Shown here: piece by piece, positions 1-64,000 of the stretch
Layout of the letters: each line of letters starts with the position of its first letter
How positions within the stretch are numbered: the stretch's first letter is position 1
NCBI GenBank assembly: GCA_029265715.1
Contig: JAJUGZ010000004.1
Coordinates: 1-64,000 of the forward strand
DNA length: 64,000 nt
Origin: Bacteroidota bacterium
GTDB taxonomy: Bacteria > Bacteroidota > Bacteroidia > Bacteroidales > Prolixibacteraceae
Reading direction: 5' to 3'
Notes under the pieces: generated by a model
Databases searched by the model: none
Told to the model about the DNA's origin: nothing
The model's input: only the letters and a program-made list of their open reading frames with translations
Translations under genes and position numbers: made by a program

Positions 1-180
1 ATGACAGTCATTCAAAAAATGGCACAAACTAAAAAAGCATTTTCCGTTGTTGCATCACTGGTTCGGATACACCTGATTAGCTTACTGGATGTATTTGAAC
101 TACTTCGTAGTACAAAACGGGAATACTTGAAAAAAACGGAGTTCACCGCATCATCCTTGCAAACAAAACTTGCATTTTGA
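1..180 (+). CDS. C-terminal end of an unidentified protein, possibly a transposase (partial)
   Basis: An open frame enters from the left edge and ends at a TGA at 178-180, giving 59 residues. The first codon of the window happens to be ATG, but the reading probably continues upstream. The segment AFSVVASLVRIHLISLLD is a hydrophobic helix followed by a Lys/Arg-rich stretch and a short tail ending KLAF. Short tails of this kind close many IS4-type transposases, so an insertion sequence ending near the window start is possible. I cannot assign the family from this fragment, and it may instead be the end of an ordinary gene or a chance frame. Confidence 0.35.
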   Translation: MTVIQKMAQTKKAFSVVASLVRIHLISLLDVFELLRSTKREYLKKTEFTASSLQTKLAF

Positions 181-554
181 AGGGGGGGTGACTTCTGAAA
201 TAAAAACAATAATAACTGACTACCAGAAAATTAGAAGACAATATCTTCAGAATTTTAGATTAGTCGGATAATAGTGATTGAATTTATTTTTTTTGTTAAT
301 GATGGCAAAAAGGGGTGAAAAGTTGCCTGTGAAAATAAAAAAAGAGACTGTCCCGGAAGTGATGTGTTTAAATACAACCTGATGAAGTGATAAAGTGCCT
401 GAATGACAAAGTTTAAATGGGAAAAGGAAAAACATTCGGACAGAAGACCAAATGGTCATTCATTGACATTGATTTTAACCATCAGACAGCAAGCTGGAAG
501 TTGCAAGCATCAAGATGACCTGTGTTGCTCGAATGTCGGATTGGGAATGGATAC
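181..554. other. Gene-free stretch, no function recognised
   Basis: This AT-rich stretch lies between the left-edge frame and the palindrome at 555-599. The short frames in it have no recognisable motifs. It carries TTAGTCGGATAATAGTG near 260-276 and AGAGACTGTCCCGG near 343-356. Both look like the sort of sequence found at insertion-sequence ends, but no matching partner end is visible in the window. Confidence 0.4.
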
Positions 555-599
555 AATTATCAATTATCAATGATCGATGATCACTGATAATTGATAATT
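555..599. repeat. Perfect 15-bp inverted repeat with nested palindrome
   Basis: The arm AATTATCAATTATCA (555-569) is the exact reverse complement of TGATAATTGATAATT (585-599). The 15-base loop contains a second inverted repeat, TGATC-GAT-GATCA. It lies 28 bp beyond the stop codon of pepD. No T-run follows on either strand, so it is not a standard terminator. Similar TGATAATTGATAATT sequences are common between genes in Bacteroidetes (recollection, not checked). Confidence 0.75.
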
Positions 600-626
600 T
601 GTGGTCACGCTGCTCACCTCTCATGA

Positions 627-2093
627 CTATTTCTGTGGAATATGTTTGAGCGTTTCGAGCAGAAAGTCCCAGAATTTTCCAACTGTTTCGATGTTGACCT
701 TTTCATCCGGAGAGTGAGGGAACCGGATGGTTGGCCCGAATGAAATCATGTCCCAGTTCGGGTATTTCCCACCTAGGATGCCGCATTCCAGTCCGGCGTG
801 GATTGCTTTTATTTCAGGAACCTTTCCGTATTTATCCTGATAAACTTTTTGCATGGTTTTCAGGATGGGCGAATCCATGTTGGGTTTCCAGCCCGGGTAG
901 CCCCCCGATAGTGCAACGTTGGCTCCGGCCAGCGAGAAAACAGCTTCCATGCGCGATCCCAGTTCTTCTTTGGCCGAATCGACCGAACTACGCATCAGGC
1001 AGGCAATTTTTATTGTTCTTTCTTTGCTGTCGGATTTCACAATGGCCAGGTTCGAGGATGTCTCGACCAGGCCGGGCATACTGTCGCTCATACGAATAAC
1101 GCCGTTTGGGCAGGCAACAATGGCTTTGGTTAGTTTATCCTGTACCTTGCGGTTTATAACTTTCGAAGGTTTATCAGCTTCTTCAACTGTGATTTTCAGG
1201 TTTGGTTCGGTGGCCGATAGCTCGGCCTGTATTACAGCGGCCAGTTTATCGACCAAGTGTTTGAATTTGTCGAGTTTTGTTTTTTTTACGGCCAGCATGC
1301 CAAAGGCTTCACGGGGAATAGCATTGCGCAAACTTCCACCGTCAATTGAGGCTAAGCGGGCATCCAGTTTATTGTAAGCTTCATGCAGGATGCGGAAAAA
1401 TACTTTGTTGGCATTTCCCCGGCCAAGAATAATATCCATTCCGGAGTGACCGCCTTTGAGCCCCGTTACGCTCAGTTTAACACCGGCACAAGCAGCAGGT
1501 GTTTTCTTTGGTTTGTAACTGAATGTGGCAGTTACGTCTTCGCCGCCGGCACAGCCTACATATAACTCGCCTTCGTCTTCCGAGTCCAGGTTAATCAGAA
1601 TTTCGCCTTGGAGGATACCTGGTTTCAGACCGTTTGCACCGTCCATCCCGGTTTCTTCGGTGGCTGTAAACAGCGCTTCGAGAGGGCCGTGCTCAATGTC
1701 TTTGGATGCCAGGATGGCTAATGCGGCCGAAACCCCAATCCCGTTATCGGCGCCCAAGGTTGTTCCGATGGCTTTTACCCATTCCTCGTCGATAAACGCA
1801 ACGATCGGGTCTTTTTCGAAATCGTGGATTTTGTCGCTGTTTTTCTGCGGAACCATATCGAGATGTCCTTGCAGAATGACACCTTTCAAATGTTCCATAC
1901 CCGGAGTGGCCGGCTTCCGGATGATGATATTTCCGGCTTCGTCTTTCAGTGTTTCAAGGCCAAGGCTTGTTCCGAAGTTGAAAACAAAGTCTTGAACCAG
2001 TTTTTCGTGATGGGACGGACGGGGAATCTGGGTTAATTTATAAAAAGTTTCCCACAGCGGTTGCGGGTACAGTTTTTCGATTTCGTTGTTCAT
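627..2093 (-). CDS. pepD: Aminoacyl-histidine dipeptidase (M20 family, PepD type)
   Basis: This is a cytosolic metallopeptidase that hydrolyses Xaa-His and other dipeptides. The 488-residue length is normal for PepD. M20 metal-binding features are visible: H77 in LQGHLDMVPQ, D116 in LGADNGIG and the E146-E147 pair in TATEETGMDGA. The lid domain with GGHSGMDI follows in the middle and a C-terminal catalytic half closes the protein. The longest frame starts at TTG (2099), but ATG at 2093 gives the usual N-terminus MNNEIEKLYPQPLW and is preferred. The upstream gene on the same strand is an MFS carrier, separated by a strong terminator at 2201-2239, so pepD probably has its own promoter. Confidence 0.93.
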   Translation of the reverse strand: MNNEIEKLYPQPLWETFYKLTQIPRPSHHEKLVQDFVFNFGTSLGLETLKDEAGNIIIRKPATPGMEHLKGVILQGHLDMVPQKNSDKIHDFEKDPIVAFIDEEWVKAIGTTLGADNGIGVSAALAILASKDIEHGPLEALFTATEETGMDGANGLKPGILQGEILINLDSEDEGELYVGCAGGEDVTATFSYKPKKTPAACAGVKLSVTGLKGGHSGMDIILGRGNANKVFFRILHEAYNKLDARLASIDGGSLRNAIPREAFGMLAVKKTKLDKFKHLVDKLAAVIQAELSATEPNLKITVEEADKPSKVINRKVQDKLTKAIVACPNGVIRMSDSMPGLVETSSNLAIVKSDSKERTIKIACLMRSSVDSAKEELGSRMEAVFSLAGANVALSGGYPGWKPNMDSPILKTMQKVYQDKYGKVPEIKAIHAGLECGILGGKYPNWDMISFGPTIRFPHSPDEKVNIETVGKFWDFLLETLKHIPQK

Positions 2094-2200
2094 AATCAAT
2101 ATGGTTTATTGAAAGTTTTTGAATGAATGGTTAAAGATACAACTTTAACTTCTCGGGATTTCTGATTTTCAGCAAATAGTTATCAATAAGGGTTAAAAAG

Positions 2201-2239
2201 AAAAAACCTGCACACGATGGTGACGTGTGCAGGTTTTTT
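2201..2239 (-). terminator. Strong intrinsic terminator of the MFS gene
   Basis: A perfect 16-bp stem pairs 2201-2216 with 2224-2239 around a 7-base loop. On the minus strand the stem closes in a run of six T residues. It lies 22 bp past the stop of the MFS gene and about 107 bp upstream of pepD, so it insulates the two co-oriented genes. Confidence 0.93.
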
Positions 2240-2260
2240 CAGAAAACGAAGAATTGCTTT

Positions 2261-3664
2261 TTATTGCGTAATATTTGGTTTTTCTAGTCCATAACCTTTT
2301 TTACGGTCTTCGTTTTTCAGCAGAAAAGCAAAAACAATGGCCAGTATTCCAAAGCATGCAAAGATCAGCATGGGGAGCATATAATTGTATTGGGTAACAA
2401 CCTGATCTTTACCATCGACTAATTTATTGACGGTGCCAACGATGCAATATTTATCGAGAACGATCCCGATGAGCAGTGGAACACCCATGAGCCCCCAGTT
2501 TTGAACCCAGAATGTCATTGCATAGGCTGTTCCCAGTTGGTTTTCCGGAATAATTTTGGCAATAGATGGCCACATTGCGGCAGGAACCATCGAGAACGCA
2601 ATTCCCAGTAACATGACCAACCCGATTGCGATTGGTAGGCTGTTTAAAGAAGGTACGGAGAACAACATGTGAACGCAAACCAGCAGGATAGAACCTGCTA
2701 TCATTATAGAAGCGCCTTTCCCTTTTTTATCGAACAAGCTGCCGAATGCGGGTGTCAGGAGCAGGGCGCTGGCTGGCAACAGAGCCGGAATATAACCGGC
2801 AAGTGAGTCGGAAATACCGAATTTCTGCACGATCATATTTGTTGCATATTTGATGAAGGGGAACACAGCCGAATAAAATAAAACGCAAAGAGCGGTGATA
2901 TACCAGAATGCAATGTTTTTGCCAATTGAAATGATATCAGAGAATTTGAAATCTTCGCCTCCGGGAACTCCGGATTCGGCTTCTTCTTTATCAAGCTTGC
3001 GGTCCATGAATGTAAACAGGATGAAGACAAGCAATCCCAAACAAAGTAGTAATAGCGACAGTAATACCGGTGCGCTGACATTGCCGGTCATTTTTACTAA
3101 CGGGATTGGTGTAAACATGGCCAATGCCGTCCCGATACGCCCCGTGGAGGTATTCAATCCAATTGCCAGAGCCATTTCTTTTCCGCGGAACCAGCGAACA
3201 ACGGCTTTGTTGGCCGAGATCCCAAACATTTCGCAGCCAACACCAAAAATGGCAAACCCAATGCCTGCGACAAGTGCCGAAGTTGTGGTGGGTGAAATCA
3301 CTTGCCAGGAGAAAATTGTTAACTCGTAAGTCCCGTGAACATGCCCGGAGATTGCCCAATATTTGATAAATGCGCCAACCAGCATGATCCCGATTGCCAG
3401 AATACCGGTGAAGCGAACGCCCATTTTGTCGAGGATCATTCCGGAGAAAACCAGCATCAGCAAAAAAACATTAAACCAACCATAGCCGCTGGTAAAAAAA
3501 CCGTACTCTGACGCAGTCCAGGACAGATTAGCCTGAAGACGTTCCTGCAGCGGAGCCATAGTGTCGGTTAAATAATACATGCAAAGCATGGTAAAAGATA
3601 CCAATATGAGCACAAACCATCGTGCTGATTTCGAGTCGCGAAGCGATTTTTTAAGTTCTTGCAT
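2261..3664 (-). CDS. MFS transporter, MFSD1-like candidate
   Basis: This is a 467-residue inner-membrane carrier with about 12 hydrophobic helices and a short cytosolic N-terminus (MQELKKSLRDSKSARWF). The segment GMILDKMGVRFTG after the second helix matches the MFS loop 2-3 signature (Gx3DkxGxR). A second loop with GSLFDKKGKGAS starts the C-terminal half, and the tail ends in a charged stretch. ATG at 3664 is the only sensible start. Overall shape and adjacency to a dipeptidase suggest a dipeptide or small organic solute as substrate, as for MFSD1-type carriers, but no residue fixes the substrate. NarK/OFA-type function is an alternative. Confidence 0.85.
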   Translation of the reverse strand: MQELKKSLRDSKSARWFVLILVSFTMLCMYYLTDTMAPLQERLQANLSWTASEYGFFTSGYGWFNVFLLMLVFSGMILDKMGVRFTGILAIGIMLVGAFIKYWAISGHVHGTYELTIFSWQVISPTTTSALVAGIGFAIFGVGCEMFGISANKAVVRWFRGKEMALAIGLNTSTGRIGTALAMFTPIPLVKMTGNVSAPVLLSLLLLCLGLLVFILFTFMDRKLDKEEAESGVPGGEDFKFSDIISIGKNIAFWYITALCVLFYSAVFPFIKYATNMIVQKFGISDSLAGYIPALLPASALLLTPAFGSLFDKKGKGASIMIAGSILLVCVHMLFSVPSLNSLPIAIGLVMLLGIAFSMVPAAMWPSIAKIIPENQLGTAYAMTFWVQNWGLMGVPLLIGIVLDKYCIVGTVNKLVDGKDQVVTQYNYMLPMLIFACFGILAIVFAFLLKNEDRKKGYGLEKPNITQ

Positions 3665-3766
3665 TGTTACGTATATGAATGTTTATAATGTGTTGTTTCT
3701 GGGTTTTTAAAAATCCTAAAATAAAAAAATATTGGCGCCTTGATCCATGATATTCTACTGGTCCAT

Positions 3767-3804
3767 AAAAAAGTCCCGAAAGAATTTTCTTTCGGGACTT
3801 TTTT
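3767..3804 (-). terminator. Strong terminator overlapping the DUF4831-like gene stop
   Basis: A perfect 17-bp stem pairs 3767-3783 with 3788-3804 around the loop ATTT. On the minus strand it ends in six T residues. The first base of the stem is the last base of the stop codon at 3804-3806, so termination follows the gene immediately. Confidence 0.93.
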
Positions 3805-4916
3805 TATTCGGGTTTTACAATGATGCTTTTTACTGTTCCGGTTTCAGGATTGAAGCCAATTTGGTAACTCCCGTCGAGCAGGCTTTCCGGGAATGGGGCT
3901 ACCACTCCAAATTGTGCAATGGCCGCGCGACTTGTGGCCAACACATTCACACCATCAGAGATCCGGATTTCTCCGACTCCGGGGACCCTGTAGTAAACAC
4001 CACTTGCGGGTGATGCCGGGTTGGTTGCAGTGACCAGGCTGGCTTGTTTGGATGCCAGATCGTCAAGCTTGGCAATGTCGATCATAACCGGGCGACCCGA
4101 TAAATCTGTTTTGGGAAGCACTCCGCGATCTTCGGAGAACCGGAAAATAACATCGCCTTTTCCTTGTTTCCCAGAAGGAATATAATCGAAACAATATTCG
4201 TAGGTTTCCTGGGTCGATTTTCCGATGAATAGAGCCAAATAATTCGCTTCCATTTTACCGAGTTCGGTAACCATCACTTCAAAGGCTTTCCCATCCGGGA
4301 GTGGTTCGTCGTCGGCATTGGTCAAAAGGCGAAAACGGGAATCCCGAATTTTAAAAATTGTTTCGGCGGCTTCGGCTGCTTTCATTTCCGGAGATTTGGT
4401 AATCATCTTTCCCGACCGGCTTGAATCTGCCGCGGTATAATAGCTAAATATGGAATAATCAGTAAACGCGATTGGCGATTCCGGATTTTTTTTCAGAAAT
4501 GTGCCAGTCACAACTGGTGGCGTTTGAACTTCGGGTGTGAGGCCTATTCCACTAATGATGCCATTGGTGGTTTCGCAAATCATTTTGGCCGGACTACTTT
4601 CTGTTTTATAAACCTGGTCCGGATCGGGTTCGCTGAATAGTTCGATGGAAATATGGTCGATATTCCAGCGTTCGCCATCGGTAGCTTGTGCCCCGTTAAT
4701 GCCTAACATTTTCTGGGCGTATAAATAATACGGGCCGTGGGTAAACTTTTCGCGGGTTGCTTTTACCTTTACGCGGATTCCGGTACGGGGAAGACTGTAA
4801 ATAATTCCTTCGGAAGTTGCAGGAGCTCCGGGGACTACTTTTTTGTCGTCTTTGGGTGATGCCAGCAGCGAGCCGGCCAGCAATATGAATGTTAGTACGA
4901 ATGCCGATAGTTTCAT
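3804..4916 (-). CDS. DUF4831-like secreted protein
   Basis: This 370-residue protein resembles the Bacteroidetes DUF4831 family, whose role is unknown. An N-terminal signal peptide (MKLSAFVLTFILLAGSLLAS) is followed by YSLPRTGIRVKVKATREKF and GPYYLYAQKMLGI, the region by which I recognise the family. It is probably periplasmic or surface-exposed. The open frame extends 26 codons further upstream, but the ATG at 4916 directly precedes the signal peptide and lies 25 bp from a -7 box, so it is the start chosen. The gene stands alone between a terminator and a repeat-bearing spacer. Confidence 0.8.
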   Translation of the reverse strand: MKLSAFVLTFILLAGSLLASPKDDKKVVPGAPATSEGIIYSLPRTGIRVKVKATREKFTHGPYYLYAQKMLGINGAQATDGERWNIDHISIELFSEPDPDQVYKTESSPAKMICETTNGIISGIGLTPEVQTPPVVTGTFLKKNPESPIAFTDYSIFSYYTAADSSRSGKMITKSPEMKAAEAAETIFKIRDSRFRLLTNADDEPLPDGKAFEVMVTELGKMEANYLALFIGKSTQETYEYCFDYIPSGKQGKGDVIFRFSEDRGVLPKTDLSGRPVMIDIAKLDDLASKQASLVTATNPASPASGVYYRVPGVGEIRISDGVNVLATSRAAIAQFGVVAPFPESLLDGSYQIGFNPETGTVKSIIVKPE

Positions 4917-4940
4917 TGTTTTCTGTTTTAGATTAGTGCT

Positions 4941-4948
4941 CAAAAATA
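4941..4948 (-). promoter_or_regulatory. -7 box TATTTTTG for the DUF4831-like gene
   Basis: Read on the minus strand the octamer fits the Bacteroidetes TAnnTTTG -7 consensus and is 25 bp upstream of the ATG at 4916. No clear -33 TTTG is visible. Confidence 0.5.
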
Positions 4949-5056
4949 ACGATTGTCGGGGCAAATACGAAAAACAGCTTGTTAAAAGTTGCAAACTGCA
5001 ATTGATAGATTGATGGGCGGAATGTGAAATTAGTTGTGATAGTTGGGTTGCGAGCA

Positions 5057-5208
5057 GTGAGAAATGGAAAATCGGGACAATGGATTTTGGGAACTACGAC
5101 TGATCTTTGTTTCGGGTTGCAAGTTACGGGTTTCGGAATGCTCTGCATGTATTCTGCGCTCTTTGCAGTTTAAACAGGAACTGATGATACCTGGAAAGGA
5201 TGGAATAG
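5057..5208 (+). repeat. Degenerate dispersed repeat, copy 1
   Basis: This part of the 440-bp gene-free stretch 4917-5356 aligns with 19722-19870. Shared blocks in the same order include GTGAGAAATGG, GGGAACTAC, CTCTGC with CTGCGCTCT, and AAACAG-AACTGATG. The rest of the stretch holds the promoter at 4941 and no recognisable gene; the 76-codon frame at 5064-5294 is repeat-derived noise. Confidence 0.65.
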
Positions 5209-5356
5209 TTAAGATTGCGATTGCGACCGGGAACTGTTGCGCGTGTTACGGGAAACTGCGACTGAATGCTCCTGGCTTCTGGTCTTTCCTTTGAAGAAAT
5301 AGGCGTTTAAGGACTTTTTGCGTTTAAAATCCCATATTCAATCTCTTATTTTTTAC

Positions 5357-6868
5357 TTATCGGTACAGCTTCAAAAAGGCCTGTCCCAGATTTTCAGTAA
5401 TGTCGCTGGCAATTAATGTTTCCTGTCCTTTTGTTCGTGCAACCATGTCGCCGGCCAAACCGTGCAGAAAAACTCCGAGGATCGCTGCTGCTTCCGGACT
5501 GTAAGGCTGGGAAAGCAATCCAAGGATAATTCCGGTCAGGACGTCGCCGCTACCGGCTGTCGCCATGCCCGGGTTCCCGGTCGAATTAAAAAATACGCGG
5601 CCATCCGGAAGGGTAATACAGGTGTGGGCTCCTTTTAAAACGACAATAACCTTCCATGTTTGCGAAAATTCCATCTGCTTTTGCAGGCGCGACCACGAAT
5701 TTGTTGTTGCTCCGGCGAGTCGCTCAAACTCTTTGGGGTGGGGTGTTAAAATGGAGTTTTCAGGAAGCAACTTATACCAATCTTGTTGTTCTGAAAGAAT
5801 ATTCAGGGCATCTGCATCGAGTACCATCTTTTCAGGCGATGCAGCCAGCAGGTTGTGCAGGGCTCGTCGGGTATTTACTTTTTTATCAATTCCTGGCCCA
5901 ACGCCAACAGCAGAAAAGGCCGACAGCTCCGGGAATTCGGTAAACATGAGGTCCGATTGGTCGATCGAGGTCATTGCTTCCGGAACGCTGCACTGGATAA
6001 TCTGATAGCCCCAGTGCGGCACATGCGTTGTCAGCAGGCCAGTTCCGGCGCGAAGGCATGCTTTTGAGGCAAGCACCGCGGCCCCCATTTTCCCATAGCT
6101 CCCTGCGATCAGCAGTGCATGGCCATAAGTCCCTTTGTGGCTGAATTTTTTTCGTTTATTTATCAGGCCGGAAGCCATCTCTTCATCGATGAGTTTATAG
6201 GACGATTCAACAGATGTAATAGCATCCGGATGCAAGCCGATGGGGAGGACTTCCCATTGCCCTAACAGGGCATCGTGTTCCGGAAAGAAAAAGCTGAGTT
6301 TGGGGAATTGAAAAGTCAATGTGTAAGTAGCCCGAACAACTTTGTTCAGATCATTTCCGGAGTTATCTTCCCCAAACAAACCGCTGGGGATATCAATTGC
6401 AATTACCGTAGCCCCCGACTGATTGATTGTTCTCACAATTTTTTCCGGGAGGCCCGAAAGCGGGCGGGTCAGTCCGGAACCGAACAAGCCGTCAAGAACA
6501 ACACTTTGGGGCGAGATGGGTGGAATTTCCGACTCGGATGAAATGGTGGCAACAGAAACAAGTTGCTGGTTTTGCAACCGTTCGAGGTTGGTTTGGGCCG
6601 AAGGGGACATTTCGCGCCCCATATTTATTAGAAAAACGTGGCAATGATAATTGGTTTCGGCCAACAGGCGGGCAATTGCCAACGCATCGCCGCCATTGTT
6701 CCCGGGGCCTGCAAAAACAACAACGGGATGTTGGTTGGGAATGTGGTTGATAATCCAGCTGGCAACCTGACGTGAGGCCCGTTCCATTAAATCGATATCG
6801 GCGATTGGCTCATGTTCGATTGTAAATCGGTCAATTTCGGCTATTTGCTTGCAGGTAAACAGGTTCAT
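5357..6868 (-). CDS. nnr: Bifunctional NAD(P)HX epimerase/dehydratase
   Basis: This enzyme repairs damaged, hydrated NAD(P)H. The N-terminal YjeF-N domain (about residues 1-215) epimerises the R and S hydrates and shows FAGPGNNGGDALAIARLL. The C-terminal ribokinase-like domain (about 230-500) dehydrates the S form with ATP or ADP and shows NPGMATAGSGDVLTGII, including the catalytic Asp of the GSGD motif. The 503-residue length matches the fused bacterial form. ATG at 6868 is clear. A divergent POT transporter starts 138 bp away. No functional link between the two is evident. Confidence 0.94.
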   Translation of the reverse strand: MNLFTCKQIAEIDRFTIEHEPIADIDLMERASRQVASWIINHIPNQHPVVVFAGPGNNGGDALAIARLLAETNYHCHVFLINMGREMSPSAQTNLERLQNQQLVSVATISSESEIPPISPQSVVLDGLFGSGLTRPLSGLPEKIVRTINQSGATVIAIDIPSGLFGEDNSGNDLNKVVRATYTLTFQFPKLSFFFPEHDALLGQWEVLPIGLHPDAITSVESSYKLIDEEMASGLINKRKKFSHKGTYGHALLIAGSYGKMGAAVLASKACLRAGTGLLTTHVPHWGYQIIQCSVPEAMTSIDQSDLMFTEFPELSAFSAVGVGPGIDKKVNTRRALHNLLAASPEKMVLDADALNILSEQQDWYKLLPENSILTPHPKEFERLAGATTNSWSRLQKQMEFSQTWKVIVVLKGAHTCITLPDGRVFFNSTGNPGMATAGSGDVLTGIILGLLSQPYSPEAAAILGVFLHGLAGDMVARTKGQETLIASDITENLGQAFLKLYR

Positions 6869-7006
6869 TGTTTTCGTTGTATTTTGAGTTACAATTTACA
6901 AAAAGAAACATTTTCAGGGATGCTGATTTTTATCAAACAGAGAAACTGAAAAAGTTGTCTATATTTAACGACTTGCAATTATTACTAATATTAAAACAGA
7001 ACGATT

Positions 7007-8806
7007 ATGCTGAAAGGACATCCCAAGGGACTCTTGGTTGCTTTTTTTGCCAATATGGGCGAACGGTTCGGTTTTTATACCATGATGGCTATTCTGGTGC
7101 TTTTTCTCCAGGCCCGTTACGGGTTGACAGAAGAGACTGCCGGAGATATTTACAGTTGGTTTTATTTCGGAATTTATGCGTTGGCCCTGATTGGGGGTAT
7201 CCTTGCCGATTACACAAAGAAATATAAACTGGTTATTTTTGCCGGGATACTGATCATGCTTTCAGGATATGCAATGCTGGCTATTCCCAAATTGTCGCTT
7301 ACCATTACGGTGATCAGTTTGTTTGTAATTGCATTTGGGAACGGATTATTCAAAGGAAATCTGCAGGCTGTTGTCGGTCAGCTATATGACGATCCGAAAT
7401 ATTCCAAGCTGAGGGATTCGGCCTTCATGATTTTTTACATGGGGATCAATGTCGGGGCTTTCTTCGCTCCGTTTGCCGCAACAGGTGTCCGTAACTGGTG
7501 GTTGAGAAGCAATGGTTATTTGCACGATGGCAGTTTGCCGGCACTTTGCCACCAATATCTGAAAGGTCAGATGACCGATACAACCCAGTTTGCTGAGTTA
7601 GCCGGTAAAGCCAGCCTTCATGGGCCGGTTACCGATTTGAATGCCTTTGCCCAAAATTATATCGATGTCTTTTCGCACGGATACAATTATGCTTTCGGAA
7701 TTGCTGCCGGAGCCATGATTATTTCCATGTTGGTTTACGTGTTTTTCCAACGGTTACTTCCCAATAAAGAAAAACAAGTGCAACAAGCAACTGCCTCTGA
7801 TGTTGCCCGAACAAAAAGCGGCGTTCAGATAAAAGCTGTTGTTTCTTCGTTGGTGGCTGCTGCCATTGTAACGTTCCTGATCAGTTTGGTACTTGATTAT
7901 AAAACCGGCATGGCTTTCGGCTTGTTTGCCGCATTTGTGACCTGGATTACACTGGCATCGACCAAAGAAGAAAAACCCAAAGTGTCGTCGCTGATCCTGG
8001 TGTTTTTTGTGGTTATATTTTTCTGGATGTCTTTCCATCAAAATGGGTTGACGTTGACATTCTTTGCCCGCGATTACATCGTAAAAGAAGTTGGCCCGTT
8101 TACTTACCTTTTCTTTGATTTGCGGTCAATTCTTTCGGTTATTACAGCCATTGGCGGTGTTTTCGTCGTACTGGGAAAAGAAAAGAAAATCTTAACACGC
8201 CTGATTGGGGCGCTGATGATCCTGGCTGGCGGTGGCCTTTCGTATTATTTCATGAGCAATAATCAGGAATCGAATGCAATTGCCCCGGAGGTTTTCCAAT
8301 CGTTCAACCCGTTGTTTATTGTTGCCTTGACCACCTTGGTTATGGGAATTTTTGCCATGCTGAACAAAGCGGGCAAGGAACCATCAACACCCAAAAAAAT
8401 CGGGATCGGGATGATTATTGCAGCTGCAGGTTTTATGCTTGTGCTTGTTGCTTCACTGGGGCTGATTTCTCCTCATTCGCTGGGCGGGCAGGCTGTTCCA
8501 GACTCGTCACGGGTTTCACCGTACTGGTTGATAAATAGTTATCTGATATTAACGGTTGCCGAGCTCTTCCTGAGCCCGATGGGGCTTTCTTTCGTTTCGA
8601 AAGTAGCGCCACAGCGGTTCCAGGGATTGATGCAGGGCGGCTGGTTGCTTGCCACGGCCGTCGGGAATAAGCTGTTGTTTGTCGGCAGCTTTTTCTGGGG
8701 GAAACTGGAATTGTGGCAGTTGTGGTCGATTTTTATCGTATGCTGTCTGGTTTCTGCGGCCTTTATCTTTTCGATTATCAAACGTCTGGAAAAAGCGACA
8801 CAGTAA
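7007..8806 (+). CDS. Proton-dependent oligopeptide transporter (POT/PTR2 family)
   Basis: This is a 599-residue inner-membrane symporter for di- and tripeptides, with roughly 14 hydrophobic segments. The first helix carries FFANMGERFGFYTMMA, the counterpart of the POT motif ExxERFxYY; the first Glu is Asn here and only the second Glu and Arg remain. A large insert around residues 165-215 (NNWWLRSNGYLHDGS onward) separates helices, as in other Bacteroidetes members. ATG at 7007 is the only good start. The gene is monocistronic and followed by a hairpin terminator. Confidence 0.9.
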   Translation: MLKGHPKGLLVAFFANMGERFGFYTMMAILVLFLQARYGLTEETAGDIYSWFYFGIYALALIGGILADYTKKYKLVIFAGILIMLSGYAMLAIPKLSLTITVISLFVIAFGNGLFKGNLQAVVGQLYDDPKYSKLRDSAFMIFYMGINVGAFFAPFAATGVRNWWLRSNGYLHDGSLPALCHQYLKGQMTDTTQFAELAGKASLHGPVTDLNAFAQNYIDVFSHGYNYAFGIAAGAMIISMLVYVFFQRLLPNKEKQVQQATASDVARTKSGVQIKAVVSSLVAAAIVTFLISLVLDYKTGMAFGLFAAFVTWITLASTKEEKPKVSSLILVFFVVIFFWMSFHQNGLTLTFFARDYIVKEVGPFTYLFFDLRSILSVITAIGGVFVVLGKEKKILTRLIGALMILAGGGLSYYFMSNNQESNAIAPEVFQSFNPLFIVALTTLVMGIFAMLNKAGKEPSTPKKIGIGMIIAAAGFMLVLVASLGLISPHSLGGQAVPDSSRVSPYWLINSYLILTVAELFLSPMGLSFVSKVAPQRFQGLMQGGWLLATAVGNKLLFVGSFFWGKLELWQLWSIFIVCCLVSAAFIFSIIKRLEKATQ

Positions 8807-8830
8807 CCTGTTTTTTCAAAATATGGGATG

Positions 8831-8853
8831 AAGGGCAGCTTTGTGTTGCCCTT
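8831..8853 (+). terminator. Terminator of the POT transporter
   Basis: AAGGGCAGC (8831-8839) pairs with GTTGCCCTT (8845-8853) with one G-U pair and a 5-base loop, followed by TTCTTTG. It lies 25 bp after the stop codon. Confidence 0.8.
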
Positions 8854-8925
8854 TTCTTTGTGCGCTGGTTATCCGTTCCTGAGATAAATTGCTAATTTCA
8901 CCATTCGAAAATCATTTCTGATATC

Positions 8926-9744
8926 ATGCGAAAAGTAGCTTTAATCTTGTTTGTTTTTGTGCTGGCAGCCTGTTCAGGCCCGCGGGCGGTTAACGAAAAG
9001 GAACCAACCATACATCCGGAGTTTAAAGCTTTTTTTGATGAATATGGCGTTGACGGCTGTTTTATTCTTTACGATGTAAAAGCCGATAGCTATCATTTAT
9101 ACAATCCGAATCGCTGTGAAGAAGGGTTTCTCCCGGCCAGTACGTTTAAAATCCTGAATGCACTGATTGCGTTAGAAACGCAGGTTGCTCCGGACGAAAA
9201 CTTCACTCTCCCGTGGGACAGTGTCGTCCGGACGCCCGATTCCTGGAACCGGGCGCATACGCTCGAATCGGCCATGCGCTATTCGGTGATTCCCTATTAC
9301 CAGGAGATTGCCCGCCGGATTGGTCCTGAACGAATGAAACAGTGGGTTGAAGAAGTCAATTACGGGCGGATGGATATCACCACCGAATCGATTGACCATT
9401 TTTGGTTATGGGGAAAATCGAGAATTACGCCCTGGGAGCAGATGGATTTTATGGATCATTTTTATTTCAATCAATTACCATTCGAGCAGCGAAATATCGA
9501 TATCGTGAAAAAGATGATTGTTTTGGATAAAACCGATCAATGGACTTTTCGCGGGAAAACCGGATGGACAACGCAGGATGGGCGAAACATTGGCTGGTTT
9601 GTTGGTTATCTGGAAGAAAAAGGAAGAGCCTGGCTGTTTGTCTGTAATGTTGAAACTGACGGGAACAATATTCCCAAATTCAAAGAAAGCCGGATCGGGA
9701 TAACCGAAAAGGTGCTGAAGTCGATTGGATTAATGCAAAAGTAA
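8926..9744 (+). CDS. Class D beta-lactamase-like lipoprotein
   Basis: This is a 272-residue serine hydrolase of the OXA/penicillin-binding fold. The N-terminus is a lipoprotein signal with lipobox LAAC (Cys16). Class D motifs are in order and correctly spaced: STFK (Ser72-Lys75), SVI (120-122), YGR (146-148, where OXA enzymes usually have YGN), WLWG (160-163) as candidate for the Trp that stabilises the carbamylated lysine, and KTG (211-213). It would act in the periplasm on beta-lactams or be a related housekeeping acyl hydrolase. It stands alone without mobile elements, which suggests a native chromosomal gene. Substrate range cannot be read from sequence. Confidence 0.88.
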   Translation: MRKVALILFVFVLAACSGPRAVNEKEPTIHPEFKAFFDEYGVDGCFILYDVKADSYHLYNPNRCEEGFLPASTFKILNALIALETQVAPDENFTLPWDSVVRTPDSWNRAHTLESAMRYSVIPYYQEIARRIGPERMKQWVEEVNYGRMDITTESIDHFWLWGKSRITPWEQMDFMDHFYFNQLPFEQRNIDIVKKMIVLDKTDQWTFRGKTGWTTQDGRNIGWFVGYLEEKGRAWLFVCNVETDGNNIPKFKESRIGITEKVLKSIGLMQK

Positions 9745-9804
9745 TTGGGACAAACTTCATCAATTTAATTGGTTATCGCCTGAATATCCTATACCAATGA
9801 TTAT

Positions 9805-9812
9805 TATCTTTG
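9805..9812 (+). promoter_or_regulatory. -7 box TATCTTTG upstream of the 9945 gene
   Basis: The octamer fits TAnnTTTG and lies 133 bp before the next start codon, implying a leader of about 125 bases. No gene or riboswitch is recognised in the leader. Confidence 0.4.
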
Positions 9813-9944
9813 CCGCTGTTGAGGTAGAAAGAGCTGCCTTGTCCCACAAAAGATAAATTCACTCTTGGTTGCTTAAATATTCTATAATAAGGGTTTGTTT
9901 AATTCTGCCGTAATGTGGGATACCGGCATTTTTAGGGAATTACT

Positions 9945-10475
9945 ATGCAATTCATCAAACGTACCCGGCTCGAAGAACTTAAAGTCCAGGCAAAAATTTT
10001 ACATAAGAATTTATTGAGCACCGACTATTCCAAATCGCATAAAGCAGCTTTTCGGTTTACCCGATTGCCGTTGTTTTCCGGAAAAACTCCGGAAGAGGTT
10101 TTGCTCCACAGCGGCGAAATAAAGCTGAAGCATGCATATTCTGTTTTGGCCTTCGAACACGGATTTTCTGGTTGGGATGAGATGAAGAACCGGATTGTAG
10201 CCGAAGATTGTCTGTTGTCGCCTCAGCTTATCAATTCAGGAATTATCTGGTTTTCAGATTATCGGAAAGCATTGATTTATTTTCGTAAAAACGGAGGTTA
10301 TCTGCTCCAATACCGAGACGAATTTTTTGTGGCCAATCGTCAATACATTGAAAAGCTGCACTTGCATCCGGAGGATCCGGATTGGACAAGAATTGGGTAT
10401 AATTGGGTAAAACCACAGAACATTGAGGCATGGCAGCGGCTATTCGACAAGGCGCGCCATAATTTTATTGATTAG
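9945..10475 (+). CDS. Hypothetical protein, short helical AFEHGFSGW-type domain
   Basis: This 176-residue soluble protein is not assigned to a pathway. Its first 90 residues (RLEELKVQAKILHKNLLS, then HAYSVLAFEHGFSGWDEMK) resemble the short helical module seen in front of ankyrin-repeat and glyoxalase-like proteins in many bacteria. Family membership is inferred from this pattern only. The second half is rich in aromatic residues (YRKALIYFRKNGGYLLQYRDEF, DPDWTRIGYNW). There is no signal peptide or membrane segment. ATG at 9945 is the first good start. Confidence 0.6.
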   Translation: MQFIKRTRLEELKVQAKILHKNLLSTDYSKSHKAAFRFTRLPLFSGKTPEEVLLHSGEIKLKHAYSVLAFEHGFSGWDEMKNRIVAEDCLLSPQLINSGIIWFSDYRKALIYFRKNGGYLLQYRDEFFVANRQYIEKLHLHPEDPDWTRIGYNWVKPQNIEAWQRLFDKARHNFID

Positions 10476-10506
10476 GGATGTTTTCAGGATTGGGATCTGA
10501 ATTCTC

Positions 10507-10869
10507 TTATTTTTGCACCGGATTGTACCTTAAAAAATCTCCATCGATAATCAGTAGCTTTACCCCGTGCAGGGTGTGCGAACGGTGAGAGCTTAATTCG
10601 TCTGACACAACATAAGTCATGCCCTCGGATAAGTAAAACTTTTCGCCATCTTCCAGTTCACTTACAAAATCGCCTTCGAGGCAATGGACAATGTGTCCTT
10701 TTTTGCACCAATGGTCGGCAAAATAGCCTTCGCTGTATTCAACCATGCGGATGCGTAAGCCCGGGAACTGCACGGTTCGCCAATAGGCGGTGCCTTCTTC
10801 TCCCTCGTGTCTGGTACGCGGGATTTCTTCCCAGTTAATGGTTTGAAATGAAATGTTCGGTGTTTCCAT
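10507..10869 (-). CDS. DHCW-motif cupin fold protein
   Basis: This 120-residue protein has a single small beta-barrel of the cupin type. The core YFADHWCKKGHIVHCLEG carries the Asp-His-Trp-Cys cluster and a second His typical of the family, likely a metal or ligand site. LSEGMTYVVSDE forms the second cupin motif. The biochemical role of the family is unknown to me. It is cytosolic, starts at ATG 10869 and converges with the 9945 gene with 31 bp between their ends. Confidence 0.8.
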   Translation of the reverse strand: METPNISFQTINWEEIPRTRHEGEEGTAYWRTVQFPGLRIRMVEYSEGYFADHWCKKGHIVHCLEGDFVSELEDGEKFYLSEGMTYVVSDELSSHRSHTLHGVKLLIIDGDFLRYNPVQK

Positions 10870-10928
10870 GTACTCCAGTTTTCTCTTCGTTTATTTCTCC
10901 CTGCTTGGCCAACCGGAGTTATAAAAAA

Positions 10929-11261
10929 TCAGGAGGAAGCTTTCTTCGGTTGCTCGAACGCGCGGATAATAAAAACCTGCATGAGGCGTAATGCTGCTCC
11001 AATTACTTTATTTTCGCGGATGCCGGCAGGAAAGAGACTTAAAATAAAATCATTGATCGTGTCGAGAATACGGCTGACCAGATTGTTTTTTTCTTCATCA
11101 AACGGTAACAATTCTTTTGAGATTAGTTGAGGGTAATTTTCCTTGAGGTATTCCCATTTATATTCCAGCAACTTTCCCTGGTATGTGCAAAATGCTTTCA
11201 GGCGCATTTTCTCGGCCCGAAGTGTTTCCAGATTATGAACCTTGATGGCATTATTCTTCAT
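10929..11261 (-). CDS. Hypothetical protein, last gene of the YtxH cluster
   Basis: This 110-residue protein is unassigned. It begins MKNNAIKVHNLETLRAEKMRLKAF, is mostly helical and charged, and has one moderately hydrophobic stretch near its end (NDFILSLFPAGIRENKVIGAALRLMQVFII) that could bind a membrane. The open frame extends upstream to a TTG, but ATG at 11261 overlaps the stop of the preceding gene by 11 bp, the usual sign of translational coupling. It is the third gene of a tight set with 11251-11613 and 11615-11845. Confidence 0.75.
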   Translation of the reverse strand: MKNNAIKVHNLETLRAEKMRLKAFCTYQGKLLEYKWEYLKENYPQLISKELLPFDEEKNNLVSRILDTINDFILSLFPAGIRENKVIGAALRLMQVFIIRAFEQPKKASS

Positions 11262-11613
11262 GGTTGTCGTCGCTTTCTTCAAGTTGCTTAATTACGCGGT
11301 CGATAATATGTTTTTCAAGTAAGCCCTTTTTCCCGATGATAATGATTATCAGGAATAATACATAAATGCCCGCAATAAACAGGAACCCAAGGGCATTATT
11401 GTCGAAAATGCTACCGAATAAAAAACCGCCGCTCAAACTCAGAAAAAACAGGAGAAAGAAAGCCAGTAACGTAATTACAATCGACGAGAAAAGTGTAGCC
11501 GTTACTTTGGCTGTTTTCTCAAATGCTTCGAGTTTGAGCAGCCTGATTTTTGCATCGAGATACTTGAGTAGCATCTCTTTCAGTTCCTGAAAAAAAGGTG
11601 TTTGGTCACTCAT
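11251..11613 (-). CDS. Phage-holin-superfamily-like membrane protein (DUF1469 type)
   Basis: This 120-residue protein has an N-terminal amphipathic helix (LKEMLLKYLDAKIRLLKLEAFEK) and two membrane segments at about residues 36-62 and 72-92. This layout matches the Actinobacterial holin superfamily 3/DUF1469 proteins, small envelope proteins of unclear function. The next gene starts inside its last codons, and it follows the YtxH protein by one base. The set lies divergent from a small heat-shock gene, so an envelope-stress role is possible (inference). Confidence 0.8.
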   Translation of the reverse strand: MSDQTPFFQELKEMLLKYLDAKIRLLKLEAFEKTAKVTATLFSSIVITLLAFFLLFFLSLSGGFLFGSIFDNNALGFLFIAGIYVLFLIIIIIGKKGLLEKHIIDRVIKQLEESDDNHEE

Positions 11614-11614
11614 C

Positions 11615-11845
11615 TCATGCAGTTGTTTCTGTTTCTGGTGCTTTTTCTGCCTTTTTATGACTAACCATGTCTTTTACTTTCCCGATTTCTTCTTTTAAAT
11701 CGGCTTTTAGTTTGGTCGCTGTTTCCTTTGCATCTTTCAGCAGTTCGTCTGCTTTATCCGAGTTCAGGAAATAGCCAAGGGCAACTCCGGCGGCTGCGCC
11801 TGCCAGGAATGCCAGCAATAATTTGGATCCGTTATGTTCACTCAT
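11615..11845 (-). CDS. YtxH domain protein
   Basis: This 76-residue protein has one N-terminal membrane segment (LLLAFLAGAAAGVALGYFL) followed by a charged helix LLKDAKETATKLKADLKEEIGKVKDM and a disordered tail. This is the YtxH/gas-vesicle-like layout associated with general stress in other bacteria. It is the first gene of a three-gene minus-strand unit, with one base between its stop and the next start. The 314-bp region to the divergent Hsp20 gene holds the regulatory candidates. Confidence 0.85.
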   Translation of the reverse strand: MSEHNGSKLLLAFLAGAAAGVALGYFLNSDKADELLKDAKETATKLKADLKEEIGKVKDMVSHKKAEKAPETETTA

Positions 11846-12018
11846 GGCTATGAATTTTTAATGACAATAATAAAGTTACGAAAAAAAGCAGGGCTTTCCA
11901 TCGGATTAGGTTTATTTTCTCAAAAATATATTAAACGGTTGAATTTCAGGAGAGCGTTATTTTCAGAACAAAGTTGGGCCTGAAAAATTGTCGTTTCCGG
12001 TGTGCTGAATTCTGAATT

Positions 12019-12076
12019 TTTGACTTGAATCCTGTCAAACTATCTGAGAGTTTGTTTGTATAATATATTGGTATAC
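12019..12076. promoter_or_regulatory. Cluster of three inverted repeats upstream of hsp20
   Basis: Three short inverted repeats overlap or adjoin: TTTGAC-N9-GTCAAA (12019-12039), CAAACT-N7-AGTTTG (12036-12054) and GTATA-N9-TATAC (12058-12076). They sit 83-140 bp before the Hsp20 start. The N9 and N7 spacings recall CIRCE (N9) and HAIR (N7) heat-shock operators, but the arm sequences do not match either. Confidence 0.45.
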
Positions 12077-12158
12077 AGCTTGCTATAGAGTGTGTGAAAA
12101 CAAAATCAGAAACAATTAAACCGTTCATGTTAAACAAAAGTTAGAGGAGGATAAAACA

Positions 12159-12593
12159 ATGTTACCAGTATTCAGAAGCAACAGAAATTTGCCCGGGTTA
12201 TTCGAAGAATTCCTGAGCAACAATTGGCTGAATAATTTTTGGGAAGACGAAACCTGGAAATCGACGCCAGCCGTCAACATTTTTGAGCGTAAAGACAAAT
12301 TTGAAATTGAGATTGCAGCTCCAGGTCTTGAAAAAGAAGACTTTAAGATTGATCTGAAGGACGACTACCTGACTGTTTCTTCTGAAAAGAAGGAAAGCAA
12401 AGAAGAAAAAGAAAAAGGTAAGACGGTTCGGTGTGAATTTAAGTATTCATCGTTCCAGCGTTCATTCGCGTTGCCACAGGATGTTGATACCAGCAAGATT
12501 AAAGCTTCGCATAAAAACGGAGTTTTAACCATCGAACTTCCGAAGAAAGAAGAATTCAAAGAAGGGCCAACGCGTCAGATCGAAATCATGTAA
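12159..12593 (+). CDS. Small heat-shock protein, Hsp20/alpha-crystallin family
   Basis: This 144-residue ATP-independent chaperone holds unfolding proteins. The alpha-crystallin domain runs from about residue 38 (PAVNIFERKDKFEIEIAAPGL) to 132, ending with the family signature GVLTIELPKK. The C-terminal tail has RQIEIM, the IxI anchoring motif in variant form. ATG at 12159 follows a GAGGAGG ribosome-binding site 9 bp upstream, unusually strong for Bacteroidetes, which mostly lack Shine-Dalgarno sequences. This suggests high expression. The inverted repeats upstream may carry heat-shock control. Confidence 0.95.
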   Translation: MLPVFRSNRNLPGLFEEFLSNNWLNNFWEDETWKSTPAVNIFERKDKFEIEIAAPGLEKEDFKIDLKDDYLTVSSEKKESKEEKEKGKTVRCEFKYSSFQRSFALPQDVDTSKIKASHKNGVLTIELPKKEEFKEGPTRQIEIM

Positions 12594-12609
12594 AGCGTAT
12601 TGAAAGCAG

Positions 12610-12634
12610 AGAAGCCGGCAATTGGCCGGCTTCT
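12610..12634. terminator. Terminator between convergent hsp20 and acyl-CoA ligase
   Basis: AGAAGCCGGC (12610-12619) pairs with GCCGGCTTCT (12625-12634) around a 5-base loop. On the plus strand it is followed by TCATTTTC. It is placed to serve hsp20 chiefly and possibly the opposing gene as well. Confidence 0.8.
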
Positions 12635-12677
12635 TCATTTTCATAAGTTTGGTTTGGTATATGAACAATATTGAAGC

Positions 12678-14543
12678 TTAGAACTTCAATCTTTTTTTGA
12701 ATTCGCTAAGGTCAAAACTAATATTTACTTTTGGAATTTTCAAACGAACTCCGTTATGATTTTTCGGAACCAGATAAATTTCATCTATCAGGTCTCTGTA
12801 TTTATCTTTCACGTAGTTCCGCCTGAGTTTGAGTGTTGGTGAGAGCTCTCCGCTTTGAGGCGACCATTCTTCGCAGACCAATCGGAAGCGCTTAATCTCT
12901 TCGTGTTGCCCCAATGTTTTGTTGATGGCGGTTACTTCTTTCATAAATTGTGAAAATACTTCGGCTTTCTGGATCATCTCGGCGTTGTCGCGGTACTGGA
13001 TGTGTTGTTTCGAACACCAGTCGTGCAAGTATTCAAAATTGGGCGATATCAGGGCGCTGGCAAACTTCTCGTTTTCACCGATGACCATTGCCTGTTCAAT
13101 AAAAAACGATTCTTTCAGTTTATTCTCGATCATCTGTGGGGCAATGTATTTCCCGCCTGAAAGCTTGAACATTTCCTTTTTGCGGTCGGTGATTTTCAGG
13201 TAAATGCCTTCATCCAGAATTCCAATGTCGCCTGTGTGAAACCAGCCATCAGCATCGATTACTTCGGCGGTTAGTTCCGGGGCTTTGTAATAGCCTTTCA
13301 TGATGTGCGGGCCGCGGGTCAGGATTTCGCCGTCCTCATCAATTTTTACTTCATTTCCATTCAGGATTGGGCCAACTGTTCCGATTTTCATTTTTCGTTC
13401 AAGCGGATTGTTTACGGCAATTACTGGCGATGTTTCCGTCAACCCATAGCCTTCGAGGACCCATACACCGGCCACACCAAAAACCCGTGCAATGCGCGGT
13501 TGCAGAGCGGCGCCCCCCGATACAATATATTTCACGTTTCCCCCCAATGCTTCGCGCCATTTCGAGTAAATCATCCGGTCGGCAAATCCGTTTAGCGCAC
13601 GAAAAACAATTGAATTCTTTTTGTTGAAATCGAAATAGCGGCTCCGGTTCATTGCCCAGTTATATATCACGCGTTTGAGGGGCGGCAAGTCTTTTCCTTT
13701 CGAAACCAGTCCGTCGTAAATGCGTTCGAGCAACCGAGGAACGGTGTTAAACATGTCGGGCTTCACTTCTTTCAGGGCCGACATGATCTGCCCCAGGTTG
13801 CCGACATAGTAGATGCCCATACCTTTATACTGGAAGTGGTAATTCATGCTGCGTTCGTACACATGGCAAAGCGGAAGGAAACTGATGACTTTATGTCGGG
13901 CGCCCAGATCGTGCATGCGGGAATGTGCCACAAAGTTCGACACCAGGTTTTTGTGGGTCAGCATCACGCCTTTGGGGGTTCCGGTTGTTCCGGAGGTATA
14001 AATCAGAGTAACGACATCGTTTTCGTCAATGCCATCTTTTATCGTGTTAAGCCGTTCTTCAAACTCCCGGAATTTTTCTTCGCCAAGTTCGAGAATTTCG
14101 TCGTAGCATGGGATGCCTTCAATCTCCTCGAAGCAGTAAACCTTACAGATATGTCCGATTTCAGAGGCCAGTTTGCTCATTTTATCGTACAGCTTTTTAT
14201 CTCCGGCGATAATTAGTTTAGCCTCCGAATGTTGCAGGATGTATTGATATTCTTCATCGCCAATGGTTGGATAAATCGGGACGTGGACCATCCCGGCCAT
14301 TGCTAATCCCATGTCGACAAAATTCCATTCGGGACGGTTGGCCGTTATTGTTGCAACCATCGAGCCGGGTTCGAGTCCAAGCGCCAAAACGCCAATGGCA
14401 AATTGCTGCGATTTTTCAAGATAAGTTTCGGTACTGTATGTGTACCATTTCCCTCCCTGTTTTCCGGCCAGTGCATCTTCGCGCGGGAAAAGGCTCAGGT
14501 ACCGTTCTAAAATATCAAACGTCCGTTTCACTTCAGGTTGCAT
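12678..14543 (-). CDS. Long-chain fatty acid-CoA ligase (AMP-forming)
   Basis: This 621-residue ANL-superfamily enzyme activates fatty acids to acyl-CoA through an acyl-AMP. The AMP/ATP loop is LIYTSGTTGTPKGVML (about residues 180-196), the A5 motif is EGYGLTETSP, the A7 motif is WFHTGDIG and the linker is KITDRKKEMFKLSGGKYIAP with the C-terminal Lys region following. Length and the C-terminal HEEIKRFRL match the FadD15/long-chain group in Bacteroidetes. ATG at 14543 is preceded by an apparent leader of about 210 bases that contains a hairpin. No other beta-oxidation genes are nearby. Confidence 0.92.
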   Translation of the reverse strand: MQPEVKRTFDILERYLSLFPREDALAGKQGGKWYTYSTETYLEKSQQFAIGVLALGLEPGSMVATITANRPEWNFVDMGLAMAGMVHVPIYPTIGDEEYQYILQHSEAKLIIAGDKKLYDKMSKLASEIGHICKVYCFEEIEGIPCYDEILELGEEKFREFEERLNTIKDGIDENDVVTLIYTSGTTGTPKGVMLTHKNLVSNFVAHSRMHDLGARHKVISFLPLCHVYERSMNYHFQYKGMGIYYVGNLGQIMSALKEVKPDMFNTVPRLLERIYDGLVSKGKDLPPLKRVIYNWAMNRSRYFDFNKKNSIVFRALNGFADRMIYSKWREALGGNVKYIVSGGAALQPRIARVFGVAGVWVLEGYGLTETSPVIAVNNPLERKMKIGTVGPILNGNEVKIDEDGEILTRGPHIMKGYYKAPELTAEVIDADGWFHTGDIGILDEGIYLKITDRKKEMFKLSGGKYIAPQMIENKLKESFFIEQAMVIGENEKFASALISPNFEYLHDWCSKQHIQYRDNAEMIQKAEVFSQFMKEVTAINKTLGQHEEIKRFRLVCEEWSPQSGELSPTLKLRRNYVKDKYRDLIDEIYLVPKNHNGVRLKIPKVNISFDLSEFKKRLKF

Positions 14544-14613
14544 ACCAATTTCGGATTAGTTAAGCTTTATTTTTTCAAACTCAGGAATTGTTTAAATTTT
14601 ATTTGTTCCTAAT

Positions 14614-14703
14614 ACTCACCCCCTGCCGTCCGCCAACTGCCGGACTCCGTTCCTCTCTATACCCAGAAGAGGAATGGACTGGTTTATCGGGCTTTGGGTG
14701 AGT
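14614..14703 (-). promoter_or_regulatory. Hairpin in the 5' leader of the acyl-CoA ligase gene
   Basis: Within the 436-bp gap 14544-14979, ACTCACCC (14614-14621) pairs with GGGTGAGT (14696-14703), and inside it TCCGTTCCTCT (14646-14656) pairs with AGAGGAATGGA (14668-14678) with one wobble. It lies between a -7 box and the start codon, so it would be transcribed as leader RNA. It may instead be an intergenic repeat. The remainder of the gap, 14771-14979, shows no gene. Confidence 0.5.
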
Positions 14704-14762
14704 GAAAAATGAAAAGTTGAGATTAAAATTTTTCGATGAATTAATTTTAAAAAGTTTCTCAG

Positions 14763-14770
14763 CAAATATA
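14763..14770 (-). promoter_or_regulatory. -7 box TATATTTG for the acyl-CoA ligase gene
   Basis: The minus-strand octamer is a perfect TAnnTTTG match. The start codon is 220 bp downstream, leaving a long leader that carries a hairpin. Confidence 0.5.
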
Positions 14771-14979
14771 CAATTTCCACAAAATGAAATTGAGCACAAA
14801 ATCAGGCTTCGGGACGGATTGCATAAAATCCATAATGAGTAAAAACCGGTAGAAAAGCATGCTGAATGGGATATTGGAATAAAGGGGGTATCACGAGCGC
14901 CTGTCGGTCTGTTTCTTTCCAATATGGCATTCGTTCAATAATCGTGCAATTTTGCGGAGTCTGATTTCCCCAACAACTG

Positions 14980-17900
14980 TTATGTGTTCTCTTCGAGGCT
15001 TTTTTGTTTGACTCCCGATAAAATCAGTACCCCGACAATAATAACCCCGGCTACATAAACAGCCCAGTGAACCGATCCGGCTGTTCCTCGGCCATACGAG
15101 TGCAGTCCGCTCAGGTAATAATTTACCCCGAAATAAGTCATCAGGATGGCAGCAAAGCCCAGCACTACCGCCACATTAAAATTGTACGTTCCGCGCAGCG
15201 ATGGGATGAGGCGCATGTGGGCTACAAACGAGTAAATGACTACCGAAATCAGCGCCCAGGTTTCTTTCGGGTCCCAGCCCCAATAGCGTCCCCAGCTTTC
15301 GTTGGCCCAGATGCCGCCCAGGAAGGTGCCAATGGTCAGCATGTATAAGCCAATGGTTACCGACATTTCGTTGATGGTGGTTAATTGCTCAACGATCCGG
15401 AGAACCGAAACTTTGTTTTGCTCGTTGCTGATGCAGTACAAAACCAGGACAAGCAGGCCCATGAATGCACTCAGCGCAATGAACCCGTAGCTGGCCGTGA
15501 TGATGGCTACGTGAATCAGCAGCCAGTATGATTTTAAGACCGGGACCAGGTTGGTCACTTCCGGGTTCATCCAGTTCAGATGAGCCACAAACAAGGTAAT
15601 TCCCGCGAGCATGGCGGCTGTTCCGAGCACCATCGGGTATTTGCGTCCAAAGATGATTCCGGCCAGCATGGCGGCCCAAGCAACGTATACGATCGATTCA
15701 TACCCGTTACTCCACGGGGCATGTCCGGCAATGTACCAGCGCAAACCCAAGCCGGCGGTATGTAACAGGAATCCGGCAATAATTATCCCGAAGAAAATCC
15801 GGTGTGTTATTTTTCCTGCATTTTTTTGTCTGAAAATATTGACAAACAAAACCAATAGAAGTACGAACCCGACACTGAGATAAATCGGGAAAACCCGTTT
15901 AAACGGATTTAGTGTATTGTAGAAAATCTCAACGTTCTTTTTGTTTTCTGAAGGCAATAGGTCTTTTCCGAACTTTTCCTGAAAAGTGGCTATCGAAGCG
16001 ATAATCTGGCGTGGTTTGATTTCTCCGGACCCCGAAACGGCTTCTTTCAGTAATTCAAACCCACGGTTGATAAATAGCGAGTCGGCTGAGGGCAGTCCGG
16101 TTGGCGTAGCGCCCGGCGACAACCATGCGTCGTTTCGGTTGCCGGTTGGGAACAGGGGGAGCATATCGCCATGAATGACCATAAAACACACGTTCACCCG
16201 CTCGTCGGCATTAATCAGGTCTTTGTCGGCCTGGTTTCGGAATGCCGGCATTTTGCCGTAAGCTTCTTTCACGGCGGCAGCCAGTTTGTAGTTGCCCTGA
16301 TCGTCGAAAAACTGCGTGAGCGGCAGCCGGTTGTCGGTAGTTTGCAAAAGCTCTTTTACTCTTTCCCCGGAAACCTTCACCAACGGGACATTGCGCCACA
16401 GTTCCGGATATAGATACAAACTGAGCATGACTTCTTCGGGCGATTTACCTTCAAAGCTTGACTGGCGACTCACTTTTCGGAGAAATTCGGAAGCCAGGGT
16501 CGAGACTGGCTCAATACGCCCGTCATGGCCATGTACCCACAGGCGCGAAAAGTCGTTGACCAGTTCTTTGTCCATTTTCGGGATTCCGGCGATATCAGTT
16601 TCGTTGGCCGAAACGGTTCCGGCTGCGATCAACAGGAGCAGGAGGGCCACCGCTGCTGTTTGGGTTTGTTGTTTTAGCCTCTGGATAAGCATGTGGAAGT
16701 AAGAATTTTTATTCAGGAGCGACCACACAATGCCCAGGAACAACAAAAAATAGCCGATGTAGGTAACGGTTGTGCCCACTTTGTCGGCATTTACCGAAAG
16801 TACAGTTCCCTGCTCGTCTGGATCGTATGACGACTGGAAAAATTTGTACCCGTGGTAACTTACCGTGTTGTTCATAAACACACGGACATTGCGGTTCACC
16901 TGATTTTCCTGGTCAATCAGCGTCAGTTCACTGGCAAACGACGACGGACTTTCGGAGCCCGGGTACTTTTCGAGTTGAAAATCGTTCAGCTTAAAGGCAA
17001 ACGGCAAAATGATCGGTTTGGCTCCATAAGTGAAGCTCAGTTGGGTGCTGCCGACAGCAATGGTCACGGGATTTCCCTGCAAGCCGTGGCGGCCAAACAC
17101 GTTAACGGTTTGCTGGTTTGTCCCGTCGGAAACCTGTAAGACCACTGCACTTTCGCCCGATTTTCCCGAAGGGTCGCGGGAGACACGCATGACCGCTTTT
17201 TCGTAGAACTTTTTGACCAGCAGCAGGTAACCGTCGAACGCATACAGGTGCATTGTTTGTACGGGGGCAGGCTGACCGGCTTTTAGCGAATCGGGGACCC
17301 CGCCGCCCATCGAGCGGATTTCGACAGGCCGGTCGGAAACCACGAACAGGCTGTCGGCGCGGTTGAAAAAACGGATATTGGCATCGGGAACATCGAAGCC
17401 TACTTTCACGTTGTTCAGTTCGGTTTGGTCGCCTTGGCGGAAGGCAAAGCTTTCCATACCCTGGCCTTCTGATATCACAAAATCAATCAGTGGCGCTCCG
17501 GAAGAATGATCAACCGGTGTCCGGAGTGCATTGTCGACAAACCCGACCGAGCGGATGGTCACCCGGCGACCATTGATAGTCAACGTTTCATCGATTTGCC
17601 CATAACACAGTTCCGATAGCAATACTTTATGCTCAATCGTCTGTTTCCCGGAAGTGATCGTAAAATAATCGTCGGTTGAAAGAATGGTGTTAACTGTTTG
17701 TCCTTCGCGGATGTGCATCATGCCTTCGAAACCGATGTACCGCGTAATGGCTGCCCCGACAATGATGACAATGAATGAGAGGTGGAAAAGTCCGATGCTC
17801 AGTCGTTGTGGCAGGTACATTTTTCGACGAATGAAATTGGCAGTCAGGTTAATTCCCAGTAACACGAAAATCAGTTCGAACCACCAGGCATTGTACACCA

Positions 17901-18036
17901 CGCCTCGGGCTGCCGCAGTGCTGTAGCTGCTTTCAATAAACGTGGCCATTGCCATCGAAAAAGCGAGAACCAGCAACAGGAAACCCATAAATGAAAAGGA
18001 AAACAGGAAATTGAACACGTTCTTCATTGTCGTCAT
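14980..18036 (-). CDS. ResB-CcsA fused cytochrome c biogenesis protein
   Basis: This is a 1018-residue inner-membrane protein of system II cytochrome c assembly, which exports and attaches haem to apocytochromes. The N-terminal half has ResB-type helices (first at about residues 10-30) with a large periplasmic domain to about 430. The middle segment (about 470-720) is a periplasmic region that follows another helix. The C-terminal third is CcsA with the WWD-type signature WGRYWGWDPKETWALI and flanking His residues (LNWM, LIHVAIITASYGF). ATG at 18036 is used; ATG 18027 is an alternative. Fusions of this size are usual in Bacteroidetes. No c-type cytochrome gene is adjacent. Confidence 0.92.
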   Translation of the reverse strand: MTTMKNVFNFLFSFSFMGFLLLVLAFSMAMATFIESSYSTAAARGVVYNAWWFELIFVLLGINLTANFIRRKMYLPQRLSIGLFHLSFIVIIVGAAITRYIGFEGMMHIREGQTVNTILSTDDYFTITSGKQTIEHKVLLSELCYGQIDETLTINGRRVTIRSVGFVDNALRTPVDHSSGAPLIDFVISEGQGMESFAFRQGDQTELNNVKVGFDVPDANIRFFNRADSLFVVSDRPVEIRSMGGGVPDSLKAGQPAPVQTMHLYAFDGYLLLVKKFYEKAVMRVSRDPSGKSGESAVVLQVSDGTNQQTVNVFGRHGLQGNPVTIAVGSTQLSFTYGAKPIILPFAFKLNDFQLEKYPGSESPSSFASELTLIDQENQVNRNVRVFMNNTVSYHGYKFFQSSYDPDEQGTVLSVNADKVGTTVTYIGYFLLFLGIVWSLLNKNSYFHMLIQRLKQQTQTAAVALLLLLIAAGTVSANETDIAGIPKMDKELVNDFSRLWVHGHDGRIEPVSTLASEFLRKVSRQSSFEGKSPEEVMLSLYLYPELWRNVPLVKVSGERVKELLQTTDNRLPLTQFFDDQGNYKLAAAVKEAYGKMPAFRNQADKDLINADERVNVCFMVIHGDMLPLFPTGNRNDAWLSPGATPTGLPSADSLFINRGFELLKEAVSGSGEIKPRQIIASIATFQEKFGKDLLPSENKKNVEIFYNTLNPFKRVFPIYLSVGFVLLLVLFVNIFRQKNAGKITHRIFFGIIIAGFLLHTAGLGLRWYIAGHAPWSNGYESIVYVAWAAMLAGIIFGRKYPMVLGTAAMLAGITLFVAHLNWMNPEVTNLVPVLKSYWLLIHVAIITASYGFIALSAFMGLLVLVLYCISNEQNKVSVLRIVEQLTTINEMSVTIGLYMLTIGTFLGGIWANESWGRYWGWDPKETWALISVVIYSFVAHMRLIPSLRGTYNFNVAVVLGFAAILMTYFGVNYYLSGLHSYGRGTAGSVHWAVYVAGVIIVGVLILSGVKQKSLEENT

Positions 18037-18290
18037 ATATTAATTAAGACCGCTGAAATTACGTTTTTCGGTTTGTAAAAAAAAGCGAACGTAAAAATCA
18101 GGATTGTGTAAATTAACAGTTATTGGGCTGTTCGGTTCTTGCACCGGGAGTTGTTTGATCATTTTTTATAAAACGAAGGCGTGAATCTGTATCTGTCCGG
18201 AATCAGTGTTTCAACATCCAACCAACAGCACATCGCTTAACCTTCTCTCCTGAGACCGGTTCCGGATAAATCAACCGGGTTGGCTTCCTT

Positions 18291-18322
18291 TTTGTCATTT
18301 TGCAAAAAAAACATGAACTTTG
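18291..18322 (+). promoter_or_regulatory. Candidate promoter overlapping the miaB start
   Basis: TTTG (18291-18294), a 20-bp spacer and GAACTTTG (18315-18322) fit the -33/-7 layout with one mismatch in the -7 box. It covers the ATG at 18313, so if real the message starts near 18328 and translation must begin downstream. Confidence 0.35.
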
Positions 18323-19701
18323 CAGCCTTGAAAAAATCTGAAAAAGAGACAAATCCGGAAACATTGGAAAAGAAAAAGTTATTTATTGAAACGTATGGCT
18401 GCCAGATGAATGTGGCTGATAGCGAAGTGGTGGCAGCCGTCCTTCAGGAGCGAAATTACGAACCAACTGAAGAAATAGGCGAAGCCGATGCCATTTTCTT
18501 GAATACCTGCTCGGTACGCGACAACGCTGAACAAAAAATCTGGAGCAGGCTCGATTATTTCAAGAGCCTGAAAAAGAAAAACAAGAAGCTGGTTGTAGGT
18601 GTGCTGGGCTGCATGGCCGAGCGCGTGGGCGACGAGTTTCTGGCTCACGATGCCGTCGATCTGGTGGCCGGGCCCGATGCCTATCGCGATCTGCCGTACC
18701 TGATCGACAAAGCCGAAGCCGGCGATGCCGCCATCAACGTGGAACTGTCGCTCGATGAAACATACGACAAAATTACGCCGGTACGTATGGGCGATCATTC
18801 GCTTTCCGGATTTGTGAGCATTACCCGTGGCTGCAACAATTTCTGCACCTATTGCATTGTGCCTTATACCCGTGGCCGCGAGCGCAGCCGCGATCCGCAG
18901 GACATTCTGAACGAGGTGAAAGACCTGGCTGAAAAAGGGTACCGCGAAGTGACACTGCTGGGGCAAAACGTGAATTCGTACAAATGGCTGCCTGAAGGCG
19001 AACGCAAACCGGTTCGTTTCTGGGATCTGCTGGCCCTGGTTGCCCGGGTCGATCCGCAGGTGCGCATCCGCTTTACGACTTCGCACCCGAAAGATATGTC
19101 GGATAAAGTGATGCAGACCATGGCGCAATACCCGAACCTGTGCCGTCACATTCATTTGCCGATGCAGTCGGGTAGCAGCCGCATCTTGAAACTGATGAAC
19201 CGCCGGTACGACCGCGAATGGTATATGGACCGCATCCGTGCCATTCGCGCTATTCTACCCGATTGTGGCATCAGCACCGATGTGTTCTCCGGATTTTGTA
19301 GCGAAACGCCGGAGGATCATGCCGACACCCTTTCGCTGATGGAATGGGCGCAATTCGATATGGCATTTATGTTCAAATATTCGGAACGCCCCGGAACTTA
19401 TGCCCATCAGCATCTGGATGATGATGTTCCGGAAGAAACCAAGCTGGAACGCCTGAACGAAATCATTGCCCTGCAAAACCGCATGTCGCTTGAAAGCAAT
19501 CAGCGCGACATAGGCAAAACCTTCGAGGTGCTGGTCGAAGGGATTTCGAAGAAAAATAAGGACGAACTGTTTGGACGGAGCTCGCAAAATAAAGTGGTTG
19601 TCTTTCCGAAAGAAAACTTTCAGAAGGGTGATTACGTTATGGTGAACGTTCACAGTTGCACCCAGACCACTTTAATCGGGAAAGCAGTGGCGAATCAGTA
19701 A
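18313..19701 (+). CDS. miaB: tRNA-2-methylthio-N6-dimethylallyladenosine synthase
   Basis: This radical-SAM methylthiotransferase converts i6A37 to ms2i6A37 in tRNAs. The N-terminal UPF0004 domain shows the three cluster cysteines in YGCQMN, NTCSVRDNA and GCMAERVG. The radical-SAM motif is RGCNNFCTYCIVPYTRGRE, and a C-terminal TRAM domain ends the 462-residue protein. The longest frame starts at TTG 18280; ATG 18313 is the first ATG. A promoter-like sequence overlapping it makes TTG 18328 or a codon nearer LFIETYG possible. GC content rises through the middle of the gene relative to its neighbours. It is monocistronic. Confidence 0.94.
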   Translation: MNFAALKKSEKETNPETLEKKKLFIETYGCQMNVADSEVVAAVLQERNYEPTEEIGEADAIFLNTCSVRDNAEQKIWSRLDYFKSLKKKNKKLVVGVLGCMAERVGDEFLAHDAVDLVAGPDAYRDLPYLIDKAEAGDAAINVELSLDETYDKITPVRMGDHSLSGFVSITRGCNNFCTYCIVPYTRGRERSRDPQDILNEVKDLAEKGYREVTLLGQNVNSYKWLPEGERKPVRFWDLLALVARVDPQVRIRFTTSHPKDMSDKVMQTMAQYPNLCRHIHLPMQSGSSRILKLMNRRYDREWYMDRIRAIRAILPDCGISTDVFSGFCSETPEDHADTLSLMEWAQFDMAFMFKYSERPGTYAHQHLDDDVPEETKLERLNEIIALQNRMSLESNQRDIGKTFEVLVEGISKKNKDELFGRSSQNKVVVFPKENFQKGDYVMVNVHSCTQTTLIGKAVANQ

Positions 19702-19721
19702 TGAGCCGTGTTATTTGAGCC

Positions 19722-19870
19722 GTGAGAAATGGGAAACTGGAACAATGCAATATGGGGGAACTACACCTGCGACTGAAAATTGCTACGGGGTACAGGAAAA
19801 CTCTGCTTGTTCTCTGTGCGCTCTCTGGGGGGGTAAACAGAAACTGATGGAATTTGGGGAAGAATAGAAT
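19722..19870 (+). repeat. Degenerate dispersed repeat, copy 2
   Basis: This spacer sequence aligns with 5057-5208 block by block (GTGAGAAATGG, GGGAACTAC, CTCTGC, GCGCTCT, AAACAG-AACTGATGG). Both copies have the same orientation relative to the plus strand and contain no gene. Confidence 0.65.
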
Positions 19871-19966
19871 ACTTGACAATGCGTTGCGACTTGACACTTC
19901 TTGCCATCTGCTTTGAAAGCTTAGGAATTCAGGTGCATTGTTTCTTAGAAACTTAAAAATAACAGG

Positions 19967-20326
19967 ATGAGCAAATTGATAAACGACTTTCGGGAATACC
20001 GGGCCAGGATGAACGAAAAGATCCTGGCTGCCGACAACAAAGTGATGAAACGTATTTACAGCGTCGATACCCTGACTTATCAGGAAGGAGCGTTGAGCAC
20101 AAAAACCAAAGAAATGCTTGGGCTGGTATCGTCGATGGTCTTGCGTTGCGACGACTGTGTGAAATACCACCTGGAAAAATGTTTTGAACAAGGAGTTACC
20201 ACCGAAGAGATTTTTGAAGTATTTTCGGTTGCCAACGTAGTAGGCGGAACCATTGTAATCCCGCATACCCGTCGGGCTGTCGAGTACTGGGAAGAACTAC
20301 AAAAAAGTAGCGGGACCAGCCGTTGA
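19967..20326 (+). CDS. Carboxymuconolactone decarboxylase family protein (AhpD-like)
   Basis: This 119-residue helical protein belongs to the CMD/AhpD fold. The active site is LRCDDCVKYHLEKC, with the CxxC pair and a His four residues later, as in AhpD-type disulfide reductases. It probably acts as a small thiol oxidoreductase or peroxidase partner. The start is ATG 19967, 96 bp after the second degenerate repeat. It is separate from the peroxiredoxin gene at 61 kb, so a partnership is only a guess. Confidence 0.88.
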   Translation: MSKLINDFREYRARMNEKILAADNKVMKRIYSVDTLTYQEGALSTKTKEMLGLVSSMVLRCDDCVKYHLEKCFEQGVTTEEIFEVFSVANVVGGTIVIPHTRRAVEYWEELQKSSGTSR

Positions 20327-20473
20327 TTATTTATTATTGATCAATGATGTCGATGTGACTGAAGCCTGCTGTAAATTCGGGGGCACTAGAAACCGTTGTG
20401 AAACGTTGCAGTTACGTTGTGTTTTTGTGGTTAAACAGGCTCGGAAATTTAAATAGAAATTTGAAACACATTT

Positions 20474-20779
20474 ATGATAGCAATAACATCAACCGGAAAT
20501 AAGCCATATAGCCTGATGGACCTGCGTTTTGCCAAATGTGCCTGGTTTGCGTTGTTTGAAAACGGGATCATTGAGTTTGTCGAGAACCCGTTTCAGGAAG
20601 AAGAGCACAATGCTGCGCCGCAGGTTGTCGAATGGCTGGCAGGGCGTGGTGTAACAAAAGTAATTACCGGCGAACTGGGATCGAAAGCCCGTCCGGCTTT
20701 GGTCGAAAAACGGATTCAAGCCATTTTGATGGAAGAAGACCGCATTTCGGTTCAAACGATCTTGGAACGTATCAGGTAA
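20474..20779 (+). CDS. NifX/NifB-type iron-molybdenum cluster-binding domain protein
   Basis: This 101-residue protein has the dinitrogenase iron-molybdenum cofactor biosynthesis fold (MIAITSTGNKPYSLMDLRFAKCAWFALFENG and VVEWLAGRGVTKVITGELG). Stand-alone members occur widely in anaerobes without nitrogenase and are thought to bind metal clusters. No nif genes are present here. ATG 20474. It converges with YjjX, with 13 bp between their stop codons. Confidence 0.85.
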   Translation: MIAITSTGNKPYSLMDLRFAKCAWFALFENGIIEFVENPFQEEEHNAAPQVVEWLAGRGVTKVITGELGSKARPALVEKRIQAILMEEDRISVQTILERIR

Positions 20780-20792
20780 ATGAGAAAACTGA

Positions 20793-21332
20793 TTATTCAT
20801 TGCCGGAATATAACTCCGGATTGATAAACGGGATGCAGGCCAGTAAAACAGCCTGATGGTACAGTCTGCCCCGGGTCAGGGCGTCGTTGGTGAGTAGTCC
20901 GACTGCCCCGTTTTGCTGCTTCGAATTGCTTCGCCCAAAAACAATATCGTCGGCCTCGCCCAGTTCAAAACCCTGATATACCAGTTCGGCTACCCGCGGG
21001 GGCAAGACAAAGGTAGTGCTGCGCGACTCTCCCCATTTTTTACCGTCCGACACAACCACCCATGCAAAAGCAGTCAGCCCGTTGGTCGTTGGCTCCACTC
21101 CGCCTTCAATGCCTACATAAAAAGCGGCATCCGGGGCCTGAAGCATGGCCCGTTTGATCCGGTTGACAGCTCCGGCGCGGGTTTCTTCGTCGCTCATCGG
21201 CTGGTCGGGAACCCCGCTTTCAACAGCAATTCCTTCATATTCGAGCTGATCGTCGAACGCTTGTTCAAATCCGGAACGGACGGCTTCGATCTTAACCGGG
21301 TTCCGTGAAGTCACGATTACTTTTTTACTCAC
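20793..21332 (-). CDS. yjjX: Inosine/xanthosine triphosphatase (YjjX family)
   Basis: This 179-residue pyrophosphatase removes non-canonical purine nucleotides (ITP, XTP) before they enter nucleic acids. Family signatures are TSRNPVKIEAV at the N-terminus, ESGVPDQPMSDEETRAGAVNR in the middle, and FYVGIEGGVE followed by LTRGRLYHQAVLLA. The start is GTG at 21332; there is no ATG that would leave the phosphate-binding TSRNPVK intact. It lies divergent from a GNAT gene, 143 bp away. Confidence 0.92.
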   Translation of the reverse strand: MSKKVIVTSRNPVKIEAVRSGFEQAFDDQLEYEGIAVESGVPDQPMSDEETRAGAVNRIKRAMLQAPDAAFYVGIEGGVEPTTNGLTAFAWVVVSDGKKWGESRSTTFVLPPRVAELVYQGFELGEADDIVFGRSNSKQQNGAVGLLTNDALTRGRLYHQAVLLACIPFINPELYSGNE

Positions 21333-21475
21333 AGCAGTTGTTTTTTAGTCTGCATGTTTCCTTAAAATTGTTCTGTTTTTCCGGAGAATAAAAAAACATC
21401 CGCGAACGAATTAATAAAAACTCAAAATCAAATCAAAGTTGAAGTTTATTATTTTTACGCAAAACCTTTTGTAAA

Positions 21476-21928
21476 ATGATTCTTGTACGAAAAGCAAACC
21501 CGTACGATGCGCCCGATATTATTGAATTTCAGATTGCCATGGCGCTCGAAACGGAGAATCTGTCCCTTGATCGGCCAACTGTTGAAAAAGGAGTTGCCGC
21601 TGTTTTTCAAAACCCATCGTTGGGCGATTATTATGTGGTAGAAGCCGATGGACTGGTGATTGCCTCGTTGCTGACTACCTTCGAGTGGAGCGACTGGCGC
21701 AACGGGACCGTTCTCTGGATCCAGTCGGTTTATGTGCGCAAAGAATGGCGGGGACAGGGCGTTTTTACCTGTTTGTACCAGCACATCCGGAAGCATGTCG
21801 AGACTTCCGAAACCCTTCGGGGTATCAGGCTTTATGCCGATAAAACCAATACCGGAGCCCATGCCGTTTACGAAAAAATGGGCATGTCGGCCGAGCGTTA
21901 TCAATTATACGAATGGCTAAAAAATTAA
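21476..21928 (+). CDS. GNAT family N-acetyltransferase
   Basis: This 150-residue acetyltransferase uses acetyl-CoA. The acetyl-CoA-binding motif A is VYVRKEWRGQGVFTCLYQHI and the C-terminal motif B region is GIRLYADKTNTGAHAVYEKMGM. The N-terminal RKANPYDAPDIIEFQ is the usual first strand and helix. The acceptor is unknown. It starts 4 bp before the next gene (stop at 21928, start at 21933), so the two are probably one transcript. Confidence 0.9.
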   Translation: MILVRKANPYDAPDIIEFQIAMALETENLSLDRPTVEKGVAAVFQNPSLGDYYVVEADGLVIASLLTTFEWSDWRNGTVLWIQSVYVRKEWRGQGVFTCLYQHIRKHVETSETLRGIRLYADKTNTGAHAVYEKMGMSAERYQLYEWLKN

Positions 21929-21932
21929 AACG

Positions 21933-22814
21933 ATGAGCAAAAAACCAATATCTCCGGAAGTCAGGAAACAACTGATTCTGGCCCAGCGAAACGAAGTTAC
22001 CGAGTATCATATTTATAAGAAACTGGCCCGTTTTGTGAAAGATCCTGAGAACAAGATGGTGCTGAATAATATTGCCGAAGACGAGCTGAAACATTATAAA
22101 ATCTGGTATGAATATACGGGGAAGGAGGTAAACCCAAGTTACAGCGAAATTCGCAAATACTACTGGATCTCTCGAATTTTTGGATTGACCTTTGGCCTTA
22201 AACTGATGGAGCGCGGTGAAGAAAAGGCCCAGGTGAATTACAACCTGATTGCCACGGAAGTTCCGGATGCCGGACAGATCTCCCACGAAGAAAATGAGCA
22301 TGAACAGCAATTGATAAGCCTGATTCAGGAAGATAAACTGAAATACATGGGGTCGATCGTATTGGGATTGAACGATGCGCTGGTTGAGATCTTGGGAACG
22401 CTGGCAGGTTTGACGTTCGCCCTGCAGAATACCAAACTGGTAGCTTTGGCCGGGGTTATTGCCGGAATTGCCGGGGCGTTGTCGATGTCGAGCTCCGAGT
22501 ACTTGTCGAACAAAACCGAAGGGCGTACCGATATGGCGGGGAAATCGGCTGTTTTTACCGGGATTGCCTACCTCATTGCCGTAGTTTTCTTAGTGGCACC
22601 TTACCTGATTTTCACCTCGCCATTTATTGCGTTGATTTGGGCGTTGGCCGACTCCATCCTGATTGTATTCCTGTTCACCTATTACATTTCGGTGGCCAAC
22701 GATCAGCCGTTCAAAAAGCGATTCGCCGAAATGGTGGTGCTCAGTACCGTAGTAGGGCTGGTTTCGTTTGGACTGGGGTATCTGGCCCGGGTCATGTTTG
22801 GGATTGAGGTGTAA
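21933..22814 (+). CDS. Rubrerythrin-like / VIT1-CCC1 fusion (iron or manganese transport)
   Basis: This 293-residue protein joins two modules. Residues about 10-130 form a ferritin-like helix bundle with candidate iron ligands in RNEVTEYHIYKKL, AEDELKHYKIWYE, MERGEEKA and HEENEHEQQL. Residues about 145-290 form the VIT1/CCC1 membrane domain, with GLNDALVEILGTLAGLTFAL, the family signature, and SMSSSEYLSNKTEG, plus further helices. Such proteins (MbfA/erythrin-VIT type) oxidise and export or store iron. It probably moves Fe or Mn across the inner membrane. Substrate is inferred from the family. Confidence 0.9.
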   Translation: MSKKPISPEVRKQLILAQRNEVTEYHIYKKLARFVKDPENKMVLNNIAEDELKHYKIWYEYTGKEVNPSYSEIRKYYWISRIFGLTFGLKLMERGEEKAQVNYNLIATEVPDAGQISHEENEHEQQLISLIQEDKLKYMGSIVLGLNDALVEILGTLAGLTFALQNTKLVALAGVIAGIAGALSMSSSEYLSNKTEGRTDMAGKSAVFTGIAYLIAVVFLVAPYLIFTSPFIALIWALADSILIVFLFTYYISVANDQPFKKRFAEMVVLSTVVGLVSFGLGYLARVMFGIEV

Positions 22815-22911
22815 GAGCCCCTTCCCGTTTCCCGAGGGGAGAAAGGCCCTGAGCCAGCAGGATGATTTCTGGTATTTATATTTATCTCAGAAAAACAGAT
22901 ACCCCGGATGA

Positions 22912-22974
22912 ATGAAATAGCCATAAGAGCTTAAGCTCCTATAACCCATAAATGTTTATTTATGGCTATTTCAT
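22912..22974. repeat. Dispersed palindromic repeat, copy A (short form)
   Basis: ATGAAATAGCCATAA (22912-22926) and TTATGGCTATTTCAT (22960-22974) are exact inverted repeats of 15 bp. Between them is the palindrome GAGCTTAAGCTC. This copy shows the core but not the conserved tail seen in copies B-E. Confidence 0.8.
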
Positions 22975-22999
22975 ATGGCAACTAAAAAACGACAACTGA

Positions 23000-23728
23000 A
23001 TGAAAAAATCTCCGAATACCGGTTCTTCGTTCCCCTCCATGGGAGGGGAGAGGGGAGGCTCCATAATTAAACTTATTCAGCAGGGCGAGCATCAGCAGCA
23101 GGATTTTAAGTTTTGTGTGAACGACTCCCGGAAAATTGCCCGTTCGTTGGTGGCATTTGCCAATACCGATGGTGGTCGTTTACTGATTGGAGTGAAAGAT
23201 AACGGCAGCATTGCCGGAGTGCGGTCTGACGAGGAATATTACATGGTTGAGGCGGCCGCTAAAATTTATTCGAAGCCTGAAATCCCGTTTTCCGTTAAGC
23301 AGCACCTGGTTGAAGGGAAAACCGTGTTAGAGGTAAAAATCGAGCCTAGCGCCGAACGCCCGCATTTTGCCTGCGACGAAAATGGTAAATGGCGGGCTTA
23401 TTACCGGAAAGCCGACGAAAATCTGTTGGCCACCAAAGTCATGATCGAGGTCTGGAAACGACAGAAAAGTCCGAAAGGTATTCTGATCAATTATTCGGAC
23501 GACGAGAAATTTTTGCTTGATTATTTGACCCAGAACTTGCTGATAACTGTTTCGAAATATGCCCGGGCAGCTCATATCTCATTTTACCGGGCCGAGAATA
23601 TCATTATCAACTTTCTGGCACTGAACATCCTGAAGATGAATATGGAAGATGACAAAGCCAGCTATTGCCTGAACGAGGACTTTGACCGCCATGAATGGGA
23701 TGCCGGAGCCCTGTCCGGGAAGCGGTAA
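23000..23728 (+). CDS. AlbA_2/Schlafen-type ATP-binding domain protein
   Basis: This 242-residue cytosolic protein has an AlbA_2 domain (about residues 20-150), with GEHQQQDFKF, IARSLVAFANTDGGRLLIGVKDNG and VLEVKIEPSAERPHFA, followed by a winged-helix-like region (about 165-225). Such proteins are suspected nucleotide-binding regulators or RNA-processing factors. The N-terminal 20 residues are odd: they are encoded by a palindromic GC-rich sequence (23031-23049), and ATG 23039 lies at its centre. The native N-terminus is probably near IIKLIQQGE, so the 5' end may have been replaced by repeat DNA. Coordinates use the first ATG. Confidence 0.75.
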   Translation: MKKSPNTGSSFPSMGGERGGSIIKLIQQGEHQQQDFKFCVNDSRKIARSLVAFANTDGGRLLIGVKDNGSIAGVRSDEEYYMVEAAAKIYSKPEIPFSVKQHLVEGKTVLEVKIEPSAERPHFACDENGKWRAYYRKADENLLATKVMIEVWKRQKSPKGILINYSDDEKFLLDYLTQNLLITVSKYARAAHISFYRAENIIINFLALNILKMNMEDDKASYCLNEDFDRHEWDAGALSGKR

Positions 23729-23813
23729 TGCATCTCAATGTTAATTCTTTTCGATTAATTCGTTAAAAATCAGCTAAAATAATAAAGTGGTAGCTGAAAG
23801 TCAAAAATAAAAC

Positions 23814-23821
23814 TACCTTTG
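23814..23821 (+). promoter_or_regulatory. -7 box TACCTTTG for the DEAD-box helicase
   Basis: Perfect TAnnTTTG match 122 bp before the start codon, giving a leader of about 115 bases. The leader contains the imperfect hairpin GGGTAGC-CTGTT-GCTGCCC just before the start region. Confidence 0.5.
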
Positions 23822-23942
23822 CGCCCGATTTGAAGGGGTCGGTCAGTTTCCTTTTTGCCTGGGTTAGGAAGGAGATTTACCTGTCGCCTTGATTCGGGAG
23901 GGTAGCCTGTTGCTGCCCGGTTAATGAAAGGAAACAAATAAA

Positions 23943-25643
23943 ATGACATTTAACGAAACCGGTTTGAAACCGGAAATTTTAAAGGCGATTCAGGAGATCG
24001 GCTTCGAGAATCCTACGCCTATTCAGGAAAAAACAATTCCACATTTATTAAGCAATAAAAACGACCTGGTGGCCCTGGCGCAGACCGGGACCGGGAAAAC
24101 AGCCGCATTCGGATTGCCATTGTTGCATAACGCATCGGCACAGAATAACAATGTCCAGGCGCTGGTTTTATGCCCGACACGAGAACTGTGTTTGCAGATT
24201 TCGCGCGACCTCGATCGTTTTTCGAAATACCAGCAGGGGATTAAGGTTATCTCGGTTTATGGTGGTGCTGATATTGTCAAACAAATCCGGGACCTGAAAG
24301 CAGGCGGACAAATTGTGGTTGGGACGCCCGGGCGTGTTCACGACCTGATTCGACGTAAAGCGCTCGACGTGTCCGACATTCGCTGGATGGTGCTCGACGA
24401 AGCTGACGAAATGCTGACCCTTGGCTTTAAAGAAGAATTAGACGCGATTCTGGCCAACACGCCACCGGAAAAGCAAACCCTGTTGTTCTCGGCTACAATG
24501 CCTTCTGAGATTGCCGAAATGGCTGATAAATACCTGAATAATCCGGACGAACTGGCTGTTGGGAAGCGCAACTCGGGGGCCGAGAATGTGGAACATCATT
24601 ATTATGTGGTGCATGCCAAGGATAAATATGCAGCCTTGAAGCGCATCGCCGATAATTACCCCGATTGTTATGCGATTGTGTTTTGTCGTACGCGTACCGA
24701 AACCCGCGAAGTGGCCGAGCAACTGATTGAGGATGGCTACAATGCCGACGCATTGCATGGCGATTTGTCGCAAGCCCAGCGCGACCAGGTGATGGCTCGC
24801 TTCCGTTCGCGTCACCTGCAAATGCTCGTGGCTACCGACGTAGCTGCCCGCGGTCTGGACGTGAGCGATTTGAGCCATGCCATCAATTACAGTCTTCCCG
24901 ACGACCCGGAGGTCTATATTCACCGCAGTGGCCGTACCGGTCGCGCCGGGAAAAGCGGCATCTCGGTTTCTATCCTGCACATGAAAGAAACCGGCAAACT
25001 GAAGCAGATTGAAAAACTATCCGGAAAGAAATTTATCCGGAAAATGATCCCTTCAGGAGAAGAAATCTGTGAAAAACAGTTGTTTCACTTAGTGAACGGC
25101 GTGGTGAATGTGGAGACCAACGATGCACAGATTGAACAGTACCTTCCGCAGATATTGGAACAGTTTGAAGGGCTGGATACCAAAGAAATTGTAAAGCGGT
25201 TCGTGTCGGTCGAATTCAATAAATTTCTCTCGTATTATAAAAATGCCCGCGACTTGAATGTGGCGTTTCACGAAGAAAAAAAAGAAAGCCGCCGCACCGA
25301 GAAGTTGCGCTTTTCAAGGCTTTTTATCAATGCCGGCAAAAAACAGAACCTGAACGCTTCGACCCTGATCGGGCTAATTAACGAATATACCCGCAAGAAA
25401 AACATCGAGATCGGGAAAATTGACATTCAGCGAAAATTCTCGTTCTTCGAGGTTGACAGCAATTTTGAGAAAGAGATTATCAAATCGCTGAGCCGTGTTT
25501 CGTTGGAAGGGCACACGCTGGTTGTCGACCGCGTGGAGGGAACCAGTTTTCAGAAAGACAATCGTTCACAGCGCTCGCGCGGAGTCCGCGATTTCAATAG
25601 CGACCAGAAACGCCGTCGCCCGGAAAAAAGCAGAAAATATTAA
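23943..25643 (+). CDS. DEAD-box RNA helicase with DbpA-type RNA-binding domain
   Basis: This 566-residue ATP-dependent RNA helicase is likely involved in ribosome assembly or cold adaptation. Motifs are in order: Q motif (NPTPIQEKTIP), I AQTGTGKT, Ia PTRELCLQ, II VLDEADEML, III SAT, V ATDVAARGLDV and VI HRSGRTGRAG. A C-terminal DbpA-like RNA-binding domain (about residues 450-535, FSRLFINAGKKQNLNAS ... VSLEGHTLVVDRVEG) and a basic tail (QKRRRPEKSRKY) follow. It resembles CsdA/DeaD and DbpA in layout. The roughly 115-base leader suggests post-transcriptional control. Dispersed repeat B begins six bases past its stop codon. Confidence 0.93.
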   Translation: MTFNETGLKPEILKAIQEIGFENPTPIQEKTIPHLLSNKNDLVALAQTGTGKTAAFGLPLLHNASAQNNNVQALVLCPTRELCLQISRDLDRFSKYQQGIKVISVYGGADIVKQIRDLKAGGQIVVGTPGRVHDLIRRKALDVSDIRWMVLDEADEMLTLGFKEELDAILANTPPEKQTLLFSATMPSEIAEMADKYLNNPDELAVGKRNSGAENVEHHYYVVHAKDKYAALKRIADNYPDCYAIVFCRTRTETREVAEQLIEDGYNADALHGDLSQAQRDQVMARFRSRHLQMLVATDVAARGLDVSDLSHAINYSLPDDPEVYIHRSGRTGRAGKSGISVSILHMKETGKLKQIEKLSGKKFIRKMIPSGEEICEKQLFHLVNGVVNVETNDAQIEQYLPQILEQFEGLDTKEIVKRFVSVEFNKFLSYYKNARDLNVAFHEEKKESRRTEKLRFSRLFINAGKKQNLNASTLIGLINEYTRKKNIEIGKIDIQRKFSFFEVDSNFEKEIIKSLSRVSLEGHTLVVDRVEGTSFQKDNRSQRSRGVRDFNSDQKRRRPEKSRKY

Positions 25644-25648
25644 TTCGG

Positions 25649-25790
25649 ATGAAATAGCCATAAAAGCTGAAGCTTATACCAGCCGGGAATGTATAAATGG
25701 CTATTCCATCTCGTTGAAAAACTAGTTTGAAAAACAGAAATAGATACGAAAATTGCAAGAAACAACTTTGAAAATTTATACAGATGAAAT
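25649..25790. repeat. Dispersed palindromic repeat, copy B (full form)
   Basis: ATGAAATAGCCATAAAAGCT starts the copy, AATGTATAAATGGCTATTCC follows, and the tail ends TTGAAAATTTATACAGATGAAA. It lies in the 330-bp spacer 25644-25973. Beyond it the spacer holds a hairpin at 25808-25840 and no gene. Confidence 0.75.
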
Positions 25791-25807
25791 ATTGGTAGAA
25801 GAGTTGA

Positions 25808-25840
25808 AAGCCTTCGGGATGAGTAAAATCCCGGAGGCTT
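25808..25840. terminator. Possible bidirectional terminator
   Basis: AAGCCTTCGGGA (25808-25819) pairs with TCCCGGAGGCTT (25829-25840) with one G-U pair. It sits between the convergent helicase and CCA-adding genes, about 165 bp and 134 bp from their ends. The T-run is weak (ACTTTTG). Confidence 0.45.
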
Positions 25841-25973
25841 ACTTTTGATGAAGGATTTTCAACAGAAAAAGTTGCATGCTGAATTGTGCGAAAAAACATG
25901 CGAAATTCTATTTTGCACGATTTAAAACTCGGATAATCAGCTATTTAATTATGGATGAAGAAATAAACCTGTA

Positions 25974-27383
25974 CTATAGAATCGGCTTTAATCCCAGTTC
26001 TTCGGCCTTTTTCAGCATAAAATGATAGGCTTCATCGTAGTCGTTATGGATTTCGCCTTCCAGGATGGCCTCTTTTATCGCTGATTTGATTAATCCCACT
26101 TCGCGTCCCGGTGCTAACCCAAAGGTTTCCATGATGATTTCGCCAGAGACCGGTGGCTGGAAGTTACGGATATGGTCGCGTTCTTCAAGGTCTTTCAGCT
26201 TTTGCCTGACCAATCTGAAATTATTGTAGAACCGTTTGGCTTTGTCCGGATTCTTCGAGGTGATATCTGCTTCGCACAAAGTCATCAGGTCGTCAATGTC
26301 TTCGCCGGCATCGAATAAAAGCCGCCGAACTGCCGAATCGGTAACTTCCTCTTCCGACAAAACAATGGGGCGCATGTGTAAATCGACCATCTTCTGAACG
26401 TACTTCATTTTCTCGTTCATCGGGAATTTCATCTTCCGGAAAAGGTTGGGGATCATTTTTGCCCCCAAAAAGTTGTGCCCGTGAAATGTCCAACCCTGAC
26501 CTTCGACAAACTTTTTGGTTGCCGGTTTGGCAATGTCGTGCAACAAGGCCGACCACCGGAGCCACAGGTTGTTGGTGTTTGGTACGATGCGATCGAGTAC
26601 TTCAAGCGTGTGTAGGAAGTTGTCCTTATGACCAATTCCGCCGATTTCTTCTCTTCCTCTCAGTTTGGCAAGCTCCGGGAAAATGAGCTCAAGTAGTCCT
26701 GTCTTGTTTAGCAATTTGAACCCAACCGATGGTTTATCTGACATGACTATCTTGTTGAGTTCTTCAGCAATCCGTTCTTTCGAAATGATTTTGATCCGTT
26801 CCCGGTTGTCTTTAATTGCGTTCAACGTATTGGGTTCAATTGTAAAATGTAACTGTGTAGCAAAACGGATTGCACGCATCATTCGGAGTGGATCGTCCGA
26901 GAACGTGATGCCGGGTTCCAGGGGGGTGCGGATAATCTTGTTGGCAATATCCTGTATTCCGCCAAACGGATCGACCAGCTCACCGTAACGTTCCTGATTT
27001 AAACAAATGGCCAGGGCATTGATGGTGAAATCTCTCCGGTTTTGATCATCTTCAAGAGTTCCGTCTTCGACGATTGGCTTTCTGGAGTCGTGTTGGTAAG
27101 ATTCTTTTCTGGCCCCCACAAATTCTACGTCCAGTTCCTGGTATTTCAGCATAGCCGTGCCAAAGTTTTTGAACACACTGACATGGATGGCTGGACCTAA
27201 CCGGTTGGCTACTTTCTGCGCCAGTTCAATGCCGCTGCCGATGGTAACAATATCAATATCCGGAGAAGGTCTTTTTAAGATCAGGTCCCTGACAAAACCG
27301 CCAATTACGTATGTTTCCAGTCCAGCTTCGTCTGCAACCGCTGAAATGATCGAAAATACAGGATGTTGCAAGTGTTCTTTCAT
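25974..27383 (-). CDS. cca: CCA tRNA nucleotidyltransferase with HD domain
   Basis: This 469-residue class II nucleotidyltransferase adds or repairs the CCA end of tRNA. The head domain shows [22 protein letters not shown] with the GGxVRD and DxD motifs; the neck has [12 protein letters not shown] and [17 protein letters not shown]-terminal HD domain ([14 protein letters not shown] pair) matches bacterial CCA enzymes with a phosphohydrolase domain. The longest frame begins at TTG 27392; ATG 27383 ([14 protein letters not shown]) is preferred. A poly(A) polymerase role is the main alternative in this superfamily. Confidence 0.93.
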
Positions 27384-27539
27384 GAATTTCAATAACCAGG
27401 AATAGATAAATGAAAATAACTATATATGACAATTTGTTTTAAATCGTGACAAAATTACAATTAAATGTGGTGGAGCTTCCATTTTAAAGGTGTAAATTTT
27501 ATTGGCATAAAGCTTGATATTGAAATATTAAAAAATTTA

Positions 27540-27547
27540 TATATTTG
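27540..27547 (+). promoter_or_regulatory. -7 box TATATTTG for thioredoxin
   Basis: Perfect TAnnTTTG match, 22 bp before the ATG at 27569. Confidence 0.6.
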
Positions 27548-27568
27548 AATAATTAAAATTTTAAAGTC

Positions 27569-27937
27569 ATGTTAGAACATTTAACCAAAGAAACATTCAA
27601 GGCGAAAGTATTTAATTACGAGCAAAATAAAGATTGGAAATACGAGGGTTCTGTTCCTTGTTTGATTGATTTTTATGCTGATTGGTGCGGTCCGTGCAAA
27701 ATGGTAGCTCCGATTCTGGAAGAATTGCAACAGGAATATGGCAACAGCATTGTAATATATAAGGTTGATACTGAAGAACAACGCGAACTTGCAGCGATGT
27801 TTGGAATTCAGAGCATTCCTTCGCTGCTGTTCGTTCCGCAGGAAGGCCAACCTCAAATGGCCATGGGAGCTCTTCCGAAAAGTACGTTTGAAAGAGCCAT
27901 TGCTGATGTATTGAAAGTAAATAAACCTGTAAATTGA
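27569..27937 (+). CDS. trxA: Thioredoxin
   Basis: This 122-residue thiol-disulfide oxidoreductase has the active site ADWCGPCK with redox cysteines 40 and 43. The cis-Pro is in QSIPSLLFV. It is slightly longer than standard thioredoxins because of an N-terminal stretch (MLEHLTKETFKAKVF). It has no signal peptide, so it is cytosolic. It has its own -7 box 22 bp upstream. It converges with murF, with 48 bp between their stop codons. Confidence 0.95.
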   Translation: MLEHLTKETFKAKVFNYEQNKDWKYEGSVPCLIDFYADWCGPCKMVAPILEELQQEYGNSIVIYKVDTEEQRELAAMFGIQSIPSLLFVPQEGQPQMAMGALPKSTFERAIADVLKVNKPVN

Positions 27938-27985
27938 TATTTTCAGATAGAGTTTGTGAGTTAGAATTTTGTCAAATAGCCTGAA

Positions 27986-29278
27986 TTAAAGTAGGTTCAA
28001 TATTTTCTCAAGGCAAATTCCTCTGGACCCTTTAATCAGAATCAGGCTGTTTTCCATCGGTTGTTTAATTAGGTAGTCATAAAGAAGTTCGACACTTTCG
28101 AACTTCTTTGTTTTTTCTGCAACCTGTACTCCGATAAAGTTCTTTCCAACAAGGAAAATGTTTTCGAGATCTAATCCCGATACCAAGTCTGCAATTTTTT
28201 GATGCTCTTCTGCCGATGCTTCGCCCAGTTCAAGCATATCGCCCAATATCACGCATTTGTTATTTTGCCTGATCAGGCTGAAATTATTCAACGACGCCGA
28301 CATGCTGGTCGGGTTTGCATTGTAGGCATCCATGATAATCGTATTCTTTTCTTTCCGGATCAACTGTGACCGGTTATTCGACGGGGTATAACTTGCGATG
28401 GCTTCCTGAATTTGTAATGGGTCAACGCCAAAGTATTTCCCGATGCAGGCAGCAGCCAGGATATTTTCGGCGTTATATCCACCAATGAGCTTCGATTTCA
28501 GGAAAAGCCATCCTTTGGGGAACAAAGCTTTGGCTGTGACCTGAAAATCGCTGGCAGCCAATTCTCCGGCAAGGAAATTCGAAGTTGCCTGGCCATAAGT
28601 AATCCGGTCCATTGTTTTAGAATGTTCCATCAGGATCGGGTTATTCGCATTCACAAAGCATTTGCCATTTTTCTCCTGAAGGAAACGGTACATTTCTGTT
28701 TTGGTCTGGATGACGCCTTCGAAAGAACCAAAGCCTTCGAGGTGTGCTTTGCCAATGTTGGTGATAAGTCCAAAGTCGGGTTCTGCAATTCGGCAGAGCT
28801 GATCAATTTCTCCCGGATGATTGGCGCCCATTTCCACAACCCCGAATTCAGTTTCCGGAGTCATTGATAACAATGTGAGAGGCACCCCGATGTGGTTGTT
28901 CAGGTTTCCCTGGGTAAAAGATGTTTTGAATTTTCGTGATAAAACTGCCGCTACAAGTTCTTTGGTGGTTGTTTTTCCGTTGGTCCCGGTAATCGAAAGG
29001 ATCGGCAGGCCCAATTGCCTGCGGTGAAAACGTGCCAAATCCTGAAGCATTCTGAGCACATTTTCAACCCGTATAATCCGGTCATTGATTTTTTGGTAAG
29101 CCGGCTCATCGACAACAGCAAAGGCGGCACCTTTCCGGAGCGCTTCTTCAGCAAACTGGTTCCCGTTGAATGTTTCGCCTTTCAGGGCAAAAAAGATACT
29201 GTTGGCCGGGATATTTCTTGAGTCGGTTGTTACAGTCGGGAATTGTCGGAATATGTTATAAAGTGATTCTGTATTCAT
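27986..29278 (-). CDS. murF: UDP-MurNAc-tripeptide--D-alanyl-D-alanine ligase
   Basis: This 430-residue cytosolic ligase adds D-Ala-D-Ala to the peptidoglycan precursor using ATP. The Mur-ligase ATP loop is SITGTNGKTTTKELVAAVL, followed by EMGANHPGEI and later IMDAYNANPTSM. The longest frame begins at TTG 29314, but that would lie in the gldJ terminator; ATG 29278 (MNTESLYNIFRQF) is the start used. The neighbour gldJ is on the same strand and separated by a terminator. The murF-gldJ-porU-porV order is shared with Flavobacterium as I recall it. Confidence 0.95.
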   Translation of the reverse strand: MNTESLYNIFRQFPTVTTDSRNIPANSIFFALKGETFNGNQFAEEALRKGAAFAVVDEPAYQKINDRIIRVENVLRMLQDLARFHRRQLGLPILSITGTNGKTTTKELVAAVLSRKFKTSFTQGNLNNHIGVPLTLLSMTPETEFGVVEMGANHPGEIDQLCRIAEPDFGLITNIGKAHLEGFGSFEGVIQTKTEMYRFLQEKNGKCFVNANNPILMEHSKTMDRITYGQATSNFLAGELAASDFQVTAKALFPKGWLFLKSKLIGGYNAENILAAACIGKYFGVDPLQIQEAIASYTPSNNRSQLIRKEKNTIIMDAYNANPTSMSASLNNFSLIRQNNKCVILGDMLELGEASAEEHQKIADLVSGLDLENIFLVGKNFIGVQVAEKTKKFESVELLYDYLIKQPMENSLILIKGSRGICLEKILNLL

Positions 29279-29294
29279 GGAACTTGCAGATAAA

Positions 29295-29326
29295 ATAAAA
29301 CCCCATTTTTTCAAATGAGGTTTTAT
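29295..29326 (-). terminator. Terminator of gldJ
   Basis: ATAAAACCCCATTT (29295-29308) pairs with AAATGAGGTTTTAT (29313-29326) apart from one mismatch. On the minus strand the stem is followed by TTTATC. It lies 22 bp past the gldJ stop and 17 bp before murF. Confidence 0.8.
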
Positions 29327-29347
29327 CGTTATTTATAGGTTTTTGTT

Positions 29348-30799
29348 TTAAAATCCTTCAGGACTGCCAACACGTGTCATGGCACAACGGAATCCGAGGT
29401 CGTTAGCCGATTTGTCTTCCGGCAGATAACGGCGAGTGCCGGGAACCAGCCAGTACGGACGATCTTTCCAGGATCCGCCTTTGTAAACACGTGCATTGTC
29501 GGTAATCAGGGAAGAGAATTGGGCTGGTTGTTCTGATTGGACATACATGTCTTTTGTTTTCGAATTTTCTTTGGCAACAGTCCAGTCATCACCTTCAATG
29601 ATTTGCGACCTGTAATCTCCATCTTCGAAGTTTCGGGCATCGTAAATCGTGTCTTTGATGAGCTGTCCAAACTCGTCGCGAACCAATTTGCCGTCAGCGT
29701 CGGTTCTGTATTTGGTAAATACATTACCGCGGAAAGGCTGGAACTCGGCGACATCGTTTTGAGAAAGCGGGCGATATACGTCGTACACCCATTCGTTCAC
29801 ATTGCCGGCCATGCAGTATAAGCCGTAGTCGTTTGGTTCGTAGGAGTTCACAGGCGCTGTAATATCAGCATTGTCGTTAAGTGCTCCGGCCATACCCATC
29901 AGGTCGCCACGGCCACGGGTATAGTTTGCGAGCATTTTGCCTCGGTTCTTTTTATTTTTATCTCTTAAGTAAGAGCCATTCCACGGATATAGTTTGCGTT
30001 CGGTCAGTAACTCGCCTTCGGCATTTCCAATAAGCCCCAAAGCTGCATATTCCCATTCAGCTTCGGTAGGGAGGCGATAGTTTGGGAGGAGCAGACCATC
30101 TTCCCAACGTACTTTTCGTGGGTTCCCGCTCGCATCCTCCAGTTGTTTTTTCCCTTCACTGCCTTGGTACATTCCGGCCAAGTACGTTTCGGTTGTGAAT
30201 ACGTTCTGCCCATTTTGCGAATTATCCGGTTTGAGGATCCCTCTTTGTATCAGAATATTCTCGTTTACCCGATCGGTTCTCCATTTGCAATAAGCATCTG
30301 CCTGTAACCAAGACACGCCAACCACCGGATAATTGCCATAAGCCGGGTGACGGAGGTAGTTGGTGATATATGGCTCATTATAGGCCAGTTCTTCGCGCCA
30401 CACCAATGTGTCGGGAAGGGCTGCGCGATATTTTTCGGGGGCATTGGGATAAACACGTTTCAGCCAGTAAAGATATTCGCGATAATCCAGATTTGATACC
30501 TCTGTTTCGTCCATGTAGAATGATGCAACAGTGACACGACGGGGCGTATTGTCCCAGTTATACATGACATCCTGCTCAACGCGGCCCATGGTAAAAGTAC
30601 CTCCCTGGATGAAGACTAATCCAGGCCCTGTTTCCTGCTTATAATTCTGATCTGCCTGAAACCCGCCATTGTCAGGATCACCATAGCTCCATCCAGTTGA
30701 ATGAGAAGAACCCGAATTTCCTTTACCACCTCCAAAGATTTTGCATCCTGTCGTCATGCTAACTGCAAGACTCAGTATCAATATGGCTTTGTATCTCAT
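29348..30799 (-). CDS. gldJ: Gliding/T9SS lipoprotein GldJ
   Basis: This 483-residue outer-membrane lipoprotein of the FGE-sulfatase fold is required for gliding and type IX secretion in Flavobacterium. A lipoprotein signal ends at TTGC (Cys19), followed by a Gly/Ser-rich linker. The FGE-like domain begins FIQGGTFTMGRVEQD and includes FYMDETEVSNLDYREYLYWL, YPVVGVSWLQADAYCKWR, RLPTEAEWEYAA and the C-terminal GSWKDRPYWL and DLGFRCAMTRVG. The catalytic Cys pair of true formylglycine-generating enzymes is not evident. GldK/PorK is the related alternative; the position next to porU and porV and to murF favours GldJ. ATG 30799. Confidence 0.87.
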   Translation of the reverse strand: MRYKAILILSLAVSMTTGCKIFGGGKGNSGSSHSTGWSYGDPDNGGFQADQNYKQETGPGLVFIQGGTFTMGRVEQDVMYNWDNTPRRVTVASFYMDETEVSNLDYREYLYWLKRVYPNAPEKYRAALPDTLVWREELAYNEPYITNYLRHPAYGNYPVVGVSWLQADAYCKWRTDRVNENILIQRGILKPDNSQNGQNVFTTETYLAGMYQGSEGKKQLEDASGNPRKVRWEDGLLLPNYRLPTEAEWEYAALGLIGNAEGELLTERKLYPWNGSYLRDKNKKNRGKMLANYTRGRGDLMGMAGALNDNADITAPVNSYEPNDYGLYCMAGNVNEWVYDVYRPLSQNDVAEFQPFRGNVFTKYRTDADGKLVRDEFGQLIKDTIYDARNFEDGDYRSQIIEGDDWTVAKENSKTKDMYVQSEQPAQFSSLITDNARVYKGGSWKDRPYWLVPGTRRYLPEDKSANDLGFRCAMTRVGSPEGF

Positions 30800-30833
30800 T
30801 GTGATTTTCTTTTCAATTTTTATTTAACACTCA

Positions 30834-30841
30834 CAAATATA
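30834..30841 (-). promoter_or_regulatory. -7 box TATATTTG for gldJ
   Basis: Minus-strand perfect TAnnTTTG match, 35 bp upstream of the gldJ start. Confidence 0.55.
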
Positions 30842-30909
30842 ACTAAATTGTTGAATTCTTATTGTTCGTGCTTTTAATCTTTTTTTCAAGGATTATCCTT
30901 GTTACTTGC

Positions 30910-30917
30910 TATTTTTG
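30910..30917 (+). promoter_or_regulatory. -7 box TATTTTTG for porU
   Basis: Matches TAnnTTTG, 131 bp before the porU ATG, so the leader would be about 125 bases. The divergent gldJ box is 69 bp away. Confidence 0.4.
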
Positions 30918-31048
30918 TCTGTCATAATTTGTTTGCAGAAATTGCTGAACAGCGCGTGCGAAATTATAAAATTGAACTGACAAGAATAAGAAAAGCAATA
31001 ACAAAAAACTGCGGACGTTTAAAGAGTTGCAATCACAAAACCTGAACG

Positions 31049-34000
31049 ATGACCAGAATTTTTCTCTCGATAGTTTTAATCTTCACTCTTTACCTTGCTC
31101 AGGCTCAGTGCTTTGATCGTGCAATTAATTGGGTAGCTTCAACTGAAGGGACATTCAAATCGTTAGCATTTGGAGGGGCTGTGTTTTCAGAAACCTTTAA
31201 AGTGCCGGTTTATGAGGAAAACATATGGCTTTCGTCGTCAAATGTGTCAGTGAGGGTAGAAAATATACGATACGAAAGTGTATCTCCCGGTTCTGTTTCG
31301 GATTACCAACAGATCCCTGATTCGGTTGTTTGGCACGGAGTAGTTGGTTTTTCGGGCGGAAAACCGATTTTGCAATTTATGTTGTTGCCTTTTGTCCGGA
31401 CTGAAAATGAACTCAAACGAATCATTTCGTTTTCCATTCACATTTCAGAATATGCAGGTTTAAAGTCGGCAAAAGTTTCTTCTGCGTGGAAAAATTCATC
31501 GGTTTTGAACGCTGGTAAATGGATAAAAATTAAAACAGCCAATCGGGGTATTTTTAAAATTACTTATGATAAGCTAAGGGAGTGGGGCTTCTCAAACCCT
31601 GAATCGGTCGCGTTATTTGGGAACGGAGGTTATGTTTTGCCGGTAATGAACAATGAACCAGTAACGGATGATTTGTCGCCGTATGCTTTTGTAAGGGGGA
31701 AAGATAAAAATGGGAAAGATTGCATATTTTTTTATTCGACCGGAACCATTTCGTGGGCATACAATTCAACCGCAGGCCTGTTTTTACCAGGGCAAAACCC
31801 GTATGCAATTGAAACGTACTTTTATCTGACCGATTCTCAGACCCCGGCTATCGCCCAACAGGCACAGGAAATAACTGAGAATGCTTCGCGGCAGTCGGCC
31901 ACATTTGATGATTATCAGTTACATGAACTAGAGTCGGTAAATTTGCTTGAATCGGGAAGCCGCTGGTTTGGGGAGCGTTTTTTGCCAGGGGCATCCCAAA
32001 CAATAACTTTTAGTCTGACAAACGCTGATTTGTCTTCGCCAGTTCGCATCCGGGTAAATGCTGCAGCCCGGTCGTCGGCAACAAGCGCGATGAGCATTGC
32101 CCTGAATGGTTCTGCTGCCGGCACGATGGCATTTTCCGGAGTCACCATGAGCGATATAACGGCTGCTTATGCCAGCGACAGGGTCACGGACCTTTCAAAA
32201 ACATTGACTTCTGCCGATTTGTCTGTAAAACTTACATATTCTGCAAATAATTCACAATCAGAAGCCTGGCTTGACTATATCTGCCTGAATTATAAAAGTA
32301 ATCTGAGTTTGTCGTCGGGGGTTGTCTTTTTCAGAGATGTGGCAGCTTCTGCAACGGGTATTATCAGTAATTTGACTTTATCAAATGCTTCTTCTACGAC
32401 TAAAATTCTGGATGTTACTGATTTTACAAATTCCCGGATTATACCGTATTCGCTCTCCGGAACACAGGCTGTTTTTAAAGTAAAAGGTGACGGTAGTTTA
32501 AAAGAATATGTTGCGTTTAGAACGGATGGAGATTTTTCGGAACCGGAAAAAGTAGCAGAAATCGCGACCCAGAACCTGCACGGATTAAGTGCTCCGGATT
32601 TTTTGATTGTTTCGAATTCAACGTTTTTGCCGGCAGCCAATGAAATTGCAGCGATACACCGTTCGAATGACGGAATGGATGTAGAAGTGGTAACTCCGGA
32701 TAAAATTTACAATGAATTTTCGGGGGGCGCGCCGGATGCGGCCGGCATCCGGAATTTCATCAGGATGCTATATGAAAAGGGTAAAAGCGGCGAATCGAGT
32801 AAATTAAAGTATGTTTTATTAGTGGGCGATGGTAGTTACGACAATCGCAATATTTTGCGCGGAGGGGCCAATTGCCTGCCAACTTACCAATCAGACAATT
32901 CCATTTTACCAACCGAATCGTTTGTTTCGGATGATTTCTTTGTTTTGCTCGATGAATCTGAAGGCGGATCAACCGGGATTATTGACCTAGGGATCGGACG
33001 TATCCCTTCGCGGACGTTGGCCGAGGCCCAGGTTGTTGTCGATAAGATAGCAAACTATACCGGTGCTGGCGCCTTGGGTAATTGGCGAAACGCAGTGTGT
33101 TTTATTGCCGACGATGAAGATGGTAATTTGCACATGAGCCAGGCCGAAACACTGGCTACATATGTAAATGCAAACCATCCGGAGCTGTATACCGACAAAA
33201 TTTATTTTGATGCCTACAAGCAGGTTGCTACAACCGGAGGCGAGAAATATCCGGAGGTAACCGATGCCATCAACAAACGGGTAAAAGAAGGTGCTTTGTT
33301 ACTGAACTATACCGGCCATGCCAATGAAAAATATCTGGCCGAGGAAAATGTATTGGGGATTCCGGAGATTCAGGCCTGGACCAATTCGAAGAAGTTGCCG
33401 GTTTTTGTAACCGCAACCTGCGAGTTTAGCCGGTTTGATGGGGATGAAACTTCTGCCGGAGAATATATCCTGTTTAATGAGAAAGGTGGTGGCGTTGGCT
33501 TGTTTTCGACAAGCCGGGTTGTTTATTCCGGAGCAAATTTCAACCTGAATTCCAAGTTCTTTAATTATGTGTTTGAGCGGGATCAGGATGGAAATGTATT
33601 CCGATTGGGCGATGTAATGCGACTGGCAAAGGCTGCATCGAACACAGGTACTAACAAGCGTAATTTCACCTTGCTGGCCGATCCGGCATTAAGGCTCTCC
33701 ATTCCCCGGTATAAAGTGCTTACCGAAACCATCAACGGGAAATCTGCCGCCGAACTGAACGATACTATCCGAAGCTTAAGTAAAGTAACCGTTTCAGGGT
33801 ACATTGCAGATTATGCCGGAAATAAGTTGGATGACTTTAATGGCGAGATTATTCCGATGGTTTACGATAAGGCCGTTAATATGGAAACACTGGGGAATGG
33901 CGGCGAAAAGCCAATGGAATATACCATGCAGAGTAATGTTATATTTAAAGGATTGGCAACTGTAAAAAATGGTGTTTTCGAGTATTCTTTTTTCGTTCCC

Positions 34001-34777
34001 AAAGATATTTCGTTTAAAACGGGGCAGGGAAAAATTTTATATTATGCCGATAACGGGCAGATTGATGCTAACGGTGTTTACAACGGTTTCAACATTGGCG
34101 GAACATCCGGTAATGTTTTGTCTGATTCAGATGGGCCTGAGGTAAAGCTATATCTCAACTCAACAAATTTCAAGGATAATGACAAGGTGAGCTCCAACTC
34201 GGTATTGCTGGCCTATGTGAGCGATGCAACTGGCATTAATACGGTTGGGACCGGCATCGGGCACGATGTTACCGCGGTGTTGGACGATGACTACTCGAAT
34301 ACGATTGTCCTGAACGATTATTTCCAGTATAACAAGGACAGTTATACCAGCGGAACAATTGTATATCCGCTTACAGGCTTAGCTGAAGGTGTTCATAGGT
34401 TGAGAGTTAAAGTCTGGGATGTGTTGAATAACTCGACCGAGGTGGAAATCTCGTTTGTTGTAAAGGATGATTTCAGGGTAACTTTGCATGATTGCTATCC
34501 CAATCCGGTAACCGATCATGTCTTCTTTCGGTTCTCGCATAATCAGCCCGACGAATCATTTGATGTCCGCGTCCAGGTTTATAATTCGAACGGTTCGGTC
34601 ATCGACCAGTTTGACACGTGGGTAACTTCCGATGGAATATCGGCTGGAGCAATCGAATGGCATCCGCTGCAACGGGTTGCAAACCTTCGGTCGGGCTTAT
34701 ATGTTTATCGCTTACTTATTCAAAGCGGAGATGGGAAAAAAAGCTCGGTGGCCGGGAAATTTATTTTTTCTAAGTAA
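31049..34777 (+). CDS. porU: Type IX secretion system sortase PorU
   Basis: This 1242-residue surface C25 peptidase cleaves the C-terminal signal of T9SS cargo and attaches the cargo to lipopolysaccharide. A signal peptide (FLSIVLIFTLYLAQAQC) is followed by a long N-terminal region, then the gingipain-like core with His757 in LLNYTGHANEKYLA and Cys791 in VTATCEFSRFDGDE, the expected catalytic dyad. The C-terminus (about 1150-1242) has the layout of a T9SS sorting domain: CYPNPVTDHVFFRFS, then RSGLYVYRLL and KFIFSK. It begins at ATG 31049. PorV follows 124 bp later, its usual partner. Confidence 0.95.
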   Translation: MTRIFLSIVLIFTLYLAQAQCFDRAINWVASTEGTFKSLAFGGAVFSETFKVPVYEENIWLSSSNVSVRVENIRYESVSPGSVSDYQQIPDSVVWHGVVGFSGGKPILQFMLLPFVRTENELKRIISFSIHISEYAGLKSAKVSSAWKNSSVLNAGKWIKIKTANRGIFKITYDKLREWGFSNPESVALFGNGGYVLPVMNNEPVTDDLSPYAFVRGKDKNGKDCIFFYSTGTISWAYNSTAGLFLPGQNPYAIETYFYLTDSQTPAIAQQAQEITENASRQSATFDDYQLHELESVNLLESGSRWFGERFLPGASQTITFSLTNADLSSPVRIRVNAAARSSATSAMSIALNGSAAGTMAFSGVTMSDITAAYASDRVTDLSKTLTSADLSVKLTYSANNSQSEAWLDYICLNYKSNLSLSSGVVFFRDVAASATGIISNLTLSNASSTTKILDVTDFTNSRIIPYSLSGTQAVFKVKGDGSLKEYVAFRTDGDFSEPEKVAEIATQNLHGLSAPDFLIVSNSTFLPAANEIAAIHRSNDGMDVEVVTPDKIYNEFSGGAPDAAGIRNFIRMLYEKGKSGESSKLKYVLLVGDGSYDNRNILRGGANCLPTYQSDNSILPTESFVSDDFFVLLDESEGGSTGIIDLGIGRIPSRTLAEAQVVVDKIANYTGAGALGNWRNAVCFIADDEDGNLHMSQAETLATYVNANHPELYTDKIYFDAYKQVATTGGEKYPEVTDAINKRVKEGALLLNYTGHANEKYLAEENVLGIPEIQAWTNSKKLPVFVTATCEFSRFDGDETSAGEYILFNEKGGGVGLFSTSRVVYSGANFNLNSKFFNYVFERDQDGNVFRLGDVMRLAKAASNTGTNKRNFTLLADPALRLSIPRYKVLTETINGKSAAELNDTIRSLSKVTVSGYIADYAGNKLDDFNGEIIPMVYDKAVNMETLGNGGEKPMEYTMQSNVIFKGLATVKNGVFEYSFFVPKDISFKTGQGKILYYADNGQIDANGVYNGFNIGGTSGNVLSDSDGPEVKLYLNSTNFKDNDKVSSNSVLLAYVSDATGINTVGTGIGHDVTAVLDDDYSNTIVLNDYFQYNKDSYTSGTIVYPLTGLAEGVHRLRVKVWDVLNNSTEVEISFVVKDDFRVTLHDCYPNPVTDHVFFRFSHNQPDESFDVRVQVYNSNGSVIDQFDTWVTSDGISAGAIEWHPLQRVANLRSGLYVYRLLIQSGDGKKSSVAGKFIFSK

Positions 34778-34861
34778 ATAGTCGGGGCGCTATAATTTTT
34801 TATTGAAAACCTCGTTTAGAAATTGAGTTACCTGCTTCAGTCCGACTCGTGCACAAAAGTT

Positions 34862-34869
34862 TATATTTG
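34862..34869 (+). promoter_or_regulatory. -7 box TATATTTG for porV
   Basis: Perfect TAnnTTTG match 33 bp before the porV ATG. porV may therefore be expressed both from this box and by read-through from porU. Confidence 0.6.
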
Positions 34870-34901
34870 CAAATTAAAATTTCGATAGAATAAAAATCAA
34901 C

Positions 34902-36065
34902 ATGAGAAATCTACTACTTATTGCTTTATTGATATGTGCAGGTTTGTTTAACCAGGTGGTTGCCCAGAAAACATCAACCACCGGAGCGAATACCATTAGC
35001 ACCGGCGTGCCGTTTTTAACAATCGCTCCTGATTCGCGTGCCGGCGCCATGGGCGATGCCGGCGTGGCAACCTCTCCCGATGTGTATTCGCAACACTGGA
35101 ACCCTGCCAAATATGCGTTCAGTGAAAGTGAAATGGGAGTGGGGCTTTCGTACTCTCCTTGGTTGCGCAATCTCGTATCTGACATTAACCTGGCTTATCT
35201 GGTTGGCTACAAACAATTGGATAAGCAGCAAACTATCAGTGGGTCGCTTCGTTATTTTGCGCTTGGCGATATCTCTTTTTATAGTGATTATGGCGATGCA
35301 ATGGGACAACAAAGCCCGAATGAATTTGCATTGGACTTCGGTTATACCCGGTTGCTTTCGGATAATTTTTCCGGAGCTGTGTCAATCCGCTATATCCGAT
35401 CTGATTTGACCGGGGGGCAGGAAGTAAATGGCGTTGCATCGCATGCCGGCCAGTCTTTTGCTGCCGATGTGGCTTTTTACTACCAGAACGAATTTCGTGC
35501 AAACCGGAAACGCAATACATTTTCTGCCGGTATGAATATTTCGAATATTGGTAGTAAAATTTCATATACCGAAGGCGCTGTGAAAGACTTTATCCCGACA
35601 AACCTGAAACTGGGGGCTGCCTATAAAACCGAAGTTGATAAATACAACACGCTTACCTTTACGTTCGATGCCAATAAGCTGCTGGTGCCAACTCCGGACA
35701 CAACCGCCATTAATAACGGAGATGTACTAACGGGTTTGGGTTCCGAAAAATCAGTTATCGGAGGTATTTTCAGTTCGTTTACCGATGCCCCGGGCGGATT
35801 TAAAGAAGAGCTTCAGGAAATCACCCTCTCGGCTGGCGCCGAATATTGGTATAACGAACAGTTTGCCATCCGCGCGGGATATTTTTATGAATACGAAACA
35901 AAAGGGAACCGGAAGTATTTTACCGTTGGTGCAGGTTTAAAAATGAATGTTTTTGCACTTGACTTCTCCTATTTGCTGCCTACAGAGCGAAACAACCCGC
36001 TTGAAAATACCTTGCGGTTCTCGCTGGCATTCGACTTTGAGGCATTCCGCAAACAACGCCGATAA
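34902..36065 (+). CDS. porV: Type IX secretion system outer membrane protein PorV
   Basis: This 387-residue outer-membrane beta-barrel of the FadL-like PorV/LptO family carries T9SS cargo from the translocon to PorU. A signal peptide (LLIALLICAGLFNQVVAQ) is followed by the family hallmark FLTIAPDSRAGAMGDAG and the EYWYNEQFAIRAGYFYE strands near the end, with a C-terminal barrel strand LRFSLAFDFE. The start is ATG 34902. Its stop TAA overlaps the ispF ATG by one base (TAATG), so ispF is translationally coupled. Confidence 0.94.
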   Translation: MRNLLLIALLICAGLFNQVVAQKTSTTGANTISTGVPFLTIAPDSRAGAMGDAGVATSPDVYSQHWNPAKYAFSESEMGVGLSYSPWLRNLVSDINLAYLVGYKQLDKQQTISGSLRYFALGDISFYSDYGDAMGQQSPNEFALDFGYTRLLSDNFSGAVSIRYIRSDLTGGQEVNGVASHAGQSFAADVAFYYQNEFRANRKRNTFSAGMNISNIGSKISYTEGAVKDFIPTNLKLGAAYKTEVDKYNTLTFTFDANKLLVPTPDTTAINNGDVLTGLGSEKSVIGGIFSSFTDAPGGFKEELQEITLSAGAEYWYNEQFAIRAGYFYEYETKGNRKYFTVGAGLKMNVFALDFSYLLPTERNNPLENTLRFSLAFDFEAFRKQRR

Positions 36066-36547
36066 TGACAAATCTCCGAATTGGATACGGATATGACGTA
36101 CACCGCCTGGCTGAGGGAGAAACCCTCTGGCTGGGCGGTGTTCTTGTTCCCCATTCCAAGGGAACAGTGGCCCATTCAGATGGAGATGTGCTGATCCATG
36201 CCATCTGCGATGCGATGCTGGGAGCGGCCAAAATGCGCGATATCGGGTATCATTTCCCCGATACTTCCGGAGAGTTTAAAAACATCGACAGCAAAATTCT
36301 GCTTGTCCGGACCAATGAACTGATAGCCACTAAGCATTACCGCATTGTAAATATCGATGCAACGATTGCCGCACAAAAACCCAGGCTGAAAGATTACATC
36401 CCGCTGATGGAGGAAAAAATGGCCGAGGTCCTGGGAATTGACCCTGAAAATGTCTCGGTAAAAGCGACAACTACCGAAAAGCTCGGGTTTGAGGGCCGGG
36501 AAGAAGGCATTTCGGCCTACGCAGTGGTTTTGCTGGAGCGTTTCTGA
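36065..36547 (+). CDS. ispF: 2-C-methyl-D-erythritol 2,4-cyclodiphosphate synthase
   Basis: This 160-residue enzyme forms the cyclodiphosphate of the MEP isoprenoid pathway. Active-site features visible are GYDVHRLAEG (zinc ligands Asp and His), HSDGDVLIHAICDAMLGAAKMRDIG and FPD, and the C-terminal KATTTEKLGFEGREEGI. The length is typical. Its ATG overlaps the porV stop by one base. No other MEP gene is in the window. Confidence 0.96.
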   Translation: MTNLRIGYGYDVHRLAEGETLWLGGVLVPHSKGTVAHSDGDVLIHAICDAMLGAAKMRDIGYHFPDTSGEFKNIDSKILLVRTNELIATKHYRIVNIDATIAAQKPRLKDYIPLMEEKMAEVLGIDPENVSVKATTTEKLGFEGREEGISAYAVVLLERF

Positions 36548-36624
36548 TTCCTCGTTTTTGCCTTTCCGATGAACATTATTTCATATTGTTGGTTTCTTGT
36601 TGTAATTTTTTTTTGAATTGAACA

Positions 36625-36981
36625 ATGAAGACACTAATTATCGGAGCCAGTGAAAATCCGGAAAGATATTCGTATAGAGCCATAAAAAAGTTGGTTGATC
36701 ACGGTCACGAGGTGACGGCCATTGGCTTAAAACCCGGAGAAGTAGCCGGAGTAAATTTTCAAACAGACAAAATAGATATCCCGCAGCTCGATACCGTGAC
36801 CTTATATGTCGGGCCCAAGAATCAGCCTGAATATTACGAATATATAATCGGCCTTAAGCCGCGGCGGATCATTTTTAACCCGGGGACCGAAAATCCTGAG
36901 TTCATTCGAAAAGCAAATCAGGCGGGGATCAAAACTGAAATTGCCTGTACGCTTGTGTTGTTGGGTACAGGTCAGTTTTAA
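36625..36981 (+). CDS. CoA-binding domain protein (YccU-like)
   Basis: This 118-residue Rossmann-fold protein of the CoA_binding_2 family has the nucleotide loop IIGASENPERYSYRAI at its start and LKPRRIIFNPGTENPEF later. Its biochemical role is not established. ATG 36625. It is followed by a thioredoxin-like gene after 3 bp, so the two form a pair. Confidence 0.87.
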   Translation: MKTLIIGASENPERYSYRAIKKLVDHGHEVTAIGLKPGEVAGVNFQTDKIDIPQLDTVTLYVGPKNQPEYYEYIIGLKPRRIIFNPGTENPEFIRKANQAGIKTEIACTLVLLGTGQF

Positions 36982-36984
36982 CAC

Positions 36985-37314
36985 ATGGAAGCACTTCGAG
37001 ATATTCACAGCCTTCAGCATTTACTCGTGTCTGAGCCCGCTTTGCTGGTTTATTTCTCAACCCCGGAATGTACTGTCTGCAGGGTATTAAAACCCAAGGT
37101 AGAAGAAATGGTCCGGACGAATTTTCCCCGGCTAAGGATGGTATTTGCCGACATGACCGATTTCCCGTCTCTGGCGGCAGACTACCGGGTCTTTACTGCA
37201 CCAACCATTCTGGTATTTTTTGATGGTCGTGAGTCTATTCGTAAAAGTCGAGCATTTGGGATTGATGAGTTAAAAAGTGAGGTTAACCGGCTCTATTCGC
37301 TAATCTTTTTGTAA
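36985..37314 (+). CDS. Thioredoxin-like protein with CTVC site
   Basis: This 109-residue thioredoxin-fold protein has the redox motif STPECTVCRVLKP, a CxxC in which the usual WCGPC is replaced. The cis-Pro is in FTAPTILVFFDG. It is cytosolic and a likely partner or reductant for its neighbour (inference). ATG 36985. A 19-bp hairpin separates it from the following kinase. Confidence 0.85.
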   Translation: MEALRDIHSLQHLLVSEPALLVYFSTPECTVCRVLKPKVEEMVRTNFPRLRMVFADMTDFPSLAADYRVFTAPTILVFFDGRESIRKSRAFGIDELKSEVNRLYSLIFL

Positions 37315-37325
37315 AATTTCTTTGT

Positions 37326-37371
37326 GCATCATATAAATCCGGTTATTTTTAAAACCGGATTTATATGATGC
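37326..37371 (+). promoter_or_regulatory. 19-bp perfect hairpin abutting the kinase start codon
   Basis: GCATCATATAAATCCGGTT (37326-37344) is the exact reverse complement of 37353-37371, with loop ATTTTTAA. It starts 12 bp after the previous stop and ends 1 bp before the GTG start of the kinase. No T-run follows the stem. It may act as a weak terminator, an operator or a structure that blocks the ribosome site. Confidence 0.65.
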
Positions 37372-37372
37372 T

Positions 37373-39544
37373 GTGATTCGGAACTGGCGAAAATATCTTA
37401 TTCTGCTTGTTTTTTTCTTTGGGCAATGGCTTTGCCTGGTGGCGCAAACGCCTAAACTGGATAGCCTGAAAAATCTGATCCAGGTAAAAACAGGCGCAGA
37501 CCTGCTTCCGCTGTATGTGGAGGCCGGTAAAGAATATTTATATGTATCCCCATTAAAATCGGTTGAATTTGGAGAGAAGATATTAGCTCTTGGGAAAGAG
37601 CTTGACAATCATTCAAAAGATGGGATAGCCAATTTAATGATTGGCGCCGGATATTTGTTTAGCGGTGATTTTGAGAAAGGTAAAAAATTTACGGATCAAG
37701 GGTTACAAATAGCGCGCGAAAACAAAAACCTGGAAGAGGAATGTACCGGCTTAAATTCGCTGGCTGTTTTTTATATGAACACCGGCGATTACAAACAGGC
37801 TCTCGATTTGTTCCATCAAACACTCGATAAGGCTGTAGCCGCAAATTTGCCCGATCGGGTGGCCATGGTACGGTTTAACTTAGGTGCGATTTATACCAAT
37901 CAGGGGCAGTGGGCTGATGGACTGGAAGCTTTTCAGGAAGCCCTTAAATATTTTACAGAAATCAACAATCGTCAGCTTATTAGCCGCACATTAATGAATA
38001 TTGCGGTTAATTATCACTCGTGGGGCAACTTAGATAAAGCCTTGGACTATTATCTGAAAGGAGATTCATATTTTGAAGAGCTCCATGACAAGGTCGGGCG
38101 AGTTACTTCGTTGAATAATATTGGAGAGATCTATAAAGATAAAGGCCGTTATTCCGATGCTATTAAATACTATAACCTGTCGCTCGAGCTGGCCATAAGC
38201 ATTCAGTCAAAATTAAATGAAGCCGTTGTTTACATTGGGTTGGCTGAGGCTAATCTGGAACTGGGGAATATTAATGAAGCCCACCAGTTTGCCCATAAAT
38301 CGCTTGACATTTTCGAACCAAACGCGATGGCTGAAGGAATTTCGCGTGGGAAACGGGTTCTAGCCGAAGTTGAGTTCCGAAATGGCAATTATAACGAAGC
38401 GCAGTCCCTGGCCCTGGAAAGCGAGGTATTGGCAGAAAAGGTCGGTATTCCGGATATCATTGAACAATTGACCCTGCTTCAGTCGAAAATCATGGTCCGG
38501 AAAGGCGATTACCGGCAAGCTTACCATTTCTTGCAGAAACATGTTCAGGTAAAAGATTCATTGTTTAACGACCGGCAATCAACGCGCTTGACTGTATTGC
38601 AGTCGGAACTGGATTTAAAGTTGAAAGAAAAAGAGATTGCACTTCTGCAAAAAGATAACGAGATCAAGGATCTTCAGATTAAGAAACAGCAAATGGTTGC
38701 CCGGATCTTAATCATCGGCATTGTATTGCTGACCATTGTTTCGGTTGTTGTAATACGGTTGAACCGCGAACGGAAAAAAGCGAATCAACTGCTGGATGAA
38801 AAGAACAAACGAATTTCGGAACAGCATCAGGAATTAATAAAAGTGAATGAGACCAAGAACCGGTTCCTCTCTATTATCGGGCATGATTTGCGAAACCCAA
38901 TCGGAGCATTTCGCGAAATGTTAGGGCAATTGGTTGATTTTCCTGAAATGTTTCCGGCCGAACTCCGTCAACAGATTCTGAGCGAATTACGGACCGAAGC
39001 CGATTCGACCTATTATTTATTGGATAATTTGCTGACCTGGGCCAAGACCCAAAAAGAAAGCATAGAATACAAACCCGAACCGGTTAAACTAAAACAGGTT
39101 ATAGATAATAACATTCTGCTGAATTCTCGTTTCTCCGAAAACAAAGGAATTCAACTGGTTGCCGAAGGTGAATACGATTATGAGGTGTATTCTGATCAGA
39201 ACATGCTAAACCTGATTCTTCGCAACCTGATTTCAAATGCCATCAAATTTTCGTTTGCCGACGGGGTTGTGAAAATAAAGGCAACCGATGAAGGCGAAAA
39301 AGTCCGGATTTCCATCATTGACGAGGGCGTAGGAATTGAAGAGAAAAAAATCCCGTTGCTGTTCGATCCGCACCAAAATATTTCAACGTATGGGACAGCC
39401 CATGAAAAAGGCTCCGGCTTAGGCCTGATCCTTTGCCATGAGTTTATAACCAAAGATGGTGGCGAAATTAAGGTTGACAGCAAGAGGGGAACCGGAACAA
39501 CCATCTCGTTTACGGTTCGGAAGAATAAAAGCCATGCTGCTTAA
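37373..39544 (+). CDS. TPR-repeat sensor histidine kinase
   Basis: This 723-residue inner-membrane kinase has a signal peptide (to about residue 24, LCLVAQTPK), a periplasmic region of about ten TPR-like helix pairs (residues 40-400), a coiled coil, one membrane segment (about 441-463), a second coiled coil and a HisKA/HATPase module. The phospho-acceptor is His504 in SIIGHDLRNPIGAF. ATPase boxes are NLISNAIKFS (N), DEGVGI (G1) and GSGLGL (G2). No receiver domain is attached and no regulator is adjacent. The only start that keeps the signal peptide is GTG 37373, directly after a hairpin. Its stop overlaps that of hutU by 3 bases. Confidence 0.88.
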   Translation: MIRNWRKYLILLVFFFGQWLCLVAQTPKLDSLKNLIQVKTGADLLPLYVEAGKEYLYVSPLKSVEFGEKILALGKELDNHSKDGIANLMIGAGYLFSGDFEKGKKFTDQGLQIARENKNLEEECTGLNSLAVFYMNTGDYKQALDLFHQTLDKAVAANLPDRVAMVRFNLGAIYTNQGQWADGLEAFQEALKYFTEINNRQLISRTLMNIAVNYHSWGNLDKALDYYLKGDSYFEELHDKVGRVTSLNNIGEIYKDKGRYSDAIKYYNLSLELAISIQSKLNEAVVYIGLAEANLELGNINEAHQFAHKSLDIFEPNAMAEGISRGKRVLAEVEFRNGNYNEAQSLALESEVLAEKVGIPDIIEQLTLLQSKIMVRKGDYRQAYHFLQKHVQVKDSLFNDRQSTRLTVLQSELDLKLKEKEIALLQKDNEIKDLQIKKQQMVARILIIGIVLLTIVSVVVIRLNRERKKANQLLDEKNKRISEQHQELIKVNETKNRFLSIIGHDLRNPIGAFREMLGQLVDFPEMFPAELRQQILSELRTEADSTYYLLDNLLTWAKTQKESIEYKPEPVKLKQVIDNNILLNSRFSENKGIQLVAEGEYDYEVYSDQNMLNLILRNLISNAIKFSFADGVVKIKATDEGEKVRISIIDEGVGIEEKKIPLLFDPHQNISTYGTAHEKGSGLGLILCHEFITKDGGEIKVDSKRGTGTTISFTVRKNKSHAA

Positions 39545-41556
39545 ACGCCTCTGTCTCCCATAATCTTATCCAGTTTGGCCTCGTCAGTAAAATAAGGCAA
39601 GGTCACTTTTAGCTCCGGATTTTGTTCCATGGCTCGTTTAATGGTAAACAATGCCGGGTTATTTCTGGCCCAGCTTCGCCTTGAAATGCCGTTGTTCACA
39701 TCCCAATATAACATCTGCTTTAGGCGGCGGCCGGCCTCTTCGCTCCCATCAATTGTCAAACCAAAGCCGCCGTTGATTACTTCGCCCCAGCCAACGCCGC
39801 CTCCATTGTGCAACGAGACCCAGGTAGCTCCCCGAAACGAGTCGCCAATAACATTTTGCACAGCCATGTCGGCAGTAAACTGCGAACCATCATAAATATT
39901 TGACGTTTCCCGATACGGCGAGTCGGTTCCGGAAACGTCGTGGTGGTCGCGCCCAAGGACAATCGGAGCTTTAATTGCGCCGGATTTAATGGCTTGGTTG
40001 AATGCTTCGGCAATTTGGATGCGGCCCTCGCAGTCGGCGTATAAAATGCGGGCCTGGGAGCCAACGACCAACTTATTTTTGCCAGCTTCTTTTATCCAGT
40101 GAATGTTGTCGTTTAATTGATGAATAATTTCGGAAGGTGCAGATTGGGCAATTTTTTCAAGTACCTGTGCCGCAATCTCATCGGTTTTCTGAAGGTCATC
40201 CGGATCGCACGAGGTACAAACCCAACGGAATGGCCCGAACCCATAATCGAAAAACAGCGGGCCCATGATATCCTGAACATACGACGGATAGCGATAGGCG
40301 CCTTTTTCGGTAAAAACATTGGCTCCGGCCCGTCCGGCTTCCAGTAAAAAAGCATTGCCATAGTCCCAGAAATACATACCCTGTTTGCAAAGTTTCTCGA
40401 TGGCTTTTACCTGCCGGCGCAAACTTTCATAAACTTTTTCCTGAAACAGTCCGGGATTTTCGGCCATCATCCGGTTCGATTCTTCAAACGACAATCCTGC
40501 CGGATAATAACCTCCGGCGAACGGATTGTGCAGCGAGGTTTGGTCTGATCCCAAATCAACGTGAATTTGTTCGCTGGCCAGCCGTTCCCATAAATCAACC
40601 ACATTTCCCAAATAGGCCAGCGAAACGGCTTCGCCACGTTGACGGGCAGATTGCAGTCGGCGCAAAAGATGATCGAGATCGGCAAAAACTTCGTCAACCC
40701 ACCCTTGCTGATACCGCATTTCAACTGCTTTGGGGTTGATTTCGGCTACCAGCGTGATAAGCCCCGCAATCGTTCCGGCCTTGGGCTGGGCGCCCGACAT
40801 ACCTCCCAGTCCGGAAGTGACAAAAACTTTTCCGCGAATCTGCCCGTCGCCGTGCATGCGTGCTGCATTTAAAACCGTGATTGTTGTTCCGTGTACAATT
40901 CCCTGCGGACCGATATACATAAACGAACCGGCAGTCATCTGCCCATATTGGGTTACCCCGAGGGCATTCATCCGCTCATAATCGTCTTTCCCGGAGTAGT
41001 TGGGAATAACCATACCGTTCGTGACCACAACGCGGGGAGCATCCGGATGCGACGGGAAAAGCCCCATCGGGTGCCCGCTGTACATCACAAGGGTTTGGTT
41101 GTCGGTCATTTCCGACAGGTATTTCATGGTGAGCCGGTATTGTGCCCAATTCTGAAAGACAGCCCCGTTACCCCCATACGTGATAAGTTCGTGCGGATGC
41201 TGGGCTATGACTGGATCCAGATTGTTCTGGATCATCATCATGATCGAGGCTGCCTGCACCGACCGGTGCGGATAATCGCCGATCGGACGGGCTTTCATTT
41301 CATAGTCGGGCCGGAAACGGTACATATAAATCCGGCCATATTCGTTCAGTTCCTGAAGGAACTCGGGTGCCAGAATGTCATGTTGCTCCGGGGGGAAATA
41401 CCGAAGGGCATTTTTCAGGGCCAGCTTTTTTTCTTCCGGAGACAGGATGTCTTTTCGGCGGGGCGCATGATTGATATGATCCTGGCGTTCTTTAACCGGA
41501 GGAAGGATCGCCGGGATGCCTTCTCTTAGTTGGGCTTTAAAATCGGCAGTTGTCAT
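39541..41556 (-). CDS. hutU: Urocanate hydratase
   Basis: This 671-residue NAD-dependent enzyme converts urocanate to imidazolonepropionate in histidine degradation. The long form found in Bacteroidetes is recognised from GNGAVFQNWAQYRLTMKYLS, VYSGHP-like MYSGHPMGLFP, GVTQYGQMTAGSFMYIGPQGIVHGT, GGMSGAQPKA and the C-terminal NGGGVGWGEVINGGFG. The open frame runs 41 codons further to a poorly conserved ATT-like stretch, but ATG 41556 fits the family N-terminus. No hutH, hutI or hutG is adjacent, so it stands alone here. Its stop shares the sequence TTAA with the convergent kinase. Confidence 0.94.
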   Translation of the reverse strand: MTTADFKAQLREGIPAILPPVKERQDHINHAPRRKDILSPEEKKLALKNALRYFPPEQHDILAPEFLQELNEYGRIYMYRFRPDYEMKARPIGDYPHRSVQAASIMMMIQNNLDPVIAQHPHELITYGGNGAVFQNWAQYRLTMKYLSEMTDNQTLVMYSGHPMGLFPSHPDAPRVVVTNGMVIPNYSGKDDYERMNALGVTQYGQMTAGSFMYIGPQGIVHGTTITVLNAARMHGDGQIRGKVFVTSGLGGMSGAQPKAGTIAGLITLVAEINPKAVEMRYQQGWVDEVFADLDHLLRRLQSARQRGEAVSLAYLGNVVDLWERLASEQIHVDLGSDQTSLHNPFAGGYYPAGLSFEESNRMMAENPGLFQEKVYESLRRQVKAIEKLCKQGMYFWDYGNAFLLEAGRAGANVFTEKGAYRYPSYVQDIMGPLFFDYGFGPFRWVCTSCDPDDLQKTDEIAAQVLEKIAQSAPSEIIHQLNDNIHWIKEAGKNKLVVGSQARILYADCEGRIQIAEAFNQAIKSGAIKAPIVLGRDHHDVSGTDSPYRETSNIYDGSQFTADMAVQNVIGDSFRGATWVSLHNGGGVGWGEVINGGFGLTIDGSEEAGRRLKQMLYWDVNNGISRRSWARNNPALFTIKRAMEQNPELKVTLPYFTDEAKLDKIMGDRGV

Positions 41557-41698
41557 GACTATTTCTGTTTGGTTCGCCTTTTGAATACGTAGGATTAACG
41601 GTAAAATTGCGATATTCCCCGATAAAATAGCTAATTTAAGGGGCAGTTTTGTAACATTTGCCAACGTAATATCAATCATTGATTTTTAAGATTGAACC

Positions 41699-41839
41699 AT
41701 GAAATAGCCATGTGCCCCAAAGTTCACACCAACCGAAAATGTACAAATGGCTATTCCATGTCGGTGCTAATTTGATTGAAAAGCAAGAGCTGTTACGAAA
41801 ATTTTACGAACCTGCTTTGAAAATTTACACGAATGAAAC
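41699..41839. repeat. Dispersed palindromic repeat, copy C (full form)
   Basis: ATGAAATAGCCATGTGCCCC opens the copy and AATGTACAAATGGCTATTCC closes the core; the tail includes TTGATTGAAAAG, TTACGAAAATTTTACGAACC and TTGAAAATTTACACGAATGA. Together with copy D it fills the 680-bp gap 41557-42236, in which I see no gene. Confidence 0.75.
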
Positions 41840-42081
41840 GAACATGCCACGGTAACAAAATTTATGGTGGTGGCACCAAAGACCATGTAAATATTATTAG
41901 AGAAGCTAATTTTCAAGGCATGGAGTTCCATAAGTACACACCTAAATTTCAATATTTTAACAACAATATTTACTTATGAAACCACCATAATGAAGTAATT
42001 ATCGCCGGAAGATTATCATCACAGGCTCCGGACCGGAGCTATCCGGAGTAAAAAGAGTTCGATATTTTCGTATATTTTTGA

Positions 42082-42216
42082 CGAAATAGTCGTGTGAGTA
42101 AACATTTAACCGAGAATAAACAAAGGGCTATTCCGTAAATACAGTGAGAAATTGATTGAAAAGTTCAACCTGTTACGAAAATTGTACGGACCAACATGGA
42201 AAAATTTATACAAAAA
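42082..42216. repeat. Dispersed palindromic repeat, copy D (diverged)
   Basis: The core is decayed (GAAATAGTCGTGTGAG ... AAAGGGCTATTCC) but the tail TTGATTGAAAAGTTCAACCT, TTACGAAAATTGTACGGACC and GGAAAAATTTATACAAAAAC aligns well with copy C. It ends just before the lemA start. Confidence 0.7.
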
Positions 42217-42236
42217 CATAAACCCATAAAGTAAAA

Positions 42237-42827
42237 ATGAAAAAGATTTGGATTGTATTGGCAGTTATTGCCGTTGTAATTTTCTTAGGATATTCATCAG
42301 TAAAGAATGCTTATAACAGCATGGTTAGCATGGATGAGGCTGTTTCGGCGCAGTGGTCGCAGGTTGAAAATGTTTATCAGCGCCGTGCCGATCTGATCCC
42401 GAACCTTGTAAATACTGTGAAAGGTTATGCCGATTTTGAGAAGGAAACTCTGACCCAGGTGATAGAAGCCCGGGCAAAGGCGACGTCGGTAAATATTAAT
42501 CCGCAAAATCTGGATGCCCAGTCGCTGAAAAATTTTCAGGACGCACAGTCTGGCCTGACCTCGGCGTTGAGCCGCCTGATGGTGGTGGTCGAAAAATATC
42601 CGGAGTTGAAAGCGAACCAGAATTTTTTGGATTTGCAGGCTCAGCTTGAAGGCACCGAAAACCGCATTACGGTTGAGCGCCAGAAATTCAATGAAGCCGC
42701 CCAGGCCTATAACGTGAATATCCGGAAATTCCCACGCAATATTTTCGCCGGAATGTTCGGGTTCGAAAAGAAAGCTTATTTCGAAGCCGAACAAGGCGCC
42801 GAAAAAGCTCCTGAAGTTAAATTCTAA
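42237..42827 (+). CDS. lemA: LemA family protein
   Basis: This 196-residue membrane-anchored protein has an N-terminal helix (IVLAVIAVVIFLGYSSVKNAYN) and a helical domain beginning SMDEAVSAQWSQVENVYQRRADLIPNLVNTVKG, the LemA signature. The tail IRKFPRNIFAGMFGF is also typical. The family is linked to envelope maintenance, but its role is unproven. ATG 42237. It begins a run of three genes with TPM-domain partners, spaced 14 and 4 bp. Confidence 0.93.
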   Translation: MKKIWIVLAVIAVVIFLGYSSVKNAYNSMVSMDEAVSAQWSQVENVYQRRADLIPNLVNTVKGYADFEKETLTQVIEARAKATSVNINPQNLDAQSLKNFQDAQSGLTSALSRLMVVVEKYPELKANQNFLDLQAQLEGTENRITVERQKFNEAAQAYNVNIRKFPRNIFAGMFGFEKKAYFEAEQGAEKAPEVKF

Positions 42828-42841
42828 TCTGCATTGCAACA

Positions 42842-43306
42842 ATGCAGGAACAAACAAAACCAGCCATGGCCGTTGAAGATTTTTTAACCGATCAGGAAAA
42901 ACAGCAGATTGTCGAGGCAATCAAACAGGCTGAAAAAAATACATCTGGCGAGATTCGGTTGCATGTCGAAAAAAACTGCAAGGCCGAGGTGCTTGACCGT
43001 GCTGCATACGTGTTTGAAAAGCTGAAAATGCATCAAACTCAATTGCGCAATGGAGTCCTGTTCTATCTGGCCATTGAAGACCGGAAGTTTGCCATTTTGG
43101 GCGATGCCGGAATTAACGCCCGCGTGCCTTCCGATTTCTGGGACGCAACCAAAGAGCTGATGGTCGAAAAGTTTAAACTCGGATTAATGGCCGAAGGCTT
43201 AATTGCGGGCATCCTGATGGCCGGCGAACAACTGAAGTCCCACTTCCCATACCAAAAAGATGATGTCAATGAATTGTCGGATGAAATCTCATTCGGAAAA
43301 AACTAA
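42842..43306 (+). CDS. TPM domain protein 1
   Basis: This 154-residue cytosolic or peripheral TPM-fold protein shows KNTSGEIRLHVEKNC and FYLAIEDRKFAILGDAGINARVP, typical of the YgcG/TPM_phosphatase domain. There is no signal peptide or membrane segment, so it is a soluble domain. It lies between LemA and the full-length TPM protein, with 14 bp and 4 bp gaps, and probably acts with them. Confidence 0.87.
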   Translation: MQEQTKPAMAVEDFLTDQEKQQIVEAIKQAEKNTSGEIRLHVEKNCKAEVLDRAAYVFEKLKMHQTQLRNGVLFYLAIEDRKFAILGDAGINARVPSDFWDATKELMVEKFKLGLMAEGLIAGILMAGEQLKSHFPYQKDDVNELSDEISFGKN

Positions 43307-43310
43307 GCTG

Positions 43311-44126
43311 ATGACGAAGATCGTGTTTCTACTGGCATTGCTGTTTGTGGTTGGGGCAACGTGTGCGCAGGATATCCCCGAGCGCCCCAATCCGCCCCGC
43401 CTGGTGAACGACCTGGCCAACGTCATGAGTAGCGAAGAGGTCCGGCAATTTGAAGCCGAACTGGAGGATTTTGCCCGGCAAACAAGCAATCAGATTGTTG
43501 TGGTGACTGTTCCCGATCTGGGAGGAACCGACATTGCTGATTATTCGTTTAAACTTGGCGAAAAATGGGGCGTTGGACAAAAAGATAAAGACAATGGGAT
43601 TGTCATCATTTTCAAACCGAAAACAGCAACCGAAAAAGGTCAGGTTTTTGTTGCCGTAGGTTACGGTTTAGAAGGCGCTATTCCGGATGCAATAGCCAAT
43701 CGCGATGTCGTTGACCGGGAAATGATCCCCCGTTTCAAAGAAGGTGATATTTATGGTGGTTTGCGTGCTGGAACCGACGTGCTGATGAAGCTGGCTGCCG
43801 GAGAATTTTCGGCCGAACAGTATCACCGGCAAGCTTCGGGCAATGAAGGTGGCGGAGGTGCACTCATCTTCATTATCATCGCATTTGTAGCTGTTGTCAT
43901 GTCGGTTATTCGCGGTCGCAGCCGCAGGTTTTATTCCGGAGGAAGTAGCCTCCCGTTCTGGATTGCGATGGGCATGATGAATGCATCCCGTAATTCACAC
44001 CGGGGAGCTTGGGATAATTTTCATCACGGCGGCGGAAGTTTTGGCGGCTTCGGCGGCGGTGGCGGTGGCTTCGGTGGTTTTGGCGGCGGAAGTTTTGGTG
44101 GCGGCGGCGCTGGCGGAAGCTGGTAA
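43311..44126 (+). CDS. TPM domain protein 2 (YgcG-like) with Gly-rich tail
   Basis: This 271-residue secreted/membrane protein has a signal peptide (MTKIVFLLALLFVVGATCAQ), a periplasmic TPM domain (RLVNDLANVMSSEEVRQFE, NQIVVVTVPDLGG), a membrane segment (ALIFIIIAFVAVVMSVI) and a tail made almost entirely of Gly, Phe and Ser (FGGFGGGGGGFGGFGG). The open frame starts earlier (43260), overlapping the previous gene, but ATG 43311 precedes the signal peptide and lies 4 bp after the previous stop. Gly-rich ends are common in this family. Confidence 0.9.
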   Translation: MTKIVFLLALLFVVGATCAQDIPERPNPPRLVNDLANVMSSEEVRQFEAELEDFARQTSNQIVVVTVPDLGGTDIADYSFKLGEKWGVGQKDKDNGIVIIFKPKTATEKGQVFVAVGYGLEGAIPDAIANRDVVDREMIPRFKEGDIYGGLRAGTDVLMKLAAGEFSAEQYHRQASGNEGGGGALIFIIIAFVAVVMSVIRGRSRRFYSGGSSLPFWIAMGMMNASRNSHRGAWDNFHHGGGSFGGFGGGGGGFGGFGGGSFGGGGAGGSW

Positions 44127-44152
44127 GTTTGAATACAAAGTATTTGAAATAC

Positions 44153-44186
44153 AAAAACTGTCTCAATTCATCTTGGGGCAGTTTTT
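44153..44186 (+). terminator. Terminator after the TPM genes
   Basis: AAAAACTGTCTC (44153-44164) pairs with GGGGCAGTTTTT (44175-44186) through two G-U pairs, followed by more T residues. Confidence 0.8.
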
Positions 44187-44363
44187 TTTATCTCGTTCGG
44201 GGCCATGCGCATTTCGATTATGTTTTTGAGAACCAATCCCTGACGATAATCGTAACTAAAAATGACGACTAAAAATCAACATTTTCATGTTGACAGATCT
44301 TCAGAGGCGGCGGCATCGCTTTCTTGTTTTCTGTTCTGCAAAAACGTTTTTCAACCTGAGTTT

Positions 44364-46640
44364 ATGAAAAATTCTGTTTACGAAGATTCTCTGAGGTACC
44401 ATGAGAAGGGGAGAGCCGGCAAAATAGAGGTGGTCCCGACTAAACCCCACGAAACCCAATACGATCTTTCGTTAGCTTATACTCCGGGAGTTGCCCAACC
44501 TTGTCGCGAAATAGAAACGAACCCGGAAGATGCGTACCGCTACACATCAAAAGGAAATTTGGTAGCTGTTGTTTCGAACGGAACGGCAGTACTGGGGCTG
44601 GGCGATATTGGCCCGTTGGCAGGGAAGCCGGTGATGGAAGGGAAAGGTATGCTTTTCAAGATTTTTGCCGATGTTGATGTGTTCGATATCGAGGTCGATC
44701 AGAAAGACCCGGATCAATTAATCGAGGTGGTAAGGGCCATCGCCCCAACTTTCGGCGGTATTAACCTGGAAGACATTAAAGCTCCGGAATGTTTTTATGT
44801 GGAAGAAAAACTGAAAGCGATGCTCGATATTCCTGTTTTCCATGACGACCAGCATGGAACAGCCATCATTTCCGGGGCCGGCCTGCTAAACGCTCTTGAA
44901 CTGGTTGGGAAAAAGATCGGAGAGATCCGGATAGTTATCTGCGGAGCAGGAGCTGCGGCCATATCGTGTGCCAAAATGTACGAAAAGCTGGGCGTGAAAA
45001 AGGAACACATGGTCATGTTCGACAGCAAGGGTGTTGTAGCCGTTAACCGGAGCGACCTGAACCCGGCTAAGCGGCAATTTGCCACACAAGAGCAGTATAC
45101 CTCGCTGGCCGACGCTTTGGTCGGCGCCGACATGTTTCTTGGGCTTTCGGTCGGGAAGCTGGTTACTCCGGATATGATCCGAACCATGGCTCCCAATCCG
45201 ATCGTGTTTGCCATGGCCAATCCGATCCCGGAAATTTCGTACGAAGAGGCAAGCAGTGCCCGCGATGATATCATTATGGCCACCGGGCGAAGCGACTATC
45301 CGAACCAGATCAATAATGTACTGGGCTTCCCGTTTATTTTTAGGGGAGCACTGGATGTGCGGGCCCGCGAGATTAATGAAGAGATGAAGATCGCTGCTGT
45401 TAAAGCGCTGGCAGCCCTGGCCAAGGAAGATGTCCCCGAGTTGGTAACAAAAGCTTATAACCTGAAGAATTTAGTGTTCGGGAAAGACTACATCATCCCG
45501 AAGCCTCTCGACCCGCGGTTAATTACAACCGTGGCCCCGGCAGTAGCCCGCGCTGCTATGGAATCGGCAGTAGCCCGTAAACCGATTGAGGATTGGGACG
45601 AATACGAACGGGAACTAAGTACCCGCTTAGGTTTCGAGAATAAGCTGATCATGACCATTTGTCAAAAAGCCAAGCAAAATCCGAAACGAGTAGTTTTTGC
45701 CGATGCCAATAATTTGAAAATACTCAAGGCGGCCCGGTTTGTGGCCGATCAGGGAATTGCCAGGCCCATTTTGCTTGGCAACCACCATGAAATTCAGAAA
45801 ATCCTGGAAGAAAGCAAACTTGATTTGGCAGACATTCCGGTTATCGATATCTATCACGATGTTTCGGACGAGAAACGGCATGTGTTTGCGGGCATCTTGT
45901 TCGAAAAGCGCCAGCGTAAAGGAATGGGGTTCGACGAAGCTTTGGAGAACATGTATAATCGCGATTACTTTGGATGTATGATGGTCGAAACCGGCGAAGC
46001 AGACGCGTTTATTTCGGGATTCGCCCGGAAATATGCCGATACCATTCGTCCGGCGCTCCAGGTTATTGGGACAAAGGAAGAATACCATCATATTGCCGGA
46101 ATGTATTTGATGCTGACCAAGAAGGGGCCACTGTTTCTGGCCGATACAACGGTCAATTCAGATCCGAGCCCTCAAGTTATTGCCGATACAACCGTGTTGG
46201 TAGCCAACGAAGTCAGACGGTTTAAGATTGAGCCCCGGATTGCGGTTTTGAGTTATTCCAATTTCGGAGCATTTAAAGGTAAGGGAAGTCCGGTCCGGGC
46301 GGGGGAAGCGGTAAAAATTCTTCATGAGAAATATCCGGATTTATTGGTCGATGGCGAGATGCAGGCCAATTATGCCCTGAATGGTGCCTTGCGGTATAAA
46401 AAATTTCCGTTCACAAAATTAAAAGACATGGATGCCAATGTGCTGATTTTCCCGAACCTGAGCTCAGGAAATATTCTGTATAAAGTGCTTCAGGAATTGG
46501 GTATGGCCAAAGCAGTTGGCCCCATTTTGCTGGGCATGAAAAAACCAATCCATGTTTTGCAAATGGAAAGTTCGGTGCGCGAAATTGTGAACCTGGTGGC
46601 TATTGCAGTTGTCGATGCCCAGGAGGCCGAAGAAATATAG
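44364..46640 (+). CDS. maeB: NADP-dependent malic enzyme with phosphotransacetylase-like domain
   Basis: This 758-residue cytosolic enzyme decarboxylates malate to pyruvate. Residues 1-about 430 carry the malic-enzyme domain, with [32 protein letters not shown] (catalytic Lys), DDQHGTA and the nucleotide loop [19 protein letters not shown]. The remainder is a phosphate acetyl/butyryl transferase-like domain ([15 protein letters not shown] ... [15 protein letters not shown]). The frame could begin at 44262, but ATG 44364 gives [20 protein letters not shown], the normal N-terminus, and the usual length. Confidence 0.94.
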
Positions 46641-46693
46641 CTTTCTGGCCGGGTTTCGATACTTATTCTGGAGAAATATCCCTCGAAAAAATG

Positions 46694-46722
46694 GGGCTGT
46701 TGGCTTAGCCCTGTTTTTTTTT
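46694..46722 (+). terminator. Terminator of the malic enzyme gene
   Basis: GGGCT (46694-46698) pairs with AGCCC (46707-46711), followed by TG and a run of nine T residues. The stem is short but the T-run is strong. Confidence 0.7.
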
Positions 46723-46749
46723 GTTCTTTTGTGCTGCTAAAATTTAACT

Positions 46750-47487
46750 ATGCGAACAATATTGAGCTATCTGCTGACTCCGGTCTATTTATTTCTATTC
46801 GGGTTCTATTTGCTGGTATTCCATCCGGTACAGGTTTTTGCCCGGTTGGTTTTCGGAAATCCGGCCCGGAAAAAAACAGTCGATGTACTGAATTACCTCT
46901 TGCTTTACAGCCTTCGTATTTTAGGGGCCCGGATCACGTTCTCCGGATTTGAAAAAATTCCGGAAGGGCGTCCGCTCATCATTGTCGCCAATCACCAAAG
47001 TACCTTCGATATCCCTCCGGTAGTGTGGGGATTCCGGAAATTCAACCCGTGCTTTATCTCGAAAATGGAACTGGGCAAAAACATTCCAAGTATTTCGTAT
47101 AATCTGCGTTATGGCGGGTCGGCACTGATCGACCGGAAAAACCCGCGCCAGTCGATCCGCGAAATCAGCAAAGTAGGGCAGATGATCGAAAAAGACACAC
47201 GTTCGGTTTGCATTTTTCCGGAGGGAACCCGCAGCAAAACCGGGAAAGTCAGGTCGTTTCAATCTGCTGGTATTTTGGGGTTGTTAAAAACAGCTCCGTC
47301 GGCGCTGGTTGTACCGTTTGTCATCGACGGTAACCGGCAACTGATGGCAAAGGGCTACTTCCCGTTGCAATTCGGGCTTCATTTAACATACACGGTTCTC
47401 GATCCGATTGAGCCCAACGGGAAGGATGGAAAAGAAATTACAGAAATGGCCGAGCTGGCAATAAAAAAGTATCTGGGGCAGGCTTAA
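46750..47487 (+). CDS. plsC: 1-acyl-sn-glycerol-3-phosphate acyltransferase
   Basis: This 245-residue membrane-bound enzyme adds the second acyl chain to make phosphatidic acid. An N-terminal hydrophobic segment precedes the acyltransferase motif NHQSTFD (HxxxxD), and FPEGTRSKTG is the second conserved block. Motif III/IV region GSALIDRKNPRQS is also visible. ATG 46750 follows the malic-enzyme terminator. It ends in a strong terminator, so it is monocistronic. Confidence 0.93.
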   Translation: MRTILSYLLTPVYLFLFGFYLLVFHPVQVFARLVFGNPARKKTVDVLNYLLLYSLRILGARITFSGFEKIPEGRPLIIVANHQSTFDIPPVVWGFRKFNPCFISKMELGKNIPSISYNLRYGGSALIDRKNPRQSIREISKVGQMIEKDTRSVCIFPEGTRSKTGKVRSFQSAGILGLLKTAPSALVVPFVIDGNRQLMAKGYFPLQFGLHLTYTVLDPIEPNGKDGKEITEMAELAIKKYLGQA

Positions 47488-47508
47488 CCCGGGAATACCC
47501 TCAAAACG

Positions 47509-47543
47509 AAAGGGCGACTGGAAAACCACACCTGTCGCCCTTT
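47509..47543 (+). terminator. Terminator of plsC
   Basis: AAAGGGCGAC (47509-47518) pairs exactly with GTCGCCCTTT (47534-47543), followed by TTG. The loop is 15 bases. Confidence 0.8.
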
Positions 47544-47599
47544 TTGCTTCTGATACTGTTTAATTATTTCGATGGAGAAACGATATTGTAAACGATAAT

Positions 47600-47781
47600 G
47601 AGATAGCCTAAAAACCGGAGCGTATACTCCAACCGAGAATGTACAAATGGCTATTCGCTTCGCGGATTTCACTGCGTGGATCTTTGCTGCGCTCCGATTC
47701 GCAAGCTCAATTCCATCCCGGTGCGAATTTTATGTTACGAAAATTGTACAAACCAACATTGAAAATTTATACGGATGAAAC
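47600..47781. repeat. Dispersed palindromic repeat, copy E, interrupted
   Basis: GAGATAGCCTAAAAACCGGA opens the copy and AATGTACAAATGGCTATT is its right core. The copy is then interrupted by 57 bp, after which CCATCCCGGTG and the tail TTACGAAAATTGTACAAACC, TTGAAAATTTATACGGATGA continue. Its end adjoins the stop codon of the 47781 gene. Confidence 0.75.
47656..47712. mobile_element. 57-bp GC-rich insert inside repeat copy E
   Basis: Compared with copies B and C, which read CTATTCCAT, this copy reads CTATT, 57 extra bases, then CCAT. The insert begins CGCTTCGCGGATTTCACTGC and ends GATTCGCAAGCTCAATT; its ends can form an imperfect hairpin, and ATT flanks it on both sides as a possible 3-bp target duplication. 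It encodes nothing. Confidence 0.55.
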
Positions 47782-48584
47782 TAATTTTCGTCTTTCACTT
47801 CAGATTCTTCTTCGATTTTTTTACTGCTTTTATTGTCAGGATGGTGTAAATCTTTGTGAACCTGCCGCTCGATCTGTCTCATGTGTGGTATCCCGGAGGG
47901 GATTGGGAAATCGGCAGAGTCAAAGTTAAAATTGACATTCATATCTTCGTTAGCCCGGTCTGATTTCTTTCGGATGATCTCGATCTTTTCGCGGCCACCG
48001 CTCAGATCTTTCTTTTTGAATGAAATCACATTCGGGGAATTCAGATCGATCACATTCCCTTTGTGAATCATCTTCACGCGAGGAACAGATGGAACAGGCG
48101 GTACCGGAGGAACACCTGGCATATTTTTCATTTTCGGCCCCCGAAAAACAAACACATCTTCGTCGCCGCCATTCCCTTTAAACCTTCTCACCATCATGTG
48201 CCGATACGTTGAGTCTCCTTCAGCTTTATCTTCGTCGAAAAACATGAAATGATCGCCGCCTTTATCGTTCCACATCAGGTGTTTCGGTCCCTCGCTCATA
48301 AACATCATCTCGTCGGCCATTTCTTCAAAGTCTTCGGGCATAGGTCTAAAATCCATCTCCCAGTCCGGGGCATTTAGCGTATCTCCTTGACAAACAAATG
48401 GTTTGTTGTCGGCAACCACGGTGTCCAACTCGGCTTTTTGGCCATCGACAATTTTGACCATTTTAATGCGACGTTTTTGCTCTTTTGTTGCCGGCAGGTC
48501 ACCGGGACGGCTGCTTGTTGTAAACGATGATAAAATCAAAACTCCCATGCTGAGTAACCCTGCATTTAAAATTGTTCGTTTCAT
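47781..48584 (-). CDS. Met/Pro-rich secreted protein of unknown function
   Basis: I do not recognise this 267-residue protein. It has a signal peptide-like N-terminus (TILNAGLLSMGVLILSSF), an acidic Met- and Phe-rich middle (EEMADEMMFMSEGPKHLM), a proline-valine linker (GVPPVPPVPSVPRV) and a charged tail. No enzyme motif is seen; the Met/His/Asp content could suit metal binding (speculation). The longest frame starts upstream, but ATG 48584 precedes the signal peptide. It lies divergent from the kinase/regulator pair across the operator at 48646-48687, so it is a likely regulon member. Confidence 0.7.
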   Translation of the reverse strand: MKRTILNAGLLSMGVLILSSFTTSSRPGDLPATKEQKRRIKMVKIVDGQKAELDTVVADNKPFVCQGDTLNAPDWEMDFRPMPEDFEEMADEMMFMSEGPKHLMWNDKGGDHFMFFDEDKAEGDSTYRHMMVRRFKGNGGDEDVFVFRGPKMKNMPGVPPVPPVPSVPRVKMIHKGNVIDLNSPNVISFKKKDLSGGREKIEIIRKKSDRANEDMNVNFNFDSADFPIPSGIPHMRQIERQVHKDLHHPDNKSSKKIEEESEVKDEN

Positions 48585-48614
48585 ATTTGTATCTTTTTGG
48601 ATGATTTCTGTAAG

Positions 48615-48622
48615 CAAAGATA
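48615..48622 (-). promoter_or_regulatory. -7 box TATCTTTG for the secreted protein gene
   Basis: Minus-strand match to TAnnTTTG, 31 bp upstream of ATG 48584 and 23 bp from the operator edge. Confidence 0.6.
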
Positions 48623-48645
48623 CGCCACCCGCTATCAAACAATGA

Positions 48646-48687
48646 GTTAACGGCGACTTAAAACCTGTTAACGAAAAGTTAAAATCC
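48646..48687. promoter_or_regulatory. Four tandem GTTAA-like half-sites (candidate response-regulator operator)
   Basis: Two 21-bp units, GTTAACGGCGACTTAAAACC (plus T) and GTTAACGAAAAGTTAAAATC (plus C), agree at 15 of 21 positions. Half-sites GTTAAC, CTTAAA, GTTAAC, GTTAAA begin at 48646, 48657, 48667 and 48678, spaced 11, 10 and 11 bp, the spacing of OmpR/PhoB-type direct-repeat sites. The block is 23 bp from the minus -7 box and 22 bp from the plus -7 box. Confidence 0.6.
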
Positions 48688-48709
48688 GGAACGCTCGCAT
48701 TTTTCTACT

Positions 48710-48717
48710 TATATTTG
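48710..48717 (+). promoter_or_regulatory. -7 box TATATTTG for the sensor kinase gene
   Basis: Perfect TAnnTTTG match 42 bp before the GTG start and 22 bp downstream of the operator block. Confidence 0.65.
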
Positions 48718-48758
48718 AATCCGGAACAATCAGATAAAACTTAAAAGAAAACTTCGCA

Positions 48759-50429
48759 GTGAATAAGCGGATCGTCACCGGCTTAATTATCCTGATGGGC
48801 ATCTCTATCCTGGGAATTGTAATCATCCAGCTGGTCTGGATGAACAATGCCATTCGGTTGCGGAACGAGTTGTTCGACCGAAGCGTTAACGAAGCGCTGG
48901 CCCAAACATCGCGCAGGCTCGAAACCATGGAGGATTTCCGGATTATCAATCATTTTGCCTTTGGCGATTCGGTTCAGTGGCACGAGCTTCCGCCTATTCC
49001 TCCTCCTGTTCCGCAACGGATTAAATTTTTCCCCAAAGGCAAGCCAGGTGACATAAAAAGAATGCTAACAGGTAAAGGCCGTCAAATTACGCAGATAACG
49101 GTCCGGTCTGATGGTAAAAAGAAAAGTGGCAAATTCTGGTTCGATTCTGATAGCGACAGTCTGCAGAACATCCAGATCAATAATACCCATTTCGCATTTG
49201 TTAATGCCGACAGCCTGGCACACCGGCTCGATTCGATCTATACCCATTCACTGGGGCAAATTGATTCGCTCATGGAAATTTCCAGCACATTTGAGTTCGA
49301 AGCTCCCGATGTCAGACGCCGCATCGAAATGAAATCGCACAACTTGAAGAAAATAGCCAGCAAGGTAGTTACCGAACTTAAAGCGCAGGAGCGGAAGCCA
49401 ATCCCTCCCGAACGGATTCAGGCAATACTTCAGCACGAACTATCCAATCGAGACATCCCAGTCGCGTTCGAGTTTGGTGTTGTGAGCGATTCAGTCCAGT
49501 CAAGTCGGTCAGCCGAAGCCGATTCGTTGTTGCTTGCAACCAGTCCCTACCAGGTAAACCTTTTCCCGAACGATATTTTCCAGAAAGACATTCGCCTTTC
49601 GGTTTATTTTCCAGGCAAAGAAATGTTCATTTATAGAACGGTCAGCTGGCTGCTTCTGGCTTCGTTGCTTTTTTCGGTCATCATGCTGGTCACGTTTGCG
49701 CTCAGTATTTATTTTATCCTGAGGCAAAAGAAAATCTCCGAGATGAAATCGGATTTTATCAACAACATGACACACGAATTTAAAACACCGATTGCCACCA
49801 TTTCGGTCGCGGCCGATTCGATTGCCAATCCGAAAGTAATCGGGAACCCGGAGCGTATCCGCTATTTTTCGGAGATGATCAAGAAAGAAAATACCCGGAT
49901 GAACCGCCAGGTTGAAGACATTCTGACCATCGCCCGGCTCGACAAAAAAGAGTTCGAATTCAAGTGGGAAGCTGTCAACCTTCACGATCTGATCAACGAT
50001 GTGATTGAAAGTATTGCCTTGCAGGTTGAGAAAAAAGGCGGCAGAATTGAAACAGGATTCGACGCACAAAACCCGGTGGTTACCAGCGACCGTATCCATT
50101 GTGCCAATGTGGTTTATAATCTGATCGACAATGCCAATAAATATTCGGCGGATGCCCCTGAAATCAAGATCTTGACAAGAAATACCCATCGCGGCATTTT
50201 GTTCTCGGTTGAAGATAACGGCATCGGGATGAGCAAAGCCGTGCAAAGCCGCATTTTCGAGCGCTTTTACCGGCAAACCAGCGGGAACATCCACAACGTG
50301 AAAGGGTTCGGGCTGGGACTCAGCTATGTGAAAGCCGTTGTCGAAGCCAATCACGGACAAATAACCGTACACAGTGAACCGGGAAAAGGCAGCCGGTTCG
50401 ATGTTTTTATCCCTTTTATACGCGAATAA
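48759..50429 (+). CDS. Sensor histidine kinase, RprX-like
   Basis: This 556-residue inner-membrane kinase has an N-terminal membrane helix (VTGLIILMGISILGIVIIQLVW), a periplasmic domain of about 260 residues with a Pro-rich patch (LPPIPPPVPQRIKFF), a second helix (about 290-320) and the kinase core. The phospho-acceptor is His339 in INNMTHEFKTPIATIS; ATPase boxes are NLIDNANKYS, VEDNGIGM and GFGLGLSYVK. Translation starts at GTG 48759. The regulator gene starts 4 bases after its stop. The pair resembles Bacteroides RprX/RprY in length and order. Signal unknown. Confidence 0.88.
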   Translation: MNKRIVTGLIILMGISILGIVIIQLVWMNNAIRLRNELFDRSVNEALAQTSRRLETMEDFRIINHFAFGDSVQWHELPPIPPPVPQRIKFFPKGKPGDIKRMLTGKGRQITQITVRSDGKKKSGKFWFDSDSDSLQNIQINNTHFAFVNADSLAHRLDSIYTHSLGQIDSLMEISSTFEFEAPDVRRRIEMKSHNLKKIASKVVTELKAQERKPIPPERIQAILQHELSNRDIPVAFEFGVVSDSVQSSRSAEADSLLLATSPYQVNLFPNDIFQKDIRLSVYFPGKEMFIYRTVSWLLLASLLFSVIMLVTFALSIYFILRQKKISEMKSDFINNMTHEFKTPIATISVAADSIANPKVIGNPERIRYFSEMIKKENTRMNRQVEDILTIARLDKKEFEFKWEAVNLHDLINDVIESIALQVEKKGGRIETGFDAQNPVVTSDRIHCANVVYNLIDNANKYSADAPEIKILTRNTHRGILFSVEDNGIGMSKAVQSRIFERFYRQTSGNIHNVKGFGLGLSYVKAVVEANHGQITVHSEPGKGSRFDVFIPFIRE

Positions 50430-50432
50430 CTT

Positions 50433-51131
50433 ATGGACGAAAAAGAACATATTTTTTTGCTGGAAGACGACCTCAGTTTCGGAGCCGTCCTGAAGTCTTA
50501 TCTTGAAATTAATGATTTCAGGGTAACCTGGGTCGACGACGGGAAACTGGCCATCGACCGCTTCCGGAATGGCAGTTTCAGCATCTGCATATTAGATGTC
50601 ATGCTGCCCAACGTCGATGGGTTTACCGTCGGGACTGAAATCCGGCAAATGGACCGCAGTATCCCGATTTTGTTCCTGACAGCCAAAAGCATGCGCGAAG
50701 ATGTTCTGAAAGGGTATCAACTCGGCGCCGACGATTACATCACCAAGCCGTTCGATACCGAAGTGCTGATTTTTAAGCTGAAAGCTATCCTGAAACGCCA
50801 TAACGGATCGACAGTAAAAAACGACGATATGTTTAGCATCGGGTCTTTCGTTTTCGACTATAAGCTGCGAACCATCGAGCGCGAAAGCTGGCAGCAAAAA
50901 CTTTCGCCCAAAGAGGCCGAACTGCTGAAAATGCTTTGCGAAAATCAAAACGAGCTCCTCCCACGCGAAGCTGCCCTAAAAAAAATTTGGGGAGACGATG
51001 GCTATTTCACAGCCCGGAGCATGGATGTTTACATTACCAAACTCCGGAAATTTTTCTCCGGCGACCCGTCCATCGAGATTAAAAACATTCACGGCAGCGG
51101 CTTCCTGCTCGAAGTAAAAAAAATGCAGTAG
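50433..51131 (+). CDS. OmpR-family response regulator, RprY-like
   Basis: This 232-residue regulator has a receiver domain (acidic pocket LLEDD, phospho-acceptor Asp55 in CILDVMLPNVDG, Thr in FLTAKS, Lys in ITKPF) and a C-terminal winged helix (SIGSFVFDYKLRTIER to GSGFLLEVKK) of OmpR/PhoB type. Such regulators bind direct repeats spaced about 10-11 bp, which matches the block at 48646-48687. It is co-transcribed with the kinase. In Bacteroides the homologous pair affects antibiotic and stress responses, but the target genes here are unknown. Confidence 0.92.
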   Translation: MDEKEHIFLLEDDLSFGAVLKSYLEINDFRVTWVDDGKLAIDRFRNGSFSICILDVMLPNVDGFTVGTEIRQMDRSIPILFLTAKSMREDVLKGYQLGADDYITKPFDTEVLIFKLKAILKRHNGSTVKNDDMFSIGSFVFDYKLRTIERESWQQKLSPKEAELLKMLCENQNELLPREAALKKIWGDDGYFTARSMDVYITKLRKFFSGDPSIEIKNIHGSGFLLEVKKMQ

Positions 51132-51411
51132 TGGGACATGAGTAACGAGTAGCGAGAAATTGATGAATTGGAGGAATGATGGATGGAATGGTAAACTGGC
51201 ATGGTGGGGAGATAGGAAATAGTCGTGAGACGTGAGTAGCGTAACCCAAAATTAGCCATTGACCATTTATTATTTATCATTGGACATTCCAAATCCGGCA
51301 TTCGAGATTAGAAACTTTTTTTGATACTTAAGATTAGCCGCCTGATTCCCACAATAAATGATCATCTGTGAATGTTAGTGGTTTTTGCACAGATACTTAG
51401 GCGCTTTTCGG

Positions 51412-52191
51412 TTAGATAATCCCGAAGTGCCACAACGACAAAAACAAGACCCCGATTGCAATGCGGTACCAGCCAAAGTGCACAAAACCATATTTCTCGA
51501 TAATCAGGAGAAAGACTTTAACCGCGCCCCAGGCCGAAATAAAGGCAACAATTAAACCCCAAAATAATAAGACAAGCTCGTGGTGGCTGAAGTTAAACGG
51601 TGTTTTGTAAATGTCGTAACCCGCTGCGGCAAACATGGTTGGAACGGCCAGCAAAAACGAAAACTCGGTGGCTTGCTTTTTATTCAGGCCGTTGAAAACA
51701 CCCCCGACAATCGTTGCCCCGGCCCGCGAAACGCCAGGGATCATCGACACACATTGCGCCAGGCCGATAAAAAAAGCATTCCGTTCCGAAATATCTTCCA
51801 CTTCGGAATATTTTGAGACCTGTCCGTTTACTCTTCGATCGATCAAAATCAGGATGATCCCGCCGACAATTAATGAAACTGAAACGATAACCGAATTAAA
51901 AAGAACGTCTTTGATGAATTTATATGCAAATAGTCCAACGACTGCCGTCGGGACAAAAGCCACCAGAATCTTGCGGTACATTTTAAAGTTCCGGATAAAC
52001 CGTTTGGCGTAAATCATCACAATGGCCAGGATAGCACCTAACTGAATGGATATTTCAAACGTCTTTACAAAGCTGTCGTTTTCAAGGCCGAATGCCGCCG
52101 AGGTCAAAATCATGTGGCCGGTCGACGAAACGGGCAAAAACTCGGTAAGCCCTTCAACAATAGCAATGATAATAGCTTCCAGAATAGTCAT
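51412..52191 (-). CDS. uppP: Undecaprenyl-diphosphatase UppP (BacA)
   Basis: This 259-residue inner-membrane phosphatase recycles undecaprenyl pyrophosphate for cell-wall lipid carriers and can confer bacitracin tolerance. Family motifs are AIVEGLTEFLPVSSTGHMIL (Glu-rich motif and SSTGH) near the start and PGVSRAGATIVGGVFNGL in the middle. It has about eight membrane segments. ATG 52191. The 280-bp spacer before it (51132-51411) holds only low-complexity GAGTAACGAGTAGCGAG-like sequence. Confidence 0.94.
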   Translation of the reverse strand: MTILEAIIIAIVEGLTEFLPVSSTGHMILTSAAFGLENDSFVKTFEISIQLGAILAIVMIYAKRFIRNFKMYRKILVAFVPTAVVGLFAYKFIKDVLFNSVIVSVSLIVGGIILILIDRRVNGQVSKYSEVEDISERNAFFIGLAQCVSMIPGVSRAGATIVGGVFNGLNKKQATEFSFLLAVPTMFAAAGYDIYKTPFNFSHHELVLLFWGLIVAFISAWGAVKVFLLIIEKYGFVHFGWYRIAIGVLFLSLWHFGII

Positions 52192-52331
52192 AAATCGAAT
52201 TCAATTTTTAATGTGCGAAAGCTTTGCGGTCGATTGGATGTTGCCACTTTCACACCGGGTGAAATTTGAGTCGGCAAGTAAATCATTTTATATGATAAAT
52301 CAATTATTCTTTAGTTACGAATTTGTAAAAA

Positions 52332-52681
52332 TCAGAATTTATTTGGGATTTTATCTCCTCCCGGCAACTTAGCCTGTAGCAGTTCTTCAAAATCTGCGCT
52401 TTTAACAAATGCTTGTTTCTTGTTATACATCGTTCGATTCACGAAACCGCCCTTCATTATGTCTGTCTTCAAGCGGATTCTGGGTAATTGACTGATGCAC
52501 CTCCAGTAGTTTTTCAGGGCTCAGTTTTTCTTCTTTGTTTTCAGTAATGTGTTTTATTGCCAGGTAGTTATTTAAAAAGTCATTTGTTCTGACTTACTCC
52601 GGAGTTTCTCATTTCATGTTGAATCAGTTGAAATATTTCAGGCAAACGTTTCCCTTGCCGTTTGGGTGTTTCTTCAACCAT
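52332..52681 (-). pseudogene. Decayed Fic family protein (N-terminal part only)
   Basis: The 628-bp gap 52192-52819 contains a broken minus-strand gene. ATG 52681, with AGGAG upstream, opens a frame that stops after 33 codons (52580). A second frame (52578 to a stop at 52423) reads FLNNYLAIKHITENKEEKLS, then LLEVHQSITQNPLEDRHNEG and GRFRESNDV, which is the start of a Fic domain (leader helix and the GRFR block). A third frame (52430-52332) may continue it with KKQAFVKSADFEELLQAKLP. The catalytic HPFxxGNGR loop is absent. Frameshifts and truncation make it non-functional. The rest of the gap, 52192-52331 and 52682-52799, shows nothing. Confidence 0.65.
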
Positions 52682-52799
52682 TTTAAAAATCTCCTAATTT
52701 TTGAATAATTTGGAATTTTTTGGAATAAGATTTTCTCGCAAGCCCTGACCAATCTTGAAAAAATCGGATATTCAAAAAACAATCCCGCCGGTTTATATT

Positions 52800-52807
52800 T
52801 ACCTTTG
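52800..52807 (+). promoter_or_regulatory. -7 box TACCTTTG for mfd
   Basis: Matches TAnnTTTG and overlaps the TTG (52805) that begins the longest frame, so translation must start downstream, at GTG 52820 or TTG 52826, on a nearly leaderless message. Confidence 0.55.
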
Positions 52808-52819
52808 CAGGCAAATTTT

Positions 52820-55800
52820 GTGATTTTGGAGCAGAAAGATTTCAGGCATATTTTCAGCCAAAACGCTTTGCTTCCACGGCTGGGCAAAGCTGCCGAATCC
52901 CCGGGTAAAAAGATTTACCTGCAGGGGCTTATTGGCTCTTCGCGGGCTATATATGCGTCGCTGTTAGCCGAAAAGTCAAATAAAAACTGGATTGTTTGCC
53001 TGAACGATAAGGAAGATGCCGCGTATTTCTACGACGACCTGATGACGTTAGAACCGGGATTCCGGGTGTTGTTTTTCCCGTCGTCATACAAGCGCTCGGT
53101 GCAATATGGGCAAGTCGAACAGGAAAACATCATCCTGCGCACCGAGGTGCTCAACCAGCTGCGCGACAACGAAAAGATTGTAGTGGTTTCTTATCCGGAG
53201 GCGCTGGTCGAAAAGGTGATTTCAGACGAAAGCCTTTCCTCCAACACGTTTCATGTTAGCAAAGGCGATAAGCTTTCCATTTCATTTATCAACGAAGTGT
53301 TGTTCGAATACGGGTTCGAACGGGTCGATTTTGTTTTTGAGCCGGGCCAGTATTCTATCCGCGGCAGTTTGGTCGATATTTACTCCTTCTCGAACGAAGA
53401 CCCGTACCGCCTCGACTTTTTCGGCGACGAGGTGGATTCGATCCGTTGTTTCGACATCGAAACCCAAATCTCCAAATTCCCGGTCAGCCGCATTTCGATC
53501 ATCCCCAACATCCAGGAGGAGTTGACCGATGAAAAGCGCATCAGCTTTTTCCGGTTTATCCCCGAAGATTCGGTGCTGCTCTTTCAGGATATCCAACTGA
53601 TTGCCGACCAGGTAAATTACGATTACCGGCAAACGATGGAGAAAGCCGAATCGGAAGCCGAACGCCGCGAGTGGGCCGACAAACTGCTCTCGGGGAAAGA
53701 ACTCCAGGATGAATTAGAACCGTTTACCTGCCTGGAATTCGGGCTGAAGAAGTATTTCTCCGATGCCGAAACCTTTACGTTCAACACCGGTAAGCAACCG
53801 GTTTTTAATAAAAATTTTGATTTATTGGCCGACAACCTGATTGACAACCAACAGAACGGCTATACGAATTATATTCTGGCCGGTAATAGCAAACAAACCG
53901 AACGGTTACAGGCCATTTTTGCCGATCAGGGGAAACCGGTACAGTTCACCCCCGTTGAGTTTGCCCTTCGTGAAGGGTTCACCGAAAACGACCTGCAGGT
54001 TTGTTGTTATACCGACCATCAGATTTTTGAACGCTACCACCGGTTCAAGCTCGTCACCCGGAAGCCACAAAAAGAAAGTATTACCCTGAAAGAACTGAAC
54101 AAGTTGCACCAGGGCGATTACGTGGTGCATATCGACCACGGCATCGGGAGGTTCATGGGACTGGTAAAAGCCGAGATCAACGGAACCATCCAGGAGGCTG
54201 TCCGCCTGACCTACCGCGACAACGACGTACTGCTGGTGAGCATTCATAACCTGCACCGTATCTCGAAATATAAAGGCAAAGACGGGGCTGAACCAAACAT
54301 CAGCAAACTGGGGTCAGGAGCGTGGCAGAAACTGAAAGAACGTACCAAAACCAAGGTAAAAGACATTGCCAAAGACCTGATTGTCCTGTATGCCATCCGC
54401 ATGCAGGAGCACGGTTTTGCGTTTTCGCCCGACTCGTACCTGCAAAACGAGCTGGAAGCTTCGTTCATCTACGAAGATACGCCCGACCAGTTGAAAACGA
54501 CTATTGCCGTGAAGGAAGATATGGAAAAGCCTATCCCGATGGACCGCCTGGTTTGCGGCGACGTAGGTTTCGGTAAAACGGAAATCGCCATCCGGGCAGC
54601 CTTCAAAGCGGTGGCCGACAGCAAGCAGGTGGCCGTACTGGTACCAACCACCATTCTGGCTTTGCAGCACTACAAAACGTTCTCCGAACGCCTGAAAAAT
54701 TTTCCGGCGCGCGTGGAATATATCAGCCGGTTACGCAGCGCCGCCGAAGTCAAAAAAATAGTACAGGACTTGAAGGAAGGTAAAATCGATATCCTGATCG
54801 GAACGCACAAACTGATTGGACGGGAAGTGACATTCAAAGATCTTGGATTGCTGATTATTGACGAAGAACAAAAGTTTGGTGTGGCGGTAAAAGAAAAACT
54901 GAAACAACTAAAGGTAAACGTGGATACGCTGACGCTGACCGCCACGCCGATCCCGCGGACCCTGCAATTCTCCATGATGGGTGCCCGCGACCTGTCGATC
55001 ATCCAGACCCCGCCGCCCAACCGTTACCCGATTGTAACCGAACTGCACGGGTTCAACGAAGAGATCATCCGCGAAGCCATCACCTACGAACTCGCGCGCA
55101 ACGGGCAGGTTTTTTTCATTCACAACCGGGTGCAGAACATTTACGAGGTGGAAGATGTGATCCGAAAGATTGTCCCGGGCGTGAAAACAGTGGTTGGCCA
55201 CGGCCAGATGGAAGGGCACAAGCTGGAAAAGATCATGCTCGATTTTATCAATGGCGAATACGATGTACTGATCGCCACCACCATTATCGAGTCGGGGCTT
55301 GACATTCCGAATGCCAACACCATCATCATTAACCATGCAGAAAACTTTGGACTGAGCGACCTGCACCAGTTGCGCGGGCGCGTGGGGCGATCGAACAAAA
55401 AAGCGTTTTGCTACCTGATATCGCCTCCGCTTTCGACACTGACGGCCGAAGCCCGTCGCCGTTTGCGGGCCATCGAGGAGTTCTCGGAACTGGGCAGCGG
55501 GTTCAACATTGCCATGCAAGACCTGGATATCCGCGGGGCCGGGAACCTGCTGGGCGCCGAACAAAGCGGTTTTATTGCCGACATCGGTTTCGAAACATAT
55601 CACCGCATCCTGAACGAAGCCATCATGGAACTCAAACAAGGCGAGTTTCGCGAACTGTTTGCCCACGAAAAAGAAGATGCTAAACAGGCATTCCTGAACC
55701 TGAAGTTTGTAACCGACTGCCAGATTGATACCGACATGGAACTGCTCTTCCCGGATAACTACATCCATAGTGTTTCGGAGCGTATGATGCTTTACCGCGA

Positions 55801-56179
55801 ACTCGACAGTCTGGAAGATGAAGCAACCTTGTTGCAGTTCGAAGCCGGGTTGGTTGACCGTTTCGGGAAGCTGCCGCAAACCAGTCAGGAATTGCTGGAA
55901 GTGGTGCGCCTCCGCTGGGAGGCCATCGAGTTGGGCATGGAGCGCATCATACTGAAAAGCCAGAAGATGATCTGTCATTTTATTTCCGATCAAAAATCAC
56001 CGTTCTATCAATCGCCCGTGTTTGGACAAGTCTTGCAGTATGTGCAGGCCAATCCGCACACCTGCCGCATGAAAGAGGGCAACAACAAGTTGACGCTGAC
56101 CTTCGATAAAGTGAAAACCATCAGGCAGGCCAAAGAAATACTGGGTGGAATTGTGAAGCACGAGGAAGTTTCGGCATAA
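52820..56179 (+). CDS. mfd: Transcription-repair coupling factor
   Basis: This 1119-residue DNA translocase removes stalled RNA polymerase and recruits UvrA. The N-terminal UvrB-like region shows YGFERVDFVFEPGQYSIRGS. The RNA-polymerase-interacting CarD-like domain includes GDYVVHIDHGIGRFMGL. The RecG-like motor has VCGDVGFGKTEIAIRAAFKA, LLIIDEEQKFG, TATPIPRTL and HGQMEGHKLE, and the C-terminal TRCF domain follows. The start is GTG 52820; TTG 52805 lies inside the -7 box and is rejected. The gene is monocistronic and GC-rich through its centre. Confidence 0.95.
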   Translation: MILEQKDFRHIFSQNALLPRLGKAAESPGKKIYLQGLIGSSRAIYASLLAEKSNKNWIVCLNDKEDAAYFYDDLMTLEPGFRVLFFPSSYKRSVQYGQVEQENIILRTEVLNQLRDNEKIVVVSYPEALVEKVISDESLSSNTFHVSKGDKLSISFINEVLFEYGFERVDFVFEPGQYSIRGSLVDIYSFSNEDPYRLDFFGDEVDSIRCFDIETQISKFPVSRISIIPNIQEELTDEKRISFFRFIPEDSVLLFQDIQLIADQVNYDYRQTMEKAESEAERREWADKLLSGKELQDELEPFTCLEFGLKKYFSDAETFTFNTGKQPVFNKNFDLLADNLIDNQQNGYTNYILAGNSKQTERLQAIFADQGKPVQFTPVEFALREGFTENDLQVCCYTDHQIFERYHRFKLVTRKPQKESITLKELNKLHQGDYVVHIDHGIGRFMGLVKAEINGTIQEAVRLTYRDNDVLLVSIHNLHRISKYKGKDGAEPNISKLGSGAWQKLKERTKTKVKDIAKDLIVLYAIRMQEHGFAFSPDSYLQNELEASFIYEDTPDQLKTTIAVKEDMEKPIPMDRLVCGDVGFGKTEIAIRAAFKAVADSKQVAVLVPTTILALQHYKTFSERLKNFPARVEYISRLRSAAEVKKIVQDLKEGKIDILIGTHKLIGREVTFKDLGLLIIDEEQKFGVAVKEKLKQLKVNVDTLTLTATPIPRTLQFSMMGARDLSIIQTPPPNRYPIVTELHGFNEEIIREAITYELARNGQVFFIHNRVQNIYEVEDVIRKIVPGVKTVVGHGQMEGHKLEKIMLDFINGEYDVLIATTIIESGLDIPNANTIIINHAENFGLSDLHQLRGRVGRSNKKAFCYLISPPLSTLTAEARRRLRAIEEFSELGSGFNIAMQDLDIRGAGNLLGAEQSGFIADIGFETYHRILNEAIMELKQGEFRELFAHEKEDAKQAFLNLKFVTDCQIDTDMELLFPDNYIHSVSERMMLYRELDSLEDEATLLQFEAGLVDRFGKLPQTSQELLEVVRLRWEAIELGMERIILKSQKMICHFISDQKSPFYQSPVFGQVLQYVQANPHTCRMKEGNNKLTLTFDKVKTIRQAKEILGGIVKHEEVSA

Positions 56180-56283
56180 ACTCAACTACAACCACCTCCC
56201 GCTCATATTTCGCGTACTCCTTCGTCAGTTGATACGGATGGGTATAATGTGCATAAAACAGTTTTTCCCTGCTTGCAAATTGG

Positions 56284-56291
56284 TACATTTG
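56284..56291 (+). promoter_or_regulatory. -7 box TACATTTG for the GH2 gene
   Basis: Matches TAnnTTTG, 38 bp before the ATG at 56329. Confidence 0.55.
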
Positions 56292-56328
56292 TCGCCGATA
56301 AAACCCAACAAATTATCAAAACAACAGC

Positions 56329-58146
56329 ATGAGGAAATTATTGATTTTTAGCCTGATCTTTTCGGCGCTGACAGTAAACGCGCAACAGGCCATCACCAAC
56401 ATTCAGGGGCGAAAAACCCAGTCGCTCAACGGGAAGTGGAAGTACATTATCGATCAGTACGGGACGGGGGCCATCGGCTTCAGTCCGCTTTACGAAAACA
56501 AAAAGCCGGTCGATAAGTCCGACCGCGTGGAATACAGTTTCGACCAGGCCCAGTCGCTGTGGGTCCCGGGTTCGTGGAATGCGCAAAAAGACGAGTTGTA
56601 TTATTACGAGGGGAGTATTTGGTATCGCCGGATGTTCGATTTCACACCACAACTGAAAAACTCGCGGGTTTTTATTTACGTGGGCGCGGCCAATTACAAA
56701 ACCGATTATTCGCTGAACGGTAAAAAGCTGGGAACGCATGAAGGCGGTTTTACGCCATTCAGTTTTGAAATCACCGACCTGGTCAAAGAAAAAGATAATT
56801 TCCTGATCATGGGCGTAAGCAACCGTCGCGAAGCCGATTACATTCCGGGATTAGTAACCGACTGGTACAACTACGGCGGTATTACCCGTGATGTGATGAT
56901 CGTTGAAGTTCCGCAAAACTACATTGACGATTACACCATCTCGCTCCGGAAAGAAACGGCAACAGCCAAAGAAAAAGTGATCGACGGAAAAGTGGCGCTG
57001 ACTGGCAAAAATATCCCGTCGGAAGCCACGGTTGAGATTCCGGAGCTTGGACTATCACAGGTTGTAAAAATCGACGCCGATGGTAACGGAACGTTCAGCT
57101 TTAAATCGAAAAACGTCAGCTTGTGGTCGCCTGAAAATCCAAAACTGTACGTACTGAACATTAAAGCCGGAGAAGACCAGTTGACCGACAAAGTTGGTTT
57201 CCGGAGCATTGAAACACGCGGAAAACAAATCTTTTTAAACGGTAGCCCGATCTTCCTTCGGGGCGTTTGCATTCACGACGAAAACCCGCTGCGGGCCGAC
57301 CGGGCCAACTCGGTCGACGACGCCAAACTCATTTTAGGCTGGGCCAAGGAACTGGGATGCAATTTCGCGCGCCTGGCACATTACCCGCACCAGGAAAACA
57401 TAGTGCGCCTGGCCGACGAAATGGGTATCTTGCTGTGGGAAGAGCTCCCGTTGTACTGGGGCATCAACTGGAAAAGCGAGGCCGTGCTCGAAAATGCCAA
57501 ACGCCAGTACAGCGAAATGATCCGCAGAGATAAAAACCGGGCCGCGACCATCATCTGGAGTATTGCCAACGAAACCACGCCGGGCGATGCGCGCAACAAG
57601 TTCCTCGGTTCGGTGGCCGATTACGTGCGCAGCCAGGACCCGACCCGCCTGTTGAGCGCTGCCTGTAAAAAAGACCTGGCTGTTGACGGTCATCCGGATA
57701 ATGATTATATGGTGAGCGACCCGATTGCCGAAAAACTTGACATTGTGAGCTTCAACGAATACATCGGCTGGTACGGCGGTGCACCAAGCGAAAGCCGGAA
57801 AAAGAATTTCATCGTTAAATACGACAAACCGGTTATAATCAGTGAATTTGGCGGCGGGGCACTCGAAGGGTTTCATGCCGACTCGACCACCCGCTGGAGC
57901 GAAGAATATCAGGAGTATATGTACCGCGAAAACATTGATATGTTTGTGCGCGTCCCAGGCTTATCGGGCATGACCCCCTGGGTTCTGGCTGATTTCCAGT
58001 CGCCGCTGCGCCAGCTCCCCAATGTGCAGGACGGCTGGAACCGCAAAGGGCTGGTTTCGGAGAAAGGCCGCAAAAAGAAAGCCTTCTATGTGTTGCAGAA
58101 TTTCTACAAACAAAAGGCAGCCGAATACCAAGCCCCCAAAAAGTAA
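56329..58146 (+). CDS. Secreted glycoside hydrolase family 2 (beta-glucuronidase/galactosidase-like)
   Basis: This 605-residue exported enzyme cleaves beta-linked sugars. A signal peptide (LLIFSLIFSALTVNAQQA) is followed by a sugar-binding domain (LNGKWKYIIDQYG ... VWVPGSWNAQ), an immunoglobulin-like domain, and the TIM barrel. The catalytic acid is Glu415 in IIWSIANETT and the nucleophile is Glu506 in VIISEFGGGALEG. The GH2 signature ARLAHYPHQENIVRLADEMG is present. It could be a beta-glucuronidase or beta-galactosidase; no substrate-specific loop is decisive. No sus transporter genes are nearby, so it is not part of a visible PUL. ATG 56329. Confidence 0.91.
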   Translation: MRKLLIFSLIFSALTVNAQQAITNIQGRKTQSLNGKWKYIIDQYGTGAIGFSPLYENKKPVDKSDRVEYSFDQAQSLWVPGSWNAQKDELYYYEGSIWYRRMFDFTPQLKNSRVFIYVGAANYKTDYSLNGKKLGTHEGGFTPFSFEITDLVKEKDNFLIMGVSNRREADYIPGLVTDWYNYGGITRDVMIVEVPQNYIDDYTISLRKETATAKEKVIDGKVALTGKNIPSEATVEIPELGLSQVVKIDADGNGTFSFKSKNVSLWSPENPKLYVLNIKAGEDQLTDKVGFRSIETRGKQIFLNGSPIFLRGVCIHDENPLRADRANSVDDAKLILGWAKELGCNFARLAHYPHQENIVRLADEMGILLWEELPLYWGINWKSEAVLENAKRQYSEMIRRDKNRAATIIWSIANETTPGDARNKFLGSVADYVRSQDPTRLLSAACKKDLAVDGHPDNDYMVSDPIAEKLDIVSFNEYIGWYGGAPSESRKKNFIVKYDKPVIISEFGGGALEGFHADSTTRWSEEYQEYMYRENIDMFVRVPGLSGMTPWVLADFQSPLRQLPNVQDGWNRKGLVSEKGRKKKAFYVLQNFYKQKAAEYQAPKK

Positions 58147-58173
58147 ATACCACAGGAGAAAAAGCTTAAATTG

Positions 58174-58545
58174 ATGTTTGAAAGAAGATTTGACAATCAG
58201 GGAGAATACATTTATGTAAAAAGTAACGAAATTGCTAAACTCGAAGATATGCTGAATGGCTTGGATTTCTTGCAAAAAGAGACAAGTCTTCCCCGAAAAA
58301 TCAGACTACTGGAAGAGGCAACCGATGTAATCACCTCTTTTACGACTGCCGACATTTGTTTGCTGATCGAAAAGATTAATGAAACAATACCGTTCTATGA
58401 TCAGATTAAGCATGCAGTGGTTCATTCGTTGCCCAAGAATACAGCATATGCCTTGTTGCTGGCTCATCAAATCAGTAGCGGGCGTTACCAATTGCGGGTG
58501 TTTAGTGAACTGGGAAATGCTATAGATTGGTTATCGGAACCCTAA
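58174..58545 (+). CDS. Small STAS/SpoIIAA-like protein, unassigned
   Basis: This 123-residue cytosolic protein resembles STAS-like small proteins of Bacteroidetes by its ending ELGNAIDWLSEP and a beta-alpha layout; I cannot place it in a pathway. The tool-like TTG start at 58171 is one codon before ATG 58174, which is preferred. It follows the GH2 gene by 27 bp and may be co-transcribed. A strong terminator follows. Confidence 0.6.
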   Translation: MFERRFDNQGEYIYVKSNEIAKLEDMLNGLDFLQKETSLPRKIRLLEEATDVITSFTTADICLLIEKINETIPFYDQIKHAVVHSLPKNTAYALLLAHQISSGRYQLRVFSELGNAIDWLSEP

Positions 58546-58558
58546 AAACGATAAAAAA

Positions 58559-58594
58559 ACAGCCCGTTTCAGCGTTGGCACTGAAACGGGCTGT
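58559..58594. terminator. Bidirectional terminator between convergent genes
   Basis: ACAGCCCGTTTCAG (58559-58572) is the exact reverse complement of CTGAAACGGGCTGT (58581-58594). It sits between the ends of the 58174 gene and the zinc-ribbon gene; on the minus strand it is followed by a T-run. Confidence 0.9.
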
Positions 58595-58632
58595 ATAGTT
58601 CTATTGAGAATCAGTAATGCTTATCTGCGGAT

Positions 58633-59409
58633 TTATTCGGCGCCGACCTCAACTTCCATAATATCCTTGTCAACAAGGATTCGGCCACAGTATTCGCAAA
58701 CGATGATTTTTTTGCGCGAGGCAATATCCATCTGGCGCTGGGGCGGGATTTTGTTAAAGCAACCACCGCAGGCATCACGCTGAACGGTTACAACAGCCAG
58801 ACCGTTTCGGGCATTTTTACGAATACGTTTGAACGCAGTAAGCAACCGGCTTTCGACTGTTCCTTCAATTTTTTCAGCTTTCGATTTCAGGCGTTCTTCT
58901 TCTATCTGCGTTTCAGCTGTAATTTCTTCCAGCTCTTTCTTTTTACGGTCGAGGTCCTCGATACGGTCTTTCAGCAGGGTATTTGACGAGCTGATAGCTT
59001 CTTTTTTGCCGTAAAGCTCCGAAGTATATTCGCGAATGCGTTTTTCAGACAACTCAATTTCAAGCTTCTGGAATTCAATTTCCTTGCTCAACGAATCGAA
59101 CTCGCGGCTGTTACGCACGTGATTTTGCTGCTCGGTGTATTTGGCAATTGCTGATTCCGATTCTTTAATGGCATTTTTCTTATTCTGGATTAATGTTTCC
59201 AGGTTCTTAACATCGTCTTCATAGTTTGAAATACGAGTTCTAAGTCCGGCGATTTCGTCTTCCAGGTCTTGTACCTCCAATGGCAACTCTCCCCGTAAGG
59301 ATTTGATTTTATCAATTTCAGAAACTACACTTTGTAATTCATACAAAGCCCGCAGTCTCTCGCTAACTGGCACGCTTTTACTGTCTTCACGAACGTACTG
59401 TGTTGTCAT
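58633..59409 (-). CDS. C4-type zinc ribbon coiled-coil protein
   Basis: This 258-residue protein is a long coiled coil (about residues 15-190, Glu/Lys/Ile-rich) ending in a C4 zinc ribbon: CGGCFNKIPPQRQM and VCEYCGRILVDKD, four cysteines in two CxxC pairs. Related proteins (CT398-like) are linked to RNA polymerase and secretion in other bacteria. It lies 23 bp downstream of the Nif3 gene on the same strand, as in many Bacteroidetes, so the two are one operon. ATG 59409. Confidence 0.88.
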   Translation of the reverse strand: MTTQYVREDSKSVPVSERLRALYELQSVVSEIDKIKSLRGELPLEVQDLEDEIAGLRTRISNYEDDVKNLETLIQNKKNAIKESESAIAKYTEQQNHVRNSREFDSLSKEIEFQKLEIELSEKRIREYTSELYGKKEAISSSNTLLKDRIEDLDRKKKELEEITAETQIEEERLKSKAEKIEGTVESRLLTAFKRIRKNARNGLAVVTVQRDACGGCFNKIPPQRQMDIASRKKIIVCEYCGRILVDKDIMEVEVGAE

Positions 59410-59432
59410 ACTTTATTCTTGTTTATCTTATT

Positions 59433-60530
59433 TCAGATCAAGTAGTTTACCGGATTGGTTTTGACTTCCGATAAATGGATGGCAAATTTAGGGAATTTTT
59501 TTGTAAGTAGTTCATAAAAAACTTCTTTAGTGAACTGTTCGCTTTCGTAATGCCCGATATCTGCAATCACCAGTTTGTTCTCGGCATCGAAAAACTGGTG
59601 GTATTTAAAGTCCCCCGAAATAAAAACATCGGCTTGCTGCCCGATGGCTTCTTTCAGTAAAAAGCTTCCGGCGCCGCCACAAACGGCTACTGTTTTTACG
59701 GGCCTGCCGAGTAACTGTGTGTGTTTGAGGACGGTACAGCCAAATGTCTCCTTCACAAGTCTTAAAAATCCGGGTTCATCCATTTCCTGAGGAAGTGTTC
59801 CGATCATGCCGCTTCCCACAACCGGCCAATCGTTGTCGAGCGGATAAATGTCGTAGGCTACTTCTTCGTACGGGTGAGCCTTGAGCAAAGCCTGAATAAT
59901 TTTACCTTGTAAATGTTTCGGGAAAATGGTTTCAATGCGTGTTTCTCCTTCGAAATGCAACTCATTTTTTTCCCCGACAAACGGATTGGATTGTTCATTT
60001 CCTCGGAAGGTGCCGGTTCCGTTTGCATTAAAACTGCATTGGTCGTAATTGCCGATTGTGCCGGCGCCAGCCTCGAAAATAGCCAGCCTGACTTTTTCGG
60101 CTTGGGCTTGGGGAACAAAGGTGACCAGCTTTTTCAACTGATTTTGCAGTGGCGCCAGGATCCGACAGTTGGTCAAACCCAGTTTCTCGCAAATCTTGCT
60201 GTTTACCCCGCCATGAACGCTGTCGAGATTGGTGTGGGCCGCATACAGCGAAATATTGTTCCGGATGGCTTTGATGACCGACCGTTCTACATAATTCCGG
60301 CCGTTTAGTTTTTTCAAGCCGCTAAAAATAACCGGGTGGTGGGCTACAATCAGGTTCAGGTTTTGGCGACAAGCTTCGTCGATAACTTCTTCGGTCACAT
60401 CAAGAGCAATCAGGATTCCTGTAATTTCGTCGTCCGGATTGCCAACAATCAGTCCGGCATTGTCATACGATTCCTGATAAACCAAGGGTGCCAGTGTTTC
60501 GATGTATTGCGTAATTGCTTTTAATTGCAT
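59433..60530 (-). CDS. Nif3-like dinuclear metal centre protein
   Basis: This 365-residue protein of the NIF3/DUF34 family forms a ring with a two-metal site; its proposed role is GTP cyclohydrolase-like or regulatory. Metal-binding residues are in VAHHPVIFSGLKKL and the C-terminal DIGHYESEQF; ISLYAAHTNLD is also conserved. A PII-like insert (about 130-245) between the halves is typical of the longer form. ATG 60530. It is 12 bp downstream of a MerR gene and 23 bp upstream of the zinc-ribbon gene. Confidence 0.92.
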   Translation of the reverse strand: MQLKAITQYIETLAPLVYQESYDNAGLIVGNPDDEITGILIALDVTEEVIDEACRQNLNLIVAHHPVIFSGLKKLNGRNYVERSVIKAIRNNISLYAAHTNLDSVHGGVNSKICEKLGLTNCRILAPLQNQLKKLVTFVPQAQAEKVRLAIFEAGAGTIGNYDQCSFNANGTGTFRGNEQSNPFVGEKNELHFEGETRIETIFPKHLQGKIIQALLKAHPYEEVAYDIYPLDNDWPVVGSGMIGTLPQEMDEPGFLRLVKETFGCTVLKHTQLLGRPVKTVAVCGGAGSFLLKEAIGQQADVFISGDFKYHQFFDAENKLVIADIGHYESEQFTKEVFYELLTKKFPKFAIHLSEVKTNPVNYLI

Positions 60531-60542
60531 GGCTTGAAAGGT

Positions 60543-60878
60543 TTAGATTTCGTCGCGTATTTCGAGAAGCATCTCCCGGATATCTTTCAGCCGGTTTATG
60601 ATTTCGATATTGTGAAGGGTTTCTTCTTTATTTTCTTTCAGCTTTTTTTGGGCTCCTTTCAGGGTCATCCCCTTTTCTTTTACCAAGTGATAAATAATCT
60701 TCAGGTTCTCGATATCCTCTTTGGTGAACAGACGGTTACCTTTGTTGTTTTTGTGCGGTTTCAGAATGTCGAATTCTTTTTCCCAAAACCGGATGAGTGA
60801 CGTATTTACCTGGAACATTTCGGCGACTTCGCCGATTGTATAAAATATCTTTTCTATTTTGGGTTTCTTGTAAGGCAT
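60543..60878 (-). CDS. MerR family transcriptional regulator
   Basis: This 111-residue regulator has the winged-helix MerR head: YTIGEVAEMFQVNTSLIRFW, then GNRLFTKEDIENL, followed by a short coiled coil (LKGAQKKLKENKEETLHN) and no effector domain with cysteines. It probably senses no metal by itself. It is the first gene of the MerR-Nif3-zinc ribbon unit. No palindromic operator is evident in front of it. Confidence 0.92.
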   Translation of the reverse strand: MPYKKPKIEKIFYTIGEVAEMFQVNTSLIRFWEKEFDILKPHKNNKGNRLFTKEDIENLKIIYHLVKEKGMTLKGAQKKLKENKEETLHNIEIINRLKDIREMLLEIRDEI

Positions 60879-61167
60879 GTTTTGTTAAGTTGTAAGCCGA
60901 ATAAAATTACTAAATTTCAGGATTTGACCCACAAAATTAAGAAAACCATTGTTGTCAAGTGGTGTTCTCTGCGTAATTGTTATCGTTGCAGGTAAAAACT
61001 GTTGTGGTGAATTGAAGGGGTGATGGGGCATCGTAAGGCAAAAGCTTTAAGCTGCAGGAATCTTGTGTTTTGTTGCTTGCACCCAGAGGCTATCAATGAC
61101 CGCAAATGACGGTGAATGAACTCCGGCACAGATGGTTTATTACACAAAGACTTTAATAAAAACAACA
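60879..61167. other. Gene-free stretch upstream of the MerR operon
   Basis: This is most of the 337-bp gap 60879-61215. I see no gene and no clear promoter, only scattered repeats such as ACCGCAAATGACGGT near 61100. Confidence 0.4.
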
Positions 61168-61195
61168 AAGCCGTTCCACAAATTTGAAACGGCTT
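61168..61195 (-). terminator. Terminator of the peroxiredoxin gene
   Basis: AAGCCGTT (61168-61175) pairs with AACGGCTT (61188-61195). On the minus strand it is followed by TGTTGTTTTT. It lies 21 bp past the peroxiredoxin stop. Confidence 0.8.
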
Positions 61196-61215
61196 CGCTT
61201 GTTATTGTATTCGTA

Positions 61216-61746
61216 TTATAAAGTAGGCTGACCAGGTACCCAGTCGCATGGCGTAAGCTCTCCGGTTTGCAGGGCGTCGAGGATACGAATGATTTCGTTT
61301 ACATTACGTCCTACGTTCAATCCATTAACCGAAACATGTTGAATAGTTCCTTCCGGATCGAGAATAAACGTTGCACGGTATGCTATTTTGTTTTCAGGTT
61401 CAAGAATACCCAATTCTTCAGATAATGATTTTGATGTATCGGCCAACATCGGGAATTTAAGTTCTTTCAGCCCGGGATGGCTGTTTCTCCAGGCCAGGTG
61501 CACAAACTGCGAGTCGATTGAGGCACCAACCACGTTTGCCCCACGCTTGGCGAATTCATCGAAGTGCTCGTTGAACGAAACAATTTCGGTCGGGCAAACA
61601 AAGGTAAAGTCGAGGGGCCACCAGAAAAAGACAGTCCATTTCCCTTTGAAGTCATCTAATGTCAATGTTTTGAACTCTTTACCTGCTTCTAATGAAACAA
61701 CGGCTTCTTTCTTAAATTCCGGAAATTTTTCTCCAATAGTTTTCAT
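61216..61746 (-). CDS. 2-Cys peroxiredoxin (AhpC/Prx type)
   Basis: This 176-residue thiol peroxidase reduces peroxides. The peroxidatic cysteine is Cys51 in FFWWPLDFTFVCPTE and the resolving cysteine is Cys167 in ELTPCDWVPGQPTL. The length and C-terminal resolving Cys match typical 2-Cys Prx. No AhpF flavoprotein is adjacent, so thioredoxin may be the reductant (the window has trxA at 27.5 kb). ATG 61746 with a -7 box 43 bp upstream. Confidence 0.93.
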   Translation of the reverse strand: MKTIGEKFPEFKKEAVVSLEAGKEFKTLTLDDFKGKWTVFFWWPLDFTFVCPTEIVSFNEHFDEFAKRGANVVGASIDSQFVHLAWRNSHPGLKELKFPMLADTSKSLSEELGILEPENKIAYRATFILDPEGTIQHVSVNGLNVGRNVNEIIRILDALQTGELTPCDWVPGQPTL

Positions 61747-61788
61747 CGTTATTTGTTTTTAATTTAGATTCAATAAAAATTACTTCGA

Positions 61789-61796
61789 CAAATATA
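61789..61796 (-). promoter_or_regulatory. -7 box TATATTTG for the peroxiredoxin gene
   Basis: Minus-strand perfect TAnnTTTG match, 43 bp upstream of ATG 61746. The rest of the 317-bp gap to 62063 holds the shared motif GGTACGCCGG (61965-61974) and no gene. Confidence 0.6.
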
Positions 61797-62063
61797 CCGT
61801 GCCCTGAAACCCCGCGCAAATCGAATTTCTCAATACCGAATAGACAAAAACTATTCGCAGGATGTTTCTCAGCGAGTTCAGTAAAGAACAAAAACCAGAA
61901 AGGGTTTTATTGACGCTTTATATTTTCCGGGCTTCTCCGGATGTTTGTTAAATATGCCTTGTTCGGTACGCCGGATAATTTTATCTTTAGGAGTTTTTTT
62001 AAAACAACTAAATGATCGAAAATTAAAATTCGATAGACCTAAATCAATTTCAAATTTTAACCT

Positions 62064-63551
62064 ATGGAAAACAAAAACGCAAACAAGTTTTCCAGAAGAT
62101 CTTTTCTGGGAACTACGGCTGCGGCTGCGGCGGGGATCACCATCCTTCCAAGTCATGTAATTGCAGGGTTGGGCCATCAGGCACCAAGTGACAAACTGAA
62201 CATCGCCGCTGTTGGTATTGGCGGTATGGGGTTTGCCAATCTGAAAAATCTTGAATCTCAAAACATTGTTGGGTTGTGCGACGTTGACTGGGCTTATGCC
62301 GGTCGGGTATTCGAGTATTTCCCTAAAGCTAAAAAGTACAAAGACTGGCGGGTTATGTACGACGAGCTTGGCAAATCGATTGATGGCGTAGTGATTGCTA
62401 CTGCCGACCATACACACGCAATCATTGCCGCACATGCCATTACAATGGGTAAACATGTTTACCTTCAAAAACCATTGACCCACACCGTTTATGAATCCCG
62501 TTTGCTTACCAAGTTGGCTGCAAAATACAAAGTTGCAACTCAAATGGGCAACCAGGGATCTTCTGGCGAAGGTGTTAACCTGACTACCGAATGGATTGCC
62601 AATGGCGAAATTGGTGAAGTGACCAAAGTCGAAGCATTCACCGACCGTCCGATTTGGCCTCAGGGTTTGAATACGCCGGAAAATGGAGACTGGGTTCCTG
62701 AAACACTGGATTGGGATCTGTTTGTCGGGCCAGCCAAAATGCGTCCGTACAACAAAATTTATCACCCCTGGAACTGGCGCGGTTGGTGGGATTATGGTAC
62801 AGGAGCCCTTGGCGATATGGCCTGCCACATTTTACATCCGGTATTTGTTGGTCTTGAGTTGGGTTACCCAATTAAAGCACAGGGGAATTCAACCCTGTTG
62901 CTAAACGACTGTGCTCCAACAGCCCAGACTGTTAAAATGGTATTCCCGGCCCGTACCCCTCAAAAGAAAATGAAGATTAAACTTCCTGAAGTTGAAGTAA
63001 AATGGTACGATGGAGGTATTAAACCGATGCTTCCGGATGGTTGGCCTGCAGGTAAAAATCCGAACGATTCGGGCGGTGGCGTAATTTTCCACGGAACAAA
63101 AGACAAACTGATTTGTGGTTGCTACGGAGTGAACCCATGGCTGCTTTCAGGTCGTGTGCCGAATGCGCCAAAGTTCCGTCGCCGCATTGAAACCAGCCAC
63201 GAAATGGACTGGGTCCGCGCTTGTAAAGAATCTCCGGAAAACCGTGTGAAAACTGCATCTGACTTCAGCGAAGCCGGACCATTCAACGAAATGGTGGTGA
63301 TGGGTGTATTAGCCGTACGGTTACAAGCCTTGAATAAAGAGTTGTTATGGAATGGTGAAAAAATGGAATTCACCAACATCAGCGATAGCGAAGAAATCCA
63401 AACCGTTATCAAAGATGGGTTCAAAATTCACGACGGGCACCCAACATTCGATAAAACATGGACTGATCCGGTCCCAGCTAAAGCATTTGCAGCCGAACTG
63501 ATCAAGCATACTTATCGCGCGCCATGGAGTTTGCCCGACATGCCGGCATAA
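62064..63551 (+). CDS. Gfo/Idh/MocA family oxidoreductase, Tat-exported
   Basis: This 495-residue NAD(P)-dependent sugar dehydrogenase-like protein has a Tat signal (FSRRSFLGTTAAAAAGITIL, twin Arg at the start) and is therefore probably periplasmic. The Rossmann loop is AVGIGGMGFANLKNL, and VYLQKPLTH holds the family Lys (usually EKP; here QKP). The C-terminal half carries a beta-sheet domain typical of the family (GALGDMACHILHPVF). ATG 62064. A closely similar gene follows at 63752, apparently a tandem duplicate. Likely substrate is a sugar or inositol derivative; no transporter is adjacent. Confidence 0.9.
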   Translation: MENKNANKFSRRSFLGTTAAAAAGITILPSHVIAGLGHQAPSDKLNIAAVGIGGMGFANLKNLESQNIVGLCDVDWAYAGRVFEYFPKAKKYKDWRVMYDELGKSIDGVVIATADHTHAIIAAHAITMGKHVYLQKPLTHTVYESRLLTKLAAKYKVATQMGNQGSSGEGVNLTTEWIANGEIGEVTKVEAFTDRPIWPQGLNTPENGDWVPETLDWDLFVGPAKMRPYNKIYHPWNWRGWWDYGTGALGDMACHILHPVFVGLELGYPIKAQGNSTLLLNDCAPTAQTVKMVFPARTPQKKMKIKLPEVEVKWYDGGIKPMLPDGWPAGKNPNDSGGGVIFHGTKDKLICGCYGVNPWLLSGRVPNAPKFRRRIETSHEMDWVRACKESPENRVKTASDFSEAGPFNEMVVMGVLAVRLQALNKELLWNGEKMEFTNISDSEEIQTVIKDGFKIHDGHPTFDKTWTDPVPAKAFAAELIKHTYRAPWSLPDMPA

Positions 63552-63611
63552 CAAAAATGCAGTCGAGGGACGGTATTTAACCGATCATCAGGCTAAAATG
63601 AATATTTTCAG

Positions 63612-63636
63612 AGGCAGGAGTAATTCCTGCCTTTTT
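63612..63636 (+). terminator. Terminator between the two Gfo/Idh/MocA genes
   Basis: AGGCAGGA (63612-63619) pairs with TCCTGCCT (63625-63632) around a 5-base loop, followed by TTTT. The two genes are therefore probably separate transcripts. Confidence 0.85.
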
Positions 63637-63703
63637 ATTGGTACGCCGGTCGATAATTTAGCCCATTCTGTCTGATACATCAAGGCGTCATTGAATTTCT
63701 GTT

Positions 63704-63711
63704 TATATTTG
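63704..63711 (+). promoter_or_regulatory. -7 box TATATTTG for the second Gfo/Idh/MocA gene
   Basis: Perfect TAnnTTTG match 41 bp before the ATG at 63752. Confidence 0.6.
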
Positions 63712-63751
63712 ACCTATTCCAAATTTTTACAGTATAACGCATACACCGGAC

Positions 63752-64000
63752 ATGAAAAACCAACGTCAATCGATTTCCAGAAGACATTTTTTAGGTACAA
63801 CAGCCACCGCCGCTGTCGCAATCACCGTGCTTCCCAGCCGGGTCATTGCAGGACTGGGGCATAAAGCTCCCAGCGACAAATTAAATATCGCCGGAATTGG
63901 TGTTGGCGGCATGGGATTCAATAACCTCTGCAATATGGAAACCGAGAACATCGTGGCGTTGTGCGATGTCGATTGGAATTATGCCAACCGGAATTCATTC
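63752..64000 (+). CDS. Second Gfo/Idh/MocA oxidoreductase, Tat-exported (truncated by window edge)
   Basis: Only the first 83 codons are inside the window. They read as a Tat signal (ISRRHFLGTTATAAVAITVL) and the nucleotide-binding start DKLNIAGIGVGGMGFNNLCN, then ENIVALCDVDWNYANRNSF. The sequence parallels the preceding gene residue by residue (about 60% identical by eye over this part), so the pair arose by tandem duplication. Its promoter and a motif shared with the first gene precede it. ATG 63752 is clear. Confidence 0.9.
   Translation, partial: MKNQRQSISRRHFLGTTATAAVAITVLPSRVIAGLGHKAPSDKLNIAGIGVGGMGFNNLCNMETENIVALCDVDWNYANRNSF

Follow-up and report, generated by a model that had tools for sequence, protein, structure and literature searches.

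A four-half-site operator between an RprY-like two-component operon and a divergent secreted-protein gene in Bacteroidota, probably the control point of a Cpx-like circuit

Results

Genes at the locus

The window, by which we mean the whole 64,000-nt stretch of DNA that was analysed, contains a secreted-protein gene on the minus strand and a kinase-regulator operon on the plus strand that diverge from one another, with an array of short repeats in between. The leftward gene (47781–48584, minus strand) encodes a protein of 267 aa with an N-terminal hydrophobic, signal-like stretch and two blocks that are conserved in the alignment. It matched no Pfam and no NCBIfam family at E ≤ 1, a domain scan found neither Por_Secre_tail nor CHU_C in it, and its low-confidence structural model (mean pLDDT 50.1) consists of two hairpins and much disorder. 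On the other side lies a sensor histidine kinase of 556 aa (48759–50429, plus strand) with a GTG start, HisKA and HATPase_c domains and a large N-terminal sensor region (mean pLDDT of the model 71.4; below 50 in the sensor insert, residues 70–182), the nearest tree relatives of which include records named Prolixibacteraceae. The secreted protein and the kinase were also compared, and homology was rejected (hhalign probability 0.8%).

The kinase gene is followed by that of a 232-aa response regulator (50433–51131, plus strand), which has the two domains that place it in the OmpR/PhoB type (Response_reg PF00072, 4.4e-26; Trans_reg_C PF00486, 8.2e-16). Its nearest NCBIfam family is RprY (NF051850), for which it scored 283.8 bits against a curated cut-off of 370, and the same genome (G000) encodes a separate RprY, on G000:C104, that scored 397.5 bits. 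We therefore rejected the identification of the pair, which the first-pass annotation of this DNA had called RprXY-like, as RprXY itself; judging from its sequence, the regulator is a paralogue of RprY. Among 66 aligned regulators the region RSMDVxIxKLRK was nearly invariant, with RSL variants occurring.

Layout of the operator and its promoters

The array spans 48646–48682 on the plus strand and reads GTTAA-N6-CTTAA-N5-GTTAA-N6-GTTAA, with half-sites starting at 48646 (GTTAA), 48657 (CTTAA), 48667 (GTTAA) and 48678 (GTTAA), that is, in the steps of 11, 10 and 11 bp that the first-pass annotation had described. Its designation as an operator draws on sequence, conservation and recurrence in other genomes. 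The annotation had also called it symmetric, which is true of the spacing pattern only, because the half-sites themselves are direct repeats. GTTAAC is a palindrome, and the four-site array therefore scores on the reverse strand too. At ≤1 mismatch and with any 10/11 spacing allowed, the window held one array and 200 dinucleotide shuffles held none. Across its whole genome the window array was the only one at ≤2 mismatches (both strands match), one further place had 3 mismatches, and a reversed control pattern had 0 matches at ≤3. Further arrays, which the annotation had proposed to seek genome-wide, were thus missing from this genome at ≤2 mismatches and were found in other genomes. A two-site match was also seen between two divergent genes at G000:C167, with no counterpart in the genus list. 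No description of this operator was found in the literature searched, mostly open-access text and available in part.

On either side the array faces a −7 box of the TAnnTTTG type, one per strand, in agreement with the boxes on opposite strands that had been proposed. The putative kinase promoter carries TATATTTG at 48710–48717 (plus strand), 27 bp beyond the last half-site, and the putative secreted-protein promoter carries TATCTTTG at 48615–48622 (minus strand; CAAAGATA on the plus strand), 23 bp from the first half-site, so that the 22–23 bp first given for both sides fits the left one only. Using the −12 to −5 position of such boxes, as given in the available portion of PMC9723704, we placed the predicted start sites at ~48722 and ~48610, which would leave leaders of ~37 nt for the kinase and ~26 nt for the secreted protein.

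Conservation at kinase-homologue loci

We examined conservation at 30 kinase-homologue loci, one of them the window itself. At each, the array was placed at the best half-site score within ≤480 nt in a fixed 11/10/11 frame, and the first −7 match per side was reported. Conservation of the half-sites in relatives, the test that had been set in advance for the operator proposal, left it standing: the fixed-frame score was 20/20 in 24 of the 30 loci and ≥18/20 in 29. The right gap, between half-site and kinase −7 box, was 27 bp in 26 loci and 28 in two, and the left gap, towards the secreted-gene box, was 23 in 22 loci and 22 in three; a left gap of 2 in L011 and L012 is owed to the first-match-only rule. 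Column identity over 28 rows (L027 was excluded, along with a row that lay too close to the end of its contig) was 0.99 in the half-sites, a value partly built in because half-site score decided where the array was placed, 0.90–0.91 in the −7 boxes, 0.74 in the spacers and 0.64 in the other flanks. Over the 20 genus rows the corresponding values were 0.99, 0.98–1.00 (1.00 for the secreted-gene box), 0.81 and 0.72. Neither the −7 boxes nor the spacing to them played any part in choosing the place of the array. Of 23 genus genomes, 21 had a pattern of two sites plus a −7 box at this locus; it occurred in only two other places, with 3 matches for the reversed control.

A divergent homologue of the secreted protein was detected by tblastn in 26 of the 30 loci, and the proposal that the operator is shared between the two-component operon and the secreted-protein gene was borne out to the extent that this layout is kept. 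The four loci without a homologue differ from one another. One (L015) is cut by a contig end, one (L029) carries a different ORF that begins with a signal-like stretch, and one (L030) has all four half-sites, yet no divergent ORF was detected. In the fourth (L027), tblastn found no secreted-gene homologue, and an unrelated 164-aa ORF stands in its place; here two half-sites are left, and the gap to the kinase −7 box is exactly 27 bp. This single case resembles a natural deletion, as if the two missing half-sites had served the lost gene.

Recurrence in other genomes

In an order-level sample, the array was present at ≤1 mismatch in 31 of 149 genomes, against 3 genomes for the reversed control, and a kinase lay directly downstream in 25 of the 29 loci fetched from the 41 places found. 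Named public genomes held at least 118 exact arrays. Among the 118 matches listed, a histidine kinase was directly downstream in 73, degP in 17 and neither in 28 (kinase-downstream counts take one array per locus). The promoter geometry followed this division: the 73 listed kinase loci had a right −7 box at 26–29 bp in 58 cases, a left one at 21–23 bp in 64 and both in 52, and the 28 listed arrays before neither gene had a right box in 3, a left box in 6 and both in 3, with a chance background of 0.25% for a box in a 4-nt window. Among those 28 listed arrays, 7 were followed by <200 bases of DNA and 13 lay in records titled as archaea or non-Bacteroidota bacteria (Ignavibacteria counted in).

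In an even sample of the phylum, the array was found at ≤1 mismatch in 10 of 296 genomes, the window's own included, and of 11 more array loci that were retrieved, only 1 had a kinase downstream. Across the phylum the four-site form is patchy, and the idea that it is a phylum-wide mark was rejected on the count of 10 in 296. Two records stood apart. One distant genome (G457: C19, C26, C45; L223, L225, L226) carries three exact arrays, none of them before a kinase, and may have a larger regulon. Another record (L168), titled as an Alphaproteobacteria MAG, contains the array, the kinase and a family 1 gene (see below), probably through a binning error.

Divergent secreted-protein families

By the ORF rule applied here, 124 of 147 array loci had a divergent ORF, and two large families could be distinguished. 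Family 1 comprises 48 proteins, mostly of 200–400 aa, and includes close relatives of the secreted protein in the window. Family 2 comprises 26 small secreted proteins of 75–120 aa, most of them Lys/Cys-rich, next to kinases of ~430 aa; metal or redox binding is a possible role. Among the matches listed, the 73 kinase loci had family 1 at 36, family 2 at 19, another ORF at 6 and, by the same rule, none at 12, so that 55 carried a divergent gene of either family. For the 25 order-level kinase loci the figures were 9, 6, 7 and 3. A scan of the window's protein together with 36 of the 48 family 1 proteins found Por_Secre_tail, the type IX secretion tail, in 14 of these 37 and CHU_C in two.

In a kinase tree of 71 rows, the family 1-linked (31) and family 2-linked (17) kinases separated with one change each, whereas shuffled labels required ~14 changes and 0 of 500 shuffles came as low as the observed value; the tree also holds 23 rows in no group and some long branches of uncertain placement. 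Because the families separate in this way, secreted-protein family and kinase clade go together.

Sites before degP and other candidate targets

Within the genus, a half-size version of the array (GTTAAANNCTGTTAA) stood before degP in 22 of 23 genomes; in the remaining one (G009), no full degP was found. The 23 genomes held 52 occurrences of GTTAAANNCTGTTAA, against 14 of its reversed control, of which 22 were assigned to degP by coordinates, 16 to the kinase-locus array, 11 to a short ORF and 3 elsewhere. In the window's own genome, degP/HtrA (G000:C177:35840-37279, minus strand) has the site GTTAAAATCTGTTAA, conserved in the genus, ~126 nt upstream. Among the 20 genus loci that were aligned, out of 22 fetched (two are truncated close to the start), the site was 0.98 identical and a −7-like box lay exactly 49 bp past it in 17. 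The equivalent pair at the kinase locus ends 38 bp before its box, and the degP site is thus one turn further out.

The 17 public loci with an exact array before degP/HtrA, among the matches listed, are titled Polaribacter, Tenacibaculum or Flavobacteriaceae. They had a right −7 box at 26–29 bp in 16 cases and a left one at 24–26 bp in 15, and one array-linked DegP that was checked had trypsin and PDZ domains. On the Polaribacter BM10 chromosome the only exact array is the degP one; at ≤3 mismatches there were 8 matches against 7 for the control, so that only the exact array is meaningful there. Among eight degP loci taken from the order's other families, two (L264 and L265) had a GTTAA pair and six had no clear one.

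These sites make degP a likely further target of the window regulator. It need not depend on that regulator, because two genus genomes, G006 and G020, keep the degP site and no regulator orthologue was found in them (best identity 46–47%; the G006 assembly is in 1070 contigs), and degP may also answer to RprY. G020 retains the secreted gene and the array, together with a truncated kinase start where the contig ends; at that locus (L302, G020:C168) the kinase frame stops after a few codons, reflecting either a broken locus or an assembly break.

A third candidate target is an ORF of 63–68 aa beginning M[LI]EYAK[VD]ILPK, seen in 11 genus genomes, all 11 of which were read. In the window's own genome, GTTAAACACTGTTAA (G000:C19:30492-30506, L304) stands before such a short conserved ORF (MIEYAKVILPK...), near trpA- and trpB-like genes, and 10 other genomes of the genus have it in the corresponding place.

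RprY and its relatives

The closest named system is RprX-RprY of Bacteroides and Porphyromonas. Besides the family match, the recognition region of RprY is nearly the same as in the array-linked regulators, and GTTAA repeats precede rprX in the window's own genome and in G006. Cross-binding by RprY is likely on these two grounds. The available portions of the P. gingivalis literature describe RprY as binding its own promoter and chaperone promoters in EMSA (PMC3646045, PMC5706477) and judge it a repressor (PMC3646045); in the RprY literature searched, available in part, no DNA consensus was found. The two systems differ in that the window regulator, a paralogue, scores under the family cut-off and its genome encodes an RprY above it, and in that the rprX region of that genome has neither a four-site array within 5 mismatches (11/10/11 frame) nor a divergent ORF of ≥150 aa.

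Two other kinase-regulator pairs of the same genome have repeats of this kind. The pair on G000:C199 (L229:2618-2655) has degenerate GTTAA repeats and a divergent small secreted protein, Lys/Ala/Thr-rich by eye, and the pair on G000:C2 (L228:2600-2807) has three GTTAA half-sites and a divergent 363-aa protein with a signal-like start, presumably DUF1573-like.

Discussion

Direct repeats about one helical turn apart are typical of autoregulated operons of the OmpR/PhoB type, in which they lie upstream of the operon's own promoter, and the window has just such tandem repeats, at 10–11 bp, upstream of its kinase-regulator operon. It departs from the general case in that a single array keeps constant distances to two divergent promoters across many genomes, and in that the secreted-protein family tracks the kinase clade. 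The shared operator most likely belongs to the adjacent OmpR-type regulator.

The first-pass annotation had likened the arrangement to that of cpxP and cpxRA. In the Cpx system, as far as the available portions of the sources go, the kinase-regulator operon and a secreted-protein gene diverge with the regulator's box between them (PMC12802237, PMC3158067), degP is a target of CpxR in E. coli (PMC12802237) and the CpxR box reads GTAAA-N4-8-GTAAA (PMC3158067). The locus shares with it the divergent secreted-protein gene with a box, presumably the regulator's, in between, and the tandem GTxAA-like half-sites; degP, before which sites of this kind lie in two groups, may belong to the regulon here. 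However, the half-site is GTTAA/CTTAA, in four copies at 11/10/11, rather than a CpxR box; the regulator is nearest to RprY and comes from another phylum; and the secreted protein shows no CpxP/Spy domain. We rejected CpxP homology, and do not file the protein as CpxP, because it matched no family at E ≤ 1. The likeness thus holds for the layout and stops short of the protein: the arrangement and its probable targets appear to work like Cpx, and by sequence the locus is not a member of it.

We regard the operator as the probable control point of an envelope-stress circuit with a layout like that of the Cpx system of E. coli. We put at roughly three in four the probability that the regulator in its phosphorylated form binds the array and switches on both divergent promoters. 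The product of 50433–51131, once phosphorylated, would occupy the four half-sites head to tail, probably as two dimers. It would then activate two sigma-A promoters, that of its own operon to the right, where the outer half-site covers about −44 to −40, and that of the secreted-protein gene to the left, where the corresponding range is about −40 to −36. An envelope condition would be sensed by the kinase, the secreted protein would be made in proportion to signalling and would most likely feed back, as CpxP does, either on the kinase sensor or on the envelope, and degP would be a likely further target. From the layout we infer that the regulator binds, that it activates and does not repress, that the signal is envelope stress and that there is feedback; feedback through the secreted protein is plausible in view of the frequent pairing and of Cpx.

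An activating regulator that reads four tandem half-sites for both promoters is suggested by their positions, the fixed gaps and the L027 case, and activation is favoured because no half-site covers a −7 box, all of them being upstream. The same positions weigh against repression of one or both promoters, the mode of action for which P. gingivalis RprY offers a precedent: the half-sites end 23–27 bp upstream of the boxes and overlap neither box nor start, and proximal sites at about −36 to −44 are the usual activator positions for OmpR/PhoB regulators. We thus consider repression improbable. Still less probable is that an unrelated transcription factor reads the array and the kinase-regulator pair is merely adjacent. 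The 17 exact arrays before degP among the matches listed, and the distant genome with three arrays and no kinase downstream of any, would suit such a factor, but 73 of the 118 listed arrays stand before a related kinase-regulator operon at matching promoter distances. Chance repeats in AT-rich DNA can be given next to no weight. The half-sites are indeed short and AT-rich, and nearly half of the listed arrays before neither kinase nor degP (13 of 28) lie in archaeal or non-Bacteroidota records; against this stand the empty shuffles, the reversed controls in the own genome and the order sample, a geometry kept across genomes and the conservation itself.

A different alternative, compatible with activation by the adjacent regulator, is that RprY and other regulators throughout the RprY-like clade also bind the array as their operator, which would make it a shared hub. 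It would account for the near-identical recognition regions of RprY and the array-linked regulators, for the GTTAA repeats before rprX in two genomes, for the degenerate arrays at the two further kinase-regulator pairs (C199 and C2) and for the degP site being retained where the present pair was not found. It fits less well with a four-site array that occurs once in the genome, with an rprX region that lacks one within 5 mismatches, and with a two-site-plus-box pattern that in the genus hardly strays from this locus. We rate it as less likely than not.

Control of both divergent promoters by the adjacent regulator, our preferred reading, could be extended to a Bacteroidota equivalent of Cpx with an accessory protein of another kind. 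A clade of RprY-like kinases, many with a clade-specific secreted reporter, would share one bidirectional operator with the reporter gene; a type IX-tailed reporter would signal on export through the outer membrane, and failed export would retain it in the periplasm, alter kinase activity and induce DegP. This extension is speculative, and as a whole we think it unlikely to hold. In the literature searched, available in part, there is little on how Bacteroidota control envelope stress. Through its fixed layout, the operator points to probable targets of a kinase clade and marks two functionally uncharacterised families of secreted proteins as probable partners in signalling. It also supplies a DNA motif for regulators resembling RprY.

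The geometry may also bear on translation. Counted by position, in any frame and with ORF starts assigned mechanically, an ATG or GTG lies 38–41 nt past the array, that is, at the predicted start site, in 41 of the 73 kinase loci among the matches listed, and in many of the listed loci the kinase itself starts 39 or 40 nt past the array. The kinase mRNAs at those loci may therefore be leaderless or nearly so. The window kinase is an exception, with its GTG ~37 nt downstream of the predicted start. In B. thetaiotaomicron, according to the available portion of PMC7366714, 5′ UTRs of <10 nt are scarce (~3.7%), and the examples named include two sensor kinases.
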